A stretch of 64,000 bases of DNA, from NCBI GenBank assembly GCA_021822495.1, contig JAKAQO010000007.1, positions 46,777-110,776 on the forward strand. Reading direction: 5' to 3'. A model generated the notes under the pieces. That model saw only the letters and a program-made list of their open reading frames with translations, searched no databases and was not told the origin of the DNA. Below are positions 1 to 64,000 of this stretch, one piece after another. Both the position numbers and the translations under genes were made by a program. How positions within the stretch are numbered: position 1 is the stretch's first letter; each line of letters opens with the position of its first letter. The stretch comes from a bacterium (GTDB taxonomy: Bacteria; Elusimicrobiota; Elusimicrobia; UBA1565; UBA9628).

Positions 1-1
1 T

Positions 2-103
2 CAAGCGGTCATGGACGGGGATATTGATTCATTTATCGAGGCCTATCTTTCCTGGCTGGCGGCCGGACGCCCGCCAAGAAAGGCGGAAATGGAAGAGCCC
101 TAA
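2..103 (+). CDS. C-terminal fragment of an unidentified protein (5' end outside window)
   Basis: An open frame runs from the window edge to a TAA at 101-103, giving 33 residues that end RKAEMEEP. The visible tail is amphipathic and acidic at its end. I do not recognise a family. The frame is convergent with ccsA and their stop codons overlap, which is in keeping with the very tight packing elsewhere in the window. It could be a chance frame, since only 33 codons are visible. Confidence 0.4.
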   Translation, partial: QAVMDGDIDSFIEAYLSWLAAGRPPRKAEMEEP

Positions 104-1905
104 AGTTTGCTTTTCCAATAAGGCAAGGGAAGGCCGCCTAAAGCCGCGATGGCGAGTTGGCTGAGAATGAAAATGGAGAGCCAAAAAAACGCTTTGTCCA
201 TCCAACCGTAAGAGTGAAGTCCGATTCCGAGCATATTGACCCCAAACCAAGAGAGACTGGTGATGATGTTTCCTAAAACCGCCATGACCATAAATCCGCG
301 TTCCCTGACAAATCCCCCCCATCTCGCGTGAAGGATGATGGCGTTCCAGAGAACGATTAAGAGAGCCCCGTTTTCCTTGGGGTCCCATCCCCAGAATCTT
401 CCCCAGGATTGATCCGCCCAAATTCCGCCTAAAACAGTTCCGACAAAACTAAAAAGAAGGCTAAAACAAATAATTCCATAAGTCATTTGGACCAAGGCCT
501 TGGCCGCTTCTTTATCCAAAGAAGGCGTCAGGACGCCTTTGAGAATATAGAGAATTCCCAATGTTCCAGCCACAAACGTCGAGGCGTAGCCAATGGTGAT
601 GGATGAGACGTGGGTTGAGAGCCAGAAGTTTGAATTGAGCACCGCGCGCATCATTTCCATGGTGTCTCCGGTCATGGCCAAATGATGCGCGATAATGAGA
701 GTCGTAAAACCGATGATGGAGGCGGTCATTGCGGCAAAGCCCTTGGGAAATTTTCTTTCGAGTATCCAGCAAAGTAAAACCGCGACCCAACCAATAAACA
801 CGGCTGAAGAATAAAGATTGGTGACGGGTGGACGCCCCTGGATGACGATGCGGCAAAGGATTCCAAAGGAATGAACGCTCCAGGCGACAAGCAAAAGACG
901 CATCGCGAATTGGGTCAAGCGTTCGGGCCAAATAACCCAAGACGTCGCCAAAGACAAGAATACGAGGAAATAAAGAACAATTCCTTTCCAGAAGGGAGAG
1001 ACGGCGTTAAAGAATTCCTCATAACGGCTCCAGCGGTATTGAGAAGGCAGATTTTTTTGTAGCCATTTATGATAGGAGTTGGCGGCGGCGTTAAACGTGG
1101 ACGGATCGCTGTTTTTTCGGGCGTCTTCCATCTGATGATAAAAGAGAAGCGGTTGAGAAAGAGTTCCTTGAGTTAAGAGTTGGCTGATGGCTTTGCCGGA
1201 ACTAATCCAGGAATAGGAGGTTTCCGAAGAAATGGGAATCGCCCAAAAATAGGCCGATTGGTCGATGAAATTTGAACGCGCCAAAATATCCGAGAGTTCT
1301 TTTTGAAGGCGCTTATTTTGGGCGATGGCCCGCGGATTTTTAAGAAGAAGATTCGGCAAGGAATCGGGAAGTTCCGGAATCTCAAGGCTGAATTTCAGGC
1401 GTTGATAGACCACCATTTGTTCCTCGACTTCCAATAGAGCCGATTCAAAAGAGGAGCGGGATTTGGCCGGAATTTTTTCTATCGCATCCGCTTTTTTCTC
1501 CAATCGATCCCAAGAAGGGCCGATTTGGTTGAACGAAAAATAACGCTGGGCGGTTTGGGGTAAATTGAGAAAGCCAAGCACGTCTAAATTATCGATGCAA
1601 AAAACTTTTTCCAAATCCGCTATTTCGGGGCGGCTGACTAAATCCAACAGCCACTGAGACGCGGGCAGTTCTTGTCCCTGGGTTGAGACTTTTTCCTTAT
1701 GGCTGAGAATTAGAAGAGAACTGCGCGCGACTGTGTCCAAGGGTTTTAGGCGGCCTTCTTGTAAAACCGGGAAGCGGGAAAACGAGGTTAAATCAGTGCC
1801 GGAATGAGAATGTGGGAAAAATGGAAAGAAGGCCCAGATGAGAGATCCTAATACCAGGAGATTAAAAAAAACAGAACTTTTTAGCGGCTGAGGTTCTTTC
1901 TTCAT
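100..1905 (-). CDS. ccsA: Cytochrome c biogenesis protein CcsA/CcsB family (haem handling)
   Basis: 601-residue membrane protein of system II cytochrome c maturation, which carries haem across the inner membrane and ligates it to apocytochrome c together with ResB. The C-terminal half (about 300-600) has many hydrophobic segments and the tryptophan-rich haem-binding signature WGRFWGWDPKEN at 501-512. Conserved-type histidines flank it (H432, H564). Residues 1-300 form a long mostly periplasmic N-terminal part after one transmembrane helix, a layout known from long CcsA variants. The gene overlaps resB by 4 nt, so the two are probably translationally coupled. The function is firm at family level. 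Confidence 0.93.
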   Translation of the reverse strand: MKKEPQPLKSSVFFNLLVLGSLIWAFFPFFPHSHSGTDLTSFSRFPVLQEGRLKPLDTVARSSLLILSHKEKVSTQGQELPASQWLLDLVSRPEIADLEKVFCIDNLDVLGFLNLPQTAQRYFSFNQIGPSWDRLEKKADAIEKIPAKSRSSFESALLEVEEQMVVYQRLKFSLEIPELPDSLPNLLLKNPRAIAQNKRLQKELSDILARSNFIDQSAYFWAIPISSETSYSWISSGKAISQLLTQGTLSQPLLFYHQMEDARKNSDPSTFNAAANSYHKWLQKNLPSQYRWSRYEEFFNAVSPFWKGIVLYFLVFLSLATSWVIWPERLTQFAMRLLLVAWSVHSFGILCRIVIQGRPPVTNLYSSAVFIGWVAVLLCWILERKFPKGFAAMTASIIGFTTLIIAHHLAMTGDTMEMMRAVLNSNFWLSTHVSSITIGYASTFVAGTLGILYILKGVLTPSLDKEAAKALVQMTYGIICFSLLFSFVGTVLGGIWADQSWGRFWGWDPKENGALLIVLWNAIILHARWGGFVRERGFMVMAVLGNIITSLSWFGVNMLGIGLHSYGWMDKAFFWLSIFILSQLAIAALGGLPLPYWKSKL

Positions 1906-3062
1906 GACAAAAATTTTGCCTGTTTAAGACGCATGAGGAAATGGAAAATGAGCCCTAGGGCAACCAGGAAAGAAGAAATATAGGGAATCGTCCAGCTGGG
2001 ATTTCGGACGACTTGAAGAATGGACACCGTATTATTTTGAGCATAGGAGGCTTGGTAAAAAGTGAGACCTTGAAAGCGAAGCGGATGGTTCATCGAGATT
2101 AAAGTGTTCCGGTTTTCAGCGGGGGCGGCTGGATCGTTGATGTGGATAAGGCTTGAAAAGCGGCTGGGAATGGTGGTGTCGGGGTAAATTTTATGGGTAA
2201 ATTTTTTGAGAAAAAGAGAAAATGGAAAATAATAGCGCTTGGGGCGGAGGATGATATAGAGGTTTTTTCCCTTAACCGGAATTCCTTGTGGAAGCGGAAT
2301 TATCTCGGACATTTGCCAATTCCCTAAAACTTTTCCATGGTCTGAGACCTGAACCAATGTCGCTGGCATATTGGGTTGATTGTCATCATGGCTTAAAGGC
2401 ATGTCGATAATTTCAAGATTCTTCCCCGGCCCTTGGATTAAGGAATAATCTGGAAACGCGGCGTCATTATTCTTGCGAATGTCAACAGCTGCGTTGAGCG
2501 CGTAGTGTTTGATCTTAAGGGTAATTTGGTTTGGGAGAGAAATAACCTGGCCCGGTTTTAAAAGTTTTTGGGGGATGGAATAAACAGTATCTGTCTTAGG
2601 GTTGGTCGCGTCAATGAGGTCAAGTTCGGAATGCCGGGGGTCCTCGCTATAATTTTTAGAAGAGTTTTCTTTGATCGTCATCTGGCTTTCGCGCGAGAAG
2701 CTTCCGGAAAGAAATTGGCCCACGAAAAGAATAATGAGTCCAAAATGGGTGAGCCAAAGCCCTATTTTTTTATAAGACAAAGTGAAGCGTTTAAAATGGG
2801 CAAAAAGAAGATTGAGGATGAGAACAATTCCTACGAGTTTTCCGGCCGGAAAAAGTGGAATGTGGTATCCCCCAAGGATAGGCCGCGAATAGAGAAACCA
2901 GCTATTGAAGTGAATCTTAACGGAATCATAAACGCCCAGTTGAACTTCTCCTAAAGTGCATAAAAAGACCAGTAAGGCCAGCGCGCTTAAGGCCGCCAAG
3001 GTGAGTTCCAAGGAGGAGAAAAATTTAAAAATTTCTTTTCCCACGAATTTAATTTTGGCCAT
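1902..3062 (-). CDS. resB: ResB-like cytochrome c biogenesis protein
   Basis: Membrane protein with an N-terminal helix pair (starting FKFFSSLELTLAALSALALL), a large periplasmic domain and a C-terminal helix, as in the ResB/Ccs1 partner of CcsA. It is thought to hold apocytochrome c or shape the haem channel. I chose ATG 3062 (MAKIKFVGKE): an in-frame TTG at 3152 would add 30 residues, but those bases are better explained as the upstream lipoprotein gene, whose 3' end overlaps this start by 14 nt. At about 386 residues it is a little shorter than typical ResB. It lies directly upstream of ccsA with a 4-nt overlap. Confidence 0.88.
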   Translation of the reverse strand: MAKIKFVGKEIFKFFSSLELTLAALSALALLVFLCTLGEVQLGVYDSVKIHFNSWFLYSRPILGGYHIPLFPAGKLVGIVLILNLLFAHFKRFTLSYKKIGLWLTHFGLIILFVGQFLSGSFSRESQMTIKENSSKNYSEDPRHSELDLIDATNPKTDTVYSIPQKLLKPGQVISLPNQITLKIKHYALNAAVDIRKNNDAAFPDYSLIQGPGKNLEIIDMPLSHDDNQPNMPATLVQVSDHGKVLGNWQMSEIIPLPQGIPVKGKNLYIILRPKRYYFPFSLFLKKFTHKIYPDTTIPSRFSSLIHINDPAAPAENRNTLISMNHPLRFQGLTFYQASYAQNNTVSILQVVRNPSWTIPYISSFLVALGLIFHFLMRLKQAKFLS

Positions 3063-3228
3063 GGAGTCTTTTTTCTTTGAGCATGGCCGCCATGCGCTCA
3101 AACTTGGCGGCTTGTATTTGGGTATTTCCCTTGGGAATTTTATGGATGGCAACGGAAGGCGGTTTTCCTTTGCAGGCGAAAGAGGAAAAAATCAAACAAA
3201 TAAATCCTAGCGGGCGGAACAGCTTCAT
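3049..3228 (-). CDS. Small predicted lipoprotein heading the resB-ccsA operon
   Basis: A 59-codon gene starting MKLFRPLGFICLIF, with a short signal peptide and a lipobox (SSFAC, Cys19), then a charged tail of about 40 residues ending LKEKRLHGQN. Its stop overlaps the resB ATG region, implying translational coupling, and a TATAAT lies 8 nt before its ATG. I do not recognise the family. Its position as first gene of a cytochrome c assembly operon suggests an envelope accessory factor, which is inference. It shares bases with a longer TTG-started version of ResB; the lipobox, the ATG and the promoter spacing favour this reading. Confidence 0.7.
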   Translation of the reverse strand: MKLFRPLGFICLIFSSFACKGKPPSVAIHKIPKGNTQIQAAKFERMAAMLKEKRLHGQN

Positions 3229-3236
3229 CTCTCTTT

Positions 3237-3242
3237 ATTATA
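3237..3242 (-). promoter_or_regulatory. -10 box of the lipoprotein-resB-ccsA operon
   Basis: TATAAT on the minus strand, 8 nt upstream of ATG 3228. A start site about 7 nt downstream would leave almost no leader. GAGAG just before the ATG could be a weak ribosome site. No good -35 is visible. Confidence 0.55.
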
Positions 3243-3301
3243 CAAAAAGAGACGAAATCTGATTATTTTTGTCCCAATTTTCTTGAAATAAAAATATTCG
3301 G

Positions 3302-5074
3302 TTAAGCGACAGCTTTCTGGAGAGCCGGAATATCCAAACGAATATGGGCTTCCTTGAGTTTTTTAGGGTTGATTGGGGACGGCGATTCGCTTAAAGGGCA
3401 AGTTCCCTTTTGAGTTTTTGGGAAAGCGATCACTTCGCGAATGGAATCCTCGCCCGCAAGCAAAGCCGTCAAGCGATCAAGACCCAAGGCGATGCCGCCA
3501 TGGGGTGGGGCGCCAAATTCAAGGGCGCGTAAAAGCATTCCAAATTGTTCTTCCTGCTCTTGAGTCGTAAACCCCATTAAGGAAAAAATCCGGCGCTGAA
3601 TTTCCGCGCGGTGATTGCGAATGGAACCCGAAGCAAGTTCGACTCCGTTAAAAACAAGATCATACTGATGGGAGCGCATCTTCCCGGGATTTGTGTCCAA
3701 TAGGGAGAGTTCTTCTTCCAAGGGAGAAGTAAAGGGATTGTGGGCGAAAGTCCAGCGCTTTTCATCTGGTTCCCATTCTAAAAGCGGAAAATGCAAAGCC
3801 CAATGAAAGCTCCAGGGAGTTGAGGGTTGGGGCTTAAGAATGGAAATGAGTTCTTTTCTAATGGCCCCAAGAATTTTCGCGGCATTTTCTTCTTTATCTG
3901 CGGCAAAGAAGGTGACATCCCCAGGCGTCACTTCAAGAGAAGATTTGAGACTTGAGATTTCTTCGGCGCTCAAAAATTTGATGATGGGCGAATTAGGGCC
4001 TGAGCTTTCCCATTTAATCCAGGCTAAGCCCTTGGCTCCCAGGGATTTGGCGAGTTCCGTCAATTTGTCAATCTGCGCGCGTGAAAAATCAAATTTTCCG
4101 CTGATGGCGCGAACAACGCCTCCGCTTAAGGCGGGTTCGGAAAACACTTTAAAAGAGCTTCCTTTTAATATAGAGGTGACGTCCTTGATTTGAAAACCGT
4201 AGCGTAAATCGGGTTTGTCCGATCCGTAAAGGCGCATCAAATCGGTGTGCTCGATTTCCGGGAAAGGCGTTTTTATGTCAATTCCCAAAACTTCTTTAAA
4301 GATGATTTTTAGAAAATTTTCAACGACGGCATGAATATCTCTCTCCGTCACAAAAGACATCTCAAGATCAATTTGGGTGTGTTCCGGCTGTCTGTCGCTT
4401 CTTAGATCCTCGTCTCTAAAAGCCCGCGCCAACTGGAAATAACGTTCGATTCCGGAAACCATGAGAATTTGTTTAAAGACTTGGGGCGATTGCGGCAAGG
4501 CGTAAAACTGGCCTGGAGACAAGCGGGACGGGACGAGAAAATCTCTCGCTCCTTCAGGAGTTGCCTTGGTCAAAATAGGGGTTTCAATTTCAAGAAAACC
4601 CATTCGGTCCAGTTCTCTTCTAACGGTCGTGGTAATGCGATGGCGCAAGGTCATGTTTTTAAGCATGCGTGGACGCCTCAGATCAAGAAAGCGGTATTTA
4701 AGACGAGTTTCTTCCGAAACCTCTTGATTGTCATCGACCTCAAAAGGGAGAGTTTTAGAGGTATTGAGAATTTTAATTTCAGAAGCCGTGATTTCGATTT
4801 CGCCGGTTGGAATTTTTGAGTTTTGCGTTCCTTCCGGGCGTTTTTGAACGAGGCCGGTCACTTGAACGACGTATTCGGAGCCTAATTCTTCCGCCTTTTT
4901 AAAAACTTCCTTCTGTTGGGGACTGGCGACGATTTGAACGCGTCCGGAGCGGTCTCTTAAATCGAAAAAATAGACGCCGCCGTGATTGCGTCTGGAGTCA
5001 ACCCAGCCGCAAAGAGTGACGGTTTCTTTTTCGTTTGCGATTTTTAGTTCCCCGCAAGAGTGCGTTTTCAGCAT
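3302..5074 (-). CDS. aspS: Aspartyl-tRNA synthetase, probably non-discriminating
   Basis: 590 residues, the usual length for bacterial AspRS: OB-fold anticodon-binding domain (about 1-110), class II catalytic core with motif 2 (FRDEDLRSDRQPEHTQID), the bacterial GAD insertion (about 280-420) and motif 3 near the C-terminus (GIALGLDRL). It charges tRNA-Asp. In the anticodon-binding domain it has His31 (RRNHGG) and Gly82 (RPEG), the residues associated with relaxed tRNA-Asp/Asn recognition in Pseudomonas AspRS, so it may also make Asp-tRNA-Asn for GatCAB. It follows murG after 13 nt, but a TAAAAT lies 7 nt before its ATG, so it may have its own promoter. Confidence 0.96.
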   Translation of the reverse strand: MLKTHSCGELKIANEKETVTLCGWVDSRRNHGGVYFFDLRDRSGRVQIVASPQQKEVFKKAEELGSEYVVQVTGLVQKRPEGTQNSKIPTGEIEITASEIKILNTSKTLPFEVDDNQEVSEETRLKYRFLDLRRPRMLKNMTLRHRITTTVRRELDRMGFLEIETPILTKATPEGARDFLVPSRLSPGQFYALPQSPQVFKQILMVSGIERYFQLARAFRDEDLRSDRQPEHTQIDLEMSFVTERDIHAVVENFLKIIFKEVLGIDIKTPFPEIEHTDLMRLYGSDKPDLRYGFQIKDVTSILKGSSFKVFSEPALSGGVVRAISGKFDFSRAQIDKLTELAKSLGAKGLAWIKWESSGPNSPIIKFLSAEEISSLKSSLEVTPGDVTFFAADKEENAAKILGAIRKELISILKPQPSTPWSFHWALHFPLLEWEPDEKRWTFAHNPFTSPLEEELSLLDTNPGKMRSHQYDLVFNGVELASGSIRNHRAEIQRRIFSLMGFTTQEQEEQFGMLLRALEFGAPPHGGIALGLDRLTALLAGEDSIREVIAFPKTQKGTCPLSESPSPINPKKLKEAHIRLDIPALQKAVA

Positions 5075-5081
5075 AGGCCTT

Positions 5082-5087
5082 ATTTTA
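5082..5087 (-). promoter_or_regulatory. Possible -10 box of aspS
   Basis: TAAAAT on the minus strand, 7 nt upstream of the aspS ATG and abutting the murG stop codon. It fits the -10-next-to-start pattern seen at other operon heads here. It is a weak match and aspS could simply be read through from murG. Confidence 0.35.
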
Positions 5088-6176
5088 TCATTTTGACTGA
5101 TATGAATTTTTAATCGCGGAAATCAGTCTCTCTATTGTTTGTGAGGGAGATGGCATATTTAAATGGCGATAATTTTCTCTCATGAGGGATAATCGTTCTT
5201 GGCTTTTTTCTTGTAGCAGGAGCTTTTCGAGGATACTGGGAATCTCTTCTTTAATTTTATTTTCTGGGATGAGAAGAGCGCATCCCGCTTTTTCAAAAAC
5301 CCTGGCATTTTCCGTTTGATGATCATGAGTCGCGCTGGGGTAAGGAATGAGAAGGGCCGGTTTTTTTTGCGCGTAGATCTCCGAAAGGGTGCTTCCTCCC
5401 GCTCGGCATAAAACCAAATCGGCCGCTGCGTAGAGTTCCTCCATTTTCTCAAAATAGGAAAAAACCTTGGCTTTGAGGGGTTGATTTCCGTATCTTTCCT
5501 CGACGGCCCTTGAATCTTGGCCGCAAATATGAAGGATCTGAAGGCGATGAGGATAGCGGTTGGACAGGTCTTGGAGAATGGGTGGAACTTGGAGATTGAT
5601 TCCTCTCGCGCCTTGGCTGCCGCCAAAAATAAGAAGAACCGGATTTTGCGGGTCAAAACCTAAGTTTTTTTTTGGCGCGCTCAGCTCGTGCGGGTTCCAT
5701 AAGGATTGGCGAATGGGCGTTCCGATGAGTTCTCCTCCAGCCCCCGGAAGGCCTCTCAGAAGCTTTGCTCCTAAAAGCTGGCAAAGCCGGTTCGATAGTC
5801 CGAGGATGACATTGGACTCGTGAATGAAGCGCGGCCTTCTTTTTATAAAAGCGGCGAGAACCGCGGGCGTCGAGAGATATCCCCCCATTCCGACGACTAC
5901 CTCCGGTTTAAAATCGGAGACGATATTGAGGCAGAGCTTAAATGAAGAAATGAGACGGGCTAAAAACGAAAACCATCCCTGAAGATTTCGAGGCATTCCG
6001 CGCATGGGAATCTCTACGTAAGGAAAGTCTTCCTCGTCTAGAACCTTGCGGGCCGCGTCTTGTTGGCGGACGATAAAAAGAACGCGCCAATTTTCCGCTC
6101 TTAAAGCCTGGGCCGTCGCTAGCCCCGGATAGAGATGTCCTCCAGTTCCGCCCGCGGCGATTAATATTTTTTTCAT
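5088..6176 (-). CDS. murG: UDP-GlcNAc:undecaprenyl-PP-MurNAc-pentapeptide GlcNAc transferase
   Basis: Makes lipid II from lipid I on the inner face of the membrane. 362 residues, normal for MurG. The N-terminal GGTGGH loop is at 9-14 and the C-terminal Rossmann half has GGSQGARG, the donor-site run CRAGGSTLSE and HDHQTENA. The ATG overlaps the end of ftsW by 4 nt, as expected in a dcw cluster. There is no murC, murB, ftsQ, ftsA or ftsZ after it; aspS follows instead. Confidence 0.97.
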   Translation of the reverse strand: MKKILIAAGGTGGHLYPGLATAQALRAENWRVLFIVRQQDAARKVLDEEDFPYVEIPMRGMPRNLQGWFSFLARLISSFKLCLNIVSDFKPEVVVGMGGYLSTPAVLAAFIKRRPRFIHESNVILGLSNRLCQLLGAKLLRGLPGAGGELIGTPIRQSLWNPHELSAPKKNLGFDPQNPVLLIFGGSQGARGINLQVPPILQDLSNRYPHRLQILHICGQDSRAVEERYGNQPLKAKVFSYFEKMEELYAAADLVLCRAGGSTLSEIYAQKKPALLIPYPSATHDHQTENARVFEKAGCALLIPENKIKEEIPSILEKLLLQEKSQERLSLMRENYRHLNMPSPSQTIERLISAIKNSYQSK

Positions 6177-7270
6177 GACGTTTTAGTCTGCCTGGAGATA
6201 TTAAGAAGAATTCCAACTCCGATGAGGCTGGCAAGCAAGGAGGAGCCTCCAAAAGAGACAAAAGGAATGGGAATTCCCTTGGTGGGTAAAAGTCCAATGG
6301 ACATGGCCATGTTGAAAAAAGCTTGGAGCGATATCAGCCAGGTAATTCCGGCGGCAAGAAGACTTCCAAACAGATTGGGAGCGTTTTTCGCGATTTGAGT
6401 TCCCTTGATGGCGAAAAAAACGAAGAGGCCTATAAGCCCAACGGCTCCGAGAAGACCTAATTCCTCGCAGAGAATCGGAAAAATAAAATCCGTATGTGGG
6501 GTCGGCAAATACATGAGCTTAATATTGGAGGCGCCAAGGCCTTGCCCAAAAACTCCTCCTCGTCCGACCGCAATCAAGGATTGAGCGAGTTGGTATCCCG
6601 TATTTTTCGCATCATGAAACGGAGAGAGAAAATTTAAAATCCTGGCTCTTCGGTAAGGAAAACGAATCAACTCATAGGCGATGACGGGAATAGACAAAGA
6701 AAGAAGGGCGAGAATATGCCTGAGTTTGACCCCGGCGGCAAAAAGGAGGCCCAAGGCGACGGTGAAAATAAGAACGGGGGTCCCCAAATCCGGCTCTTTT
6801 GAAATAAGAAAAATAATCGGCGAAAGAAGAATGGCGGGTATGAGAAGGCCCGCGATGGGCGAGCGCAGACGGCTTCTTTTTTTGTCGAGGTAATAAGAAA
6901 GAATAACAATGCAGCTTATTTTCGCGAATTCCGAGGGCTCAATTCCCAATGGCCCGATTTTAATCCATCTTCGCGCTCCCCCCACCTTGTGCCCGAGAAG
7001 CGCCCATAGAAGGCCGATGACCGTGACCGACAGAATCGGCAGGATTTTTTCGCGATAGCGATTATAATCAATTCGGCTGATGAGCCCCATGGCCGTGACG
7101 CCAAATATCGCCCAAAATAATTGCCGCTTCAAAAAATAGAAAGATTGTCCAAGGCGCTGAGCGGCCCAGATTGCGCTGGCGGAATAAATCATGATAAGGC
7201 CGAAAAATATCAAAATGAGAACAATAGAGAGAAGAGAAAAATCAAATGGAGAATTTTTTTCGGGAGCCAT
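6173..7270 (-). CDS. ftsW: FtsW/SEDS-family peptidoglycan polymerase
   Basis: 365-residue polytopic membrane protein (about ten helices) of the SEDS family, which polymerises lipid II together with a class B penicillin-binding protein at the septum. The family signature PFVSFGGSSLLASL lies near the C-terminus. Its place between murD and murG is the classic position of ftsW; RodA is the alternative paralogue but is not expected here. The ATG overlaps the murD stop by one base. Confidence 0.94.
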   Translation of the reverse strand: MAPEKNSPFDFSLLSIVLILIFFGLIMIYSASAIWAAQRLGQSFYFLKRQLFWAIFGVTAMGLISRIDYNRYREKILPILSVTVIGLLWALLGHKVGGARRWIKIGPLGIEPSEFAKISCIVILSYYLDKKRSRLRSPIAGLLIPAILLSPIIFLISKEPDLGTPVLIFTVALGLLFAAGVKLRHILALLSLSIPVIAYELIRFPYRRARILNFLSPFHDAKNTGYQLAQSLIAVGRGGVFGQGLGASNIKLMYLPTPHTDFIFPILCEELGLLGAVGLIGLFVFFAIKGTQIAKNAPNLFGSLLAAGITWLISLQAFFNMAMSIGLLPTKGIPIPFVSFGGSSLLASLIGVGILLNISRQTKTS

Positions 7271-8652
7271 TAATTTTGATAACGCTTAAGAATCTTTTTA
7301 AATTTTTCCCCGCGATCTTCAAAATTCTTGAACTGGTCGAAAGACGCGCAGGCGGGCGAGAGAAGCAAAATATCTCCCGCTTCTCCGATTTCAAAAGCTC
7401 TTTCGACGGCCTTGTCCAGGTTTTCGCAAGGGGAAATAGGAACAATTCCATCCAGTTCTTTTTCAATTTTGGAGGCGGCGCTGCCGATAGTCAGAACAGT
7501 CTTAACTGTTTGAGAAATAAGGGGTTTGAGCGGGGCATACGGGCTGCCTTTGTCGAGACCGCCGAGAATTAAAATGAGTTTTTTGTTAAATCCAGAAAAG
7601 GCCTTAAGAGCGACGAGGGTTGAATCGACATTGGTCGCTTTTGAATCATTCACGCAACGGATTTGACGATAGGTCCCCGCTTCTTCCAAACGATGTTCGA
7701 CGCCTTTAAATTGCGCGAGGGCTTTTTGAATGGAGCCTTCGGAAATCCCCGAGGCCAGGCCTATGAGAATGGCGGCCATGGCGTTTTCCAGGTTGTGGCG
7801 GCCGGGAAGACGGGGCGGCGTAAATAAATAGGGAGAATCATTGAGGCTTAAGCGCGCGTAGATTTTTCCTTCTTCAACCCAGGCGTGGCTTGATTTTGGG
7901 TCGTCCCCAAAAAAAAGTCTTTGAGCCGGACATTTTCGGGCGAGCTTAACCGTCTCAAGATCAAGCGCGTTAAAGACGCAAAAATCCGATGCGTTCTGAT
8001 CGCGAAAAATTCTGGCTTTGGCCCGAATGTAGTTTGCGAAACTTCCGTGATGATCGAGATGATCCGGCTGGATGTTAAGGATGGCCGAAACCTTGGGATG
8101 AAAGAAACGGCTGTCTTCCAGCTGATAGCTGGAAGATTCAATGACCAGAACGTCCTTTGGATTTGCGCTCAAAACGCAAGCTGAAGCGGGAGTTCCGATA
8201 TTGCCGCAGACATGGACGTTTTGCCCATACGGCAGGCCTTGCCTGAAAATGTCTCCGGTGAGAGATGTGGTCGTGGTCTTTCCGTTGGTCCCCGTAATAG
8301 CGATGATGCGGTCGGTTTTTGAAAAAGACAAGGCGACTTCCATCTCGCTGAAAATGGGAATTCCCGCTTCTTGAATTTTTTTAACGATGGGAGACGCCCA
8401 GGAAAGCCCGGGGCTTTTAACCGCAAAGCCGCAATGCAACGCTTTTTCGCTGGGGCCGCTCGCTTCCCAGACAGCTGGCGCGGGAACGTCCTTGATTAAA
8501 TCGGAAACTTCTTTTAACGCGCGGCTGTCGGTCATGAGAACGTCAAACCCCTGTTCGGCGAGGAGCCTCGCGGCGGCGGAGCCGGAATGGCCGAGGCCGA
8601 TGACGCAGGCTTTTTGCCCTTGAAAATGAGACGCGGAAAATGGATGTTCCAT
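7270..8652 (-). CDS. murD: UDP-N-acetylmuramoyl-L-alanine--D-glutamate ligase
   Basis: Adds D-Glu to UDP-MurNAc-L-Ala in the cytoplasm. 460 residues, typical length, with the N-terminal UDP-binding Rossmann-like domain (GLGHSGSAAARLL), the central ATPase P-loop ITGTNGKTTTTS, the NIQPDHLDHHG segment and the C-terminal ligase domain (NDSKATN). It lies between mraY and ftsW; the 7-nt gap to mraY implies a single transcript. Confidence 0.97.
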   Translation of the reverse strand: MEHPFSASHFQGQKACVIGLGHSGSAAARLLAEQGFDVLMTDSRALKEVSDLIKDVPAPAVWEASGPSEKALHCGFAVKSPGLSWASPIVKKIQEAGIPIFSEMEVALSFSKTDRIIAITGTNGKTTTTSLTGDIFRQGLPYGQNVHVCGNIGTPASACVLSANPKDVLVIESSSYQLEDSRFFHPKVSAILNIQPDHLDHHGSFANYIRAKARIFRDQNASDFCVFNALDLETVKLARKCPAQRLFFGDDPKSSHAWVEEGKIYARLSLNDSPYLFTPPRLPGRHNLENAMAAILIGLASGISEGSIQKALAQFKGVEHRLEEAGTYRQIRCVNDSKATNVDSTLVALKAFSGFNKKLILILGGLDKGSPYAPLKPLISQTVKTVLTIGSAASKIEKELDGIVPISPCENLDKAVERAFEIGEAGDILLLSPACASFDQFKNFEDRGEKFKKILKRYQN

Positions 8653-8659
8653 GGCGAAA

Positions 8660-9745
8660 TTATCTCATCTTAAGGGACGAGAGAGCGATGAGCATGAGAA
8701 CGATGCCGATAATCCAAAACCGAACGGTCACCTTGGGTTCTGGAACGCCTTGAAGCTCAAAATGGTGATGAATGGGGGCCATTTTAAAAACGCGCTTTCC
8801 TTTTCTAAGCTTGTAGGATCCCATTTGAAGAATCACCGAGAGGGTTTCAAGGACGAAAATCCCGCCGGCGATAGGAAGTAGAAGTTCTTGTTTTACGCAG
8901 AGAGACGCCAAAGCGATCATGCCGCCTAAAAAAAGAGAGCCCGTGTCTCCCATGAAAATTTCCGCGGGATAGGCGTTAAACCACAAAAATCCAAGACTTC
9001 CCCCCGCGATGGCCGATAAATAAACGGCAATTTCTCCCGCTCCTTCAACGTGGATGATTCGAAGATAAGACGCGAATTTAAGGTTTCCGGCTACATAGGC
9101 AATGATGGCATAAGTCGCGGCAAAGAGAATGACCGAACCAGTGGCCAGCCCGTCTTGCCCATCAGTGAGATTTACGGCATTAGAGGAGGCGACAATCATG
9201 AGCGTGGCAAGCACAAAATAAAACCGGCCTAAATTAATGAAAATTTCCTTACTGTAGGGGACGCTGAGGATGGTCGCGTATTCCGGACTGGGAGGGAAAA
9301 TAGCCAGATAAAAGACAATCAGAAGAGCGCTGCTTGATTGAATGAGAAATTTCGACCGGGAGCTGATTCCCGCGGGGTTTTTTGCCGAAAATTTCACATA
9401 ATCATCCCAGAATCCCAGGGCGGCCAAGATGGTTGAGGCAATCAGCATCAGAGGCGTAAAACGATCGTCCGGGCGCATCCATAAAATCGCTGAAACGGAA
9501 ACGACAAAAAAAATTAAAACTCCTCCCATGGTCGGGGTTCCCTGTTTGGGGAGATGGGTTTGAGGTCCGTCTTTTCTTTGGACTTGGCCCAGTTTTTTCT
9601 TTTTGAGAAAAGCGATAAAGCGCGGGCCGAACAAAAGAGACAGAATAAATGAGGTGACCGCGGCCCCGGCGGCCCTAAAGGTAATGTATTCGAAGATGTT
9701 AAAAATGCCGGAAGTTTTTTTGAGCGCGACAAGAAGATAAAGCAT
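8660..9745 (-). CDS. mraY: Phospho-N-acetylmuramoyl-pentapeptide-transferase
   Basis: Integral membrane enzyme that forms lipid I from UDP-MurNAc-pentapeptide and undecaprenyl phosphate. 361 residues, about ten helices. Visible signatures: DDYVKF (first catalytic Asp pair), NLTDGQDGLATG, MGDTGSLFLG and the C-terminal HHHFEL histidine loop. It begins one base after the murF stop and is coupled to it. Confidence 0.97.
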   Translation of the reverse strand: MLYLLVALKKTSGIFNIFEYITFRAAGAAVTSFILSLLFGPRFIAFLKKKKLGQVQRKDGPQTHLPKQGTPTMGGVLIFFVVSVSAILWMRPDDRFTPLMLIASTILAALGFWDDYVKFSAKNPAGISSRSKFLIQSSSALLIVFYLAIFPPSPEYATILSVPYSKEIFINLGRFYFVLATLMIVASSNAVNLTDGQDGLATGSVILFAATYAIIAYVAGNLKFASYLRIIHVEGAGEIAVYLSAIAGGSLGFLWFNAYPAEIFMGDTGSLFLGGMIALASLCVKQELLLPIAGGIFVLETLSVILQMGSYKLRKGKRVFKMAPIHHHFELQGVPEPKVTVRFWIIGIVLMLIALSSLKMR

Positions 9746-11110
9746 TTATTTCACATCTTTAACAGCGGCGTGGACGTTCTCGAACTTCATCGCGCGAGAG
9801 GCCTTAAAAAGGCAGGCGGAGTTCTTATTGATCGATTTTTTAAGTTCGTTAATCCAATCTGCCGGGTTTTCTTTGTAGTTCAAGGCGAAAGGCGGTTTTC
9901 TTTTGGCGATGGCCTCGGCGGCCGCTTTCATTTCGGGGCCGGCCAAATAAATTTTATCCACGGGTAAGGTTGACAACCAGTCTCCCAACTCCGCATGGAA
10001 ACTGACGGATTGTTCTCCAAGCTCTTTCATGTCGCCAAGAACGAGAATTTTCTTTTTATTGGGAAATTCCTCCATAAATGATTCGATGGAGGCTTTCATG
10101 GACGCGGGGTTGGCGTTATAAGCGTCTAAAATAATCTCGCACCCGGAGGGATGTGAAACTCTCTCCATTCTCATGGCGAAAGGCGCGTATTTTTCAAGGC
10201 CCAAGCGGATGGCTTCCGGGGCGACTCCCAAAGCCCAAGCGGCTGCTGCTGCTGCCGCCGCGTTATACTTGCTTAGTTTTCCCAGGGCCTTGAGATGAAC
10301 GATAATTTTATGACGGTCGATGACGATTTCTTCTCCGGAAAAACGGACGCGGCATAGAGGCGCTTCGCCGAAAGTCACCGCTCGCCCCCCCAGGCGCCCT
10401 TCGAGGCTGGAGAGCCAAGGGTCATCGCTGTTAATGACTACGGGCGCGTCTTGAGAGACGTAGTCCAAAAGTTCGAGCTTGGTTTTGAAGTTGGCTTCCA
10501 TGTTTCCGTAAAACTCAATATGATCGGGGCCGATGTTGGTGAAAACGGCTAGAGTGGGTTGCGCGATCTGAGAGACTTCCTTGATATCTCCGGGATGAGA
10601 ATCCGCCAGTTCAAAAACCGCCCAACGGTGAGTGGAATCAAGATGGAGAACCGAAAGCGGAACTCCGATTTGGTTGTTCCAGTTCCCGGGGCTTGAGCAG
10701 ACGGGGCCCAATTCGCTTAAAATGGACTTGAGCATTTCTTTCGTCGTCGTTTTTCCATTGGAGCCGGTAATGCCGATGACGGGAATATCGAATTTCTTTC
10801 GGTGATGGGCGGCGAGAGCTTGGAGAGCCCGAAGAGAATGAGAAACGGCGATGAGACGGGGAGGAAAAGGCGGCTTGAGGTTTGGGAGTTTTGATTCTTC
10901 GACAATCCACCCGGAAGCCTTCTTGGCTAATTCCGCATTTAGAAAAGAATGCGCGTCATATTTTTCGCCTTTAAGCGCCCAAAAAACTTCGCCGTCTTGG
11001 ATGGTTCTTGTATCGGTGGAAATAGAATTAAAGGCGTCATCGGCGGAACCCGAGACCAGGCGTCCCCCGGAAAATCTCGCGGCGTCGCCCCATTTCATGT
11101 CCAGTTTCAT
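9746..11110 (-). CDS. murF: UDP-MurNAc-tripeptide--D-Ala-D-Ala ligase
   Basis: Adds D-Ala-D-Ala to complete the pentapeptide. 454 residues; P-loop GITGSNGKTTTKEML, then FTNIGPDHIEFYG and the C-terminal domain with LDAYNANPASM. Just after KYN there is a run of eight alanines, encoded by a GCN triplet tract around 10235-10262; MurF proteins often have alanines here, so this is probably tolerated slippage. It overlaps murE by 4 nt. Confidence 0.96.
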   Translation of the reverse strand: MKLDMKWGDAARFSGGRLVSGSADDAFNSISTDTRTIQDGEVFWALKGEKYDAHSFLNAELAKKASGWIVEESKLPNLKPPFPPRLIAVSHSLRALQALAAHHRKKFDIPVIGITGSNGKTTTKEMLKSILSELGPVCSSPGNWNNQIGVPLSVLHLDSTHRWAVFELADSHPGDIKEVSQIAQPTLAVFTNIGPDHIEFYGNMEANFKTKLELLDYVSQDAPVVINSDDPWLSSLEGRLGGRAVTFGEAPLCRVRFSGEEIVIDRHKIIVHLKALGKLSKYNAAAAAAAAWALGVAPEAIRLGLEKYAPFAMRMERVSHPSGCEIILDAYNANPASMKASIESFMEEFPNKKKILVLGDMKELGEQSVSFHAELGDWLSTLPVDKIYLAGPEMKAAAEAIAKRKPPFALNYKENPADWINELKKSINKNSACLFKASRAMKFENVHAAVKDVK

Positions 11111-12600
11111 AATTTTCTTAATGCGGCTTTCGCGACATCTTTGTCGTTAAACGGAATCGTTTGGTCATTGAGGATTTGATACGTTTCGTGCCCTTTTCCC
11201 GCGATTAGAACAATGTCTCGCGCTTGGGCTAAAGACACGGCTTCTTGAATAGCTTTTGCGCGATCCGGAATCATTTTATAATTTTTCTGCCCCGCCGTCT
11301 TGATTCCCGCTTCGATATCGGAGAGAATTTGAAGCGGGTCCTCGCGTCTTGGGTTGTCGTTGGTGAGAATGACCCAGTCGCTCAGTTTTGCCGCGATTTC
11401 GCCCATAGGCCTTCTCTTGGTTTTATCGCGTTCCCCCCCGCAGCCAAAAACCGTAATCAGGCGCCCCTGGCAGAAGAGACGAAGTTGTTTGAGCACGGCT
11501 TCAAGGGCGCTGTCGGTATGGGCAAAATCAATGAAGACTTTAAAAGGTTTGCGAACAGGCAATTCCTCAAGGCGACCGGGCACGCATCTGAGTTTTTTAA
11601 GTCCTGAGAGGATAAATTTTTCCGATATTCCTAAAGCGTGCGCCGCTCCGGCGGCGGCCAGGGCGTTTGAGATATTGTGTTTTCCCAAAAGCTTGATAAA
11701 AGCTGGAAATTTCTTTTTCCCTATTTTGAGCGTAAAGCGGGTCCCGTCAAGGCGGGAGTTTATGTTTTCCGCCGTTATATCTCGATTTTGGTTAAGGCCA
11801 TAGGACAAAACCTTGCAATTTTGGACTAAAGGCCTGAGCTTTTTTGCGCGCGGATCGTCGGCATTGATGATGGCAGTCTTGGAAGTTTTCCTTGAGCTGG
11901 ACAAAAGTTCGAAGAGATGAGCCTTGGCTTTAAAATAGGCGCTAATGGTTTTGTGAAAATCGAGGTGATCGCGCTTGAGATTAGTGAAAATGGCGGCGTC
12001 AAAAGAAATTTCTTCCACTCTTCCCAAAGCGAGGGCATGGGAGGAAACTTCCATGGCCGCGTGGGTTGCGCCCGCGTCTCTAAGTTTGGCCAGCATTTCA
12101 AGAAGTTCCAAGGATGAAGGCGTCGTGTTGACGGCTTTTCGAGAAGAGAGTCCGGGGCCGCGATAAGAAATTGTCCCGATGATGCCCGTCTTTTTTTTCG
12201 CTTCCTTAAGGATGGACTCTAAAAAATAAGTGACCGTCGTTTTTCCGTTGGTTCCTGTGACCCCGATTATTTTCATATCCGCGGAAGGGTTCTTGAAAAA
12301 AACATTCGCTATCATTCCCATGGCGGAGACGGGATCGGAGGTTTGTATCCAAGAGGTTTTGATGCTCGAGGGCTTTGGCTTTTCGCTTAAGACGGCGACG
12401 GCGCCTTTTTTAACGGCTTCACGCGCGTGCAAAAAACCGTCGGTTCGGCTTCCGGGCAAGGCAAAGAAAAGACTTCCTTGAACCGCTTTTCTTGAGTCGT
12501 GAGTTAAACCTTGAATGCGAATATTGGGGTTCTCAATTTCTCCGATAACGGGCACGGATTTGAGGAGCGTTCCAAGAGAGATGGAGTATCGTTTTTTCAT
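11107..12600 (-). CDS. murE: UDP-MurNAc-L-Ala-D-Glu--2,6-diaminopimelate ligase
   Basis: Adds the third stem-peptide residue. I place the start at ATG 12600 (MKKRYSISLG), one base after the ftsI stop; a longer frame to 12708 lies inside ftsI and is not family-like. It has the P-loop GVTGTNGKTTVTYFLES and the substrate loop DNPRRE. The DNPR motif is the known signature of meso-DAP-adding MurE rather than L-Lys-adding MurE, so the peptidoglycan is predicted to be of the DAP type. About 497 residues, normal. Confidence 0.96.
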   Translation of the reverse strand: MKKRYSISLGTLLKSVPVIGEIENPNIRIQGLTHDSRKAVQGSLFFALPGSRTDGFLHAREAVKKGAVAVLSEKPKPSSIKTSWIQTSDPVSAMGMIANVFFKNPSADMKIIGVTGTNGKTTVTYFLESILKEAKKKTGIIGTISYRGPGLSSRKAVNTTPSSLELLEMLAKLRDAGATHAAMEVSSHALALGRVEEISFDAAIFTNLKRDHLDFHKTISAYFKAKAHLFELLSSSRKTSKTAIINADDPRAKKLRPLVQNCKVLSYGLNQNRDITAENINSRLDGTRFTLKIGKKKFPAFIKLLGKHNISNALAAAGAAHALGISEKFILSGLKKLRCVPGRLEELPVRKPFKVFIDFAHTDSALEAVLKQLRLFCQGRLITVFGCGGERDKTKRRPMGEIAAKLSDWVILTNDNPRREDPLQILSDIEAGIKTAGQKNYKMIPDRAKAIQEAVSLAQARDIVLIAGKGHETYQILNDQTIPFNDKDVAKAALRKL

Positions 12601-12601
12601 C

Positions 12602-14299
12602 TTAGCGGAAAGAAGCCGATGGGGCGATATTTTTCGATAGCTTGACGTCTTCAATTGTGGGGCTGGGTTCTGGAGGCAAGCCTTTAAGGGCGATGAGGCG
12701 TCTGGCAATCTCGGAAAAAACGGGGGCGGAGGCTTGGCCGCCGTAATAGGTTCCTTTGGGAGCGTTGAGGACGACTAAAATAGTCCATAAGGGATGGCCT
12801 GCGGGTAAAAACCCGACAAAAGAGGCGTTATATTTCGTGCGCGAATATTTTTTGGTTTTGGGATCGATCTCATGCGATGTTCCCGTTTTTCCCGCGACTG
12901 AGTAGCCTGGAATTTGGGCGAGAGCCCCGGTCCCTCTGTTTACGACGTTTTCCAAAAATTGGGTGAGGGTTTCAAACGTCGAGGAGGACGCGACTTTTCT
13001 AATTTCCTCGGGAGATTCCTCCATTGAAATCAAGGGTTGTCTTAAAATGCCCTTGGTGGCGACGGTATTGTAGGCCGCGAGAACCTGAAGCGGCGTGACG
13101 GCGACCCCGTAACCGTAAGAAGCGGAGGTCAGCGAAATTTCTCCGCGTTTGTTAAAAGTTTTCCAGTCCCCCGCGGCTTCTCCAGGGAGTTGAATGCCAG
13201 TTTTATTGAGAAATCCGTAGGCGCGGAGGAACCGGTAAAAAGCGGGTTTCCCAACGCGCAAGACCACTTTTGAAATTCCAATATTAGAAGAACGTTCCAG
13301 TATTCCGGAAAGTGTGAGATATTGAGAGGGTTCGTCATCGTGAATGGTCACTCTCGGAGTAATGGCAAAACTCCCGTTTTCGCAAAAAATCTGTTCGGCG
13401 ATGGAAACGACTTTATTTTCAAGAGCCGCGGTAGCCGTTACAATTTTCATGACGGATCCCGGCTCATAGGTGTCTTGAATCGCCGGATTTTTGAGCGGGG
13501 TTCGCGGGTAGGAAGCCATGGCCAGCATTTCTCCCGTTTGAGGGTCCTCGATAAGGACGGTTCCACTTTTAATGGAAAGGGTTTTCGCGGCGGAATCGAG
13601 AGCTTCTTCGGCGATATACTGCATATCGCGGTCGATGGTCAAGGGCAAGGGTTTTGGAGTAAACCCGGAATTATCGGCGTTAAGATAAATCATTTTTCCC
13701 GAACCATCTCGAATCACTCTCAATTTCTTGGGTTCTCCCGTTAAGCGAGCGTTCCAGGATAGTTCCACTCCCGAGAGGCCTTGTCCATCGGAGGCTTTTC
13801 CTAAAACATTGCTGGCCAAAGAGCCGTTGGGATAGAATCGCCGTTCTCTCAAGGTAAGGCCGAGTCCCGCTATTTTTAATTTTTCGATAGCCTCGGCTTC
13901 GTCGTAGGAAAGGGAATCGGCCAAAACGGGAAAACGTTTGCGGGACTGATAGCGCCGCGATATTTCAGAGGGAGGCTCTTTTAATATCCGCGCGAGTTTT
14001 TGGGCGACAAAGGCCGGATTTTGAATCATTCTCTTGTCCGCAAAAAGGCGCCAAACCGGAAGGGACTGCGCCAAGATATTGCCGTTTCTGTCGGTGATAT
14101 CCGCTCTGGGAGAAATTTCCCACAAGGTTCGGGAAAATTCTTTATTGGCTTTAATGCTGAGGTTTGCGTGATCGCGGACTTGAAGGTCTAATAAGCGGAA
14201 AGTGAGCGGAAGAATGGGCAAGAGAAAGAAAAGGGAGACAAGAGAAATTCTTTTTTTGGTCGGCATCGGAGGTTTTGAGGTTAAGTCGAACGCCGCCAA
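12602..14299 (-). CDS. ftsI: Class B penicillin-binding protein 3 (FtsI), septal transpeptidase
   Basis: Crosslinks septal peptidoglycan with FtsW. It has one N-terminal transmembrane helix, a pedestal/dimerisation domain, then the transpeptidase domain with the three active-site motifs: S282-x-x-K (PGSVMK), SSN (ERSSNIG) and KTG (AGKTGTSHE). There is no PASTA tail. Start choice is open: TTG 14299 has a GGAG about 12 nt upstream and overlaps ftsL, while ATG 14266 gives the more usual short cytoplasmic tail (MPTKKRIS) but has no SD. Its position between ftsL and murE is canonical. Confidence 0.94.
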   Translation of the reverse strand: MAAFDLTSKPPMPTKKRISLVSLFFLLPILPLTFRLLDLQVRDHANLSIKANKEFSRTLWEISPRADITDRNGNILAQSLPVWRLFADKRMIQNPAFVAQKLARILKEPPSEISRRYQSRKRFPVLADSLSYDEAEAIEKLKIAGLGLTLRERRFYPNGSLASNVLGKASDGQGLSGVELSWNARLTGEPKKLRVIRDGSGKMIYLNADNSGFTPKPLPLTIDRDMQYIAEEALDSAAKTLSIKSGTVLIEDPQTGEMLAMASYPRTPLKNPAIQDTYEPGSVMKIVTATAALENKVVSIAEQIFCENGSFAITPRVTIHDDEPSQYLTLSGILERSSNIGISKVVLRVGKPAFYRFLRAYGFLNKTGIQLPGEAAGDWKTFNKRGEISLTSASYGYGVAVTPLQVLAAYNTVATKGILRQPLISMEESPEEIRKVASSSTFETLTQFLENVVNRGTGALAQIPGYSVAGKTGTSHEIDPKTKKYSRTKYNASFVGFLPAGHPLWTILVVLNAPKGTYYGGQASAPVFSEIARRLIALKGLPPEPSPTIEDVKLSKNIAPSASFR

Positions 14300-14628
14300 A
14301 ACTTAAGCTTTCTCCAGAAGCGACTGGGAAAGTTTTGGGATGAGGCAATTTCTTGGGCGGGAGGCGAATCCATGAACTTAATGGATTTTAAAGGCGCTGG
14401 AATCATTTGGAGTTTTTCGTCTGCAAGCCGCGCAAGCATCGCCGGAGAAGACGCGATTTCAAGATTTCTTTCCATGACCGAGGCTTGAGCTTGCAGGGCT
14501 TCCAGGGATTTTCTTCCTTCTTCTACCCGGTATCCTAATTCTGTCGCCTCGATTCTTTCCCAGGCAATCAAAAGAATTCCCACGGCCGCCAAGAGTAGTA
14601 ATTTCCCCGAAATAAATTTTTTGTTCAT
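14281..14628 (-). CDS. ftsL: FtsL-like divisome protein
   Basis: 115-residue bitopic protein: short basic N-terminus (MNKKFISGK), one transmembrane helix (LLLLAAVGILLIAW), then a coiled-coil stretch (EEGRKSLEALQAQAS) and a proline-rich tail. Sequence similarity in FtsL is always low, so the call rests on architecture and on its location directly upstream of ftsI in the dcw cluster. ATG 14628 is chosen over the ATG 9 nt upstream because GGGAG sits at ideal spacing before it. Confidence 0.8.
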   Translation of the reverse strand: MNKKFISGKLLLLAAVGILLIAWERIEATELGYRVEEGRKSLEALQAQASVMERNLEIASSPAMLARLADEKLQMIPAPLKSIKFMDSPPAQEIASSQNFPSRFWRKLKFWRRST

Positions 14629-14700
14629 CGCTCCCATCTCTCCCCATTTTCGCCCCTCGTTTTTATAGGGCGGAAACGCTTATTTTCTATTGTAGATTAT

Positions 14701-14770
14701 TAGTCCCGTTCCTCAGTAATAATCTTAAGGACGGGACAATGCCGCCCTTAAGGTTATGAAGAAAAGGTAT
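14701..14770 (-). repeat. Palindromic repeat, copy between ftsL and rsmH
   Basis: About 70 bp matching the element at 15806-15871 and 61621-61724 in the same orientation (shared core AATCTTAAGG then CGGGACAATGCCG on the plus strand). It lies in the 283-bp gap between ftsL and rsmH, so rsmH is flanked on both sides by directly repeated copies. A 71-codon minus-strand frame runs through it (end of the frame ...LLLRNGT), the same reading frame that is coding in two other copies; I do not call that frame a gene. The rest of the gap (about 14771-14920) shows nothing I recognise. Confidence 0.7.
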
Positions 14771-14920
14771 TAGTGGATTTTCTCTACCCCCTTGAGAAAT
14801 ATCCGCTTCCAAACGTAGGCGCTGTGCCCCGCGCTTTCCCAGTGAATGAGGCTGATAATGGGGCGCGCTTTGTATTGCCAATAGAAGTGCGGTATCAGAC
14901 AAGACTCAGACAGCGAATTC

Positions 14921-15880
14921 TCATTTTTCATTAATTTTCTCCATGACGCGGAGCTTGGCGCTTCTAGCTCGCGGGTTATTTTGGATTTCCTCTTCGTTTG
15001 GCGGTACTTGCTTTGGGCCTACAAATCGGGTTTTGCCTTCTGAAGAAAAAGATTGAAATAGATTTTTGACGAGGCGGTCTTCCAGGGAATGGAATGTGAT
15101 CGCCGCGATGCGCCCGCCTATTTTAAGATGGGACAAAGCTCCCCTGATTCCAGGCTCTATGTTGTCAAGTTCCCCGTTGACCGCAATCCGAAGGGCCATA
15201 AAAGAGCGGGTCGCTGGATGAGTCTTTCCATGAAAGCCGACGCGAGAGATAAGGGAGGCAAGAGCGCTGGTCGTTTCAATGGGGTTTTTTTTCCGTTCTT
15301 GAACTATTTGTCTCGCGATTTTTTGGGCCCGCGGCTCTTCCCCATATTCAATGAGGATTCGAGATATCTGATCTTCCGGCCAGCGGTTGACGATGATGGC
15401 GGCGGTCAAGGGGTTTTCCCGGGAAAAGCGCATATCCAGGGGACCGTCTTCTCTGAAACTAAAACCTTTGAGCGGATTGTCCAGTTGCAGGGAGCTGACT
15501 CCGAGATCGAAAAGCGCCCCGGTTAAAGGAAAAAAGTTTCTTGTTTTTAAAATGGCCCCCGTCTCCTTGAAGTTGGCTTGGATAAGGGAAAATTTTTCTT
15601 TAAAAGGCGCGAGTTTTTTTTCCGCGTAAGACAAGGCGTCGGAATCTTGATCAAGGCCTAGAAGTTTTCCGTTTTTAAGAAAGCTAAGAATTCGGCTTGA
15701 ATGTCCACCGAGTCCTACTGTCGCGTCAAGATAGAGCCCATCTGGATCGGTAAGAAGAAATTGGGAAATTTCTTCCTCCATGACCGGCTTGTGAGAATAG
15801 ATTTTAGTCCCTTTCCCCATAATCTTAAGGTCGGGACAATTCTGTCCATAAGCATCATGAGGAAGAGGCATAGATTCCAT
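14921..15880 (-). CDS. rsmH: 16S rRNA (cytosine1402-N4)-methyltransferase with a repeat-encoded N-terminus
   Basis: SAM-dependent methyltransferase (MraW) acting on the decoding-centre base C1402. It has the SAM-binding run LDATVGLGGHSSRIL, DLGVSSLQLD, then ITFHSLEDRLVK and the C-terminal VGPKQVPPNEEE..NPRARSAKLRV. The frame opens at ATG 15880, immediately after the mraZ TAA, and its first 24 codons (MESMPLPHDAYGQNCPDL...) come from a copy of the palindromic repeat. The family-like protein begins near HKPVMEEE. An internal ATG at 15820 is possible but also lies in the repeat and has no SD. Confidence 0.94.
   Translation of the reverse strand: MESMPLPHDAYGQNCPDLKIMGKGTKIYSHKPVMEEEISQFLLTDPDGLYLDATVGLGGHSSRILSFLKNGKLLGLDQDSDALSYAEKKLAPFKEKFSLIQANFKETGAILKTRNFFPLTGALFDLGVSSLQLDNPLKGFSFREDGPLDMRFSRENPLTAAIIVNRWPEDQISRILIEYGEEPRAQKIARQIVQERKKNPIETTSALASLISRVGFHGKTHPATRSFMALRIAVNGELDNIEPGIRGALSHLKIGGRIAAITFHSLEDRLVKNLFQSFSSEGKTRFVGPKQVPPNEEEIQNNPRARSAKLRVMEKINEK
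15806..15871 (-). repeat. Palindromic repeat copy, in frame at the start of rsmH
   Basis: The repeat sits between the mraZ stop and the conserved start of rsmH and is open in the rsmH frame, where it reads MPLPHDAYGQNCPDL followed by KIMGKGT. The same peptide register occurs in the copy at 33691-33755 (MPFPHNFQGRHCPDL). In the intergenic copies at 57470 and 61621 this register holds a TAG between the PHN and G-R positions; here that codon is TAT. Confidence 0.8.
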
Positions 15881-16330
15881 TTAGATTCTGAGGCTCTTGG
15901 TCGCGAGCCGGTAAGCGGGCGCGGCTTTTTTATCGTTGTAATTTTTCCAGCTCGAAAGACTCCATATTTCGGCGCGTGTGCCGGCTCCCTGGACCAAGAC
16001 CGGGCCGTTGAGGTTCGCGTGTTCCTTTAAATATTGAGGGATGAGAATTCTGCCGACCCCGTCTAGTTCAACCTCGACCGCCTCCGAGAAAAATTTTCTT
16101 TTAAAGGCGCGTTCCTCTTCCGTTTTCGCCAGGGAAAGCGCTTGAAGATCGTTTTCCAAAAGCCGGTTCCATTGAGACGGTAAAAAAAGATAAAGGCATC
16201 CCTCAAGCCCGCTGGTGACGTAGAAGTGATTTCCTTTCTCGGCGTTGAGGGCTTCCCTGAATTTAGGCGGAATCCCAAGCCGGTTTTTGGGGTCGAGAGT
16301 ATATTCGTAGCGGCCGATGAGTAAAATCAT
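15881..16330 (-). CDS. mraZ: Transcriptional regulator MraZ
   Basis: DNA-binding regulator at the head of the dcw cluster. 149 residues, with two tandem AbrB/SpoVT-type half-barrel repeats: GRYEYTLDPKNRLGIP near the N-terminus and AVEVELDGVGRILIP in the second half. Both carry the D-x-x-x-R family signature. It is expected to repress its own operon by binding direct repeats upstream, and such repeats are visible at 16341-16390. No clear SD precedes the ATG. Confidence 0.96.
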   Translation of the reverse strand: MILLIGRYEYTLDPKNRLGIPPKFREALNAEKGNHFYVTSGLEGCLYLFLPSQWNRLLENDLQALSLAKTEEERAFKRKFFSEAVEVELDGVGRILIPQYLKEHANLNGPVLVQGAGTRAEIWSLSSWKNYNDKKAAPAYRLATKSLRI

Positions 16331-16340
16331 TGAATGAGCT

Positions 16341-16390
16341 ATTTTACACTATTTACCACTTTATTTATTTTTTTAACATTATTTCCCACA
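16341..16390 (-). promoter_or_regulatory. MraZ-box array (10-bp direct repeats)
   Basis: On the minus strand, decamers in a 10-bp phase read TGTGGGAAAT (16381-16390), AATGTTAAAA (16371-16380), AGTGGTAAAT (16351-16360) and AGTGTAAAAT (16341-16350). MraZ is known to bind tandem GTG-containing decamers upstream of its own gene. They lie between the -10 box and the mraZ ATG, well placed for autorepression. Confidence 0.75.
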
Positions 16391-16398
16391 GCGGAATC

Positions 16399-16427
16399 AG
16401 TATAGAGGACAAACTTGTTTTTGTCAA
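16399..16427 (-). promoter_or_regulatory. Sigma-70 promoter of the dcw operon
   Basis: TTGACA at 16422-16427 and TATACT at 16399-16404 on the minus strand, separated by exactly 17 bp. It is the only near-consensus two-part promoter I found in the window, and it gives a leader of about 60 nt that contains the MraZ boxes. Confidence 0.88.
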
Positions 16428-16452
16428 GGCCCAATTTTGCGCCAGACTATTG

Positions 16453-17562
16453 TTAATCAGCCGCGGAGAGAGAAGGAATTTTACCGGTGAGACTTGCGCG
16501 CCAGGCGTATTCGAGAGACTGGATTTTGTTAAACGGCATGCCGTAAGCCTGGTAAAGGCTTAAACGAACGGGATAGCCGTCTCGGATGTATTTGGAAAAT
16601 CGGTAGAACATGCTGGGATAGTGTTCGCGAAATAAATAATGAACGAGGCTGTAGGACTCGGCGTACCACAGTTGAATTTCGGAGGTAGGAGCGTTTCCCA
16701 TAGTGGTGACGGCCATCAAATCTTTCAAGGCGTATCCTCCTCCGGCTCCGATGATTTTGAGATTGTCTCTCAGCCACTGGGGCCTGGCAAAGCCTCTTTC
16801 GACTTGAATCATGGTGGCCATTCCCTCGCTCAACCACATCGGATCGGGATGGCCCCCGATATAGAAGCCGTCATAATAAATGTGGCAAAGCTCATGCGCC
16901 AAAATTCCCGTGAGCTCCTGGCTTTTATAGACATACACTTTCCTTTCGGAAACTTCGCTCGCCCCCCCCGACCATTCCGGGCGTCCGGTGACTAAGTGAT
17001 AACTTTTGGCGTCTTGAAATAGAAAAATGCTGACGCGCCCTTCTTCCGCCCAAGGAGAAAACGAGGCCAAGTCCAGCATGAGGTTTTTGTGAAGGTCCTC
17101 GGCCATGGAGATAAAATTTTGGCTGGGCGGACGGCCTTCGGAATAGATATTGAAATGCTTGCTTTCAATAAGGAAAAACCCATTAGGAGCGGCAGGCTCG
17201 ATGGCGGAAAGAGAAGCAGACTCGTCTTCCACGGGCCCTGAACGCGAGCGAGAAGGCGTTTGTGAGGTTTGTTCATAGGCGGGCTCCGCGCCTTTAATGG
17301 GGGTGATGAGGTCCAGCGAGGAAGGAGAATTAATTCCTGATGCTTGTTCGGCTTGAGCGAGAGCTTTTCCCGCCGCAGATCCCGCTTGGGCGAGTTTTTC
17401 CGGATCGATGGAGTCTTCCTTGGATAACCCTCCCGAAACACTTTTTGAAAAAATTTCCGTTCCCAAGTGAGAGCTTTGTCCGACGTCTTGATAAAGCATT
17501 CCTCCCCATAAGGAGATGACGGCAATCCAAATGAGAATTCTTAGCCGGAGGGAGATGTCCAT
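16453..17562 (-). CDS. Membrane-anchored peptidase MA-like zinc metallopeptidase
   Basis: 369 residues: an N-terminal signal-anchor (IRLIWIAVISLWG region), a low-complexity linker of about 100 residues rich in Ser/Pro/Glu, then a gluzincin-type domain with H223-E-x-x-H227 (LAHELCHIYYD) and the downstream Glu246 in WLSEGMA. This matches peptidase MA/DUF1570-type enzymes, predicted to act outside the cytoplasmic membrane. The substrate is unknown. It ends 122 bp upstream of mraZ on the same strand. Confidence 0.75.
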   Translation of the reverse strand: MDISLRLRILIWIAVISLWGGMLYQDVGQSSHLGTEIFSKSVSGGLSKEDSIDPEKLAQAGSAAGKALAQAEQASGINSPSSLDLITPIKGAEPAYEQTSQTPSRSRSGPVEDESASLSAIEPAAPNGFFLIESKHFNIYSEGRPPSQNFISMAEDLHKNLMLDLASFSPWAEEGRVSIFLFQDAKSYHLVTGRPEWSGGASEVSERKVYVYKSQELTGILAHELCHIYYDGFYIGGHPDPMWLSEGMATMIQVERGFARPQWLRDNLKIIGAGGGYALKDLMAVTTMGNAPTSEIQLWYAESYSLVHYLFREHYPSMFYRFSKYIRDGYPVRLSLYQAYGMPFNKIQSLEYAWRASLTGKIPSLSAAD

Positions 17563-17574
17563 TGAAGAGGCAAA

Positions 17575-18081
17575 TCAGCGTCCGATGTTGGCGTCTCTAA
17601 GCCTTAAGGCCGCTTGGGCAAGGCCGTGAACAAAAAGAGAAAAAATGACGATAAAGGCGGCCTCGACAAAAACCATGCCGGCTGCGGGTCCTGCGTCGAA
17701 AACTCCGCGTTTCCAATAGATGGCGAGCATGGTCGAAGAGACCAAAGTCGCGGTGGAAAATGTTTGCCAAAAAGTAAAGTAAAGGGCGGCGGTAACCGGG
17801 GCCATGACGAAAAGAAGCCACATCGGCCCCCAATAGGGCTGAAGAAGATAGAAGAGCGGAATGGCCCATATAAAATTAATCCAGACCTGGATTTTGCGGA
17901 TATGGCGGGCAAGAGAAGGAATTCGGTAAACGTTTTTTGAAAGCCACCAATTGACGAGAATGGAACTCATTAAGATGAGAAGCGATAATTTATAGTCCCG
18001 TGGGTCGGGTTGGCTAAAATAAATGGCCGATAAAATGAGGATGAGAGCGAACGGCGTAAAGTAGCGGTTGAGCATTTGCAT
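17575..18081 (-). CDS. Polytopic membrane protein of unknown function
   Basis: 168 residues with about five hydrophobic segments (for example FALILILSAIYF, LSLLILMSSILVNWW, FIWAIPLFYLL, MVFVEAAFIVIF). No family signature is evident. It sits between rsmG and the metallopeptidase, all on one strand with gaps of 3-12 nt, so it is probably cotranscribed with them. A second in-frame ATG two codons in (MLNRYFTP) is an equally good start. Confidence 0.65.
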   Translation of the reverse strand: MQMLNRYFTPFALILILSAIYFSQPDPRDYKLSLLILMSSILVNWWLSKNVYRIPSLARHIRKIQVWINFIWAIPLFYLLQPYWGPMWLLFVMAPVTAALYFTFWQTFSTATLVSSTMLAIYWKRGVFDAGPAAGMVFVEAAFIVIFSLFVHGLAQAALRLRDANIGR

Positions 18082-18084
18082 GGT

Positions 18085-18789
18085 TTAGTCCCCTTTCCGG
18101 CAAAGAATAAGATAGCGGTTTTTATCGTCTAAGGGAAGACGGTAAGCGAATTTTTCCTTTACGGTCATTGTCGCGATAGACGGCAAAGTTCCGTTTGGAG
18201 TCGTTTCAAAGGCCGGGGCTTGGCTTTGATAGGCGATGAAAACGCCCTTTGCTTCTAAAAGGGGCTGGGCTATTTTTGCCGCTTTCTCAAACGGGGCCAG
18301 TGCCCGTTCAAGGACGACGTCAAAAGCGCTTGAACTTTGGACCATGTTTGGTTTTTTAACGAGATGAATCCCCTCAAGTCCCAATGCGAGGAGGGCGAGA
18401 TTTAAGAAATCAAAGCGCCTTTTTAAAGGTTCAATGAGGGTCATATCAATTTCAGGACAGGCAATTTTGGCGACGACTCCAATAAAACCGGCGCCGGAAC
18501 CGAGATCGGCTGCGCGCAGAACTTCTTGCGTGGAAAAGTTCTCTTTGACCCGCTTAAGAACAGGAATTGCGGCCAAGGCGTCAGCCGCATGGCGCAAAAG
18601 AAGATTTTGGGGCGAGATGTCGGCGGTCAGCCCCGCTTTAAGATCGTGATAGGCGACGAGATCAAGATAACTTTCAATTTGATTTTTTTGTTCTGGCGTT
18701 AATGAAATGTGCCATTCCGTCAGAGAGGCGGCCAGCGGAGCCCAATCGTAGAGGCGTTTTGACTGGGGGATCGTTTCCATCATTCTCAA
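18085..18789 (-). CDS. rsmG: 16S rRNA (guanine527-N7)-methyltransferase
   Basis: SAM-dependent rRNA methyltransferase (GidB). 234 residues, typical. It has the N-terminal helical part with [10 protein letters not shown], the SAM site [14 protein letters not shown], and an acidic strand end [12 protein letters not shown]. It overlaps mnmG by 4 nt, the classic gidA-gidB pair. Initial Met codons at 18789, 18783 and 18780 are alternatives. Confidence 0.93.
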
Positions 18790-20564
18790 TTTTGGACTAG
18801 CGTTCCAGCGCCGCTTTGCATTCGGCTTTTTTCCAGCATGACCCAGAGAATTTGAATATCCGACGGAGAAAGCCCGGGAATGCGGCCGGCTTGTCCCAGC
18901 GTCTTGGGTTTAATGCGGTTTAGTTTTTGGCGAGCTTCAAGCCCCAAAGCCGGAATAGAAAGATAGGCGAAAGATTCGGGGATGCGGACGTGTTCGAGTT
19001 TTTTCAATTTGTCGGCGATTTGTTTTTCGCGCTCCAGATATCCGGCGTAGCTTTTCTCGATTTCTTTTTCTTCTTCTGACATTTCCATGGACCAGGGATA
19101 AATCTCTGAGTCGGGATACTCCCGGTTTTCTTGAACCGCGCTTCGGTAACGCTCAAAAGAGGAAAACAAGGAATCGGAAATCAGTCCCAGTTTTCGGCCT
19201 TTTTCCATGAGTCTTAAATCCGCGTTGTCCGAGCGAAGGCTGATGCGGTATTCGGCGCGGGAGGTAAACATCCGATAAGGCTCATCCACCCCTTTGGTGA
19301 TGAGATCATCAATAAGAACTCCAATATAAGCTTCATCGCGCGATAAAATAAACGGCGGCTTTTCCTGGATTTTCAATGCCGCGTTGATTCCCGCGATGAG
19401 GCCCTGGGCCGCGGCTTCTTCGTAACCGGTTGTCCCGTTGATTTGTCCGGCGAAATAAAGGCCCGATACTTTTTTTGTTTCAAGGGTCGGATGAAGCTGG
19501 GTGGGTGGGCAGTAATCATATTCGATGGCGTAACCCGGGCGCATGATGTGCGCGTTTTTAAGCCCGGGAATGGTGGCGAGTATTTCTCTTTGCGCGTCTT
19601 CCGGAAGACTGGTTGAGAGACCGTTGACGTAAATTTCTTTCGTGTGATAGCCTTCGGGTTCGAGAAAAATAATATGCCTTTCCTTATGCGGGAATTTCAC
19701 GACCTTATCTTCAATGGACGGACAATAGCGCGGGCCGATGGATTTGATGATTCCGGAATAAAGCGGCGAGCGGTCGAGCGAACGCTGAATCGCTTGATGG
19801 GTGTCTTGATTGGTGTAGGTGATAAAACAAGACAAAAGCCGGTTTTCGATTTTGGCGTTAGAATGAGAAAAAGGGCGCGGCGGATTGTCGGAGTCTTGAA
19901 CTTGGCATTCCGAGAAATCAATGGAGCGGCTTTGAATTCTCATTGGGGTTCCGGTTTTCATTCGCCCAACTTCAAAGCCAAGGGACTTAAGGCTTGGGGT
20001 GAGTTCGGTGGCGGGTTTTTCTCCAAAACGCCCGGAAGCGAAGGATTTAAGCCCGATGTGCGCAAGACCATTGAGAAAGGTCCCGGTTGTCACGATGACG
20101 GCTTGAGCCTGGTAAAGAGTTTCTCTGAGGCTCACGACGCCCTGGACGCTTGAATTTTCTCCAATCCAAAGGCGAGCCGCTTCGTCTTGAATTAAATCCA
20201 GGTTCTCTTGGTTTTCCAAAACCTCTTTCATGGAAAACTGATAGAGTTTTTTATCGCATTGGGCGCGCGGGGATTGCACGGCGGCGCCCTTGCTGATATT
20301 GAGAATTTTAAAATGAAGTCCGGAGCGGTCGGTATTTTTGCCCATTTCCCCGCCCAGGGCGTCAATCTCCCGGACGATTTGCCCTTTGGCGACGCCGCCG
20401 ATCGAGGGATTGCAAGACATGGCGGCGATGGTATCGAGATTTTGAGTCATGAGAAGAGTCTTAAGCCCCATTCGGGATGAGGCTAAAGCCGCTTCGCATC
20501 CGGCGTGCCCCCCGCCAAGAACGATCACTTGATATTTTTTAGGGAAAGAGATGAAATCAGGCAT
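18786..20564 (-). CDS. mnmG: tRNA uridine-34 carboxymethylaminomethyl modification enzyme MnmG
   Basis: FAD-dependent partner of MnmE in cmnm5U34 synthesis. It has the N-terminal FAD dinucleotide-binding [17 protein letters not shown], the run [23 protein letters not shown], the MKTGTP segment with [11 protein letters not shown], and the C-terminal helical MnmE-binding region. 592 residues, at the short end of the family (about 620-630), with the difference at the C-terminus. It overlaps the following membrane gene by 8 nt. Confidence 0.96.
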
Positions 20565-21318
20565 AGAGAAGAGCTTTGAGTATCTCCTTGGGAACTACTC
20601 CCATGAAATAAAGCGCAAAGGCAAAGGCGATTTGAAAAAGCAAGGAAAATAAAACCGCCAGAAACGCGCGGGAAAGGCGAAGACCTCGCAACTCTCTCAG
20701 CCCCATCATTCCAGCCCAGAGCATCCACAACCCTCCGATGACTTGCGTTCCGTTAAAGACGGCGCTTGAGTTGAGAAAGACCGATAAAATCATCGGAAGA
20801 AAAAGAATAATTCCAATGACGTTAAGCCCCAGCATGAAGCCGGCAATTGGAAAAGCCTCGGCTTTTTTGAGTTTGAGAAGCGGAAAAATAAAAAGCCCAA
20901 AACAAATAATTTCTCCTGTATCGAACCAGATTTTTGAAATCCCGTTTCTTTGAGCGTAAAGGACGATCAAAATAAACGGCATGGCGGTCCAAAAAATCGA
21001 GGTGAGGAGCTTAAAGAAAAGGTTTCCCTTTTCAAGCCAGAGCATGACGCCAAAAAGGCAAAGAATCCAGACGATTTCCAGCGGCGGCTGCCAGAGCATG
21101 ACTTTGAGCCAAAAATAAAAATTTGGAGATTGGCTGGGAAAAGGCGCGTAATGATCGGGAAAATTCCAGGGTTTAAGCCAATAAAAGAGAAGCGAAAGCA
21201 AAAGAAAAGCGAGATAGAGACTGAAGTTGAGAACCAGTTCCCCGTTTTTCTTGTTTTTCGCGGCTCCGCGAGCGGGAAAAAAGAGATAATCCCGGCAAAG
21301 TTCGGCGATTTTTAGCAT
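20557..21318 (-). CDS. YIP1-like polytopic membrane protein
   Basis: About 253 residues from ATG 21318 ([18 protein letters not shown]), with an N-terminal amphipathic stretch followed by about five or six membrane helices. This layout resembles bacterial YIP1-family proteins, whose role is unknown. The ATG overlaps the MFS stop (ATGCTAA), so this start is preferred over an upstream ATG at 21390 inside the MFS gene. It is inserted between mnmE and mnmG together with the MFS gene. Confidence 0.65.
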
Positions 21319-22523
21319 AAATCTTTTTGGTAATGCTTCATTCCCCAAAAACAAAAAATGGAGGCCGGGGCCAGAAAGAGAGTCGCGCAAATAAGAGCGG
21401 TTTTAAGGCCCGCCAGGTCCGAGATATATCCTATCAAAGTTGGGGACAGGGCGTCTCCCAGGGCATGAATGACAAGCATATTGGCGCCGAAGGCGAGAGA
21501 ACGCATGGTCGTGGGCGTGACCGCGACAATGACGGCGTTTAAAGGCCCCATGTTGAGAAAAAGAAAAATTTCCGCGATAAAAAGCATTCCCAGCGCGATT
21601 TTGAGACTTGGGGCAAGGAGAGACAAAATAGACAGCGGCATTCCAATTAAAAGACCGAGCCCGGAAATAAAAAAGTAAGACTTGGGGTTAATTTTAATGA
21701 GGCGTTCCGAAAGAAATCCTCCCAAATAAGAGCCGATCACTCCGGAGCATACGGTCAACGCCCCGAAAATCATTCCCGCTTGCCCTACGCTTAAATGCCA
21801 CTCTCGATGAAAAAAACTGGGCATCCAGACGGCAAACCCTCCGAGAGAAAAAGTCATCGCCGCTCCCGCCAAAGTGGTGAGTAAGTAACTAGGGGTGGAA
21901 AAAAGAGCGTAAGTATCCTTGGCAAGGCTTGTCTTCTCTTTTAAAGTTTGCCGGGACGCGGGCATTTTTTCACGCGGGTCTTTCAGGCGAGAGGCAAAAA
22001 AAGCCAAAATTAAACTTGGGATGGATAAAAAAATAAAGGCATTGCGCCATCCCCATTTTTGTCCCAAAATTCCGCCGCCGATATATCCCAGCGCGCTTCC
22101 AACCGGAATGGCGAGCGAAAAAAGGGCCATGACCATCCCCGCTTTTTCCGGAGGATACATTTCGCAGACAAAAGAAGGCGAGATGGCGCCGTAGCAGGAT
22201 TCTCCGATGCCGACCGCGGCTCTCATGGAAAATAAGGCCGTGAAATTTCGGCAGAGAGCGGTCAGCCCGGTTGAGAAGCTCCAGAGAACCGTTCCCACGG
22301 TAATCCATAAAACTCGTCCGTAGCGATCGGCCAAGTATCCAATGGGAAGAGCGGCAAACATATAAACAATCATGAAGGCCGAAGCAAGCCAACCCGCCTG
22401 GGCGTCCGACAAGAGGAGATCTTTTTGGATGAGCGGTAAGACTGCATAGACAGCTTGCCGGTCGATATAATTAAAAAGATTGATAAGAAAAAGAATGAAG
22501 AAGACCGAGCGCGCGTTTTTCAT
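21312..22523 (-). CDS. Major facilitator superfamily transporter, Spns-like
   Basis: 403 residues from ATG 22523 (MKNARSVFFILFLINLFNYIDRQ), with twelve predicted helices. NYIDRQAV in helix 1, the loop motif GYLADRYGRV between helices 2 and 3, and GIGESCYGAISPSF are typical of the Spinster/sugar-phosphate-like MFS branch. The substrate is unknown. The ATG overlaps the mnmE stop (ATGA), so it is coupled to mnmE; a longer frame to 22643 is not family-like. Confidence 0.85.
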   Translation of the reverse strand: MKNARSVFFILFLINLFNYIDRQAVYAVLPLIQKDLLLSDAQAGWLASAFMIVYMFAALPIGYLADRYGRVLWITVGTVLWSFSTGLTALCRNFTALFSMRAAVGIGESCYGAISPSFVCEMYPPEKAGMVMALFSLAIPVGSALGYIGGGILGQKWGWRNAFIFLSIPSLILAFFASRLKDPREKMPASRQTLKEKTSLAKDTYALFSTPSYLLTTLAGAAMTFSLGGFAVWMPSFFHREWHLSVGQAGMIFGALTVCSGVIGSYLGGFLSERLIKINPKSYFFISGLGLLIGMPLSILSLLAPSLKIALGMLFIAEIFLFLNMGPLNAVIVAVTPTTMRSLAFGANMLVIHALGDALSPTLIGYISDLAGLKTALICATLFLAPASIFCFWGMKHYQKDLC

Positions 22524-23881
22524 TTGCCGACGCAAAACTTGGAGAAAATAGCGTCGAGAACCTCTTTTCCGGCGTTGTTTCCCGTAATTTCTCCCAAAAA
22601 CCGCAAACCTTCCCGCAGATGAAAAGCGGCTCTTTCTTCCCAATGGCCGGGGTTGTCTTGAACGGATTTTTGGGCCGCTTTAATTTCAGCGGCGGCTGAG
22701 AGAAGGGCTTCATGGTGGCGGAAACTTGTGATGAGAACTTCGTTTCCTGGAGTTTCTTTCGCTAATCGATCGGAGAGATTTTTTCTCAGTTCCGAAATTC
22801 CTTCTTTTAAGAGAGCTGAAATTTCAAGTCCTTCCCAACTCTCATCAATGCGGCGCGGGAGATCGGATTTGTTGAGAGTAAAAATGACGGGCTTGTCGTC
22901 TTTTCTGGCCGTTTCGGCGATAGCGCGAATAGTTTTCTCTTCTTCTTTTGAAATTTCTTTTGAGCGATCGAGAACAATCAGGGCGAGGTCGCTATTTTTC
23001 AAGGCGTCCTGGCTCCGGCGGATGCCTTCTTTTTCAACGGCGTCCTCCGTTTGATTTCGTATGCCAGCGGTATCAATGAGAAGAGACGTCAAGTTTCCGA
23101 TGGCGAGAGGCTCTTCAATGGTGTCTCGAGTCGTGCCCGGAATTTCAGAGACAATCGCGCGCTCTCGTCCTAAAAGGGCGTTTAAGAGACTGGATTTTCC
23201 GGAGTTAGGAAGGCCGGCGATGCAGATTTTGGGGCCGCTTAAAATCTTTTTTCCCCTCTCATAGGTCGAAGCAAAATCTAAAATTGAGGCATGAATTTTT
23301 TGAAGAGAGCTCAGAAATTCTTTTTCAGGCGGCGGCGGCAATTCTTCTTCCGGGTGATCCAAACAGGCTTCGATATGCGCCAGCATTTCAAAAAGCGGCG
23401 CTTGAAATTGACGAATGGTTTCAGATACTCCTCCCGAGAGTTGATTGAGGGCGGCGCGGTGGGCGGCTTGATTGTCGGCGAGGATGAGACCGCAAACAGC
23501 TTCCGCTTGGGAGAGGTCCATTTTGCCGTTCAGAAAAGCCCTTCGGGTAAACTCGCCGGGCTCGGCGATTCTTGCGCCATTTTCGATAGCGGCTTTGAGT
23601 AAAGAGGAAAGAATAAAGGGAGAACCGTGCGCGGTGATCTCAATAAGGTCTTCTCCCACAGGGCTTGCCGGTTTGGGGAAATAAAGGGCAATGACTTCGT
23701 CAATCACGTTTTCCCGCCAAACGGCCTTGGTTAAAACGGCGGTTCTGGGTTTAAGATTTTGAACGTCTGTTTGAAGAAAGCCCGCCGCTTTTTTAAGAGC
23801 CTCTTTTCCGCAAAGGCGCATAACGCCAAGGGCGCTTTTCCCGGGAGGGGTGGCCAGGGCGACAATGGTTTCCTCGTTCAA
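22520..23881 (-). CDS. mnmE: tRNA modification GTPase MnmE
   Basis: GTPase that, with MnmG, modifies wobble uridine in tRNAs. It has an N-terminal formyl-THF-binding domain (TIVALATPPGKSALGVMR), a helical domain, and an inserted G domain with G1 GLPNSGKSS, G2/G3 EIPGTTRDT and DTAG, and G4 NKSD. The C-terminus ends FCVGK, the catalytic C-x-G-K. 453 residues, normal. It overlaps khpB and the MFS gene by 4 nt each. Confidence 0.97.
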   Translation of the reverse strand: MNEETIVALATPPGKSALGVMRLCGKEALKKAAGFLQTDVQNLKPRTAVLTKAVWRENVIDEVIALYFPKPASPVGEDLIEITAHGSPFILSSLLKAAIENGARIAEPGEFTRRAFLNGKMDLSQAEAVCGLILADNQAAHRAALNQLSGGVSETIRQFQAPLFEMLAHIEACLDHPEEELPPPPEKEFLSSLQKIHASILDFASTYERGKKILSGPKICIAGLPNSGKSSLLNALLGRERAIVSEIPGTTRDTIEEPLAIGNLTSLLIDTAGIRNQTEDAVEKEGIRRSQDALKNSDLALIVLDRSKEISKEEEKTIRAIAETARKDDKPVIFTLNKSDLPRRIDESWEGLEISALLKEGISELRKNLSDRLAKETPGNEVLITSFRHHEALLSAAAEIKAAQKSVQDNPGHWEERAAFHLREGLRFLGEITGNNAGKEVLDAIFSKFCVGK

Positions 23882-24375
23882 GGGCTTTGACGAGGACGCA
23901 GGATAATTTTTCTCCAGACTCCTTCCCCCTCCGAAACGCTTTCAATTTCCGGATTCGCGGCCAAGACTTTATGAATCATTCTTCGCGTCGCCGCATTCAT
24001 GGGCGGCAGGCGATAAGGGGTTTTTAGACGCTTGACCTCGGAAATGCCGTAATCAACCTTGGCAAAAATATCTTTTTCTTTTTTCTCCCAATAGCCGAGC
24101 GCGTCTACTTGAACGGCGCATTCCTTTCCAGTTTGGCGGCTTAAGAGGATATTAAAAATAAATTGAAGAGACTCAAGCGTTTTTCCTTCCAACCCCAAGA
24201 GATGATGCGCGCTTTCCCCACTTAAGGATAATTTGGCGCGCTCTTGCTGTTCTTCCCAAAGAGATGAGACCTCTGCATCCTCAAACCCCATTTTGAGGAG
24301 GAGTTCTCTCATGAGGCTTTCCGCTTCCGGGAGAATTTCTTTTCCTGTTTTTGGCGTCGTTGACGAAGTGTCCAT
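23878..24375 (-). CDS. khpB: KH-R3H RNA-binding protein (KhpB/Jag type, no Jag_N domain)
   Basis: 165 residues with a KH-like region (GLEGKTLESLQFIFN, about 60-75) and a C-terminal R3H domain (RLPPMNAATRRMIHKVL). It has the usual place between yidC and mnmE. It lacks the N-terminal Jag_N domain found in Firmicute Jag, having only about 15 extra residues. Predicted to bind RNA in the cytoplasm and, by analogy, influence envelope or division genes. Confidence 0.88.
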   Translation of the reverse strand: MDTSSTTPKTGKEILPEAESLMRELLLKMGFEDAEVSSLWEEQQERAKLSLSGESAHHLLGLEGKTLESLQFIFNILLSRQTGKECAVQVDALGYWEKKEKDIFAKVDYGISEVKRLKTPYRLPPMNAATRRMIHKVLAANPEIESVSEGEGVWRKIILRPRQSP

Positions 24376-24382
24376 AAAAATT

Positions 24383-25906
24383 TTAGTACTTGTAATATTT
24401 TTTAAGTCCGATTTGGATAACGGCGTTAAACAGGCTGTTGGTCATCCAGTAAAGGACAAGCCCCGCCGGAAAGTTGAGGAACATAATCGTAAAAATCACC
24501 GGCATCCAGGTCATGATTTGGGCCTGGGCGGGGTCTCCCGGTGGAGGGTTGAGCTTGTTTTGAGCAAACATCAAAGATCCCATGATAATCGGAAGGATGT
24601 AGTAAGGGTCCTTGGCTGAAAGATCCTTGATCCAAAAAATCCAAGGAGAAGCGTGAAGCTCCCAGGCGTTTCTTAAAGTCGTATACAGCGCGATAAAGAC
24701 CGGGGCTTGAATGAGCATCGGCAAACATCCCCCCAGGGGATTGGCTCCGTTTTTTTTGTAGAGTTCCATCATCTCGGCGTTCATCTTGGCCGGTTCAGAG
24801 GCGTATTTTTTCTGAAGTTTTGTAATTTCAGGCTGGAGTTTGCGCATCGCCACCTGAGCTTTGAGGCTTTTGAGGGTGAGCGGAAAAACCAAAATTTGAA
24901 GCCCGATGGTCAGAAGAATAATGGACCAGCCCCAGTTTCCAGTCAGAACGTAGATTTTTTCCAGAATTTCCAAAATGAGATGGCCAATCTGCGCGAAAAA
25001 CCCGAAATTGATTGAGCGCTCAAGACCCAGGTGATAATGGGAGAGCCAGGTGTATCCTTTTTCTCCAAGATAAAAAGGAACGGTCCACGTTCGAGAGGCT
25101 TTGGGATTTAAAATGAGGCTTGGCGCGGTTAAAACGATTTCTGGCGGCGTGAGACTGGAAACGGCGAACTCCCCATTTTTAGGAAGAAGCGCGGCTAAAA
25201 AATAGCGGTTGTCAATTCCCACCCATTGAAAAGGGCCTGCGTGCGTTCCGGGCTTAAACGTGTCGAGTTTCCCGTTGAGCCCGTGTCCGCCAAATTTGAG
25301 TCCGATGGCTCTCCAAACCTTGGGGTTTTCTTTTTGTTCGCTGGCAATAGTGCCAAGCCCCGGCCCGACGGAAAGGCTCCAGGCTCCGGTTTGAATCATT
25401 TGGCCCGAGGTATTGTCGAGAGTAATTTGAATTTCCGGAACTTTTTGTCCCTCAACGCCCGGAATGAATTCTTTCGTGACTTCTAGTCCGTCTTTTCGGC
25501 GGGCCGTAAATGTCAGGTTTGGCGCCTTGGAGTCTTGGATAAATTTTAGGTTGGGAAAAGCGGCGAAAAAACCAGGCGTGGGGTCTTGAACCAGTTCCAC
25601 CATGCCCAGGGGTTCTTGATATTGCCAACTGACGATGCCCGCTCCCGCCGGTTCAATTTTAAGTTTCGCTTTTCCAAAATCGGCGCTCATGGACGGATAA
25701 TTTTTAATGGGCAGCGTTGAGGGCGAATTGAGATTGGAAATATTTCCAGGCGTTGCGGAGGGCGTCTGTCGGACTTGAGAGATAGCCATCTTGGACGGCA
25801 TCGGCGGCATATACTTTTTCTCAAGAAAGAAAAACCAGAGTCCATAGACGAGAACAGATAGCGCAACGGCGATGAAGAGATTTTTTTCCGTGTTCATTGA
25901 TTCCAT
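24383..25906 (-). CDS. yidC: Membrane protein insertase YidC
   Basis: 507 residues, the Gram-negative long form: N-terminal helix (NLFIAVALSVLVYGLWFFFL), a large periplasmic beta-rich domain (about 60-320) and the C-terminal insertase core with five helices (LKAQVAMRKLQPEITKLQ cytoplasmic loop; NPLGGCLPMLIQAPVFIALY). It inserts inner-membrane proteins alone or with SecYEG. The long periplasmic domain supports a diderm envelope. AGGA lies 5 nt before ATG 25906; ATG 25897 is an alternative. It follows yidD after 6 nt. Confidence 0.95.
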   Translation of the reverse strand: MESMNTEKNLFIAVALSVLVYGLWFFFLEKKYMPPMPSKMAISQVRQTPSATPGNISNLNSPSTLPIKNYPSMSADFGKAKLKIEPAGAGIVSWQYQEPLGMVELVQDPTPGFFAAFPNLKFIQDSKAPNLTFTARRKDGLEVTKEFIPGVEGQKVPEIQITLDNTSGQMIQTGAWSLSVGPGLGTIASEQKENPKVWRAIGLKFGGHGLNGKLDTFKPGTHAGPFQWVGIDNRYFLAALLPKNGEFAVSSLTPPEIVLTAPSLILNPKASRTWTVPFYLGEKGYTWLSHYHLGLERSINFGFFAQIGHLILEILEKIYVLTGNWGWSIILLTIGLQILVFPLTLKSLKAQVAMRKLQPEITKLQKKYASEPAKMNAEMMELYKKNGANPLGGCLPMLIQAPVFIALYTTLRNAWELHASPWIFWIKDLSAKDPYYILPIIMGSLMFAQNKLNPPPGDPAQAQIMTWMPVIFTIMFLNFPAGLVLYWMTNSLFNAVIQIGLKKYYKY

Positions 25907-25912
25907 AAGTTC

Positions 25913-26119
25913 CTAGACGGGGTCATATCCTCCCGGATGAAACGGGTGGCATTTGATGAGTCTTAAAATAGAGAAATAAATTCCGCGCAGGGCGCCGTGC
26001 GCTTGAAGGGCTTCTTTCGCGTAGTCAGAACAACTGGGATAGAAGCGGCAAGAAGGGCGCAGAAACGGGCGGAGGAGTTTTTGATAGAGAAAAATGAAAA
26101 AGAGAAGAATTCTTTTCAT
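25913..26119 (-). CDS. yidD: Membrane protein insertion efficiency factor YidD
   Basis: 68-residue protein with the complete family pattern: hydrophobic start (LLFFIFLYQKLLRPFLRP), then the RFYPSCSDYAKEAL cysteine/tyrosine motif and the CHPFHPGGYDPV tail. It assists YidC. The ATG overlaps the rnpA stop (ATGA) and it lies directly ahead of yidC. Confidence 0.95.
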   Translation of the reverse strand: MKRILLFFIFLYQKLLRPFLRPSCRFYPSCSDYAKEALQAHGALRGIYFSILRLIKCHPFHPGGYDPV

Positions 26120-26520
26120 ATTAAAATATCCGCTTTTTCGCAGAGTTTGAGAAAATCTTTTTCCGCGTCCGCGAAATTTTGCCAGGCGCAGTCAGGCTGA
26201 ATGGAGACAATCAGGTCTGTTCCGTCCTTGACGCGGTTTTGATTAAGCCGAAAGGCTTCTCTCGCCAGGCGCCGAAAACGATTTCTCTTCACGGCATTTC
26301 CCGTCTTTTTGACGATGGAAACCCCAAAGCGAGCTTTTCCTGATTTCATAGCGGATACTTGAATCTCGTGCGCAGGGCGGACTGAGAAACGCAGAACAAC
26401 TCCTGGAATGGCGACTTTTTTCCCATAAGCGAAAACCCGCCCGAACTCCTTGCGGGATTTAAGCCGCTGAGAAGAGCTGAGGCGAAAACGAGTCGCGGTT
26501 TCAGGCTTGGACGAGGACGT
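26116..26520 (-). CDS. rnpA: Ribonuclease P protein component, start codon unclear
   Basis: Protein subunit of RNase P. The signature [20 protein letters not shown] is plain, and the frame also encodes the family's N-terminal [17 protein letters not shown] upstream of the first ATG (26349). That ATG would drop about 45 conserved residues. Reading upstream, no ATG, GTG or TTG occurs before the frame closes at a TGA inside rpmH. The furthest plausible initiator is ACG at 26518-26520, within the last codons of rpmH; the coordinates given use it only as an outer bound. It lies between rpmH and yidD as in most bacteria. Confidence 0.85.
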
Positions 26521-26638
26521 GACGGCCCTTCTGTCTCCGGCGGCTCAAAACGCCGCGTCCGCCGGGAGTCTTCATCCGAGCTCGAAAGCCGATAGCTCTT
26601 TTTCTTTTTTTATTGTGCGGTCTAAATGTAGGTAGCAT
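26501..26638 (-). CDS. rpmH: 50S ribosomal protein L34
   Basis: 45 residues, [18 protein letters not shown] then [19 protein letters not shown], a full-length L34. The first residues MLPTFRPH vary from the common MKRTYQPS but the GF.AR.....GR.VL..RR.KGR core is intact. It is the first gene of the rpmH-rnpA-yidD-yidC operon and its 3' end overlaps the rnpA frame. A TATAAT lies 9 nt before the ATG and there is no SD. Confidence 0.95.
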
Positions 26639-26647
26639 AATGAGTTT

Positions 26648-26653
26648 ATTATA
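26648..26653 (-). promoter_or_regulatory. Extended -10 promoter of rpmH
   Basis: TGATATAAT on the minus strand is an extended -10 (TGn-TATAAT), 9 nt before the rpmH ATG. The predicted transcript would start about 2-3 nt ahead of the ATG, so it would be essentially leaderless. Confidence 0.6.
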
Positions 26654-26695
26654 TCAAAAATTCTTTTAGCCTTATTTCTTTTCACCTGCCCAAGT

Positions 26696-27355
26696 TCATG
26701 GCTGGCGATTTGCGTCAGAGCCGTTTAAAGCAACCTCACCAATAACCGGGTCTATAACCTTGTCAACATCAGGAATGAGACCAGTGGTGCGAACCAGAGC
26801 AAAGACCCAAATTTTAGCCGTGGGAAAGACCTCTTGGATATGGGACGCCGCTCCGAGCAGTGTTGAGCCTTTTGTAATTATGTCGTCAACAATCGTAATT
26901 CGCTCCGCCGCGAAATTTGTTTGATCGTCCACTTCCATTGATTTGATGTGATCGAGTGGCTTTGGCCGTTCGCCAGCCGCAGCCGTGCTTGATTTTGTCA
27001 CCGCCGTTACGCGCTTAAGAATTGCCGCGCTTTCACGCGCCAGGCCTTGGCTGACCAGTTCGTCGCAAATTAGTTTTGAAGGCCACAAAGCGCCTTCCAG
27101 TAAAGGCGAGCTTCTTGGGCAAGGAACGACAAGCACATCCCTCCCCAGAACATCATTGAGCAACTCGGCGCTCTTGCCGGGCGCCATTTCCTCGCGCAGC
27201 CAGTTCAGTGTGCCTTTGATATAGCCTACCCTCGCGTTCTTGATTCCATACATGATGCGCCGGGACAGGCTCGAATTCGCGGAGCTTCCTCGGGGGGAAT
27301 AAGCGAGAAACGAGCCGAAGCGAACCTTAGAAAGGCAGGGCGGTGGTTTCGACAT
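26696..27355 (-). CDS. Phosphoribosyltransferase-domain protein paired with DprA
   Basis: 219 residues from ATG 27355 (MSKPPPCLSK). The C-terminal half has the type I PRTase PRPP loop ITIVDDIITKGSTLLGAA, preceded by VVPCPRSSPLLEGALWPSK, a segment also seen in ComF-like proteins. Unlike ComF it has no N-terminal zinc finger. It overlaps dprA by 29 nt and follows it. Substrate unknown; PRTases of this sort may act on nucleobases or have lost salvage function. The fixed pairing with a short DprA next to a restriction enzyme suggests a role in foreign-DNA handling (inference). Confidence 0.75.
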   Translation of the reverse strand: MSKPPPCLSKVRFGSFLAYSPRGSSANSSLSRRIMYGIKNARVGYIKGTLNWLREEMAPGKSAELLNDVLGRDVLVVPCPRSSPLLEGALWPSKLICDELVSQGLARESAAILKRVTAVTKSSTAAAGERPKPLDHIKSMEVDDQTNFAAERITIVDDIITKGSTLLGAASHIQEVFPTAKIWVFALVRTTGLIPDVDKVIDPVIGEVALNGSDANRQP

Positions 27356-28034
27356 CCAGGTTTCCCTGAGGCAGGAACTCAAATAAAACGTCCATATTCT
27401 CGCGCCTTAAAATTTGCGCCCCGTAATTTTGCATCTTCTGCGGCCATTTTAATTCCGTGCGCTTAATGATGGATTCCAGTAAAAACAAGGGGCGGCCTAA
27501 GCGCAAGGCTTCCCAGCCCTGATGAATCGTTCCGCTTCCATCTCCCGCCTCGATGATGACGGTTGCGTGGGAGAGGAGAGCCATCGTTCGGTTGCGGATC
27601 GCGAAATTCCCGCGCGCAATGGGAAAACCTGCTGGGAATTGAGAAATCGCGAGGTGCCGAGCCATAATTTCTTTTTGAAGAGCCGCGTTTTCCCTCGGAT
27701 AAAATTGATCAAGAGGCGTCCCCAAAACCGCGATAGTTTTTCCCTTAAAATCAATGGCGGCTTGATGCGCGCAGGCGTCCACCCCGCGCGCCAGTCCGCT
27801 GACGACCACGATTCCTTTTTCAACCAAAATTTTGGCGAGACTTCGCGCGCGCTTTTTGCCTTCATCCGAGACTTGCCTCGTTCCAATGATGGAAACCCGA
27901 GGGAATTTTTTACACAGGTCCACATCCCCTGCGGCATAAAGAAATTTTGGCGCGTTCTTACACTCAACTTCGTTCAGTGGCCCCAACAAATCTTCCGGCG
28001 GAAGTTTTTCAAATTTCATGGATTTATCGCTCAT
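27327..28034 (-). CDS. dprA: Short DprA-family Rossmann protein
   Basis: 235 residues containing only the DprA Rossmann core: SIIGTRQVSDEG, VSGLARGVDACAHQAA, AVLGTPLDQFYPREN and ARGNFAIRNRTMALLS. Canonical DprA, which loads RecA on incoming ssDNA, usually has an extra N-terminal SAM-like domain and a C-terminal winged helix; both are absent here. A GAGG lies just before the ATG, so this gene has a conventional ribosome site. It sits between a membrane protein and a PRTase in the putative defence operon, so it may be a defence paralogue rather than the competence protein. Confidence 0.82.
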   Translation of the reverse strand: MSDKSMKFEKLPPEDLLGPLNEVECKNAPKFLYAAGDVDLCKKFPRVSIIGTRQVSDEGKKRARSLAKILVEKGIVVVSGLARGVDACAHQAAIDFKGKTIAVLGTPLDQFYPRENAALQKEIMARHLAISQFPAGFPIARGNFAIRNRTMALLSHATVIIEAGDGSGTIHQGWEALRLGRPLFLLESIIKRTELKWPQKMQNYGAQILRRENMDVLFEFLPQGNLDVETTALPF

Positions 28035-28057
28035 TTTTTCGCCTCTAGCATTTCGTT

Positions 28058-28717
28058 TTAAAATACGCCGCCGTTTAGCTCCAGTTGTAAATGGGAAATA
28101 ATGATTTGTTTACATTTATCGTGGATTTCTTCGACCACTTTCTTCGTAGAGGATGAGATTTCCTGCCATGTTTTTGCGAACCTATCTATGGCGTCTTTAT
28201 CGTTGGGGATAGAATTAGGTAGCGTCGACATTTTCTTTCTTATTTCTTCAAACTCTTTTCTTATTTTTGAAATTTCTTTGTCAATTTCGGATGATCCAAA
28301 TAGAACCTTGCCTTCAAACTCTAATTCATTAAGCGCAACGTATATCTTGTTCATCCGCGTTTCTTTCCAGGGAATTTTTTCAAGAATGACGTTTTCTATA
28401 TCTTTTTTATCAAACAATAGAATCATTTCGATTAAGCCGTTAAGACGTCCATAATAAGCAAATCTCTTGTCCCAATATTGATCCTTCCGTTGCTGAGCAT
28501 ACTTTAGTTTATCGAATTCATGATTTTTTTCCGCGCGCAAAAGTTGCCCAGCCGTAAACATTAATGCCGCTAGTGGTAAACATACGTCTTTCAAAATAGA
28601 GGTTTCGCGTTTATAGACAAAGTATACTGTGGCGATTAGGGACAGAAATAGAGAAATCCGAAATAATATTTTATATATTGTCGCGCCTGGATCAAAAAAA
28701 TCAGATAGCCATTTCAT
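28058..28717 (-). CDS. Two-helix membrane protein with a cytoplasmic coiled-coil tail
   Basis: 219 residues: two hydrophobic segments near the N-terminus (ILFRISLFLSLIATVYFVY and DVCLPLAALMFTAGQLL) followed by about 150 charged, helical residues with coiled-coil character (EISKIRKEFEEIRKKM). I do not recognise a family. Its composition is visibly more A+T-rich than its neighbours, a sign of separate origin. GGAGG lies 7 nt before the ATG, 2 nt after the restriction gene ends, so the two are coupled. Possibly an effector or sensor of the island. Confidence 0.7.
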   Translation of the reverse strand: MKWLSDFFDPGATIYKILFRISLFLSLIATVYFVYKRETSILKDVCLPLAALMFTAGQLLRAEKNHEFDKLKYAQQRKDQYWDKRFAYYGRLNGLIEMILLFDKKDIENVILEKIPWKETRMNKIYVALNELEFEGKVLFGSSEIDKEISKIRKEFEEIRKKMSTLPNSIPNDKDAIDRFAKTWQEISSSTKKVVEEIHDKCKQIIISHLQLELNGGVF

Positions 28718-28719
28718 GT

Positions 28720-31700
28720 CTACACCTCCCGCAAAGCCGGCAAGTCCTTGACGATTTTGACGGTCTCAAGGCTGACGCGAACGACGCGCTTAAGCAAGTC
28801 AACGATGTAGCGCGGGTCTTCCGAATAGTCGTTGGGGTCGTTAATGATGCCGCTGTCTTTGTCGGTTGAGACTTGATAGCGTTCCATGATCCATTCCAGG
28901 GCGGGGCGGCCATTGACGACGTATTCGTAAGCCTCAAGGGGAATGCCGGAAAGCGTCAAATGGCTGTTATAGATGATGGTGGTTCTGTCTTCCTCTTTTC
29001 CTTTTTTGCCAAAGCGCATTTTTTCGACGCGATAATGTTTTTTCGGGTCGAGATTGAGAGGATCTGAAAATTCTTTGAGCGGGTAAGGCTGAACCGTCTC
29101 GTAATTTAAATGCCAATGGGCGAGTTCTCGCCCGGCGCGGCTAAAGGCCCAAAAGTCTTGAGCCTTGGGAATGCGCGGAAGCATTTTTTTGAGATCGGCT
29201 TCAAAGCGTTTTTTATATTCAGGGGAATGCAAAAGGCCGTAGACGTAATAGAAAATATCTTCTTTTGAAATTTTGGGCTCATAAGTTTTTTGAAAGAGGT
29301 GAAGAACCTCGTCATTAATCGCGTCTTTTTTAACGTATCCGCCGGATTTCCCGCTTTGAGCGAAAAGCTCTCCAAAATCTTCCTTCTCGTAAAAATAAAG
29401 CGGGAAGCATTGGCCGTTTGCTTGTAACTGAATATCCGGTAAACAGTCAGTAATAATAGCGCTAAAATCTTTTGAAACGCCCAACCCACAAATGGCAATC
29501 GCCCAATTTTTAAGAGACGGTTCTGGAAAAATTCGCGGCATCAATAGAACCATCTCATTAAATTCACGATTAAAATACATCCATTGCTTGCAGTAAGGGC
29601 GGTACATTCCCTGAACTATGGAGTTCGGGTTAAAACTATATTGTTCGCCTTTGGCGATGTCATTTTTTAGCGCCCGCGTCCAGCTGATTTTTGTGGGATC
29701 ATTGTCTACAAAATCCTCAACTGAGACCGTTTTTCCAATTTTCTTTTGATGTCGCTGATAGCCTTCAACCTGCTGATTGTAAAAATCAATCATCCGGCGC
29801 ATATTCGCGGCCAATTTTTTCTTGGAGAAGTTATAGGTCCAGGCGTCGCGACTTGTAGCTATTCCACGCGAATAAATATCAAAAACAGTCTTGTTCTGCC
29901 CGTCTTTTTTATCTCCCATGGGGATGAATTTCTCAAAAGCCGGATCGCGTTGATTAATCCAGTCGTGATTTTTGTTGGGCGAAATGGTCTTCCAGGGAAT
30001 TTTTTGGACGTTTTCAAAATCCGAAATAATTTTTAGCTTTTCCTCGCGGCTTAAATAATCGCCGATATCGTGATAGAAAATTTGGCAAGGGCCTTTATGA
30101 TCCGGGTTTTTGATGAGAAGCGTAATGGCAATGCCTGCGCGACTGCCGGAACCAAAAATTTTTCCGCCTTCTCGTCTTGAAGTTTCTCCCTGTGTTCGCT
30201 GATTGCCTCTTAAATTGAAGCAATAAATGGATGAAAACTCTTTGGCCAGGCATTGGCGAAGCCCGTCGGCGGCGTTGCCGTCAATAAAGGAGCCGTTGGT
30301 GACAAAACCAATCACGCCCTGATTTTTGATCCGGTCGCTGGCCCAGCGAATGGCGCGGATGTAGGAATCATAAAGGCTTGTTTTTAGAGTTGCGCTGGAA
30401 TGGTTCGCGTAGGTCTCGCGGATACGCTGATCTAATTGAGGATATTCCAAATTCTTGTTGGCGTCATTCTCGCTAGTCTGCTTTGCCGAATACGGGGGAT
30501 TGCCGATAATGACGCGGATGTCGGTTTTATTCTGACGAGAAGCGCGTTTGTTGTTGTCGCGGAACGTGGGCTCTTCAAACTCTCCCTTGCCTTCGGAAAG
30601 CTGAAAGGTGTCGGTCAGAACAATGCCGTTAAACGGCTGATAAGAGCCGCCTTGAACGCGGCTGTGATAGGCCTCCTCGATATTGATGGCGGCGATGTAA
30701 TAAGCCAAAAGCACGATTTCGTTGGCGTGAAGTTCTTTTTCGTATTTGCGCGAGAGGTCTTTCGGGGAAATCAAGCCGCTTTGAAGCAGCCGAACGATAA
30801 AGGTTCCCGTTCCGGTAAAAGGGTCCAAAATGTGAACGCCCTCATCGCCTAAATTCAAGCCAAATTCGTCCTTGAGCGCCTGATTGGCGCTCTTAAGAAT
30901 AAAATCCACGACCTCAATGGGGGTATAGACGATGCCAAGTCTTTCCGCCATTTTGGGAAATGCCGCCCTGAAAAATTTCTCGTAGAGCTCGGTGATGACG
31001 CGCTGGCGGCCCTCGGGGGTGTCAATGCCTTGGGCGCGTTCTTTGACGCTTTCGTAAAATTTTTCCAGCGCCGCGGTTTCTTTTTCAAGGGCGTGCTCAT
31101 CTAAGGCGTCGAGCATTTTTTGCATCGAAACGGAGACCGGGTTTTGGCGGGTAAACTCCTCGTTTTGAAACAGAGCGTCAAAGACGGGCTTGGTGATCAA
31201 ATGCTGGGAGAGCATTTCAACGGCCGCGTCCTCGTTGATCGAGGGATTGATATTTTTTTGAAGGCCTTTTAAAAAAGCGGAAAAAGCCGCGCGGGCTTTG
31301 GGGTGATTTCCCTCCAAAACGGCCTTGATTCTCGCGACATGGCGTTCGGCAATTTGGGCCACGTCCTTGGCCCATTGTTCCCAATAGAGTCTTTCGCCGC
31401 ATTTAAGGACGATTTTCGCGTAAATGACGTTGCGCCATTCCTCAATTTCAGATAAATTAAAAACCAGCTGCGTCGCTGTCTTATCGTTGATTTGTTTCCC
31501 TTCGGGTCCCCCCACGCCGATAATTTGAATCTGCTCCGGCCGCGCCTCATTGAGCTCGATTTTATTAATCGTCGCGTTGAAGCGGTCGTCATGAGCCCTT
31601 AAGGCTTGAAGAACCTGCCAGACGACCCGGTATCTTTCATTGTCCTTTAACGCCTCTTCCGGAGGAATGCCGGCGGGAATTCCGACCGGCAGGATAATGT

Positions 31701-33504
31701 AGCCGTATTTTTTCCCGGGGGCTTTTCTCATCACGCGCCCCACCGATTGAACGACGTCTACGACCGAATTTCTGGGATTTAAAAATAAGACGGCATCCAG
31801 AGCCGGAACGTCCACTCCCTCGGAGAGGCAGCGAGCGTTGGACAGTATCCGGCAAACGCCGTCATCCGGCTCGGCTTTGAGCCAGTCGAGTTTTTCATTG
31901 CGCTTTAAGGCGTTAAAAGTTCCGTCTACGTGTTCAACCTCGCAAGAAATCAGCCCATCGCCCGCGGGCGAAGCCTTTTGGTATTCCTGGCTGATGGCGG
32001 CAAACATCTCCTTGATTTTTTTCGAGTCCTTGATTGAACGCGCAAAAGCCACCGCGCGGCGCATGGGCGCCTGGTCGGCGTATCCATCCGCTGAATTTCC
32101 AAAGCGCTTGGAAAGCCCGTTGAGGCAACCCGTGATTTTGACCGCGTCTTCCAGCTTAATCTCATTGTTTTTATCCGCGATCTGTTTTTGAAACGTCTTG
32201 CTGACAAATTTCTCATCCACGGCCAGGACCATGACCTTGTAATCCGCAAGGAGATCGTTTCGGACGGCTTCCGAAAAACCCAGGCGATGAAATTCCGGGC
32301 CGTAAATATCTTCATCGTTCATGGAACAAAGAACGGCGTTTGATTCTTTGGCCGTGGACTTGGCTTCATCGGTGTAAATCCGGGGGGTCGCGGTCATGTA
32401 AAGGCGTTTTTTTGAACGGATGAAGTTTTGATCGTGCACGCGCACGAAGTGGGACTCATCCTCGCCTAAAATAGTCACTCCCGTCGTGCGGTGGGCCTCG
32501 TCGCAAATAATGAGATCAAATTCCGGCAAACCTTTTTTCTGGGCTGCTGACACGACCTGAATGGATTGATAGGTCGAAAAAATGACCGTTCTCCGTTTTT
32601 TATCCGCAAAAGCTTCGGCCTGTCTGGCGAGTTTTTCCGCGTTGGTTGTGGCGGGATAGGCCAAATCATGGGCGCTGATGTCTTCCGTTTCGGATTTTTT
32701 CCCAACCTTGGCGTCCGAGCAGACGACAAAACTGAGAAGAGGGCTTTCGGCCTCGGCGGTCCATTCGCGAAGGGTTTGAGAGACCAGCGAAATGGACGGC
32801 AAAAGATAAAGAACGCTTCCACCTGGTGGAACAAGTTTTTCCGCGATTTTAAGCGCGGTAAAGGTTTTGCCCGTGCCGCAGGCCATGATGAGTTTTCCGC
32901 GAGCGTGGGATTTAAAACCCTTGATTACGTCCTCAAGGGCGGATTTTTGATGCGGAAGAATTTTCTTTTTGTCCTTGGTTTTAAGCGCGCCGGCGCGGCT
33001 GGGAGTGAATTGGCCCCAATCAATAGGGCTCTCCGCCAGGTCTTTAAGCCGCAGGCGCGAGACTGGAATTTTTTGACCGCGCATTGCTTCTTCCGCGTGC
33101 TCGCTCCAGTTGTCGGTCGTTGAGACAATCAGCCGGCTGGTGAAAGGCTCTTTTCCAGAAGCCGTAAAAAAAGAATCAATATCGCTTTTTTGAAGCTGAT
33201 GCGAGGGATCAAAAAATTTGCATTGAACGGCGCAATACCCATCGCCATTTCTTTCCTTGGAGACGATGTCAATGCCGGTGTCCGGGCGGTTTTCGCGCGC
33301 GGGCCATTCATTCCAAAGCCAGACCTCGCTAAAGCGTTCTTTATAGAGCGGGTCCGTTCTAAGATACTCGACAATCAGACGTTCAAATTTATCGCCTAAG
33401 TCGCGAGAAGAGGAGGCCTCTGCTCGAAACCGGGCTAAAATTTCATCCAGAGTTTTGGCTGATTTTAGCGTCGGAGCTCCTAAAGAGTCTAAGCTAGTGT
33501 TCAT
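28720..33504 (-). CDS. Type ISP restriction-modification enzyme (nuclease-helicase-methyltransferase fusion)
   Basis: 1,594 residues, close to the known single-polypeptide LlaGI/LlaBIII enzymes. Order of parts: Mrr-like PD-(D/E)xK nuclease (D79 in DTGIDIV, then Q94-C-K96 in VQCKFF); superfamily 2 ATPase with Walker A MACGTGKT (207-214), DEAH (335-338), TATPR and motif VI QSVGRVMR (586-593); helical coupler (about 690-850); gamma-type N6-adenine methyltransferase with DPFTGTGTF (894-902) and NPPY (1002-1005); and a C-terminal target-recognition region of about 400 residues that should set specificity. All key motifs are intact. It should methylate one strand of its site and cut after ATP-driven translocation. 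No SD; a TATAAT lies about 42 nt upstream. Confidence 0.93.
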   Translation of the reverse strand: MNTSLDSLGAPTLKSAKTLDEILARFRAEASSSRDLGDKFERLIVEYLRTDPLYKERFSEVWLWNEWPARENRPDTGIDIVSKERNGDGYCAVQCKFFDPSHQLQKSDIDSFFTASGKEPFTSRLIVSTTDNWSEHAEEAMRGQKIPVSRLRLKDLAESPIDWGQFTPSRAGALKTKDKKKILPHQKSALEDVIKGFKSHARGKLIMACGTGKTFTALKIAEKLVPPGGSVLYLLPSISLVSQTLREWTAEAESPLLSFVVCSDAKVGKKSETEDISAHDLAYPATTNAEKLARQAEAFADKKRRTVIFSTYQSIQVVSAAQKKGLPEFDLIICDEAHRTTGVTILGEDESHFVRVHDQNFIRSKKRLYMTATPRIYTDEAKSTAKESNAVLCSMNDEDIYGPEFHRLGFSEAVRNDLLADYKVMVLAVDEKFVSKTFQKQIADKNNEIKLEDAVKITGCLNGLSKRFGNSADGYADQAPMRRAVAFARSIKDSKKIKEMFAAISQEYQKASPAGDGLISCEVEHVDGTFNALKRNEKLDWLKAEPDDGVCRILSNARCLSEGVDVPALDAVLFLNPRNSVVDVVQSVGRVMRKAPGKKYGYIILPVGIPAGIPPEEALKDNERYRVVWQVLQALRAHDDRFNATINKIELNEARPEQIQIIGVGGPEGKQINDKTATQLVFNLSEIEEWRNVIYAKIVLKCGERLYWEQWAKDVAQIAERHVARIKAVLEGNHPKARAAFSAFLKGLQKNINPSINEDAAVEMLSQHLITKPVFDALFQNEEFTRQNPVSVSMQKMLDALDEHALEKETAALEKFYESVKERAQGIDTPEGRQRVITELYEKFFRAAFPKMAERLGIVYTPIEVVDFILKSANQALKDEFGLNLGDEGVHILDPFTGTGTFIVRLLQSGLISPKDLSRKYEKELHANEIVLLAYYIAAINIEEAYHSRVQGGSYQPFNGIVLTDTFQLSEGKGEFEEPTFRDNNKRASRQNKTDIRVIIGNPPYSAKQTSENDANKNLEYPQLDQRIRETYANHSSATLKTSLYDSYIRAIRWASDRIKNQGVIGFVTNGSFIDGNAADGLRQCLAKEFSSIYCFNLRGNQRTQGETSRREGGKIFGSGSRAGIAITLLIKNPDHKGPCQIFYHDIGDYLSREEKLKIISDFENVQKIPWKTISPNKNHDWINQRDPAFEKFIPMGDKKDGQNKTVFDIYSRGIATSRDAWTYNFSKKKLAANMRRMIDFYNQQVEGYQRHQKKIGKTVSVEDFVDNDPTKISWTRALKNDIAKGEQYSFNPNSIVQGMYRPYCKQWMYFNREFNEMVLLMPRIFPEPSLKNWAIAICGLGVSKDFSAIITDCLPDIQLQANGQCFPLYFYEKEDFGELFAQSGKSGGYVKKDAINDEVLHLFQKTYEPKISKEDIFYYVYGLLHSPEYKKRFEADLKKMLPRIPKAQDFWAFSRAGRELAHWHLNYETVQPYPLKEFSDPLNLDPKKHYRVEKMRFGKKGKEEDRTTIIYNSHLTLSGIPLEAYEYVVNGRPALEWIMERYQVSTDKDSGIINDPNDYSEDPRYIVDLLKRVVRVSLETVKIVKDLPALREV

Positions 33505-33672
33505 GGCTTTGAGAAAAAAATCAGGTTTATTTTATGGGCCATCGAAGTCCATTATATATTTATTGAAGCCAGATTAAGGGAACATTTTGGGGCTTAAAGC
33601 CGTATGAATAAGGGCGGGGCAAGCTCCCCCTGGCGCGAGGGCCAGCGAGATGCTACAATAAGGAGGAAGAAT

Positions 33673-34203
33673 ATGTTTGAGAACTCGACGATGCCGTTTC
33701 CTCATAATTTTCAGGGACGGCATTGTCCCGACCTAGGATTATTGAGGAACGGGACGATGGATATACTAATGAAGTTCTTGGACCGAAAGGCCAATGAGGC
33801 GGCGGAAGAGGTCGTTCAAAAGGGAACTCTTTCCGAAGATAAGGCCATTCCCCTCATGCTTAAAATGCAGTTTAATCATATCGCCCATCTTGAAGTGAGC
33901 GTCAATGACCGCTTCGGACAGATTAATCAGAAGTTTGAGCAAGTCGACAAACGTTTTGAACAGGTGGACAAGCGTTTTGAGCAGGTTGACAAACGATTTG
34001 AGCAAGTAGACAAGCGCTTTGAGCAGGTAGATAAACGCTTCGAGCAGGTAGATAAACGCTTCGACCAAGTCGACAAACGCTTTGAACAGATGGAGAGGCG
34101 CTTTGATCAAGTGGATTCCCGTTTTCGGCACATGGAGAGAATGCTCATTGGCAGCGTGACTTTTCTGAGCTTTCTGATCACGGTTATGCGTTTCGTCAAA
34201 TAA
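33673..34203 (+). CDS. Heptad-repeat coiled-coil protein with a C-terminal membrane anchor
   Basis: 176 residues from ATG 33673, which has a perfect AGGAGG (33661-33666) 6 nt upstream. Codons 7-28 come from an in-frame palindromic repeat (MPFPHNFQGRHCPDL...). Then a helical part (MDILMKFLDRKANEAAEEVV), nine tandem heptads mostly FEQVDKR (33934-34122), and a C-terminal hydrophobic helix (LIGSVTFLSFLITVM). This predicts a long parallel coiled coil tethered to the membrane by its C-terminus. Similar heptad proteins occur near mobile or restriction loci but have no assigned function. If the repeat was a late insertion, the ancestral protein began near ATG 33757. Confidence 0.75.
   Translation: MFENSTMPFPHNFQGRHCPDLGLLRNGTMDILMKFLDRKANEAAEEVVQKGTLSEDKAIPLMLKMQFNHIAHLEVSVNDRFGQINQKFEQVDKRFEQVDKRFEQVDKRFEQVDKRFEQVDKRFEQVDKRFDQVDKRFEQMERRFDQVDSRFRHMERMLIGSVTFLSFLITVMRFVK
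33691..33755 (+). repeat. Palindromic repeat copy, in frame inside the coiled-coil gene
   Basis: 65 bp lying 18 nt downstream of the ATG. It is open in the gene's frame and encodes MPFPHNFQGRHCPDL then GLLRNGT. It has the same orientation relative to translation as the copy in rsmH. The codon that is TAG in intergenic copies is CAG (Gln) here. Confidence 0.8.
33934..34122 (+). repeat. Nine tandem 21-bp units encoding heptads
   Basis: Nine consecutive 21-bp units: six encode FEQVDKR exactly, followed by FDQVDKR, FEQMERR and FDQVDSR. The exact units differ at synonymous positions, and the last units have diverged in protein too. Such tracts gain and lose units easily, so coiled-coil length should vary between strains. 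Confidence 0.9.
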
Positions 34204-34270
34204 ATCGGCTTGTAGCTAATGCGTGTAAGTTTAAGTTTCCCGCGCTTGAAAATATCGCTGATTAAAATGT

Positions 34271-34276
34271 TAGCAT
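34271..34276 (+). promoter_or_regulatory. Possible -10 box of acsA
   Basis: TAGCAT, 6 nt upstream of ATG 34283. It is a weaker match than the other -10 boxes next to start codons, but has the same spacing. AGGAT overlaps the gap and could be a poor SD. Confidence 0.35.
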
Positions 34277-34282
34277 CAGGAT

Positions 34283-36337
34283 ATGACCGAGCCTAAGCGA
34301 GGAAATGGTTGGCTCCAGAGTCCGTTTCAAAATGAAACCATGAGCAATGAAAAAGTGAAAAACCGCGAGGCTGGTATTGACGTTCTCCTCAAAGAAAAGA
34401 AAATTTACCCTCCCCCTCCTTCCTTTAGCCGTTTAGCGCGCGTGAAAAGTTTTGCCGAACTCCAGAGGTTAAGAAAAAAAGCCCTGGCTTCTCCTGAAAA
34501 ATTTTGGGACTCCGCGGCCCGGGAACTTTTTTGGCATAATTCCTGGGGAAAAACCCTGGCGTGGAAGCCGCCCTTTGCCCGGTGGTTTGTCGGCGGGAAA
34601 ATCAACGCTTCTTACAACGCTTTAGATCGCCATTTAAGCGGTTTTCGCCGGCACAAGGCCGCCTTAATTTGGGAAGGCGAAAATGGACAGACCCGCGTTT
34701 TAACTTATCTTGAGCTTCACCGCGAGGTTTGCCGCGCGGCCAATGCGCTGAAAAAGCTCGGCATTCGGAGCGGCGATCGCGTGGCGATTTATATGCCGAT
34801 GGTTCCGGAAGCGGTGATTGCGATGTTGGCCTGTTCTCGAATTGGCGCTCCCCATAACGTGGTTTTTGCCGGCTTTTCGGCTTCGGCGCTCTCTGAGCGC
34901 ATTCAGGACGCTCAGGCTAAACTGGTGATTACCGCCGATGGTTTTTTCCGGAAAGGGCTGATTGTCAAACCTAAGGACGTCGTTGACGAAGCCCTTAAAA
35001 GCGCGCCCAGCGTTCAAAAAGTTTTGGTTCTCAACCGCGGTATCGTGGAAAATTCTTCCTGGGTTGAAGGGCGGGATGTGGATTGGACGCAGGCTCTCTC
35101 TGAGGCCTCGGATAATTGTCCGGCTGAGAAACTTGACAGCGAACATCCACTCTTTATTCTTTACACTTCAGGTTCTACCGGAAAACCGAAAGGCATTTTA
35201 CATACGACCGGAGGATACCTGGTTCAGGCCGCGTGGACGACCAAATACGTTTTTGATCTTAGAGATGACGATTTGTTTTGGTGTACGGCCGATATCGGCT
35301 GGGTGACGGGACATTCCTATGTAGTTTACGGTCCTCTTTTAAATGGTGCGACGATTTTTATGTATGAGGGCGCTCCCATGCATCCCGCTCCTGATCGTTT
35401 TTGGGATATGATTGAGAGGCACAAAATATCCATCCTTTATACCGCGCCGACGGCCATTCGCGCTTTCATGCGCTTAGGAGAATCCTGGCCTCAAAAACAT
35501 GATTTGTCTTCCCTTCGGCTTTTAGGGAGCGTGGGAGAACCGATTAACCCGGAAGCCTGGCAGTGGTATCACAAAAATATCGGGCGGGGAAAATGTCCAA
35601 TTGTGGATACCTGGTGGCAGACGGAGACGGGTTCTATCATGATTTCTCCTCTTCCGGGCGCGACGAAGGCCAAGCCCGGTTCCGCCTCGTTGCCTCTTCC
35701 GGGAATTGACGCCGAGGTCATAGATCGCGGCGGCAATCCGGTTAAGCTTGGAACGGGCGGATACCTGGTCATCCGAAAGCCCTGGCCTGGGATGTTGCGG
35801 ACGATCTACGGAAATCCTGAGCGCTACAAAGAGCAATATTTCAGCCAGGTTCATGCCTCGGGGAAGAAAAATATTCCTTATTATTTCACCGGGGACGGCG
35901 CGAGAAAAGACAAGGACGGATATTTTTGGATTTTGGGCCGCATTGACGACGTTTTGAACGTTTCCGGTCACCGGCTTTCGACGATGGAAATTGAATCGGC
36001 TTTGGTTTCTCATCCGGCGGTCGCGGAAGCGGCGGTGGTAGGGCGTCCGGATGATTTGACGGGGCAGGCGGTGAGCGCTTTTGTCACCCTTAAAGACGGT
36101 CAAAGCCCAAACGAAGCCTTAAAGCGCGAAATTTCCAATTATGTCGGAGAAGCGATTAGCCCGATCGCCAAACCCGCCGATATCCGCTTTACTCCGCTTC
36201 TTCCCAAAACTCGTTCTGGCAAAATCATGCGAAGACTTCTTCGCGAAATCGCTTCTGGTGGCGCGGTCAAAGGCGATATCACGACTCTTGAGGACTTAGG
36301 CGCTCTTGAAAAGCTCCAGAGTCAAGAAGATGAGTGA
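34283..36337 (+). CDS. acsA: Acetyl-CoA synthetase
   Basis: 684 residues. Makes acetyl-CoA from acetate, ATP and CoA through an acetyl-adenylate. Adenylate-forming motifs: [32 protein letters not shown], the hinge region near [16 protein letters not shown], and the C-terminal [14 protein letters not shown] with the catalytic lysine that is acetylated in regulated homologues. The W in the DTWWQTE motif is typical of acetate-sized pockets. ATG 34283 is taken as start; ATG 34340 would remove 19 poorly conserved residues. It stands alone, convergent with a phosphatase gene 3 nt away. Confidence 0.94.
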
Positions 36338-36340
36338 TTC

Positions 36341-36916
36341 TTAATTCGGCTCTTGGCACAGCCACGGGTTTTCGTCTAAATGGTAAACCCAGGAGCGGAT
36401 GTCTTTTTTTAGGAAGATAAAGACCGGGTGAAAATGATGTTGTTTGAGTTGGCTTTCTACTTCGCTCCACAATTCATCCGGATTGAAATCGCGGCCGCAG
36501 GCCTTCTCTCGGATTAAAAGCGCCGCCGCCAGCGCCCCCGTGCGATCGGAGCCCTTTTTGCAGTGAAAATAAACTCGGCGGCCTGCCGCGCGCTCAGAGA
36601 GCGTGAAAAAAAAGGCTTTTTTAAATATCTTCCAATTAAAAACCGCGTCTTCTCCTGGAAAAGATAATCGGATGGGAAAATTTTCGCAGTTCAGACTCCA
36701 GGCGCGGCAGGAGTCTTGATTGTCCGGCTTGAGCCTCAAGTCCACGATGTCATCTGCGCCGAGGTTCTCTTTAAGAAAGCGGTATTGATTATCTTTTGAG
36801 AGAGTCGCGCCTCTATATATCCCGGGTTCGACTTGTCCGAAGTTTGGAATGGGCGGCTGGACTATGGCGGCGGCGATAAAGCGCGAGAAGAAAAGGCCTA
36901 AACAAGAGAAAATCAT
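36341..36916 (-). CDS. Exported dual-specificity/tyrosine phosphatase-like protein
   Basis: 191 residues with a hydrophobic N-terminus (MIFSCLGLFFSRFIAAAIV), a likely signal peptide or anchor, and a cysteine-phosphatase P-loop: H-C119-x5-R125 (HCKKGSDRTG). The segment PGIYRGATLSKDN resembles the start of DSP/tyrosine phosphatase domains. The GSDRTG form is close to that of bacterial Tyr-phosphatase/phosphoinositide phosphatase-like enzymes. It is last in a leftward run after the esterase gene; its substrate is unknown. Confidence 0.75.
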   Translation of the reverse strand: MIFSCLGLFFSRFIAAAIVQPPIPNFGQVEPGIYRGATLSKDNQYRFLKENLGADDIVDLRLKPDNQDSCRAWSLNCENFPIRLSFPGEDAVFNWKIFKKAFFFTLSERAAGRRVYFHCKKGSDRTGALAAALLIREKACGRDFNPDELWSEVESQLKQHHFHPVFIFLKKDIRSWVYHLDENPWLCQEPN

Positions 36917-36928
36917 TGAATGCGTTTG

Positions 36929-37618
36929 TCAGCGAATCTTTTCAACCCACAAGCCAAAGGCTTCCAGGGTTTCGAGTGGAATGGCGTGCCCCCCTTCAAA
37001 TTTAAAAAACTCGCCCTTAAGACCCGCACCCTCCAGTAAATCAAATAATTTTCGCGCGCCGGAAAACCCCAAAATCGGATCGGCGATTCCGTGGCTTTGA
37101 AAAAAAGACAGGCCTTTTTTGAGCGGAGCTTTTTTCGCCAGCGATTTTTCATTGATCAGGTTTCCCGAGAAAATAGCGAGGCCCTTGAAGTTTTCTTCTT
37201 GAGAGAGAAAAATTTCGGTCGCCAACATGGAGCCTTGGCTGAACCCGCCGATAATCATATTCTCAAAAGGGATGTCGAGGGCTTTTAAAAATTCGACCGC
37301 CGTCTTTTTGGCTTCTTCAAATTCTGGAGGTTCAGCGTCTGAGAAATCGGCGGCAACTCCGGTTTGTTGCGCTTTTTCAATGGCCTTTTCATCAATCTGA
37401 AACCAGGCCAGTCCCCCAAAACTGGTTCGATGGGGCGCATCGGGAAAAATCCAGTGGGCTGGAAAGTCTAACGGGGTTTCAGCTGAAACAGGAGCGAGAT
37501 CGGAGCCCGAGGCCCCATAGCCGTGAAATAAAACGATGGTCGGGCTTTTTTTAGCTTCGCCGACCTCGATGGCCTTCAGCGGGCCGATTCGGCGATTAAG
37601 AATTGAGGTAAGAGACAT
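36929..37618 (-). CDS. Carboxylesterase/lysophospholipase-like alpha/beta hydrolase
   Basis: 229 residues from ATG 37618 (MSLTSILNRR); a GTG 12 nt upstream is possible. It has the oxyanion region LFHGYGASGSDL, nucleophile elbow GGFSQGSM (Ser), acid in SHGIADPIL (Asp) and base in GGHAIP (His): a complete catalytic triad in the order of the YpfH/carboxylesterase II family. No signal peptide, so cytoplasmic. It overlaps pepO or abuts it, depending on start. Confidence 0.85.
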   Translation of the reverse strand: MSLTSILNRRIGPLKAIEVGEAKKSPTIVLFHGYGASGSDLAPVSAETPLDFPAHWIFPDAPHRTSFGGLAWFQIDEKAIEKAQQTGVAADFSDAEPPEFEEAKKTAVEFLKALDIPFENMIIGGFSQGSMLATEIFLSQEENFKGLAIFSGNLINEKSLAKKAPLKKGLSFFQSHGIADPILGFSGARKLFDLLEGAGLKGEFFKFEGGHAIPLETLEAFGLWVEKIR

Positions 37619-37623
37619 AAAAC

Positions 37624-39693
37624 TTACCACACCCGGCAGGCGTTTTGCCTAACCATCGGAGATTTGGCCGGACAGGAGAAGGCTTGCCCAAATTCCGGCA
37701 TATTAGACACCGCGCCGTTGGCTCGGTATTTGGGATCCGAATGCGGGTCGGTCAGGGCTTGGAGGCGTTTGGATTTATCCGTTTGATTTGTGCACCAGGT
37801 TTGGGCCCAGGCGATGAAAAATCTTTGTTCCGGAGTAAAGCCGCCGATTTGAGAAGGTTGGGAGATGAGATTTCTTTCTAAAGCCGCGTAGGCCAGATGA
37901 ATGCCGCCGTTGTCAGCGGTGTTTTCTCCCAGGGTCAGCTTGCCGTTGATTTTGACATTTTTTTTCGGATCCTTGGGGTCTTTCGAAACCACGTATTGCG
38001 AATATTGATGGACCAGGCATTGCGCGCGGCTCTTGAACGCGGAAGCGTCCTGAGGCGTCCACCAATTGTGGAGATTTCCCTTGGCGTCATACATTCGTCC
38101 TTGATCGTCAAAACCGTGCGTGAGCTCATGGCCCTCGACCGCGCCAATCGCGCCAAGGTTAGACGCCAAATCCGCCTTGGAATTATAAAAGGGCGGCTGC
38201 AAAATTCCGGCTGGAAAATTCATGTCGTTTTCCGCCGGATCATAATAAGCGTTGACGGTAGGCGGCGTCATTTGCCATTCGCTTCGGTCGGTCTTTTTTC
38301 CAATCTTTGAAATTTCCCGCTTAAACTCAAATCCCGAGGCGCGCTCGAAATTCCCGATGTTGTCGCCTTGTTTAATCGTGAGCTTCGAATAATCGCGCCA
38401 ATGTTTTGGATACCCCACCTTGTTTTTCATCGCCTTAAGTTTCTTCAAGGCCTGTTCCTTGGTTTTGATGTCCATCCAGGAAATGGAATGAATGTCTTTG
38501 TTCATGGAGTCTTCGATTTGGGCCAGGAGTTTACGGGCGTCTTTTTTAGCCGAAGGCGGAAAGTTCTTGTTGACATAAATTTTTCCAAGGGCTTCGCCCA
38601 TTCCGTTATTGGCGAAATTAACGCAGCGCTCCCATCTTGGCATGAGCTTTTTGCTTCCGCGAAGCCTTTTCCCGAAGAAAGAGAAGTCTTCGTTGACGAA
38701 AGCGGAGGACAAGGCCGAAGCTTCGGCGTGAACGAGTTGCCATTTAAGATAAGCTTTCCAGTTCGCAAGCCGGGTTTGCGCAATCACCTTTCCCAGATTT
38801 TTGAGGAAGTCGTAATCATCGGCATTGAGAACCTTAAACTTTGGCGTTCCCACGGCTTTAAAATAGGCTTGCCAATTAAAGTCGGGAGAGATTTTTTCGA
38901 GTTCCGAAACGCTAATTTTATGATTGACCTTGAGCGGGTCTCGGCGGGAGACGCGGTCCATGGAAATTTGAGCTAAAGCGGTTTCTACCGCCAAAGCGCG
39001 TCCGGCGTCTTCCTGGGCCTGAGAGGAAGACTCTCCCGCAAGTTCCAGCATTTTCTGGACGTGTTTAAGATAAGCCACGCGGTCTTTAGTAAAATCTTTT
39101 TTAAGGTAATAATCGCGATCAGGCAAGGCAAAGCCGCCTTGATCGAGAGAGGCGATCATTTTGTCCGCGTTTTGATAGTCCTGTTCGGAGCCAAAATTAA
39201 AAAGCGCGTCCACTCCAATCAGCTGAAGATGGGCGATTTCTTGGGCCAATTGGCTTTTAGAACTCAAGGCGTCAATTTTTTTTATTTCGGGAAGAAGCGG
39301 CTTTGCGCCTTCTTGATTGACGGCTTTCTCATCCATGCAGGAATTATAAAGGCTTGAAAGCTTGGCCTGCTCTTGAGTGAGAGCGGTTTTTTGCGAGCGC
39401 AACTCATCTAAAAGTTTTCTGAGTAAGACCTTGTTTTTGCGGGCCAAGGCGTCAAAGGTCCCCCATCTCGGATATTCAGCGGGAATGGGATTTTTCTTAA
39501 TCCAGGTTCCGCAGGCAAAATGATAAAAATCCTGACAGGGACTCACGGAGCGGTCGAGGTAGCTGAGCTGAATTCCCGGGCCCTGTTCGTTTTTAGATAA
39601 TATTTCTTTTCCGCTTTTGGCGCGAGAAAACGGTGGGAAAAAGATATTTCCGGCGCAAAAAAGGCAAAAGAAGAATATGCGGTTAGTTCTCAT
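37624..39693 (-). CDS. pepO: M13-family zinc metallopeptidase (neprilysin/PepO-like), exported
   Basis: 689 residues from ATG 39693, with a signal peptide (MRTNRIFFFCLFCAGNIFF). It shows the M13_N pattern (SVSPCQDFYHFACGTWIKKNPIP), then NAYYDPAENDMNFPAGIL, zinc site HELTH in VEGHELTHGFDDQGR, the third ligand in ENTADNGG, and a C-terminal FGQAFSC...CRVW. The complete motif set implies activity on short peptides outside the cytoplasm. It overlaps the thioredoxin/TPR gene by 11 nt. Confidence 0.93.
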   Translation of the reverse strand: MRTNRIFFFCLFCAGNIFFPPFSRAKSGKEILSKNEQGPGIQLSYLDRSVSPCQDFYHFACGTWIKKNPIPAEYPRWGTFDALARKNKVLLRKLLDELRSQKTALTQEQAKLSSLYNSCMDEKAVNQEGAKPLLPEIKKIDALSSKSQLAQEIAHLQLIGVDALFNFGSEQDYQNADKMIASLDQGGFALPDRDYYLKKDFTKDRVAYLKHVQKMLELAGESSSQAQEDAGRALAVETALAQISMDRVSRRDPLKVNHKISVSELEKISPDFNWQAYFKAVGTPKFKVLNADDYDFLKNLGKVIAQTRLANWKAYLKWQLVHAEASALSSAFVNEDFSFFGKRLRGSKKLMPRWERCVNFANNGMGEALGKIYVNKNFPPSAKKDARKLLAQIEDSMNKDIHSISWMDIKTKEQALKKLKAMKNKVGYPKHWRDYSKLTIKQGDNIGNFERASGFEFKREISKIGKKTDRSEWQMTPPTVNAYYDPAENDMNFPAGILQPPFYNSKADLASNLGAIGAVEGHELTHGFDDQGRMYDAKGNLHNWWTPQDASAFKSRAQCLVHQYSQYVVSKDPKDPKKNVKINGKLTLGENTADNGGIHLAYAALERNLISQPSQIGGFTPEQRFFIAWAQTWCTNQTDKSKRLQALTDPHSDPKYRANGAVSNMPEFGQAFSCPAKSPMVRQNACRVW

Positions 39694-41398
39694 GTCGGTC
39701 GGTTGAATCCCGTATGGAATCAATCTTTCCTTGCATTTCTCTCAGAAAAGCGACGAAGCGATGCATCGCGGAGGGTTGTCGGCGTGGCAAATGAATTTGC
39801 GCCAAAAGCGAGGATATTTCTCTTTGAGCTTCTGATTTTCGTCCGGCATCGACTAAAATTTGGATTCTGCGGCGCTGGACCTGGAGCCATTCATTCCCTT
39901 TCGCTTTTTTTGCGGCTAAAGTTAAGACCTTGAGAGCCGCGTCATAATCTTTCCGATCTGATAACCCTCCCGCTTTAAGATAATCGAAAGAATAATTTTT
40001 TGGATCAGCGGCATTGAGTTCATCATAAATATGTTCTGACTTTTCTGGCGCGTGAGCGTCATCCCACATTGTCGCTTGCAACATTTTTGGGGCCATTCCC
40101 TTTCCATTCTGCGTCAGGGCTTCGAATTTCCCGTAAAGATCGGATGCCTGTTGGAAAGCCTTGTCTGCCTTCGACGGGTTGGGGCCGCGGTAGACCATTG
40201 CCTTGATGTAAAAAAGATTTGCTCTCGTGAGATCGCAATCCCAGCGGAGATATGGGTTGATGCGCTCTTGGGAGCGCGCGCGAGCGATAGCCCTATTAAT
40301 GATGCGCGCTTCCTTGCGCGCCGTTTTGAGGGATATCTTTTTATCATTGGCTGGAATCATGCCCCAAAGGGACTCCGTTTCGCGGCAATCCGGGGCTTCC
40401 GATGAGGCCTTGCGGGCCAACTGAAGATAATCGTCGCCTTTGGCTAATCCGGTGGCGGCGAGATCGGTTAAATATTCGATCCGGGCATCTTTTTTATTGA
40501 TATAAGAAAGCGTTTTTTTCGCGTCTCGATAATCTTCTTGCGCCAGATACCAGCTCCCGATCCGCTGTAGATCTTGCGTGGACATCTTCGACGGGTCTGC
40601 GGCAAAACGCCTTTTTAGTCCGGAAATCGGCGCGTTGACAAAGCGCAACTCGCGCTTAATCCAACGGCTTAGGAAATACGGAGATCCGTAGAGGATTGTT
40701 CGCGCGATTTCACGAAAATTATCATTAAAAAGAACGAATGTCGGCGTTCCAAGCATATCCAGCTTTTCGATCTCTGGGGGCCAATTGTCGATGTCGGCAT
40801 CAATTTGAAGTCGGATTAAGCCTGAAGTGAGTTTCCGGAAATCCGGCGTGTTTAGGGAAGTTTCCTCAAGTAGATTGCAGGGCGGACAATAAAGTTGCGT
40901 AAAGAAAAGGAGTATGGGTTTCTTCTCTTTTTTGGCGAGCGCGCGCGCTTTTGGAATATCGTCTTGGATAAAACCCGGGAGGCGCGGATTGGGAGAAACG
41001 GCGGTTCCCTGGGGATGATACGTGCTGTTGGCGGTCTTATATCCGGTCTTTACCTTTATTTTTGCTTTCTCTATGACGCAAAGCGTGTTCGCGTCATTGC
41101 AGACGTATATCCTGGGGGAGAATCTCCCGGCGGATGTAAACTGGCATTGGAATTGCTTGCTCGAGATTTTTATCGTTGTTCCCCCGCCGCAACTATTTGG
41201 CGCTTTGGCGTTGATGTGGTATTCATGAACGGGCTGAAATGCCACAACTTCGTTAAGAAGAGCTTGCGGCGGATAATAGCGCAGGAGAGTTTTCTTTTCG
41301 TGGCTTTGATTAGTCAATGCAAAAAGATTCGCGCTAAGCGCAATCGTAAAAAAAACGGCGGCGATGGGCGCGTTAATTCGCCGCTTTGTTGCCATCAT
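39683..41398 (-). CDS. Exported protein: DsbD-like N domain, thioredoxin fold, TPR tail
   Basis: 571 residues from ATG 41398. Signal peptide (INAPIAAVFFTIALSANLFA), a Cys-rich beta domain (about 30-118) resembling the N-terminal domain of DsbD, a thioredoxin-like domain with the active-site C171-PPC174 preceded by FFTQLY and the cis-Pro loop GTPTFVLF, then about 300 residues of helical repeats resembling TPR. Predicted periplasmic thiol reductase or disulphide carrier with a protein-binding tail. The upstream extension to 41536 is not signal-like. It may serve the neighbouring exported proteins or cytochrome c assembly (inference). Confidence 0.75.
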   Translation of the reverse strand: MMATKRRINAPIAAVFFTIALSANLFALTNQSHEKKTLLRYYPPQALLNEVVAFQPVHEYHINAKAPNSCGGGTTIKISSKQFQCQFTSAGRFSPRIYVCNDANTLCVIEKAKIKVKTGYKTANSTYHPQGTAVSPNPRLPGFIQDDIPKARALAKKEKKPILLFFTQLYCPPCNLLEETSLNTPDFRKLTSGLIRLQIDADIDNWPPEIEKLDMLGTPTFVLFNDNFREIARTILYGSPYFLSRWIKRELRFVNAPISGLKRRFAADPSKMSTQDLQRIGSWYLAQEDYRDAKKTLSYINKKDARIEYLTDLAATGLAKGDDYLQLARKASSEAPDCRETESLWGMIPANDKKISLKTARKEARIINRAIARARSQERINPYLRWDCDLTRANLFYIKAMVYRGPNPSKADKAFQQASDLYGKFEALTQNGKGMAPKMLQATMWDDAHAPEKSEHIYDELNAADPKNYSFDYLKAGGLSDRKDYDAALKVLTLAAKKAKGNEWLQVQRRRIQILVDAGRKSEAQREISSLLAQIHLPRRQPSAMHRFVAFLREMQGKIDSIRDSTDRHEN

Positions 41399-41879
41399 AT
41401 ACTCTGTTGTAGTTGCCTTTAATAAGAGGAGCAAGCTCTTCTTCCTCTTTCTGGGCTTTCGCGAAATCTTTCTTGGGAATACGCCGCAAATGACCTTTTT
41501 TAAGGGCCCAAACTCTGTTTCTATAAATGATTTCAATTTGAGAACCCCATTGAGCCAACAGTTTTTTTATGATTTCTTTGCGCGCTTTCTGTGAGAGCTT
41601 TTGGGACCAGCGAGCGGCGGAGAAACTGATTGTTTTATTGGTAGTTCCATTCTTTGATTTCTTTTCACGCACGTGTTTTTGATAAGCATTTAAAAGTTCG
41701 CGGATTAAATGTTCCGCTTTTTCAATTTGTTCGGTCATTTCTTGATCCATTTCCGAGGGCAGAAAGAAGCGAACGGTAATCGAATGATCGGCGGGAGGAG
41801 TCTGGGCCTGGGCTGGCAGGACGATGGCGCCTAGAACCGTGACCATAGAAGCTAATAGGGACAAGAATTTGCCTTTCAT
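41373..41879 (-). CDS. Small exported protein of unknown function
   Basis: 168 residues with a clear Sec signal peptide ending AQA (FLSLLASMVTVLGAIVLPAQA). The mature part is rich in Lys/Glu and helical, with a central beta segment (IEIIYRNRVWALKK). I do not recognise a family. Its 3' end overlaps the thioredoxin/TPR gene by 26 nt and TAGAAT lies 6 nt before its ATG, so it probably heads the leftward operon down to the phosphatase gene. Confidence 0.65.
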   Translation of the reverse strand: MKGKFLSLLASMVTVLGAIVLPAQAQTPPADHSITVRFFLPSEMDQEMTEQIEKAEHLIRELLNAYQKHVREKKSKNGTTNKTISFSAARWSQKLSQKARKEIIKKLLAQWGSQIEIIYRNRVWALKKGHLRRIPKKDFAKAQKEEEELAPLIKGNYNRVYDGNKAAN

Positions 41880-41885
41880 GGGTCC

Positions 41886-41891
41886 ATTCTA
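41886..41891 (-). promoter_or_regulatory. -10 box next to the start of the 41.9-kb exported-protein gene
   Basis: TAGAAT on the minus strand, 6 nt upstream of ATG 41879. It fits the leaderless pattern; no SD is present. Confidence 0.5.
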
Positions 41892-42022
41892 CAAAATCTG
41901 AAACTCCAATAAACGGTAATTGGTCCAATGATTTCTTAATTCCGAGGGTGGTTGCGAAGCCAGTCCAGACGCGCAATACCGCTGATAAAATCAAAGCGAC
42001 GAAAACTTCCACTCCGAGCGGA

Positions 42023-42643
42023 TTAAAGGGTAGTAGGAGCGGTTGGCCTTGCGATTTTCCCCGTTTTAGCCGCGTTTGTATCCAACCAGAAATGAAGTTC
42101 TTTCCGAATGACTCGTTGAATTGCCGGACGAGAAATGTCCAGGCTTTCATGCTCAAGCCCACCCATGGAGAGCGTTGTGCGAAATGCCGTGATGCCGCCA
42201 TGAGGATCAATTTCTACTGTAGGAGCATCTTCGTTGTCAGTACCCAAAAATATGCGTCCTTCCGTAAAAGAGCCTTGCTTCCCTAGTGTGCCGGAGAAAG
42301 AAATCTCGTGATGTCCATTCTTCATCACGCCTTGAGCACCTTCTTTTTTGTAGATGCGAGTTACCAAATCTATTAACTTTTTCATCTGGTTTGCGGGCAG
42401 TTGTTTTAGCGTATGACGTGGGTTTTGGTCAGTAATTCCTAATTGAGCGGCGCGCGCGGAAGGTTTCATGTGTCTTGCGGTTGTATGCGCGATAGCGCTT
42501 GCGCTTTGGTAGCCTTGATTTAATACATCGCTTTGCGTCTCTTGAGCCGCGATCGATATCGGAAATACTATCCCCGCCATTGCGGCAATGAGCTCCATAA
42601 AAAAAGCCGCGCTTGTTGACGCTTCTTTCCGTTTTTGTTTCAT
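42023..42643 (-). CDS. Exported protein of unknown function
   Basis: 206 residues from ATG 42643, which has a strong GGAGG 5 nt upstream (on the minus strand, 42649-42653). It begins MKQKRKEAS and has a signal peptide (FFMELIAAMAGIVFPISIAAQ). The mature part has a beta-rich stretch (GHHEISFSGTLGKQGSFTEG). I do not recognise a family. It is separated from the next gene by 143 bp, so it is likely its own unit. Confidence 0.6.
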   Translation of the reverse strand: MKQKRKEASTSAAFFMELIAAMAGIVFPISIAAQETQSDVLNQGYQSASAIAHTTARHMKPSARAAQLGITDQNPRHTLKQLPANQMKKLIDLVTRIYKKEGAQGVMKNGHHEISFSGTLGKQGSFTEGRIFLGTDNEDAPTVEIDPHGGITAFRTTLSMGGLEHESLDISRPAIQRVIRKELHFWLDTNAAKTGKIARPTAPTTL

Positions 42644-42715
42644 AAAAACCTCCATGGAACGATTTCCCTAATAGGATTACACCCCCCTCTTGATTTGTCA
42701 AGGGCCTCTGAATTT

Positions 42716-42857
42716 AGTTCCGTTCCTTAGTAATTTAAAAGTCAGGACAACACCTGCGGCAAGAGGAAGCGTCAGCTGATACAACCTTTCCGCAGGCACT
42801 CGGCGCATTATATTGCGCCGGGTGCCGTTCCCAAGGCTCATGAAGGAACGGCATAGT
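42716..42857. repeat. Enlarged, diverged palindromic repeat with an internal hairpin
   Basis: Both ends match the repeat family (TAGTTCCGTTCCTTAGTAAT at the left, TCATGAAGGAACGGCAT at the right) but about 70 bp of other sequence lies between them, including a near-perfect hairpin at 42795-42826 (GGCACTCGGCGCA pairing with TGCGCCGGGTGCC). A minus-strand frame through it ends FKLLRNGT, the same register as the coding copies. It fills most of the 231-bp gap between two divergent genes. Confidence 0.6.
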
Positions 42858-42860
42858 TTG

Positions 42861-42866
42861 TATAAT
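42861..42866 (+). promoter_or_regulatory. -10 box of the recO-glyQ-glyS operon
   Basis: TATAAT, 8 nt upstream of GTG 42875, at the right edge of the repeat. No convincing -35 or SD; probably a leaderless transcript. Confidence 0.55.
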
Positions 42867-42874
42867 GGGCCTCT

Positions 42875-43216
42875 GTGGGAAAACTCGCTTCTTTGATCGA
42901 CCAAGGCCGTTATGCGGATTTAAAACGCCTCTTGGAACAAGAGCCTATTTCTTCTATTTTGAGCGAATGGAAAAACCTAAAGCCCTTGGAACGCCTCGTC
43001 GTTTTTAAGCTTTTGTCCGTTGATAAAGCCCTTGAACTTTACCGGAAAGCGGATGAAGCGGAGCAATATTTTCTTTTCTGCGGCCTGGGCTCTCAAACCA
43101 TCGCTCCGATTCTTGAAAATTTATCCGATCGGGAGCGCTCTCTTTTTATTGAAATTCCCAAAAACTTTGCCGAGGATATGATGGCGGAACTCTTAAATTC
43201 GCAAGGAAAAGCCTGA
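42875..43216 (+). CDS. MgtE N-domain-like helical protein
   Basis: 113 residues from GTG 42875. It is all helical with repeated short motifs (PLERLVVFKLLSVDKALELYRK ... FLFCGLGSQTIAPILENLSD), resembling the superhelical N domain of MgtE magnesium channels and of FliG-like proteins, but with no channel part. A stand-alone regulator or adaptor is possible; the function is unknown. It abuts recO (shared base at 43216) and so heads the recO-glyQ-glyS operon. Confidence 0.65.
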   Translation: MGKLASLIDQGRYADLKRLLEQEPISSILSEWKNLKPLERLVVFKLLSVDKALELYRKADEAEQYFLFCGLGSQTIAPILENLSDRERSLFIEIPKNFAEDMMAELLNSQGKA

Positions 43217-43896
43217 TGCCTTTCGTTTTAACCTCGGGAGTTGTCTTGTCGCGACGGGACTTTGGAGAGTCGGGAAGGCTGTCTATTATTTATACAAAAG
43301 ATTTGGGAAAAACCTGGGTTAAGTTTGCCGGGGTCAATGGGGCCGGCCGAAAGATGAAGGCTTTTTCGGAACCCTTCGCTCATTGCGAGTATCGCTTTCA
43401 CTCAACCCCCGGAGCGGGATACGTTAAAGCCACTGGGGGAAGCTTGTTTTCAAGTTTCCCAAATATGCGAAAAAGCCTGCGCTCTCTTTCCGAGGCTTTT
43501 CTTTGTTCAGAGATGGTCAGCGCCTTGACGGTTTTCGGCCTCCCAAGCCCAGAGAAATACGAGCTTTTAAAAGACGCGCTTTGTTTTCTGGACTCCGGAG
43601 AATTTTCGTCCTGGATGATGCCTGCCTTCGGGCTTCGCCTTTTGGAATTGGCGGGCCTGGGGATGAGCGAAAAATTTCCGTTTAGAGGCGAGATTTCTTT
43701 TTCGGTTTGGGAAGCCCTTCATCAAGACTTTTTCGCAGACCTCGTCCATTTGCCTTCCGATGATGAATTAACCTCCAAAATTCGGCGTTTTGTCGAGGAA
43801 AAAATCGAACAGGAAACCCATCGGGTTTTAAAAACTCCAATATTTATAGAATCTATGCGAGGCATGAAAACGCGACAGGAGTGCGCTTCTTTATGA
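43216..43896 (+). CDS. recO: DNA repair protein RecO
   Basis: 226 residues. The N-terminal OB-fold opens with the family pattern [27 protein letters not shown], followed by a helical C-terminal domain. RecO anneals ssDNA and loads RecA with RecR. There is no clear four-cysteine zinc site. The stop overlaps the glyQ start codons; recO-glyQ-glyS is a known order. Confidence 0.88.
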
Positions 43897-44768
43897 TGAA
43901 TTTTCAAGATATCGTTCTCGCCTTAAAAGAATTTTGGTCCCAAAAGGGATGTCTTCTCATTGAGCCCTACGACGTGGAAAAAGGAGCGGCGACTTTTAAC
44001 CCCGCGACTTTTTTTGGCGCGATTAGTTCTTCTCCGGTTCAAATCGCCTATCCCGAGCCGTGCCGCAGGCCCGCAGATGGCCGCTACGGGGACAATCCCA
44101 ATCGCCTGGGAAAGTATTATCAGTTTCAGGTTCTTTTAAAGCCCGTTCCCCATGACGTGACCGATCTCTATATTGACTCCTTAAAAAGTTTGGGATTAGA
44201 TGTCAAGAAACACGACTTGCGCTGGATTGAGGATGATTGGGAATCCCCCACCTTGGGCGCGGCGGGCTTGGGATGGGAAGTGTGGCTGGACGGAATGGAA
44301 ATTACGCAATTTACCTATTTCCAGCAAATGGGGCAAGCGCCGCTTTTTCCGGTTTCCGTTGAGATTACCTACGGTCTTGAGCGAATCGCGATGTATTTGC
44401 AAAAAAAAGATTCCGTTTTCGATCTTCAATTTAATTCCGATACTTCCTATGGCGAGATGTTTAAAGAAGCGGAGCGGCAGTTTTCCGTCTACAATTTTGA
44501 AGAAGCCGACGTTGAGATGCTTGCCCGTCATTTTGAGGATTATGAAAAAGAAGGCGAGCGTCTGGTTTCAAAAGGGCTTCCCCTGCCAGCTTATGACTGC
44601 GTTCTTAAGCTTTCGCATTGTTTTAATGTCTTGGAAGCGCGCGGAGCGGTGTCGGTGACTGAACGAGCGCAGTATATCGCCCGCGTGCGGGGCTTGGCCA
44701 AAAAAGTGATTACGTGTTACCGGGAATTAGAAAATGTCCAGAAAAAAGAACTCACCCATCAACGCTAG
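43893..44768 (+). CDS. glyQ: Glycyl-tRNA synthetase alpha subunit
   Basis: 291 residues from ATG 43893 ([15 protein letters not shown]). Class II catalytic subunit of the bacterial alpha2beta2 Gly[45 protein letters not shown] and [10 protein letters not shown] are all present. AGGAG overlaps the recO tail upstream. It overlaps glyS by 35 nt, an unusually long coupling overlap. Confidence 0.96.
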
Positions 44769-46860
44769 TTTGGAGCCCAAGGATTATTTGCTGGAAATCG
44801 GTCTTGAGCCTCTTCCGGCGCGGTTTCTATCCCCCGCTCTTGAAAGCTTGTCGTCTAAAATGCAAGAAGGATTAAAGGCCGCGCGTTTGCCGTTTAAATC
44901 CATCAGGACTTTGGGAACCCCAAGACGTCTGGCCGTTTTAATTGAAAAAGTTTCGCCAAAGTCTGAAGCCCTAAGCGAAAAATTTTTTGGGCCCCCCGCT
45001 TCCCGCCTTAAAAATCCCGATGGAAGCTATTCCTCGTCCGCGGAAGGCTTTGCCAGAAAATACGAGACAACTCCCAATCTGCTTTCCATTGAAATGACGC
45101 CCAAGGGCGAACATCTCTGCGTCGTGGTCAATCACACGGGCCGACCCTCACGCGAAATTTTAGCCGAAGCGGCGGTAAAAGCCATTTCTTCTCTCGAATT
45201 TCCGAAATCGATGGAGTGGGAAGAAACTCGCTTTAAATTCGCTCGCCCCATTCGTTCCTTTATCTCTCTTTGGGGAAACTTGCCGGTTTCTTTTTCTTTA
45301 GCCGGAGTTAAAACTTCGCGGGTTTTGCGCGGCCTCAGCGGCAAGCCGCTCAAGATTCAAGAGGCTTCCGAATACGAAAAAATCTTGAGAAACGAGGCTG
45401 TTTTAGTCTCCCTTGAGGAACGCCGGAAAACTTTGATTAAGAAATTGGATTGGGCGGCGGCCGAATGCGGGGGCGATTGGGATAAAGACGAAGATTTGAT
45501 TTCCGAAATGACCGCTATGACCGAGCATCCCGTCCCGGTCCTGGGTCATTTTGACAAGAAGTTTCTGGAACTTCCGCAATGCTTGATCAGTTTGGTTTTA
45601 AAAAAACAACTTAAGTTTTTCCCTCTTGCGAGTTCCGGAAAACTCATGAACGCTTTTATCGGAGTCAGAGACGGTATTTCCGAAGGTCAGAATTTAGTCC
45701 GGGAAGGCTTTGAGAGGGTCTTGATTGCGCGCCTTAACGATGCGGTTTTTTTCTTTGGAAAAGACCGCAAGCAGCCTCTTGAGGCCTATCTGGAAGAACT
45801 CAAGCGCGTGACCTACCAAAAAGAGCTGGGAACAATGGCCCAAAAAGCCGCTCGGGTTGAGAAACTGACGGATCAGCTGATGAGCCTATTGGGCGATTTC
45901 CCCCTTAGAAAAGATTCCTGCGTTGAAATTGCCCGGCTTTGCTATGCGGATTTAACCACGGGTTTGGTCAAGGAATTTCCGGAACTTCAGGGAACCTTGG
46001 GCGGGGTTTACGCGCGCTTAGACGAAAAAGATGAGAGAACGGCCTTGGGTCTTGAAGAATTTTATTTTCCCTTGGGCTCTAAAACTCCCATTCCGACGAC
46101 GGTGGAAGGTGGGCTTGCGTCCTTGGCAGGGAAGCTTGACTCCTTGGCCGGCTGTTTTGCGGTTGGGATGATCCCAACGGGAAACGCCGATCCTTATGCG
46201 CTCAGGCGTCAAGCCTTTGGAGTTATTCGGATCGCTCTTGAACGGCAATTGCCGCTAAATTTAGAAGAGGCGGTTTCCCTGGCTTTAAAAAATCAGCCCG
46301 TGAATTTGCCCGAAGATCGTTTTTCTCAAGTCCGTGATGAGCTGTTGGATTTTCTGTGGGGACGCGCGCAATCTTTTTTTGAAGACAGAGGATTTGCCAT
46401 TGATGAAATTCGCGCGGTCAAGGCCGGAGGGCTTAAAAATTTAAGCCAAACCTATCTTCGCCTGAGCGCCTTAAAATCGGTCAGAAAGGAGGCTGATTTT
46501 GAGCCTTTGGCGATGGCCTTTAAGCGCGCTTCCAATATTCTCAAACAGGCAAGGGTTGAAAATGGTCATCCAGGGGCCTCGAAAAATCACTTGTCTGATC
46601 CATCTGAACTCGCGCTCAGCGAATTTTTGGAAACCGCGGAGAAAGACCTCAACGAAAAGCGAGATCAGAATGATTTCGAGGGAATGTTAAAAACTCTCAC
46701 CAAGGTTAAGCCGCATTTGGATTTGTTTTTTGAAAAAGTGATGGTCATGGCCGAAAATTATGATCTGCGCCAATCACGCCTCAATCTTCTTGGGAAAATG
46801 GTTCATCTCTTCAAAGAGATTGCCGATCTCTCCGAGATTCAAGGCGCGTCGTCTAAATAA
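44734..46860 (+). CDS. glyS: Glycyl-tRNA synthetase beta subunit
   Basis: 708 residues. Partner of GlyQ that binds tRNA-Gly: N-terminal [14 protein letters not shown] (a variant of the usual LLxEIGTEELP), [16 protein letters not shown], the B-domain [28 protein letters not shown], then the HD-like and C-terminal DALR-type anticodon-binding regions. Its 3' end overlaps the convergent nadE by 22 nt with no terminator. Confidence 0.95.
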
Positions 46861-48488
46861 CTTCCTCTTGCTATCGGTATTCGGCGTCCGACTCCAAAGG
46901 CTTTGGGCGAAATTTTAATGGAGGGCGGCGCTTGGCGGCGTTTGTATTCGGCAAGGTCTATGCGCTTCATGATGTCTTTGACCAAGCTCTGAGGAAAGCC
47001 TTGTTTTGTAATTTCATCAATTCCCCATTTTTTTTCGATATGGGCTTTGAGAATGGGGTCGAGCGTGGGGTACGGCGGCAAATCATCTTCGTCTTTCTGA
47101 TTGGGTTTGAGTTCCGCCGATGGAGCCTTGGTTATTGAGCTTTGAGGGATTATCTCTCTGTCTTTATTGATTAAGCGCGCGAGTTCATAAACCGTTTCCT
47201 TGGGAACATCCGCCAGGGGCGCAAGCCCTCCCGCCATGTCTCCGTAGAGCGTGCAGTATCCAACGGAGAGTTCCGATTTATTTCCGGTCGTCAGAACCAT
47301 GCCCCCTTCCCGGTTAGCCAAGGCCATGAGGATGTTTCCGCGAATGCGGGCTTGAATATTTTGTTCCGCCGCGTCTTCTGGATTTCCGTTGAGGATATCC
47401 TTGAGAGATTTTTGATAGGCCTGATGGAGAGGCGAAATGGGAATTGAAAAAAATCGGATGTCGAGATTTTTTGCCAGGGCTTTTGCGTCAACGATAGAGC
47501 CTTCCGAAGAATAAGAGGAGGGCATGGAAACTCCGGTGACGCGTTCTTTTCCAAGGGCCTCAACGGCCAAAGCGCAGACAAGCGCGGAATCTATTCCGCC
47601 GCTGAGTCCTACGAAAACTTTTGAAATTTTGCATTTAGAAAGATAATCCCGGATTCCCGTGATTAAGGCGCTTTTGATTTCATCAGTTTCGCTGATTTCC
47701 TGAGCAGCGCAAGGAGAGGGAAGCCGCTCTAAATCAACAATAATCAAATCCTCCTCAAAGGCTTTTGCTTCTTGAATGAGGCGTCCGCGGGAATCAAAAA
47801 CGCAGCTTCGTCCGTCAAAGACAATCTCGTCATTTCCGCCGACCATGTTGCAGTAGAAAAACGGCAATTTATTTTTTCGCGCATGAGCAGACATAATCTT
47901 TCGCCGCTGGGTATTTTTTTTTCGAATAAAGGGAGAGGCCGAGATATTGATGAGAATATCCGCGCCTCTACGGGCTTGAAGACCGATGGGGTCGGTTCGG
48001 TAGAGCTTGTGAGTCCCATTTTGTTCGCTAAACCAGGCGTCTTCGCAGATGCTCAAGCCCATTTTCTTTCCCTTGAATTTAAACGGAAGGTTGGATTTAG
48101 CCGGCTCGAAATATCTCGCCTCGTCAAAAACGTCATAGGTGGGAAGAAGGGTTTTGTGCCTGAGAAATGCGACTTTTCCCCGGGATAAAAGCGCGGCAGA
48201 GTTATGGATGGGCTTTCCAAAACGCGCTTTGTTTCTGGATGAGAAGCCGACAATGACTCCAATATCTTTATTTTCCGCGGCCAGCTTCTTTATACTTCTC
48301 TCGTTTTCGCGAATAAAAGACGGGTCTTCCCAGAGGTCCAGGGCCGGGTATCCCGACAAGGCTTGCTCGGGAAAAATGATGAGATCGGCTTTTGCGGCTT
48401 TAGCTCGCGAAGAAAAATCCTTGATTTTTTTTAGATTGCCGCCAAAATCGGCGATGGTCGGGTTAATTTGAGCGAGCGCGATTTTCAC
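46839..48488 (-). CDS. nadE: Glutamine-dependent NAD+ synthetase
   Basis: 549 residues. Converts deamido-NAD to NAD using glutamine. The N-terminal nitrilase/glutaminase domain has the Glu of FPEQALSGYPALDLW, a Lys in RHKTLLPTYDVFDE and the nucleophile Cys in LSICEDAW. The C-terminal synthetase has the ATP PP-loop VFVGLSGGIDSALVCALA and GNKSELSVGYCTLYGD. The start overlaps the stop of the gene upstream (ATGA type), so the two are cotranscribed. Confidence 0.96.
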   Translation of the reverse strand: MKIALAQINPTIADFGGNLKKIKDFSSRAKAAKADLIIFPEQALSGYPALDLWEDPSFIRENERSIKKLAAENKDIGVIVGFSSRNKARFGKPIHNSAALLSRGKVAFLRHKTLLPTYDVFDEARYFEPAKSNLPFKFKGKKMGLSICEDAWFSEQNGTHKLYRTDPIGLQARRGADILINISASPFIRKKNTQRRKIMSAHARKNKLPFFYCNMVGGNDEIVFDGRSCVFDSRGRLIQEAKAFEEDLIIVDLERLPSPCAAQEISETDEIKSALITGIRDYLSKCKISKVFVGLSGGIDSALVCALAVEALGKERVTGVSMPSSYSSEGSIVDAKALAKNLDIRFFSIPISPLHQAYQKSLKDILNGNPEDAAEQNIQARIRGNILMALANREGGMVLTTGNKSELSVGYCTLYGDMAGGLAPLADVPKETVYELARLINKDREIIPQSSITKAPSAELKPNQKDEDDLPPYPTLDPILKAHIEKKWGIDEITKQGFPQSLVKDIMKRIDLAEYKRRQAPPSIKISPKAFGVGRRIPIARGSYLDDAP

Positions 48489-48952
48489 TTCGGAGTTTGA
48501 GCTTGCGGGTTTTGGGCACAGAGCTTTTCAAAAATTTCCCCAGCCCCCATGAAGTTTTCGTCAATTTTTGCGCGAATTTTATGGCAATTATCCCGTCCCA
48601 GGGATCCGGAAAGACTCGCGATTCCTTCCATAGCCCAGGTCATCAAGGTGGCGAAGTCGAGTTCCAAGCGATCGGCTAAATGCGGGATTTCTTGAAGGAG
48701 ACGGACGCAGGCTTGAGGCATATCTTTGTTGAGGGCGAAAAGAGCTTGCGTAATTCCTCGAAAGATTCCACGGAGAGTGATATGAGGATCTTGCTTATTT
48801 TTAGTGTGAGTGACGGCCAAAAAGACAAGTTCCTGGATAATTTCCGCCGCAGTTTCCCCCGCTTGATAAGAGGGCGCGTCCTTGGTGATGCGCACCAGGG
48901 CCATGTCATGAGCGAGCTTTTCAAATTCAAAATTGTCGGTCGCTTCAACCAC
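48485..48952 (-). CDS. Helical protein of unknown function cotranscribed with nadE
   Basis: 155 residues from GTG 48952 (MVEATDNFEFEKLAHDMALV), all-helical and soluble, no motif recognised. A TATAAT ends 6 nt before the GTG, so this gene heads the nadE operon on a leaderless transcript. Its promoter overlaps that of the divergent lipoprotein gene. Confidence 0.6.
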   Translation of the reverse strand: MVEATDNFEFEKLAHDMALVRITKDAPSYQAGETAAEIIQELVFLAVTHTKNKQDPHITLRGIFRGITQALFALNKDMPQACVRLLQEIPHLADRLELDFATLMTWAMEGIASLSGSLGRDNCHKIRAKIDENFMGAGEIFEKLCAQNPQAQTPK

Positions 48953-48958
48953 GCTCTA

Positions 48959-48966
48959 ATTATACT
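48959..48966. promoter_or_regulatory. Overlapping divergent -10 boxes
   Basis: TATAAT on the minus strand (48959-48964), 6 nt before GTG 48952, overlaps TATACT on the plus strand (48961-48966), 13 nt before ATG 48980. Polymerase cannot use both at once, so the two operons may compete. Confidence 0.6.
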
Positions 48967-48979
48967 AAACTGATTTTAA

Positions 48980-50158
48980 ATGAAGCGAGAAGGTAAAAGT
49001 CGCGGGAAGAAAATATTTCCATTCTTTTTTTTGCTTTCTCTTTTTTCCCTAGCGTGTTCGACCTTGCCTTCTTCTCGGCAGGCCACTTCTTTGCAAAACG
49101 GAGGGTTGTCGGCCTGCATTTATTTTTTGCACACCGATTGGTTTAGTTTTTTCGCTCATCCCGCCAACAAAATCATTTGGGCTCAGGCGGATCGACTAGG
49201 AAATCTTGATTTAGACCATCCGATATTTGCGGTTCAAGGAGATAACGGTTGTTTATTTGCGGTCAATCTCACGCCCGGGGTGTATCGTCCGATTATGGCT
49301 TCTTATCGCCTTTTTGGACTGAGAATTTATTATCCTTTTAAGCCCGAATTGGAAAAAGAAATGGAGGTCAAGGTTCAGGAAGACCGGTTTGCATTTGCCG
49401 GAGACCTCACGATTTTCACCGCGACTGAAGACCCTTCCATGATTCTCCAACATGTCGGACTAAGACTGAGAAGGTTTTGGTGGCCTTTTCATCTTTCTTC
49501 CGTCACGCCTCCAGTGGACTACACTCATTTGGATCAGACGCCTTTGTCGGAGGCGGATTCCCTGCGCATAGCGCGGCGCGTTTATGCGGACACTCTTTGG
49601 TCGGATGCCATTGAAAATCGCTTGGCCGAGATCGGCAGTCCGGAGGCTCCCGTCATTAAAGGACCGTTTTGGCATCGGCGTCAGGTGCAAGCGGTTGCCA
49701 TTAGCTCTTTTTCATACATTCCCACTAAGCTTCGCTGGCCGAGAAAACTTATCCTTGGTGGAGCGGAATGGGTTGAGCCCAAGGACCGGGCCCGCATCGC
49801 GGTTCAATTTTTGGAGCCGGGAATGAAAGGCTGTCAGCCCCAAAAAATCCTTCTTGAGAAAATGCGGGAGGCGGGAAGTTTGGATGACGCGCATACGCTT
49901 TTTTCCGTTCATGTCTCGACTTATGTCGGTCAAGGCGTTCGCTATCACAATTTTGCTTATCCGAAAAACGATTTGCCGGGAGCTGAGGCCAGCGTTTTCG
50001 TGACCGAAACCTGGCTCATTCCCAAAGGCCCGGGATACTATCTCATTCACTACCGGGCGCTCAAGGCTGATTTTAAACGCTTCTATCCGGATTTCAAAAG
50101 ATTTGTCAGTTACCTCTATTTGGGCACTCAAAAAGGAAAGAAAAAGTCAGGGTTTTGA
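48980..50158 (+). CDS. Predicted lipoprotein of unknown function
   Basis: 392 residues with a lipoprotein signal (FPFFFLLSLFSLACS, lipobox Cys near residue 26). The first 100 mature residues are beta-rich (ACIYFLHTDWFSFFAHP...GDNGCLFAVNLTPGVYRP), similar in pattern to DUF2846-like domains that present a processed ligand. The remainder has no recognised motif. It stands alone and is convergent with the next gene at 14 nt. Confidence 0.65.
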   Translation: MKREGKSRGKKIFPFFFLLSLFSLACSTLPSSRQATSLQNGGLSACIYFLHTDWFSFFAHPANKIIWAQADRLGNLDLDHPIFAVQGDNGCLFAVNLTPGVYRPIMASYRLFGLRIYYPFKPELEKEMEVKVQEDRFAFAGDLTIFTATEDPSMILQHVGLRLRRFWWPFHLSSVTPPVDYTHLDQTPLSEADSLRIARRVYADTLWSDAIENRLAEIGSPEAPVIKGPFWHRRQVQAVAISSFSYIPTKLRWPRKLILGGAEWVEPKDRARIAVQFLEPGMKGCQPQKILLEKMREAGSLDDAHTLFSVHVSTYVGQGVRYHNFAYPKNDLPGAEASVFVTETWLIPKGPGYYLIHYRALKADFKRFYPDFKRFVSYLYLGTQKGKKKSGF

Positions 50159-50172
50159 AGTGGCGAATTTCC

Positions 50173-51483
50173 TTAATTTGCTTGGGCGGTCAAAGAATAG
50201 ACGGTGGTCTTTTTTTGAGAGGTAATCGCTATTTTTGATAAATCCGCGCTATAGTGAATGGTCGGATTTTTTGCTTGTGGATGTTCTTCTTTCCAAAGCA
50301 TGAATTTATTTTTTCCGAGGATACGTCCGTTTTCTTCAAGTAGAAACTCGCCGTCTTCCTGGGTCCATAGATGGTTTTGGGAGAGAATCAGGGGTTGCGC
50401 CTCCGGCGAAGTATAGACAAATGATTTTTTCCCGCGCGTGACGACCCAGGCCCAGCCTCCGTTTGAAAGTATGCCTAGTTTTGAGCCTTGATGGTAATAA
50501 TAATTCTTTCCATCGGTAAACCAGCCGTTTCTTTGGGGAATTTCTTGGGATGAGGGCAAGGAAAGCGAAGCGATTTCGTCGAGGCCTAAAGAACGTCCGG
50601 AAAAGTATTGTCCTTCAGGCATTGAAGGCGGATGACCCTCAACCCATGGATTTTTCGGGAATTTTCCAGCGCGCGGAGAGTTCAGATATCCTTTTCCAAT
50701 TAATTTTTTATTCGAGAGTTTTCTTTTTGAGCGCTTTTTATGACTTCTCTTGAGGGCGCGCCTTTTCTTTGAATCTCGAAGTTTTTTGGAGGCGCGGTGG
50801 ACATGAATTTGAGCGAGATGATAAGCGGCCAGAAGCGGATTGCGGGGGGCGCGTGAGCGCCGCTGATGCGAGCGTTTTTTTGCGGGTTTGTGACGCGCGC
50901 TGACAGTTTTTTTGTTTTTGTGAAGACCGGCTTTTCCCGGAAGCTTTCCAGTTTTGACCCATTCTTTAAGGAGGCGTTTCTCCGCTTTAATTTCGGGATA
51001 CGACTCTTTTTTGATGAATCGAGGCGTGGAGGGCTTTTCGGCAGCAGAGCCGGAGAAACCAAGCTGATTTGAGCCAAGAGCTTTTGAGCCTTGTGTGGAA
51101 TAAGGCGAATAGCGACTGAGAGAAGTTGCATCACCCTTATTTTTTCCCGCGTTTCCAGCGCCTAAAAAACTCCAAGCGGGAGTTCCGGAAGCGTTCATAT
51201 TTTGATTGGAAGCGTATTCTGTAATCTCACGGGGAACATCCGAAGTCATGGCGTCATGCCAAATTTGGGCGCTGAGAGGCTTAATTCGCGGATGAGATTG
51301 AAGAAGGCGGGAGGTAAACGAATTGAGGGGTTCCGGCAAAACTCCATTTTGCGTTTCTTTTTTTGATTTTTGGAAGTCGCCTTTTCCCATCGTTAAAACT
51401 GGGTCCCGAAGTCGCGGCATGGTGAAGACAGCGAAAAATAAGATCGCCCCCAAGAGAAGAAGGGCTAAAAACGGCTTTTTCAT
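50173..51483 (-). CDS. Exported protein with a very basic linker
   Basis: 436 residues: an N-terminal signal-anchor (FLALLLLGAILFFAVF), a polar region, then a strongly Lys/Arg-rich stretch at about 190-290 (for example KKRSHQRRSRAPRNP, KRRALKRSHKKRSKRK) and a beta-rich C-terminal domain with repeated Trp/Tyr/Gly strands (GWFTDGKNYYYHQGSKLG). The basic part could bind nucleic acid, lipopolysaccharide or peptidoglycan. I recognise no family. It ends 4 nt after the lytic transglycosylase stop region and is probably cotranscribed downstream of it or independently initiated. Confidence 0.6.
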   Translation of the reverse strand: MKKPFLALLLLGAILFFAVFTMPRLRDPVLTMGKGDFQKSKKETQNGVLPEPLNSFTSRLLQSHPRIKPLSAQIWHDAMTSDVPREITEYASNQNMNASGTPAWSFLGAGNAGKNKGDATSLSRYSPYSTQGSKALGSNQLGFSGSAAEKPSTPRFIKKESYPEIKAEKRLLKEWVKTGKLPGKAGLHKNKKTVSARHKPAKKRSHQRRSRAPRNPLLAAYHLAQIHVHRASKKLRDSKKRRALKRSHKKRSKRKLSNKKLIGKGYLNSPRAGKFPKNPWVEGHPPSMPEGQYFSGRSLGLDEIASLSLPSSQEIPQRNGWFTDGKNYYYHQGSKLGILSNGGWAWVVTRGKKSFVYTSPEAQPLILSQNHLWTQEDGEFLLEENGRILGKNKFMLWKEEHPQAKNPTIHYSADLSKIAITSQKKTTVYSLTAQAN

Positions 51484-51487
51484 GCGG

Positions 51488-52327
51488 CTAAATCTCCGCG
51501 ATGAAATGCGCGGTGAGTGACTTTGGCTGCGCGGGGGCGTTGTGGATTTTGGAAACCGGTGAACGATAGAAAAGCATGACTTTCCGCACGTAGTTGCGGG
51601 TCGAGCGGTAAAGCCAGTGGCTTCTTAAAAACCGCGGCCCGGCATGATAGGCCGCGATCACGCGCTCAATAACCCAAGGCGGCAGGCTCTTGATTGAGGC
51701 GCCGCTGAGCCCCAGTTTTTTTAACACATTGGCAAAGAGATTCGCCAGATAAGCGCTTCCGGCCGCGATATTATCTTCGCCGAAAAAAAGGCGATAAGAA
51801 GAAATGCCAAAGTGAGAAGCCGTTCTGGGGACGACCTGCATGAGGCCCCGCGCGCCGCGGGCGGAGACCGCATTTTCATTAAACCCTGATTCGGCGGCGA
51901 TGACGGCTTTAATCAGCCGCGGATCAAGATGATAAATTGCCGCGTATTTAAGAATGATGGGGTCGTATTGATCCGTTTTTTGTGGATGGGAGGTAAACTG
52001 AGTAAATATATGTTTATATCTGTTTATTCTATTAGGAAGAGGAATTTTGAGAAAACTTTTTCTAGGAAGGCCTTTGAGATTGATGGATTTGTTCAGGGCT
52101 TTGGAGGAGGCTTGGGCCTTGGGAGTGGAAACGGAACCCTGAATCTTAGTTATTTCCCGGTCAAACATCCAGTTGAGGCGGTTGACATCAATGTCGGGGG
52201 CTGGAAAGCCCGCCATCGCGAGTATCGGCGCCTTTCCCTGGATGTTTCCATTCTGAGAGCGAGCGGAACCAGCGGTTATGACGGTTACGGTTAAGACCAT
52301 TATTAGACGACGATAGAGTTTAACCAT
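51488..52327 (-). CDS. Lytic transglycosylase (SLT domain), exported
   Basis: 279 residues from ATG 52327 (MVKLYRRLIMVLTVTVITAG...), with a signal peptide. The C-terminal SLT domain has DPRLIKAVIAAESGFNENAVS with the catalytic Glu146, then GARGLMQVVPRTA, NIAAGSAYL and AAYHAGP. It cleaves glycan strands to 1,6-anhydro products in the periplasm. TATACT lies 6 nt before this ATG, which supports it over the ATG at 52369. Confidence 0.88.
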   Translation of the reverse strand: MVKLYRRLIMVLTVTVITAGSARSQNGNIQGKAPILAMAGFPAPDIDVNRLNWMFDREITKIQGSVSTPKAQASSKALNKSINLKGLPRKSFLKIPLPNRINRYKHIFTQFTSHPQKTDQYDPIILKYAAIYHLDPRLIKAVIAAESGFNENAVSARGARGLMQVVPRTASHFGISSYRLFFGEDNIAAGSAYLANLFANVLKKLGLSGASIKSLPPWVIERVIAAYHAGPRFLRSHWLYRSTRNYVRKVMLFYRSPVSKIHNAPAQPKSLTAHFIAEI

Positions 52328-52333
52328 ACTTTC

Positions 52334-52339
52334 AGTATA
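52334..52339 (-). promoter_or_regulatory. Extended -10 promoter of the lytic transglycosylase gene
   Basis: TGGTATACT on the minus strand (TGn plus TATACT), 6 nt upstream of ATG 52327. No SD. It fits the leaderless pattern. Confidence 0.6.
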
Positions 52340-52407
52340 CCACGCATTCCGTCGCCCGGACAGGGCCAAAGGTCCTAGCTTGGTCTGGGCCCTTTAGACC
52401 TACCGGG

Positions 52408-52429
52408 AAAAGGGGACTGTCCCTTTTTT
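52408..52429 (-). terminator. Half-element hairpin ending the thiF-nitroreductase operon
   Basis: A-tract, GGGACAGTCCCC and T-tract on the minus strand immediately at the stop codon of the nitroreductase gene. It is the outer palindrome of the repeat family and has the form of a Rho-independent terminator. About 52345-52407, between it and the transglycosylase promoter, holds G/C-rich inverted runs (AGGGCCAAAGGTCC, GGGCCCTTTAGACC) I cannot assign. Confidence 0.5.
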
Positions 52430-53471
52430 AAATCTCTTTTCGGAGGCTGCGGGCGGAGGGTTCTTGGGCGGCATATCCGAAGCGGAAAAACATTAAAATT
52501 CCTCTTTCGTTTTCAAGGGAGAACGCTTCTTTGAGCATTTTGAGCCCTTGGGTCAGGCATTTCCGTTGGGAGGGCGTAAACTGAGAGGGATTATCCCGAA
52601 GCATATAAAGGAAGAAAATAAGAGCGGTTTCCGGCTGGAGAGACAGGCCCAGGGAGGTCAGCTTAAGCCAAAAGCGCTCAAAAAGCTTGCCTCCCTCCAG
52701 GACAGCCTTGGGCGAATCATTGGGAATTTGAATGAGCCCTAAAGCGGAAGAACCCAGGCACAATCGATAATCTTGAAAGGCCGCGAAGCGGCTGAGCCCC
52801 AAAAAGTTAAGAGCCTTTGTCAGCCCCCAAGAGCTTAAAAGCCGAAAGGCGGGTTCTTGAATTCTCAATTCCAGCGTCTTGATGTAAAGCCCGTCGCGGG
52901 TTTTTTCGGCATCCCTTTGGGTCCAGCGGATGCTGTTAAAAAGGGCGTCGTGGACATCTTTCCGTTCCATCATGACCTGGGAACCGTAAAAAGCCGCTTT
53001 GGCCGCGTATTTTTTAGCGAGAGAAACGTCCGCGATAAAGAGTTGTCCCAAGCCTGAATTTTGGGCGGTTTGAATCAGTTCTTTCCGAATTTGAGAAGGC
53101 AATTCCTTGCGCGAATAATTCCGGCGATTGACGGCGCGCTTTTCAATGAACGGGAAAAGCGGATGCGGTTTTTTTTCGGCGAGTTCTAGAAACCGGAGAG
53201 AAGCGATGAGGTCCCTCCCCCCCCCCGCCGGGAATAAATCCTCGATCATCTCGAAGCCAAATTCCTGGGCGGCGATGGACATATTTTCCAAGACGGCGCC
53301 GTAGCCGGGGAAGGATGCGCGATGACTTAAATTGAAGGGGTGGCTGAAAAATTCCCCGATGAGGTCTATCGAATTTTCTTTTAGGGAAAAACGCCAGTCC
53401 TGGAGATTATCTCCCGAGGGCGCCATCTGCCCATAGCGGGCGATTTTAAGGAGCGTTTCCCTGCTAATCAC
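52428..53471 (-). CDS. Acg-like nitroreductase-family flavoprotein
   Basis: 347 residues from GTG 53471, whose GTGA overlaps the thiF stop. The opening LKIARYGQMAPSGDNLQDWRF is the FMN-binding signature of the nitroreductase fold as seen in Acg-like proteins; a second pattern RAVNRRNYSRKELP lies near residue 140. Such proteins may bind flavin without being classic nitroreductases. A longer frame to 53570 lies within thiF. It is coupled to an E1-like enzyme, a pairing I associate with peptide or amide tailoring, but the substrate is unknown. Confidence 0.82.
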   Translation of the reverse strand: MISRETLLKIARYGQMAPSGDNLQDWRFSLKENSIDLIGEFFSHPFNLSHRASFPGYGAVLENMSIAAQEFGFEMIEDLFPAGGGRDLIASLRFLELAEKKPHPLFPFIEKRAVNRRNYSRKELPSQIRKELIQTAQNSGLGQLFIADVSLAKKYAAKAAFYGSQVMMERKDVHDALFNSIRWTQRDAEKTRDGLYIKTLELRIQEPAFRLLSSWGLTKALNFLGLSRFAAFQDYRLCLGSSALGLIQIPNDSPKAVLEGGKLFERFWLKLTSLGLSLQPETALIFFLYMLRDNPSQFTPSQRKCLTQGLKMLKEAFSLENERGILMFFRFGYAAQEPSARSLRKEI

Positions 53472-54355
53472 GATGAGATGGGGACAGTTCCCATCTCCGA
53501 GGCGCGTTTGACGCGGCGGAGGAGAATTTTTTGCTTGAGCTTCTGAACCGGGTTTTTTCCGCCGAACCACAAATATCCTTTTTTATAACGCTTGAGATAG
53601 GGATCGAATTGAAAATAATAGGGCGCGGCCAGGGGCGGAGTTCGCTTGAGAATCCAGTTGGCGGCTTCGGTTGAGGCCAGGCCCGCGCAAAGGGCGCAGG
53701 CGGAGGCTAAAGCCGGGCCCTTTCCGGCTTTGAGGTCCACTTTTCCGAGGTTGAGGTATTTCAGATGCAAAAGGGCCGGAGTCAGCCCCACGGCGAAAGC
53801 GGCGATTTTTTCCTCGTAAGTCATGGAATCGCTGATCCCGAAATATTCATCGAAATTCATTCCGAAGGGCGAAAAATTAAGAAGCATGGCGCCGAAACCC
53901 AAGGGGCCGGAGGTGACGACCGGAATTTTCTTTTTCCAGGCGGTCATGAAATAGAGTCTGCGCGCGTCAATTTCAAAAAAATCAATGCCGTCTAAGGCCA
54001 CATCCACCCCTTGAAGAAAGGCGTCGATATTTTGGGCGTTGACAAATTCCTTAAAGACCGTGACCTTGGCTTCTGGATTGATGGAGCGAACGATGGCAGC
54101 TATCGCCTCAGCCTTATTTTTTCCGAAAGTGTCCACCGAAGCCCCGTATTGGCGGTTGATATTGACGATTTCAAAAACGTCCTCATCGGCGACGTGAAAA
54201 TTTCCCACTCCCATGCGGGCTAGGGTCGCCAGATGAATGCCGCCTACTCCCCCGGCCCCGGCGACGGCGACCGTTGATTTTCGAAGAACGTTTTGCTCTT
54301 CTTCAGTGAAAATCCCGATGTTGCGGAAGAAAGCCTGATTGTAATCGTAATTCAT
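53468..54355 (-). CDS. ThiF/MoeB/E1-like adenylyltransferase
   Basis: 295 residues from ATG 54355 (MNYDYNQAFFRNIGIF). Rossmann ATP-binding fold with GAGGVGG (33-39), HVADEDVFEIVNINRQ and DGIDFFEIDARR, the E1 family motifs for adenylating a C-terminal carboxylate. The C-terminal part has CALCAGLASTEAANWIL, then a basic tail. No ubiquitin-like partner (ThiS/MoaD) is nearby. Its last residues EMGTVPISS come from a short copy of the palindromic repeat. The first ATG upstream (54427) lies beyond the divergent promoter, so ATG 54355 is chosen. Confidence 0.86.
   Translation of the reverse strand: MNYDYNQAFFRNIGIFTEEEQNVLRKSTVAVAGAGGVGGIHLATLARMGVGNFHVADEDVFEIVNINRQYGASVDTFGKNKAEAIAAIVRSINPEAKVTVFKEFVNAQNIDAFLQGVDVALDGIDFFEIDARRLYFMTAWKKKIPVVTSGPLGFGAMLLNFSPFGMNFDEYFGISDSMTYEEKIAAFAVGLTPALLHLKYLNLGKVDLKAGKGPALASACALCAGLASTEAANWILKRTPPLAAPYYFQFDPYLKRYKKGYLWFGGKNPVQKLKQKILLRRVKRASEMGTVPISS
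53475..53497 (-). repeat. Short palindrome inside the 3' end of thiF
   Basis: GAGATGGGGACAG followed by TTCCCATCTC forms a near-perfect palindrome related to the GGGGACTGTCCCC arm of the repeat family. It is in frame and adds the last residues of the ThiF-like protein, immediately before its stop and the coupled GTG. Confidence 0.6.
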
Positions 54356-54384
54356 TGAATTTTCTATATTCCTTGCTACAATAC

Positions 54385-54390
54385 TATAAT
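54385..54390 (+). promoter_or_regulatory. -10 box of the CheY/acyltransferase operon
   Basis: TATAAT, 5 nt upstream of ATG 54396, with no SD. The opposite strand carries the promoter of thiF in the same 40-bp gap, so the two operons share one regulatory interval. Confidence 0.6.
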
Positions 54391-54395
54391 AAAAC

Positions 54396-54776
54396 ATGGC
54401 TAAAAAAATAATGATCGCGGACGACAACCCGGTCGTCCATGCGTTAATTTCCGCGCAAATGTCTTTGATTGGATATGAAATCGCGGGCGTTGAACCAATT
54501 GGAAAAAACGTTTTGGCGACCTACTTTCGTCTTAAACCGGATCTTTTGGTCTTGGACATTAGTTTTGAGGATACTGATGGCCTGACTATTCTGCGTGAAC
54601 TCCGTAAGATATATCCGAAAGCCAAGGTTCTGGTTTTAAGCGCCAACGATCAAAAAGAAACTCGCGCAATCGTCGAGGGATTAAAGGCTTCGTTTTTGGC
54701 CAAGCCCTTTTCCGCATCCGATATCCAGGCGGCGGTTGCGGGAATATTGAGCGATAGCGCGGAGACTCTAAGGTGA
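54396..54776 (+). CDS. CheY-like single-domain response regulator
   Basis: 126 residues forming only a receiver domain: acidic pair D9/D10, phosphorylatable D54 (LLVLDISFED), S82 (LSAND) and K103 (AKPFS) are all in place. With no output domain it must act through a partner. The following gene starts in its last codon (GTGA overlap) and begins with a CheC-like domain, whose known job is to bind phospho-CheY; this strongly suggests the two proteins interact. Confidence 0.92.
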   Translation: MAKKIMIADDNPVVHALISAQMSLIGYEIAGVEPIGKNVLATYFRLKPDLLVLDISFEDTDGLTILRELRKIYPKAKVLVLSANDQKETRAIVEGLKASFLAKPFSASDIQAAVAGILSDSAETLR

Positions 54777-56092
54777 GCGAATCATTCAATTCTCAAGAGT
54801 TGGAGGTTCTTGGGAAGATTCTCAGGGACGGCGCGCTTTTAAGCGGCCGCAAATTGTCCAATTTTGGCCAGGGCAAATGGAAAGTTTCTTTTTCTGGAAT
54901 CCGGGCGATTGCGGGAGAGAAAGTTCCGGAATTTTTTAAGCTCGATACCGGGATGAACATGGGGGCTTTTCTCGGCATTTCAGAACCCTTCTTTTTTGAA
55001 GTCGTGATGTTGTTTCCAGAATGGAGTTTGATTCCTCTTGAGAAAAGTATCGCCTTGGCCACTGGCCTCAGCGTTGGGAATTTCGACATGAACCGCCCGG
55101 TTTTTAGCGAGGTGGCTAATATTTTGGGACACGGGATTTTAGGGGCCTTGGCGGATTACTGCGGAGAGGCTTTTATCTCGCTTGCGCCAAGGCTTGCGCG
55201 CGGAACAAAAGAGGAAATTATCTCAATGGCGGCCAAGCGTATGCCGGAAAAGGCCGAGGCGATACTCACCCACGCTGAATTTTTCTCGGACAGCCAATCC
55301 TGCGCGGCGACGGTCTTGGTTTTGGCTGATGCCGAGAGATTGAGAAAGGTCTTGCCGCAAGCGTCTGTTCCCGCCCTTGAAGAAGATAAGAAAGAGACCT
55401 CTTCCCAGGCAGAACTTGAGAAAGCCGCTTCTCCAAACGCCGATTTCGAGATTTTATGCGCCAAAACTCCTAAAGATATGCAGGATGTTTTCCGGCTGCG
55501 TTACCAGGTTTACGGCGTCGAACGCGGATTCTTAAATCCGGCGGATTATCCTGACGGGCTTGAAAAAGATATCTATGACGATTTTTCCGTTCATTTCTTG
55601 GCTCGCGATAGTCAAGGCCGCGCTCTTGGGACGGCTCGGCTCGTTTTAGACTCCCCGCATGGTTTTCCCATAGAAAAGGAGTATGACATCACGAAAACCT
55701 TGGCGCGAATTGACAGGAAAAAAATGGGAGAATTCTCGCGTTTCGCCATCCCAAGAAATTTGGGGAATGATAGCGAGGCATTGTCTGCTACGGATTCATC
55801 CCGTGCGGGACAGAGTGAAATCGCTTTAGCTTTGTTATTGGCGGTATTTCAGAAAAGCGATCAGGAAGGTTTAGCCTATGTTTGCGCGGCCATCGAGCGG
55901 GCTTTGTGGCTGGTGTTGCGCCGCGGAGGCATCGCGATGAATCAAATTGGAGAACCTAAAGACTATCACGGCATTCGCATCCCCTGTTTACTTGCCCTGG
56001 AAGAATCCGTCCGGCTTCGCATGTTTCCTTTCCCCAAGGAAGTCGAGGCCTTCTACGCCTCCCGCGCCAAGGGAATTTTCGAAGGTAAATAA
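54773..56092 (+). CDS. CheC-like phosphatase domain fused to a FeeM/LuxI-like N-acyltransferase
   Basis: 439 residues from GTG 54773. Residues 1-200 resemble CheC/CheX: the motif E113-x2-N116-x22-P139 (SEVANIL...LAP) matches the CheY-P phosphatase signature. A linker (200-222) leads to a GNAT-type domain with FRLRYQVYGVERGF (240-253) and E320-FSRFAI, as in autoinducer synthases and the PEP-CTERM-associated/FeeM N-acyl amino acid synthases. It should join an acyl chain to an amino acid or similar amine, and its activity may be set by binding of the adjacent CheY. I know of no described CheC-acyltransferase fusion. Confidence 0.82.
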   Translation: MSESFNSQELEVLGKILRDGALLSGRKLSNFGQGKWKVSFSGIRAIAGEKVPEFFKLDTGMNMGAFLGISEPFFFEVVMLFPEWSLIPLEKSIALATGLSVGNFDMNRPVFSEVANILGHGILGALADYCGEAFISLAPRLARGTKEEIISMAAKRMPEKAEAILTHAEFFSDSQSCAATVLVLADAERLRKVLPQASVPALEEDKKETSSQAELEKAASPNADFEILCAKTPKDMQDVFRLRYQVYGVERGFLNPADYPDGLEKDIYDDFSVHFLARDSQGRALGTARLVLDSPHGFPIEKEYDITKTLARIDRKKMGEFSRFAIPRNLGNDSEALSATDSSRAGQSEIALALLLAVFQKSDQEGLAYVCAAIERALWLVLRRGGIAMNQIGEPKDYHGIRIPCLLALEESVRLRMFPFPKEVEAFYASRAKGIFEGK

Positions 56093-56240
56093 GAAGAATC
56101 AATCATTTCCCCATTCTAAATATCAAATTATCTTAAACCTAAGTAAAGGTTGATTTAAATCAATTCCCGGACTTAACTTTTCTCATGGCGGGGTGGACGC
56201 GTTTCAAGCTATCCTAAAGATGTGAGAAAAGATAACCCAA

Positions 56241-56246
56241 AGGAGG
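56241..56246 (+). promoter_or_regulatory. Strong Shine-Dalgarno site of the repeat peptide gene
   Basis: AGGAGG, 8 nt upstream of ATG 56255. One of the best ribosome sites in the window, on an independent leader of about 30 nt if transcription starts near 56222 after TATCCT (56210-56215). Confidence 0.65.
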
Positions 56247-56254
56247 GTCATAAT

Positions 56255-56407
56255 ATGAAATCTATCATCTTGTCGTTGGCGTTTGCTGCGGTTGGAATGT
56301 TGTCCGTGAAGTCGTCCATCGTGAGTCCCTGTTCGCCGGGACATATCTGCGTTCAGCCTCAAATCGTCAGCCCCTGTAGCCCGGGCCATATTTGCATCAA
56401 CGGCTAG
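56255..56407 (+). CDS. Secreted 50-residue peptide with a duplicated Cys-rich motif
   Basis: Starts MKSIILSLAFAAVGML, a short Sec-type signal sequence, followed by two copies of IVSPCSPGHIC (residues 22-32 and 37-47) joined by VQPQ and ending ING. Cysteines are at 26, 32, 41 and 47. The copies use different codons for the same residues (for example Ser TCG versus AGC, Gly GGA versus GGC), so the protein motif is conserved by selection rather than by recent duplication. It has a strong SD and its own terminator. Not a known family. It could be a signal peptide, metal- or haem-binding peptide, or a modified peptide precursor; the neighbouring E1-like and flavoprotein genes make the last worth testing. 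Confidence 0.75.
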   Translation: MKSIILSLAFAAVGMLSVKSSIVSPCSPGHICVQPQIVSPCSPGHICING

Positions 56408-56427
56408 TTAAGGTATTAAAAAGAACA

Positions 56428-56456
56428 AACGCCCCGGTTATGCCGGGGCGTTTTCT
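56428..56456. terminator. Bidirectional Rho-independent terminator
   Basis: Perfect 10-bp stem AACGCCCCGG with CCGGGGCGTT, loop TTATG, then T-rich on the plus side and A-rich upstream. It ends the peptide transcript. It also serves the convergent adenosine deaminase gene, whose TAA (56438-56440) lies in the loop. Confidence 0.9.
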
Positions 56457-57448
56457 TTAAACTCTTCCATGAGACTTCGGCGAAGCGCGGTTTCGGCAAG
56501 CCCGAAACGCAAACCGTTGAGGTTCATTTCCCACAAATCTTTGAGGGTGATTCCCAGTTCCAAATAGGCCCTCTCGTATTCGCGCTCGATATCAGTGTTA
56601 AAAAAGGGCGGGTCATCGGTATTGAGAGTCAAGGGAATTTGAGCCTTGAGAAGACGCTTGAGCGGGTGTTGTTCGATTTTTTTAAACACTTTGAGGCAGA
56701 GATTGCTGGTCACGGCGACATCGCAGCAGATGTTGTGAGTTTTGAGCAAATCCAGAACTTTTTTGCTTTCAACGGCGCGAACCCCGTGTTGAATGCGGCG
56801 CGCTTTAAGATCCAAGACGGCTTCTTGGACGTGATGGGCGCCTTCGGTTTCCCCCGCGTGGGCCACGCAAAAATATCCGGCTTCTCTTGCGCGCCTAAAA
56901 TACTCGGCGAAATCTTTTCTCGGAAATCCCGCTTCAGGGCCGCCAAGGCCGATGGCGACAATCAAGGGATTTTTCTCTGCTTCCAAAAGACGAGTCGTGT
57001 ATTCACCCGCCTTTTTCCCTCCCTCGGCTGGGATGTCGATAATGAGGCGCGTTACGGGGCCGCCTCTTTTTTCAAGAGATTCAAGTTTTTTCGTTACCGC
57101 ATTCAGAGCGCGTTTGCCCCCAATGGCGAATTTTTCATGATTAAAGGGCGTAAAATGAAGTTCAGCGTAGCGGATATTTTGTCTCGCGCAGGTTTTCGCG
57201 AAATTCTCGACCATGAAAGCATAATCAGCTTCTGTCTTAAAACAGCGGCACATCGCCTGCCAGAGTTTGAGAAACTTATCGAAAGATTCAAATTCGTAAA
57301 GGGCTGAGAGTTCCTTGAGCGTTCCAACGGGAAGCGGGACATGGTTTTTACGGGCCATCTTCCATAGGGTTTGAGGGGAGACGGTGCCTTCAAGATGTAA
57401 ATGAAGCTCCGCCTTTGGCATCTTGCGGATAAATTCTAAAGCGTTCAT
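56438..57448 (-). CDS. add: Adenosine deaminase family enzyme
   Basis: 336 residues. Metal-dependent amidohydrolase: HLHLEGT near residue 17 (metal ligands), FCVAHAGE, RIQHGVRAV and LTLNTDDPPFF supply the remaining ligands and catalytic Glu/Asp. Deaminates adenosine or a related purine; adenine deaminase and aminodeoxyfutalosine deaminase are closely similar and cannot be excluded. A TATAAT lies 6 nt before its ATG. Confidence 0.9.
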   Translation of the reverse strand: MNALEFIRKMPKAELHLHLEGTVSPQTLWKMARKNHVPLPVGTLKELSALYEFESFDKFLKLWQAMCRCFKTEADYAFMVENFAKTCARQNIRYAELHFTPFNHEKFAIGGKRALNAVTKKLESLEKRGGPVTRLIIDIPAEGGKKAGEYTTRLLEAEKNPLIVAIGLGGPEAGFPRKDFAEYFRRAREAGYFCVAHAGETEGAHHVQEAVLDLKARRIQHGVRAVESKKVLDLLKTHNICCDVAVTSNLCLKVFKKIEQHPLKRLLKAQIPLTLNTDDPPFFNTDIEREYERAYLELGITLKDLWEMNLNGLRFGLAETALRRSLMEEFKENAPA

Positions 57449-57454
57449 CTTGTC

Positions 57455-57460
57455 ATTATA
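57455..57460 (-). promoter_or_regulatory. -10 box of the adenosine deaminase gene
   Basis: TATAAT on the minus strand, 6 nt before ATG 57448. It abuts the palindromic repeat that fills the divergent gap. No SD. Confidence 0.6.
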
Positions 57461-57469
57461 GCGAAAAAA

Positions 57470-57557
57470 GGGGACTGTGCCTCTTCCTCATAATTCTTAG
57501 GGACGGCGCTGTCCCGACCTTAAGATTATAAGGAAAGGGGACTGTCCCCTTTTTTTG
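57470..57557. repeat. Full palindromic repeat between adenosine deaminase and mccB
   Basis: About 88 bp: outer GGGGACTGTGCC, left arm CTCATAATTCTTAGGGACGG, centre, right arm CGACCTTAAGATTATAAGG, outer GGGGACTGTCCCC and a T-tract. The arms can fold on each other. It occupies most of the 122-bp divergent gap, so the two promoters lie at its very edges. Read in the register that is coding elsewhere, it has a TAG after VPLPHNS. Confidence 0.8.
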
Positions 57558-57558
57558 C

Positions 57559-57564
57559 TAGGAT
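57559..57564 (+). promoter_or_regulatory. Possible -10 box of the leucine-catabolism operon
   Basis: TAGGAT, 6 nt upstream of ATG 57571 and directly after the repeat. No SD. Weak match but same spacing as the other leaderless genes. Confidence 0.4.
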
Positions 57565-57570
57565 ACAACC

Positions 57571-59151
57571 ATGGCGACCAAAACGAGATCGGAAGCCGAG
57601 GAAAACAGGGCTTATCACGAGAACTCAATTTCGGAATTAAGGGCGCGCTTGGATATGGTGGGCCGCGGAGGCTCTGAAAAAGCGGTGAGCCTCCACAAAA
57701 AGCGCGGGAAACTAACCGCCCGGGAGCGCATTGACCGGCTCGTTGATCCCGGTTCTTTTTTTCTGGAGTTTTCCTCGCTTGCGGCTTTTGGGCTTTATGA
57801 TAACGAAGTTCCATCCGCCGGAATTGTCGCAGGAATGGGAGTGGTCAGCGGGCGGCTTTGCGTCATTGCCGCTAACGATGCCACAGTCAAGGGCGGAACC
57901 TATTTTCCGGAGACTATTAAAAAACACTTGCGCGCGCAGGAAATCGCGCTTCAAAACCGTTTGCCCTGTATTTATCTTGTGGACTCCGGCGGGGTTTTTC
58001 TGCCGAAACAAGCCGAGGTTTTCCCGGATAAAGAACATTTTGGGCGCATTTTTTATAATCAGGCCGTCATGTCCTCTATGGGGATTCCTCAAATCTCGAT
58101 TGTGATGGGGATGTGCACCGCCGGCGGGGCCTATGTTCCGGCGATGTCGGATGAGGCCATTATCGTGCGTAATCAGGGAACCATTTATTTGGGCGGCCCC
58201 CCTTTGGTCAAGGCGGCGACTGGAGAAGAATCAACGGCGGAAGAGTTGGGCGGAGGCGAGATGCACAGCCGCGTCTCCGGGGTCACCGATTATCTGGCTG
58301 AAAACGACGAGGACGCGCTTCAAATTTGCCGTTCCCTTGTTGAAAATCTGAATCTTCCGGCTTTTAAATGGGGCGTTGGGGCTGAACCGAAATATCCAGT
58401 CGATGAGCTTTATGAGATCATTCATCGCGATTTAAGGCGTCCCTGCAACGTGACCGACATCGTTTCTCGCTTGGTGGATGACAGCCGCTTTCAGCAGTTT
58501 AAGCCCTACTACGGGCAGACCTTGGTTTGCGGTTTTTCCAAAATCATGGGGCATGCCGTTGGAATTTTGGGAAACCAGGGCATTTTGTTCCCGGAGTCCG
58601 CGCTTAAGGGCGCGCATTTTATCGAGCTTTGCTGTCAGAGAAAGGTTCCGATTCTTTTCCTTCAAAACATCACCGGCTTCATGGTCGGAAAAGATTATGA
58701 GCAGGCGGGAATCATTAAGCACGGCGCGAAATTGGTTCAAGCGGTTTCAACCGCCAATGTCCCCAAATTGACCGTGATTGTCGGTTCCTCTAACGGAGCA
58801 GGAAACTACGCGATGTGCGGGCGGGCTTATAACCCGAGATTTCTTTTTACTTGGCCAAACGCCCGGGTCTCGGTCATGGGATCTGAACAAGCGGCGACGG
58901 TTATGAGTTTAATTAAAAAAGAGCAGCTTTTACGCGAGAATAAAGAGATTTCCGCCGAAGAAATGGAAGCCATCGCTCTTCCGGTGCGAAAACAATATGA
59001 GACCGAGGGCAATCCCTATTACGGAACTGCCCGGCTTTGGGATGACGGAATTATCGAGCCCGCGCAGACCCGAAAGATTTTAGGGTTTTGTCTTTCCGCC
59101 GTTTTAAACGCGCCCATTGAAGAACCCCGTTATCCGGTTTTTAGAATGTAA
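57571..59151 (+). CDS. mccB: Methylcrotonyl-CoA carboxylase beta (carboxyltransferase) subunit
   Basis: 526 residues. It transfers CO2 from biotin to 3-methylcrotonyl-CoA. Signature runs: [69 protein letters not shown] and [16 protein letters not shown]. DSGGxFLPxQxEVFPD distinguishes MCC from propionyl-CoA carboxylase. The biotin-carrying alpha subunit is not in this window. It shares its last base with the first base of the next gene. Confidence 0.92.
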
Positions 59152-59945
59152 TGAGTTCCTCTCTTTCTATCCAAGAAGACGGTCATGTCGTGAGGGTGAC
59201 GCTCAATCGCCCGGAAGTTAGAAATGCGCTTGATGAGGCGACTCTTTTGGAACTCGCGGATTTTTTTTCCAAGTCTCCGCTTTTGGAAAAAGCCAGCGTT
59301 ATTATCTTGCGCGGAGAGGGCACGGATTTTTGCGCCGGGGCTGATATCCGCTGGATGCGCCGCGCCTCTGATTATCCCCCGGCTAAAAACCGAAAAGACG
59401 CAAGACTTTTAACGAACGCGTTGAAAGCGATTGATGAGTGCCCTGTTCCGGTCATGGCTCGCGTTCACGGCGGAATTTACGGCGGAGGCCTGGGTCTTAT
59501 TGCCGCTTCGGATATCGTCATTGCTGATGAAAACTCCAAAATGCGTTTTTCTGAATGCCGGTTGGGAATTTTGCCCTCGGTCATCTCCATTTTTGTTTTG
59601 CCTAAAATCGGTCCCTCCCACGCAAGACCCCTCTATTTAACGGGAGAAGTCTTTAACGCTCAACGCGCCAAAGAAATTGGCCTTGTTCATGAAGTCTGCT
59701 CTTCCGAAACGTTGGATGAGCGCGTTTCTGAGCTCATTAATCAAATTCTTCTCAACGGTCCCAAGGCCAATCGCCTGGCCAAATCTTATTTGCGAAAGCT
59801 TCATGAGTTGCCTCGCCAAAAAAGAGAAAGCTTTTCCATTGAGACCCTGGTCAAAGCCCGCTCTTCTACGGAAGCCAAAGAGGGCTTATCCGCTTTTCTT
59901 GAAAAAAGAAGCCCTTCGTGGGCGGCTTATAGAAAACAACCATGA
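59151..59945 (+). CDS. Enoyl-CoA hydratase family, probable methylglutaconyl-CoA hydratase
   Basis: 264 residues, crotonase fold: LNRPEVRNALDEATL, oxyanion hole GTDFCAGADIRWM and HGGIYGGGLGLIAASDIVIA, then SECRLGILP. The RWM form after GAD and the operon position between mccB and HMG-CoA lyase point to methylglutaconyl-CoA hydratase (leucine step), rather than a generic beta-oxidation enzyme. The ATG overlaps the mccB stop. Confidence 0.88.
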   Translation: MSSSLSIQEDGHVVRVTLNRPEVRNALDEATLLELADFFSKSPLLEKASVIILRGEGTDFCAGADIRWMRRASDYPPAKNRKDARLLTNALKAIDECPVPVMARVHGGIYGGGLGLIAASDIVIADENSKMRFSECRLGILPSVISIFVLPKIGPSHARPLYLTGEVFNAQRAKEIGLVHEVCSSETLDERVSELINQILLNGPKANRLAKSYLRKLHELPRQKRESFSIETLVKARSSTEAKEGLSAFLEKRSPSWAAYRKQP

Positions 59946-60829
59946 GGCCTAACCCCGTTCTCATTGAAATGGCTCCCCGGGATGGGCTTCAAAGTCAAAA
60001 TAGCCAAATTCCAACCGCGGTAAAGGTCGCTTTTATCGAGGCCTTGTCCAAATCTGGGCTTTCTGAAATCGAAGCCGGCGCCTTTGTTTCACCCAAGGCC
60101 GTCCCTCCCATGGCGGATTCACTTTTGGTTTTTCAAAAAATAAAAAGGAAAAAGGGCGTCCTCTATTCCGCTTTGGTTCCTAATGAAAAAGGCTTGGATT
60201 TGGCCATTTCTGCCAGCGTGGATAAAATTGCGGTCTTTACTGCGGCCTCTGAAACCTTTAATCAAAAAAACATCAATGCCACAATAGAGGAGTCTCTTAA
60301 GCGTTTCGCTCCGGTTATTTCAAAAGCCAAGGCCTTGCGTCTTCCGGTTCGGGGTTATGTCTCAACCGCGTTTTTTTGTCCTTATGAAGGAAAAATAAAG
60401 CCCGAAGCGGCGCTTAAGGTCTGTTTGGAGCTTTTAGATTTAGGGGTGGATGAACTCTCCATTGGAGACACTATTGGCCGGGCTTCTCCCGATGATGTGA
60501 GGCGGTTTTTAGACCTCTCTTTAAAAAAAATTCCAGCGGGCAAAACCGCGCTTCATTTTCATGATACCTATGGAATGGCGGTGGCTAATGCCTTGGCCGC
60601 CTGGGATGAATATGAAATTTCCCGTTTTGACGCTTCTTCCGGCGGAATCGGCGGATGTCCTTATGCGCCGGGGGCTTCCGGAAACGTCGCTTTGGAAGAT
60701 TTGGCCTTTGCCTTTGAATCTTGCGGCGCAAGAACGGGGCTAGATTTGAAGAAGGTCAATCAATCTTTAGACGGAATTTCTCAATACCTGGAGAAGCCTT
60801 TTTCCTCCCGGTTAAGGAAGGTTCTATGA
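59942..60829 (+). CDS. Hydroxymethylglutaryl-CoA lyase
   Basis: 295 residues. Cleaves HMG-CoA to acetyl-CoA and acetoacetate, the last leucine step. TIM-barrel with EMAPRDGLQSQ, EAGAFVSPKAVPPMADS, GYVSTAFFCPYEG, ELSIGDTIGRASP, LHFHDTYGMAVAN and the loop GGIGGCPYAPGASGN with the catalytic cysteine. The metal-binding D and HxH residues are present. It overlaps both neighbours by 4 nt. Confidence 0.95.
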   Translation: MRPNPVLIEMAPRDGLQSQNSQIPTAVKVAFIEALSKSGLSEIEAGAFVSPKAVPPMADSLLVFQKIKRKKGVLYSALVPNEKGLDLAISASVDKIAVFTAASETFNQKNINATIEESLKRFAPVISKAKALRLPVRGYVSTAFFCPYEGKIKPEAALKVCLELLDLGVDELSIGDTIGRASPDDVRRFLDLSLKKIPAGKTALHFHDTYGMAVANALAAWDEYEISRFDASSGGIGGCPYAPGASGNVALEDLAFAFESCGARTGLDLKKVNQSLDGISQYLEKPFSSRLRKVL

Positions 60830-61515
60830 TTAACTATCGCTACCGTTTTAAATTTGAAAAAGGCCCGGAAAGAATTTTTGAGATTCAATTAGATGAAGAA
60901 AATTTAAGCATTCAAAACACCATTCCGGCTCCCCTTCCGGAATGGGCGAGGCTTAACGTCTCCAAATGCGAGAATTGTCCATTGATCCAAGAGTCAGTTC
61001 CCTTTTGCCCAACGGCGGCTTCCCTTGTTGGGATCACTCATTCTTTTTCAGAGGTGATGTCCATAGAACTAGCGGAAGTCATCGTTGAAAGCCCCGCTCG
61101 CAACTACTATAAGAAAGTTCCCGCTCAACAGGGGCTTTTTTCGCTTCTAGGAATTTATATGGCGACCAGCGGATGCCCGGTCACTCAAAAACTTCGTCCC
61201 ATGGTGCGCCATCATCTTCCTTTTTCCTCATCACAGGAAACCATTTACCGCGTCCTGACCATGTATTTGGCGGCGCAGTATTACCGCATGAAAAAAGGGC
61301 TCACTCCCGATTGGGAACTTCACGATTTGATTCGTTTTTATGAGGATATTCAGAAAGTGAACGTCGGCTTTAGCCAGCGCTTGCGGCAGGCGGTCAAACA
61401 AGAGTCTTTGACGAATGCGGTCGTTATGCTTGACACCTTGGCTTCCCTATTTCACCACTTCTCTAAGAAAAGCGTAGATTCCCTGGAGAATCTCTTCAAG
61501 CCCTATCTGAAATAA
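60826..61515 (+). CDS. Cysteine-cluster protein of unknown function, last in leucine operon
   Basis: 229 residues from ATG 60826, which overlaps the lyase stop (ATGA). N-terminal beta region (MINYRYRFKFEKGPERIFEIQ), then a cysteine cluster C-x2-C-x8-C (KCENCPLIQESVPFCP) and a further SGCPV, and a helical C-terminal half. The cysteines could bind zinc or an iron-sulphur cluster. I do not recognise the family. Close coupling suggests a role with the leucine genes, but it may be unrelated. A longer frame from 60721 lies inside the lyase gene. Confidence 0.7.
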   Translation: MINYRYRFKFEKGPERIFEIQLDEENLSIQNTIPAPLPEWARLNVSKCENCPLIQESVPFCPTAASLVGITHSFSEVMSIELAEVIVESPARNYYKKVPAQQGLFSLLGIYMATSGCPVTQKLRPMVRHHLPFSSSQETIYRVLTMYLAAQYYRMKKGLTPDWELHDLIRFYEDIQKVNVGFSQRLRQAVKQESLTNAVVMLDTLASLFHHFSKKSVDSLENLFKPYLK

Positions 61516-61540
61516 AAAAAGGGACAGTCCCCTTTTTTAT
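61514..61540 (+). terminator. Repeat-derived terminator after the leucine operon
   Basis: A-tract, GGGACAGTCCCC and T-tract immediately after the TAA of the last operon gene. It is the outer palindrome of the repeat family acting as a Rho-independent terminator, and it is directly adjacent to the 3' end of tRNA-Arg on the other strand. Confidence 0.65.
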
Positions 61541-61612
61541 TGCGCCCGAGAGGAATTGAACCTCTACTTACAGCTTCGGAGGCTGTCGTGATATCCGTTT
61601 CACCACGGGCGC
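61541..61612 (-). tRNA. tRNA-Arg (CCG anticodon)
   Basis: 72-nt cloverleaf on the minus strand: acceptor GCGCCCG/CGGGCGC, D-arm with TGGTGAAACGG, anticodon stem ACAGC/GCTGT with loop CTCCGAA (anticodon CCG, reading CGG), T-arm AGAGG TTCAATT CCTCT. Discriminator A; the CCA end is not encoded. Flanked on both sides by copies of the palindromic repeat. Confidence 0.95.
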
Positions 61613-61620
61613 GAAAAAGA

Positions 61621-61724
61621 AAAAGGGACAGTCCCCTTTTCTCATAATCTTAAGGTCGGGACAGTGCCGTCCCTAAGAATTATGAGGAAGAGGCACAGTC
61701 CCCTTTTAGAATGGGGACTGTGCC
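61621..61724. repeat. Palindromic repeat between rplA and tRNA-Arg
   Basis: Reverse-orientation copy of the element at 57470 with an extra hairpin. Arms CTCATAATCTTAAGG and TAAGAATTATGAG pair around GGGACAGTGCCGTCCC. A perfect 12-bp hairpin GGCACAGTCCCC (61692-61703) with GGGGACTGTGCC (61713-61724) lies 7 nt beyond the rplA stop and probably terminates the rplK-rplA transcript. In the coding register it contains a TAG between PHNS and GRHCPDL. Confidence 0.8.
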
Positions 61725-61730
61725 TAATAA

Positions 61731-62414
61731 TTAGAATTTTTGATTAGGATCGACGGAGATTCCAGGCCCCATGCTTGATGAGAGAGTGATGCTCATCATG
61801 TAGGTTCCTTTGGACGATGAGGGCTTGGCCTTTTGGACGGCTTCCAAAACGGCCTTTGCATTCTCGACGACTTTGGCCGGGTCAAAGGAAGCTTTTCCTA
61901 TCGGGACATGAATGATCCCGTAATCATCCACTTTATATTCGACGCGTCCGGCTTTAAGCTCCTTAACGGCTTTTCCCAAGTCCATGGCGACGGTGCCGCT
62001 TTTGGGGTTGGGCATGAGGCCTCGAGGTCCCAGAACTTTTCCGAGTTTGGAAAGGTCCTTCATCATATCGGGGGTTGCGACCAAAACGTCAAATTCCAAA
62101 AATCCTTTTGAGATTTGATCGATTAAGTCGTCCCCGCCGACGATATCGGCGCCGGCCGAGGAAGCTTCCTTCTGCTTGTCTCCTCTGGCGACAACCGCAA
62201 CTTTTTTGGTTTTACCAAGCCCGTTGGGCAAAACAACAGTGCCGCGCACTTGCTGATCGGCTTGTTTGGGGTCGACTCCCAGACGGACATGGAGTTCGAT
62301 GGTCTCGTCAAATTTCGCCGTCGCGCATTTCTTGGAGAGAGCCGCGGCTTCTTCCAGACTGTATATCTTTCCGGTTTCGACTTCTTTGGCTACTAAGGCT
62401 GTTCTTTTTCCCAT
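61731..62414 (-). CDS. rplA: 50S ribosomal protein L1
   Basis: 227 residues from ATG 62414 ([12 protein letters not shown]), 4 nt after the rplK stop; the upstream extension overlaps rplK and is not L1-like. Signatures: [25 protein letters not shown] (as shorter runs [17 protein letters not shown]), [14 protein letters not shown] and the C-terminal [15 protein letters not shown]. It builds the L1 stalk and may repress its own mRNA. Confidence 0.97.
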
Positions 62415-62418
62415 TTTT

Positions 62419-62847
62419 TTATCCTGTGACCTCAATTCCCATGGAGCGTGCGGTTCCCTTGACCATCTCAACCGCGCTCTTTAAGTCTTTAGTGTTTAAG
62501 TCCGGCATTTTTTTTGTCGCGATTTCTTCCGCTTGCTTGACGGTGATTTTTCCGACCTTGTTTCGATTGGGTTCCCCGGAAGCCTTGGCCAACCCAGCCG
62601 CGCGCTTAAGAAGAGAAGAAATGGGCGGCATTTTGGTGACAAAGGTAAAGGAGCGGTCCTCGTAAACAGTGAGAACTACGGGGATCGTCATTCCCGATTC
62701 CGCTGATTTCGTGCGCTCATTAAACTGTTTGCAGAAATCCATGATGTTGACTCCGTGTTGTCCTAACGCGGGACCCACGGGCGGAGCGGGAGTCGCCCCT
62801 CCGGCGGGAATTTGGAGTTTAACTTGGGTTTTGACTTTTTTTGCCAT
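62419..62847 (-). CDS. rplK: 50S ribosomal protein L11
   Basis: 142 residues, full length: [20 protein letters not shown] and [15 protein letters not shown] at the N-terminus (thiostrepton-binding region), then the RNA-binding C-terminal domain with [10 protein letters not shown]. It binds the GTPase-centre rRNA. It lies between nusG and rplA as in most bacteria. Confidence 0.97.
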
Positions 62848-62871
62848 TCTGTTTTTCCTCTTATTATGTGC

Positions 62872-63420
62872 TTATGCTTTCTCAACTTGCAGAAAATCAA
62901 GTTCAACCGGGGTCGGGCGCCCGAAGATCGTGACCATGGCTTTGATTTTGGCCTTGGGTTCGTTAATTTCCTCGACCACTCCGACAAAATGCCTGAAGGG
63001 GCCTTCGATGATGCGGATATTTTCGCCTTTTTCAAACTGAATCGCGGGGCGCGGTTTTTCCGCCGAGGTCGAATCAGTCAGACTCTGAATGGAGAGAACT
63101 TCTTCCTCTGGAAGAGGGGTCGGGTGCGGCTCGCCCAGAAACCCCGCGACTCCGGGAATCCCTTTAACCGTCCAATAGGTAATCTCATCGACTTGCATAT
63201 CGACAAGGATGTATCCAGGAAAAAATTTTCTCTTGGAAACCTTCTTTTTATTTTTCTTAATCTCGACTACGTCTTCCATTGGGACTAGAATCTTAAAAAT
63301 CTTGTCTTGAAGTTTTTCCGTCTCAATTTTGTTTTGGAGAAGCCGGGTTACTTTTTCTTCATGCCCGGTTTGCGTATGAAGAACATACCAGCCGCGCGTC
63401 GCCGTTTGAGTTTGCGTCAT
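62872..63420 (-). CDS. nusG: Transcription termination/antitermination factor NusG
   Basis: 182 residues. NGN domain (RGWYVLHTQTGHEEKVTRLL ... KFFPGYILVDM ... VPGVAGFLGEP region) and a C-terminal KOW domain (KGENIRIIEGPFRHFVGVV). It couples RNA polymerase to ribosomes or Rho. The ATG abuts the secE stop. Confidence 0.97.
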   Translation of the reverse strand: MTQTQTATRGWYVLHTQTGHEEKVTRLLQNKIETEKLQDKIFKILVPMEDVVEIKKNKKKVSKRKFFPGYILVDMQVDEITYWTVKGIPGVAGFLGEPHPTPLPEEEVLSIQSLTDSTSAEKPRPAIQFEKGENIRIIEGPFRHFVGVVEEINEPKAKIKAMVTIFGRPTPVELDFLQVEKA

Positions 63421-63608
63421 TACCTGCCTCCTAATACCGCCCCTAGAATAATCGATAAGATAAAATCGATTCCCGCCACATAAAGCGAAAAAAGAGCGAC
63501 TAAAATGATGACGACCCGAGTCGACTCAAGGGCTTGCTTGCGAGTCAACCAGGAAGATTTCTTGAGCTCTGAATACGCTTCTTGAACGAACTGCGTTGCC
63601 TTATTCAT
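63420..63608 (-). CDS. secE: Preprotein translocase subunit SecE
   Basis: 62 residues, the short single-helix form: amphipathic FVQEAYSELKKSSWLTRKQ followed by one transmembrane helix (VVIILVALFSLYVAGIDFIL). A clamp for SecY. Its location between tRNA-Trp and nusG is diagnostic. Confidence 0.94.
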   Translation of the reverse strand: MNKATQFVQEAYSELKKSSWLTRKQALESTRVVIILVALFSLYVAGIDFILSIILGAVLGGR

Positions 63609-63621
63609 ATTTTTATCCGCG

Positions 63622-63694
63622 CGGGGGCGCCAGGACTTGAACCTGGAGTCTTGGTTTTGGAGACCAATGGTTTAGCCAATTAACCGACACCCCC
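63622..63694 (-). tRNA. tRNA-Trp (CCA anticodon)
   Basis: 73-nt cloverleaf on the minus strand: acceptor GGGGGTG/CGCCCCC, D-arm with GGTTAATTGGC, anticodon stem TTGGT/ACCAA with loop CTCCAAA (anticodon CCA), T-arm CCAGG TTCAAGT CCTGG, discriminator G. CCA end not encoded. The rpmG-tRNA-Trp-secE order is widespread. Confidence 0.96.
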
Positions 63695-63700
63695 AATTAG

Positions 63701-63856
63701 CTATTGCTTGGACTCCTTGTGCGCGGTAGACTTCCCGCATTTGCGGCAAAACTTGCTCACTTCCAGTTTGTAATCCTTCTTTTTGCCGCGCTGAAAGGTG
63801 TAGTTTTTATCTTTACACACCGAGCACGCAAGAATAGTCATGACTCTGTCGCCCAT
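63701..63856 (-). CDS. rpmG: 50S ribosomal protein L33 (zinc-binding type)
   Basis: 51 residues from ATG 63856, which has AGGGGA just upstream. The protein has ACSVCKDKNYTFQRG and KFCRKCGKSTAHKESK: two C-x2-C pairs, the zinc-binding form of L33. It lies between tuf and tRNA-Trp. An ATG at 63841 (MTILACSVC) is a shorter option. Confidence 0.95.
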   Translation of the reverse strand: MGDRVMTILACSVCKDKNYTFQRGKKKDYKLEVSKFCRKCGKSTAHKESKQ

Positions 63857-63877
63857 AAATTCCCCTAGTTTAATTTT

Positions 63878-64000
63878 TCAAGCGATAATATCGCCGACGA
63901 CGCCGGCGCCGACGGTGTGGCCGCCTTCACGAACCGCGAACCGAAGACCTTTCTCAAGCGCGATCGGGCAGATGAGCTCAACATCAATATCAATGTTGTC
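63878..64000 (-). CDS. tuf: Elongation factor Tu, C-terminal part (5' end outside window)
   Basis: The last 40 codons, ending at TGA 63878-63880. The visible stretch has the EF-Tu domain III ending ([20 protein letters not shown] then [12 protein letters not shown]). Delivers aminoacyl-tRNA to the ribosome. It heads the visible end of the tuf-rpmG-tRNA-Trp-secE-nusG-rplK-rplA block. Confidence 0.96.

Follow-up and report, generated by a model that had tools for sequence, protein, structure and literature searches.

A putative acyl-oxazolone cassette with a candidate receiver-CheC phosphorylation switch in one genus of the Elusimicrobiota

The analyzed window, a stretch of 64,000 nucleotides of contig JAKAQO010000007.1, harbors two short operons that diverge from a common intergenic region (54356..54395). 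On the minus strand, the gene for an Acg-like flavin-dependent oxidase of the nitroreductase superfamily (FDO; 52428..53471) is joined through a GTGA overlap to the gene for a ThiF/E1-like adenylating cyclase (53468..54355). On the plus strand, a gene encoding a lone CheY-like receiver domain (54396..54776) overlaps by 4 bp a CheC-acyltransferase fusion gene (54773-56092), whose product carries a CheC domain in residues 1-200 (54773..55372) and an N-acyl amino acid synthase (NAS) domain in residues 223-439 (55439..56092). A TATAAT-like sequence lies directly 5' of the receiver start codon, and a consensus promoter scan of the divergent region gave results near chance level. Downstream of the fusion gene, also on the plus strand, a secreted 50-aa peptide with two copies of the repeat IVSPCSPGHIC is encoded at 56255..56407, preceded by an FNR-type palindrome (TTGATTTAAATCAA; 56150..56163). 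These five genes lie where the initial annotation had placed them, with the same coordinates. The genes evolve under purifying selection between species, with dN/dS values of about 0.05-0.25 in a comparison that leaves out the nitroreductase (NTR) rows involving G000, which a frame slip had made invalid.

Alignment of the flanks with those of the fifth species of the genus (G004, locus L089) delimited a segment of four genes between a transglycosylase (SLT) gene and the peptide gene (52407..56149). In G004 these four genes are absent as one block, the flanks meeting at about 9390-9393, and the cassette was found nowhere in that genome; on sequence grounds, the four genes are a movable cassette inherited as a unit. 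The repeat peptide had been regarded in the initial annotation as a part or substrate of the module, and it does lie immediately downstream of the fusion gene in each of the four species with the cassette. However, it is present in all five species of the genus: G004 keeps it (78% identical) beside the same flanking genes, with its FNR-type box and spacing, but without the cassette. This is an outcome that the initial annotation itself had named as refuting its proposal. The box is perfect in the five species and its centre always lies 98 bp from the ATG. Since the peptide and the box remain at the empty site, they belong to the backbone and not to the module, and both assumptions about the peptide had to be abandoned. 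The empty site likewise led us to reject the peptide as a RiPP precursor co-inherited with the enzymes.

Sequence analysis of the three enzymes placed each of them in a defined family. The FDO, which is 63-75% identical to its counterparts in three sister species, matched NF005901 (the Rv1355c family, i.e., TrzS; E=1.5e-39, over the FDO half of the model) and the Acg family NF047509 (E=2e-32), both with scores below the curated whole-protein cut-offs, while PF00881 was matched above its cut-off. The ThiF protein aligned with NF006077 (PRK08223) at 369 bits (cut-off 266) and with PF00899 at E=2e-46, retaining the GAGGVG, NINRQ, and DGID motifs. Ranking of its matches put PRK08223 first, followed by the ThiF-FDO fusion models PRK14851/PRK14852, far above the ThiF/MoeB models; within the two fusion models, the ThiF protein matched the ThiF part and the FDO the C-terminal part. 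Its nearest solved relative is the t6A cyclase TcdA, in which ring closure also proceeds via carboxylate activation. The synthase domain scored 149.5 bits against TIGR03694 (cut-off 112) and 45 bits against PF21926 (FeeM; cut-off 27), and also exceeded the cut-off of PF00765. Residues R243, E264-x-D266-xx-D269, R289, and E320-xx-R323 are present in this domain, and we take them to resemble the active-site residues of LuxI/FeeM enzymes. The three enzyme kinds that define acyl-oxazolone clusters, namely an NAS, an FDO-linked ThiF-like cyclase, and an oxidase of the Acg/Rv1355c kind, are all found at the locus.

Among the signaling components, the receiver domain (PF00072, E=5e-17) has residues D9, D10, D54, S82, and K103 intact, and its best solved relative is the CheY of T. 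maritima (1tmy, E=1e-16). The CheC half on its own scored below the Pfam threshold, and a profile built from 20 sequences of this half matched the two-repeat CheC structures, with 3qta covered over positions 7-187 (E=1e-14) and 1xkr/2f9z over 1-164 (E=1e-8). The site characteristic of the CheC family, E-X2-N with a Pro 22 residues on, is intact in the second half (E113-X2-N116-X22-P139), its E, N, and P columns being conserved across the 20 homologues and the site being kept in 4/4 fusions; the corresponding first-half site is degenerate. A structure prediction of the fusion made from three close sequences had a mean pLDDT of 35 and was set aside. CheW (PF01584) was not found in the genome, which is 95% complete, using a search whose control matches 7/14 genomes; a chemotaxis role was therefore rejected.

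The survey of relatives revealed that receiver and CheC-like genes form a common two-gene unit across the phylum (20/23 loci). Among 340 genomes of the phylum, the CheC-synthase fusion was found only in four of the five species of one genus, and a scan of the genome contig collection returned only two records, both from the same genus. The plasmid collection yielded acyltransferases and ThiF proteins standing alone, but neither a CheC match nor a CheC-synthase fusion. In the relative G021, the receiver, CheC, and synthase are encoded by three separate adjacent genes. As regards the enzymes, the expectation that ThiF-type, Acg-like, and synthase genes co-occur was borne out: of 57 related genomes, the same 7 hold strong NAS and oxz-type ThiF matches, six of these also hold the flavoprotein, and the three genes are clustered in four species. 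The exception is G021, where no FDO match was found anywhere in the genome, so that synthesis in this genome may end with an earlier product. Other arrangements comprise a plain NAS-ThiF-FDO operon (L067, G007) in a genome of the same family, a ThiF-FDO fusion in a genome of the same class (L071), and a single 989-aa protein of N. vulgaris that unites NAS, ThiF, and FDO. The synthase of the plain operon of G007 is of the FeeM kind, whereas that of the cassette is of the TIGR03694 kind, and the substrate may therefore differ. Between the two species pairs the ThiF protein is 47% identical as against about 75% for its neighbors; the cyclase has thus been exchanged, and the products may differ. 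A tree of the NAS proteins had unreliable branch lengths and was left out of account.

The initial annotation had presented the enzyme trio as undescribed; it corresponds instead to the published acyl-oxazolone pathway (oxzAB, tyzACB, trzAS), which combines an N-acyl amino acid synthase, a ThiF-like cyclase, and a flavin-dependent oxidase (PMC10404671, PMC12856293). Oxazolones as a class have been described from marine bacteria and from those that cause tuberculosis. A similar layout is that of tyzACB of Mycobacterium tuberculosis (Rv2336, Rv2338c, Rv2337c; tyrazolone), where all three enzyme kinds recur, ThiF and FDO are encoded by distinct genes of one operon, and the acyltransferase gene lies beside them on the opposite strand, divergent from them (PMC10404671); it differs in that its description includes neither a CheC domain nor a receiver and in that the cassette synthase is of the TIGR03694 kind. 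The trzAS pair (Rv1356c, Rv1355c; tryptazolone) likewise combines acyltransferase, ThiF, and FDO, and its Rv1355c-family model is matched by the cassette FDO, but TrzS is a fused ThiF-FDO protein. The same three activities occur in oxzAB of Pseudoalteromonas rubra (PMC10404671), where OxzB is also a ThiF-FDO fusion; no signaling domain is described for either of these two systems. The nasY clusters of stieleriacine, thalassotalic acid, and kyonggic acid producers share the set of NAS, ThiF, and nitroreductase, but their reported products are open-chain N-acyl dehydrotyrosines, some clusters include methyltransferases, and no receiver or CheC appears in the description consulted (PMC12479983). 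The CheC/CheX/FliY phosphatases of phospho-CheY share the fold family, by profile, and the E-X2-N-X22-P site, whereas the cassette CheC is fused to a biosynthetic enzyme, in a genome where no CheW was found, and has a degenerate first-half site.

Together, these observations are best accommodated, with a probability of roughly 0.6, by a cassette of four genes for acyl-oxazolone synthesis that includes its own phosphorylation switch. We infer that the product is probably an acyl-oxazolone, i.e., a small fatty-acyl amino-acid ring compound. The synthase domain would attach a fatty acyl chain to an amino acid, probably an aromatic one because the ThiF gene of the G021 cluster overlaps with one for DAHP synthase; the ThiF-like enzyme would close the oxazolone ring through ATP-driven activation of the carboxylate, and the Acg-like flavoenzyme would then desaturate the N-acyl amino acid or oxazolone using O2. 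An unlikely alternative is an open-chain N-acyl (dehydro)amino acid as the product, as with stieleriacines, thalassotalic acids, and kyonggic acids, the ThiF activation serving otherwise or the ring opening again. Against it stands TcdA, the ring-closing enzyme that is nearest to the ThiF protein among solved structures. Producers of such acids do hold the same three gene kinds, with no oxazolone seen (PMC12479983), but the assayed trios TyzACB and TrzAS form oxazolones (PMC10404671, PMC12856293). That the synthase serves an exosortase/PEP-CTERM surface system, as the family name of TIGR03694 implies, is highly improbable: the match lies above the cut-off and the three-in-one relative of N. 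vulgaris sits in a PEP-CTERM polysaccharide locus, but exosortase (PF09721) gave no match in the eight genomes tested, by a search whose control matches only 1/14 and whose sensitivity is thus lightly checked, and we rejected this context. Equally improbable is a module that acts on the repeat peptide, modifying it and exporting it as a signal; the adjacency in 4/4 species would suit this reading, but G004 lacks the cassette, an FNR-type box of its own precedes the peptide gene, and the cassette proteins showed no leader-binding domain. Of the initial proposal, a single module making a modified small molecule stands, its control by receiver and CheC is plausible, and the peptide product falls away.

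What looks new is the control, with the synthase fused to an N-terminal CheC beside a lone receiver, the enzyme trio itself being known. The receiver, phosphorylated by a kinase, would dock on the CheC half and alter the activity or placement of the synthase, and the E-X2-N site may hydrolyse the receiver phosphate and reset the switch. It is somewhat unlikely that receiver and CheC merely co-locate or oligomerise the synthase, or that CheC dephosphorylates the receiver for another target, with catalysis outside phosphorylation control. Receiver-CheC pairs without a synthase are widespread and so have some other general job, and the first-half site is degenerate; however, CheC is followed directly by the synthase gene in G021, in the genus studied the two form one fusion, and every fusion retains the second-half site. 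Returning to the switch, we propose, tentatively and at slightly less than even odds, that CheC controls a biosynthetic enzyme directly, as an element operated by the phospho-receiver: the phylum would use a portable receiver-CheC switch outside chemotaxis, one genus would have welded it onto acyl-oxazolone synthesis, and lipid output would track a phosphorylation signal through the enzyme itself and not through transcription. In the literature searched, we found no report of a CheC-acyltransferase fusion, or of CheC-fusion or receiver control of acyl-oxazolone chemistry.

The function of acyl-oxazolones in bacteria is listed among the major questions still open (PMC12856293). The fusion of a phospho-receiver-binding domain to the first enzyme of the pathway suggests synthesis on demand, upon a sensed signal, and the CheC-fused synthase offers a direct handle for testing it. 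If the proposal is true, the synthase would, as far as we know, be the first case of CheC-type control over a biosynthetic enzyme, and the receiver-CheC pairs found widely in the phylum would become candidates for a general switch.

Re-examination of the sequence bore out the initial annotation's coordinates for all genes. The ThiF/E1-like gene (53468-54355, minus strand) lies upstream of its partner, an Acg-like nitroreductase-fold gene (52428-53471, minus strand), with a GTGA overlap between the two, and is separated by a 40-bp divergent gap from a lone receiver gene (54396-54776, plus strand). The latter overlaps by 4 bp a two-domain fusion gene (54773-56092, plus strand) encoding a CheC-like region (residues 1-200) and an N-acyl amino acid synthase (NAS; residues 223-439), 3' of which lies a gene for a secreted 50-aa repeat peptide (56255-56407, plus strand). 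A REP-like palindrome, GGGGACWGTYCCC, occurs in five copies in the window (52412, 53480, 57537, 61520 and 61624; 10 two-strand matches against 0.15 expected), one at the left edge of the four-gene cassette and one at the ThiF/nitroreductase junction, where it encodes C-terminal residues of the ThiF protein that are missing from the ThiF of a congeneric species (G003).

In family-model searches, the ThiF protein matched PRK08223 (369 bits against a cut-off of 266), followed by PRK14851 and PRK14852, two models of ThiF-nitroreductase fusions, with ordinary ThiF/MoeB models below 90 bits. The nitroreductase-fold protein, a flavin-dependent oxidase (FDO), matched the C-terminal part of PRK14851 and PRK14852 as well as the Rv1355c-family (E=1.5e-39) and Acg family (E=2e-32) models. 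As the two proteins match two parts of one fusion model, they would be expected to work together. The synthase half scored above the cut-offs for TIGR03694, FeeM, Acetyltransf_5 and Autoind_synth and carries E-x-D-xx-D and E-xx-R patterns, whose residues we take to be LuxI/FeeM-like, and the receiver keeps the acidic pair, D54, S82 and K103.

This enzyme trio had been put forward as part of a candidate undescribed module; its chemistry is, however, already known, having been published as acyl-oxazolone chemistry (PMC10404671, PMC12856293). In the M. tuberculosis pathway, N-acylation of Tyr or Phe falls to TyzA, ATP-using cyclization to the ThiF homologue TyzB and O2-using desaturation to TyzC, a flavin-dependent oxidase of the nitroreductase superfamily; acyl-oxazolones result (PMC10404671). 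Since tyzA adjoins tyzBC on the opposite strand (PMC10404671), the window's divergent arrangement of acyltransferase against ThiF and FDO genes mirrors that of tyz. Tryptazolones are made by TrzAS, with a ThiF-FDO fusion (PMC12856293), and producers of N-acyl dehydrotyrosine carry related gene sets (PMC12479983).

Strong NAS and oxz-type ThiF matches coincided in the same 7 of 57 related genomes, 6 of which also hold the FDO; the relative G007 has a plain NAS-ThiF-FDO operon (locus L067) and G051 a ThiF-FDO fusion (L071). A second G007 synthase, of the TIGR03694 kind, lies directly 3' of a receiver-domain gene without CheC (L068:3729-5196), possibly an independent receiver/synthase link. An N. 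vulgaris plasmid encodes a natural FeeM-ThiF-nitroreductase fusion of 989 aa (L118:6062-9031) within a PEP-CTERM polysaccharide locus, which suggests that a single polypeptide makes an oxazolone-type lipid. In G021, from another genus, the ThiF gene and a co-oriented DAHP synthase gene (TIGR00034, 477 bits against 173) overlap. Because DAHP synthase is the entry enzyme to aromatic amino acid synthesis, this overlap suggests that the substrate is probably an aromatic amino acid, as for the known pathways. No FDO match was found in the G021 genome, where the ThiF gene stops 174 bp short of the contig end, so that an assembly gap could explain its absence.

What appears to be new is the attachment of a phospho-receiver/CheC pair to this chemistry. 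The CheC half is genuine but divergent: Pfam models remained sub-threshold with single sequences, and a 20-homologue profile matched the solved CheC 3qta (1e-14) and T. maritima CheC 1xkr/2f9z (1e-8), aligning the E-X2-N helix, with 12 of the 20 homologues matching the NCBIfam CheC model. The E113-X2-N116-X22-P139 site, which we take to be the CheC/CheX phosphatase signature, is conserved among homologues with P139 invariant, and its counterpart in the first half, with K15 and R18, is degenerate. A role in chemotaxis was ruled out, since the genome gave no CheW match. Receiver and CheC-like genes form a unit, a lone receiver gene lying directly upstream on the same strand at 20 of 23 CheC-like loci in relatives, most frequently with a 4-bp overlap. 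Among 340 genomes of the phylum, the CheC-synthase fusion turned up in a single genus, in four of its five species, and it was not found in the plasmid collection searched. G021 has receiver, CheC and synthase side by side as individual genes, the latter two 43% and 52% identical to the matching halves of the fusion protein, and this split form is the expected state preceding fusion. A 423-aa ORF beside this cluster (L066:4410-5681), DDE-type transposase/integrase-like by eye, would be consistent with mobility. Most likely, the phosphorylated receiver would dock on the CheC half and so set synthase activity, and the CheC half may reset the switch.

The peptide had been included in the module, a proposal refuted by G004, a species of the same genus that retains the peptide and lacks the cassette genes. 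Its flanks are the same, with the transglycosylase on one side, peptide and deaminase on the other and nothing between, and its genome holds no fusion, oxz-type ThiF or FDO; alignment of the flanks of the other four species to G004 gave a single junction (L089, ~9390-9393). The transglycosylase and peptide group G004 with G001 and G002 (91-93% and 98-100% identity), which favours loss over repeated gain; loss from G004, perhaps via recombination with an empty allele, is thus more likely. Under loss or gain alike, the four cassette genes are gained or lost jointly and the peptide, which merely adjoins them, is independent. It was found in all five species, each with its own perfect FNR-type palindrome, TTGATTTAAATCAA, centred 98 bp from the ATG, and the 57 genomes searched gave no clear relatives of it beyond the genus. 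It is possibly metal- or redox-linked and induced by an Fnr/Crp-type regulator. Two IVSPCSPGHIC repeats, with 4 Cys and 2 His, are encoded in its region (56150-56407). At L090:3870-4438 (G000 contig C4, 580369), another exact TTGATTTAAATCAA match, the genome's second, immediately precedes a 157-aa ORF whose start resembles a signal peptide. The pattern TTGATN4ATCAA occurs seven times in this genome, against one occurrence of its reversed control, and the genome encodes three Crp/Fnr-type HTH proteins.

Inside the cassette, ThiF identity is 91-93% within each species pair and 47% between pairs, the G000/G003 copies clustering with the plain-operon copy of G007 (tree support 100/99). Genes neighbouring ThiF are 63-80% identical throughout, and the fusion gene is equidistant among all four species (73-76%). 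Between G001 and G002, dS reached 2.4 in the synthase half, against 0.4 in ThiF, 0.5 in FDO and 0.7 in the CheC half. These comparisons, drawn from few sequences and near-saturated dS, suggest piecewise exchange inside the cassette, which could alter its product.
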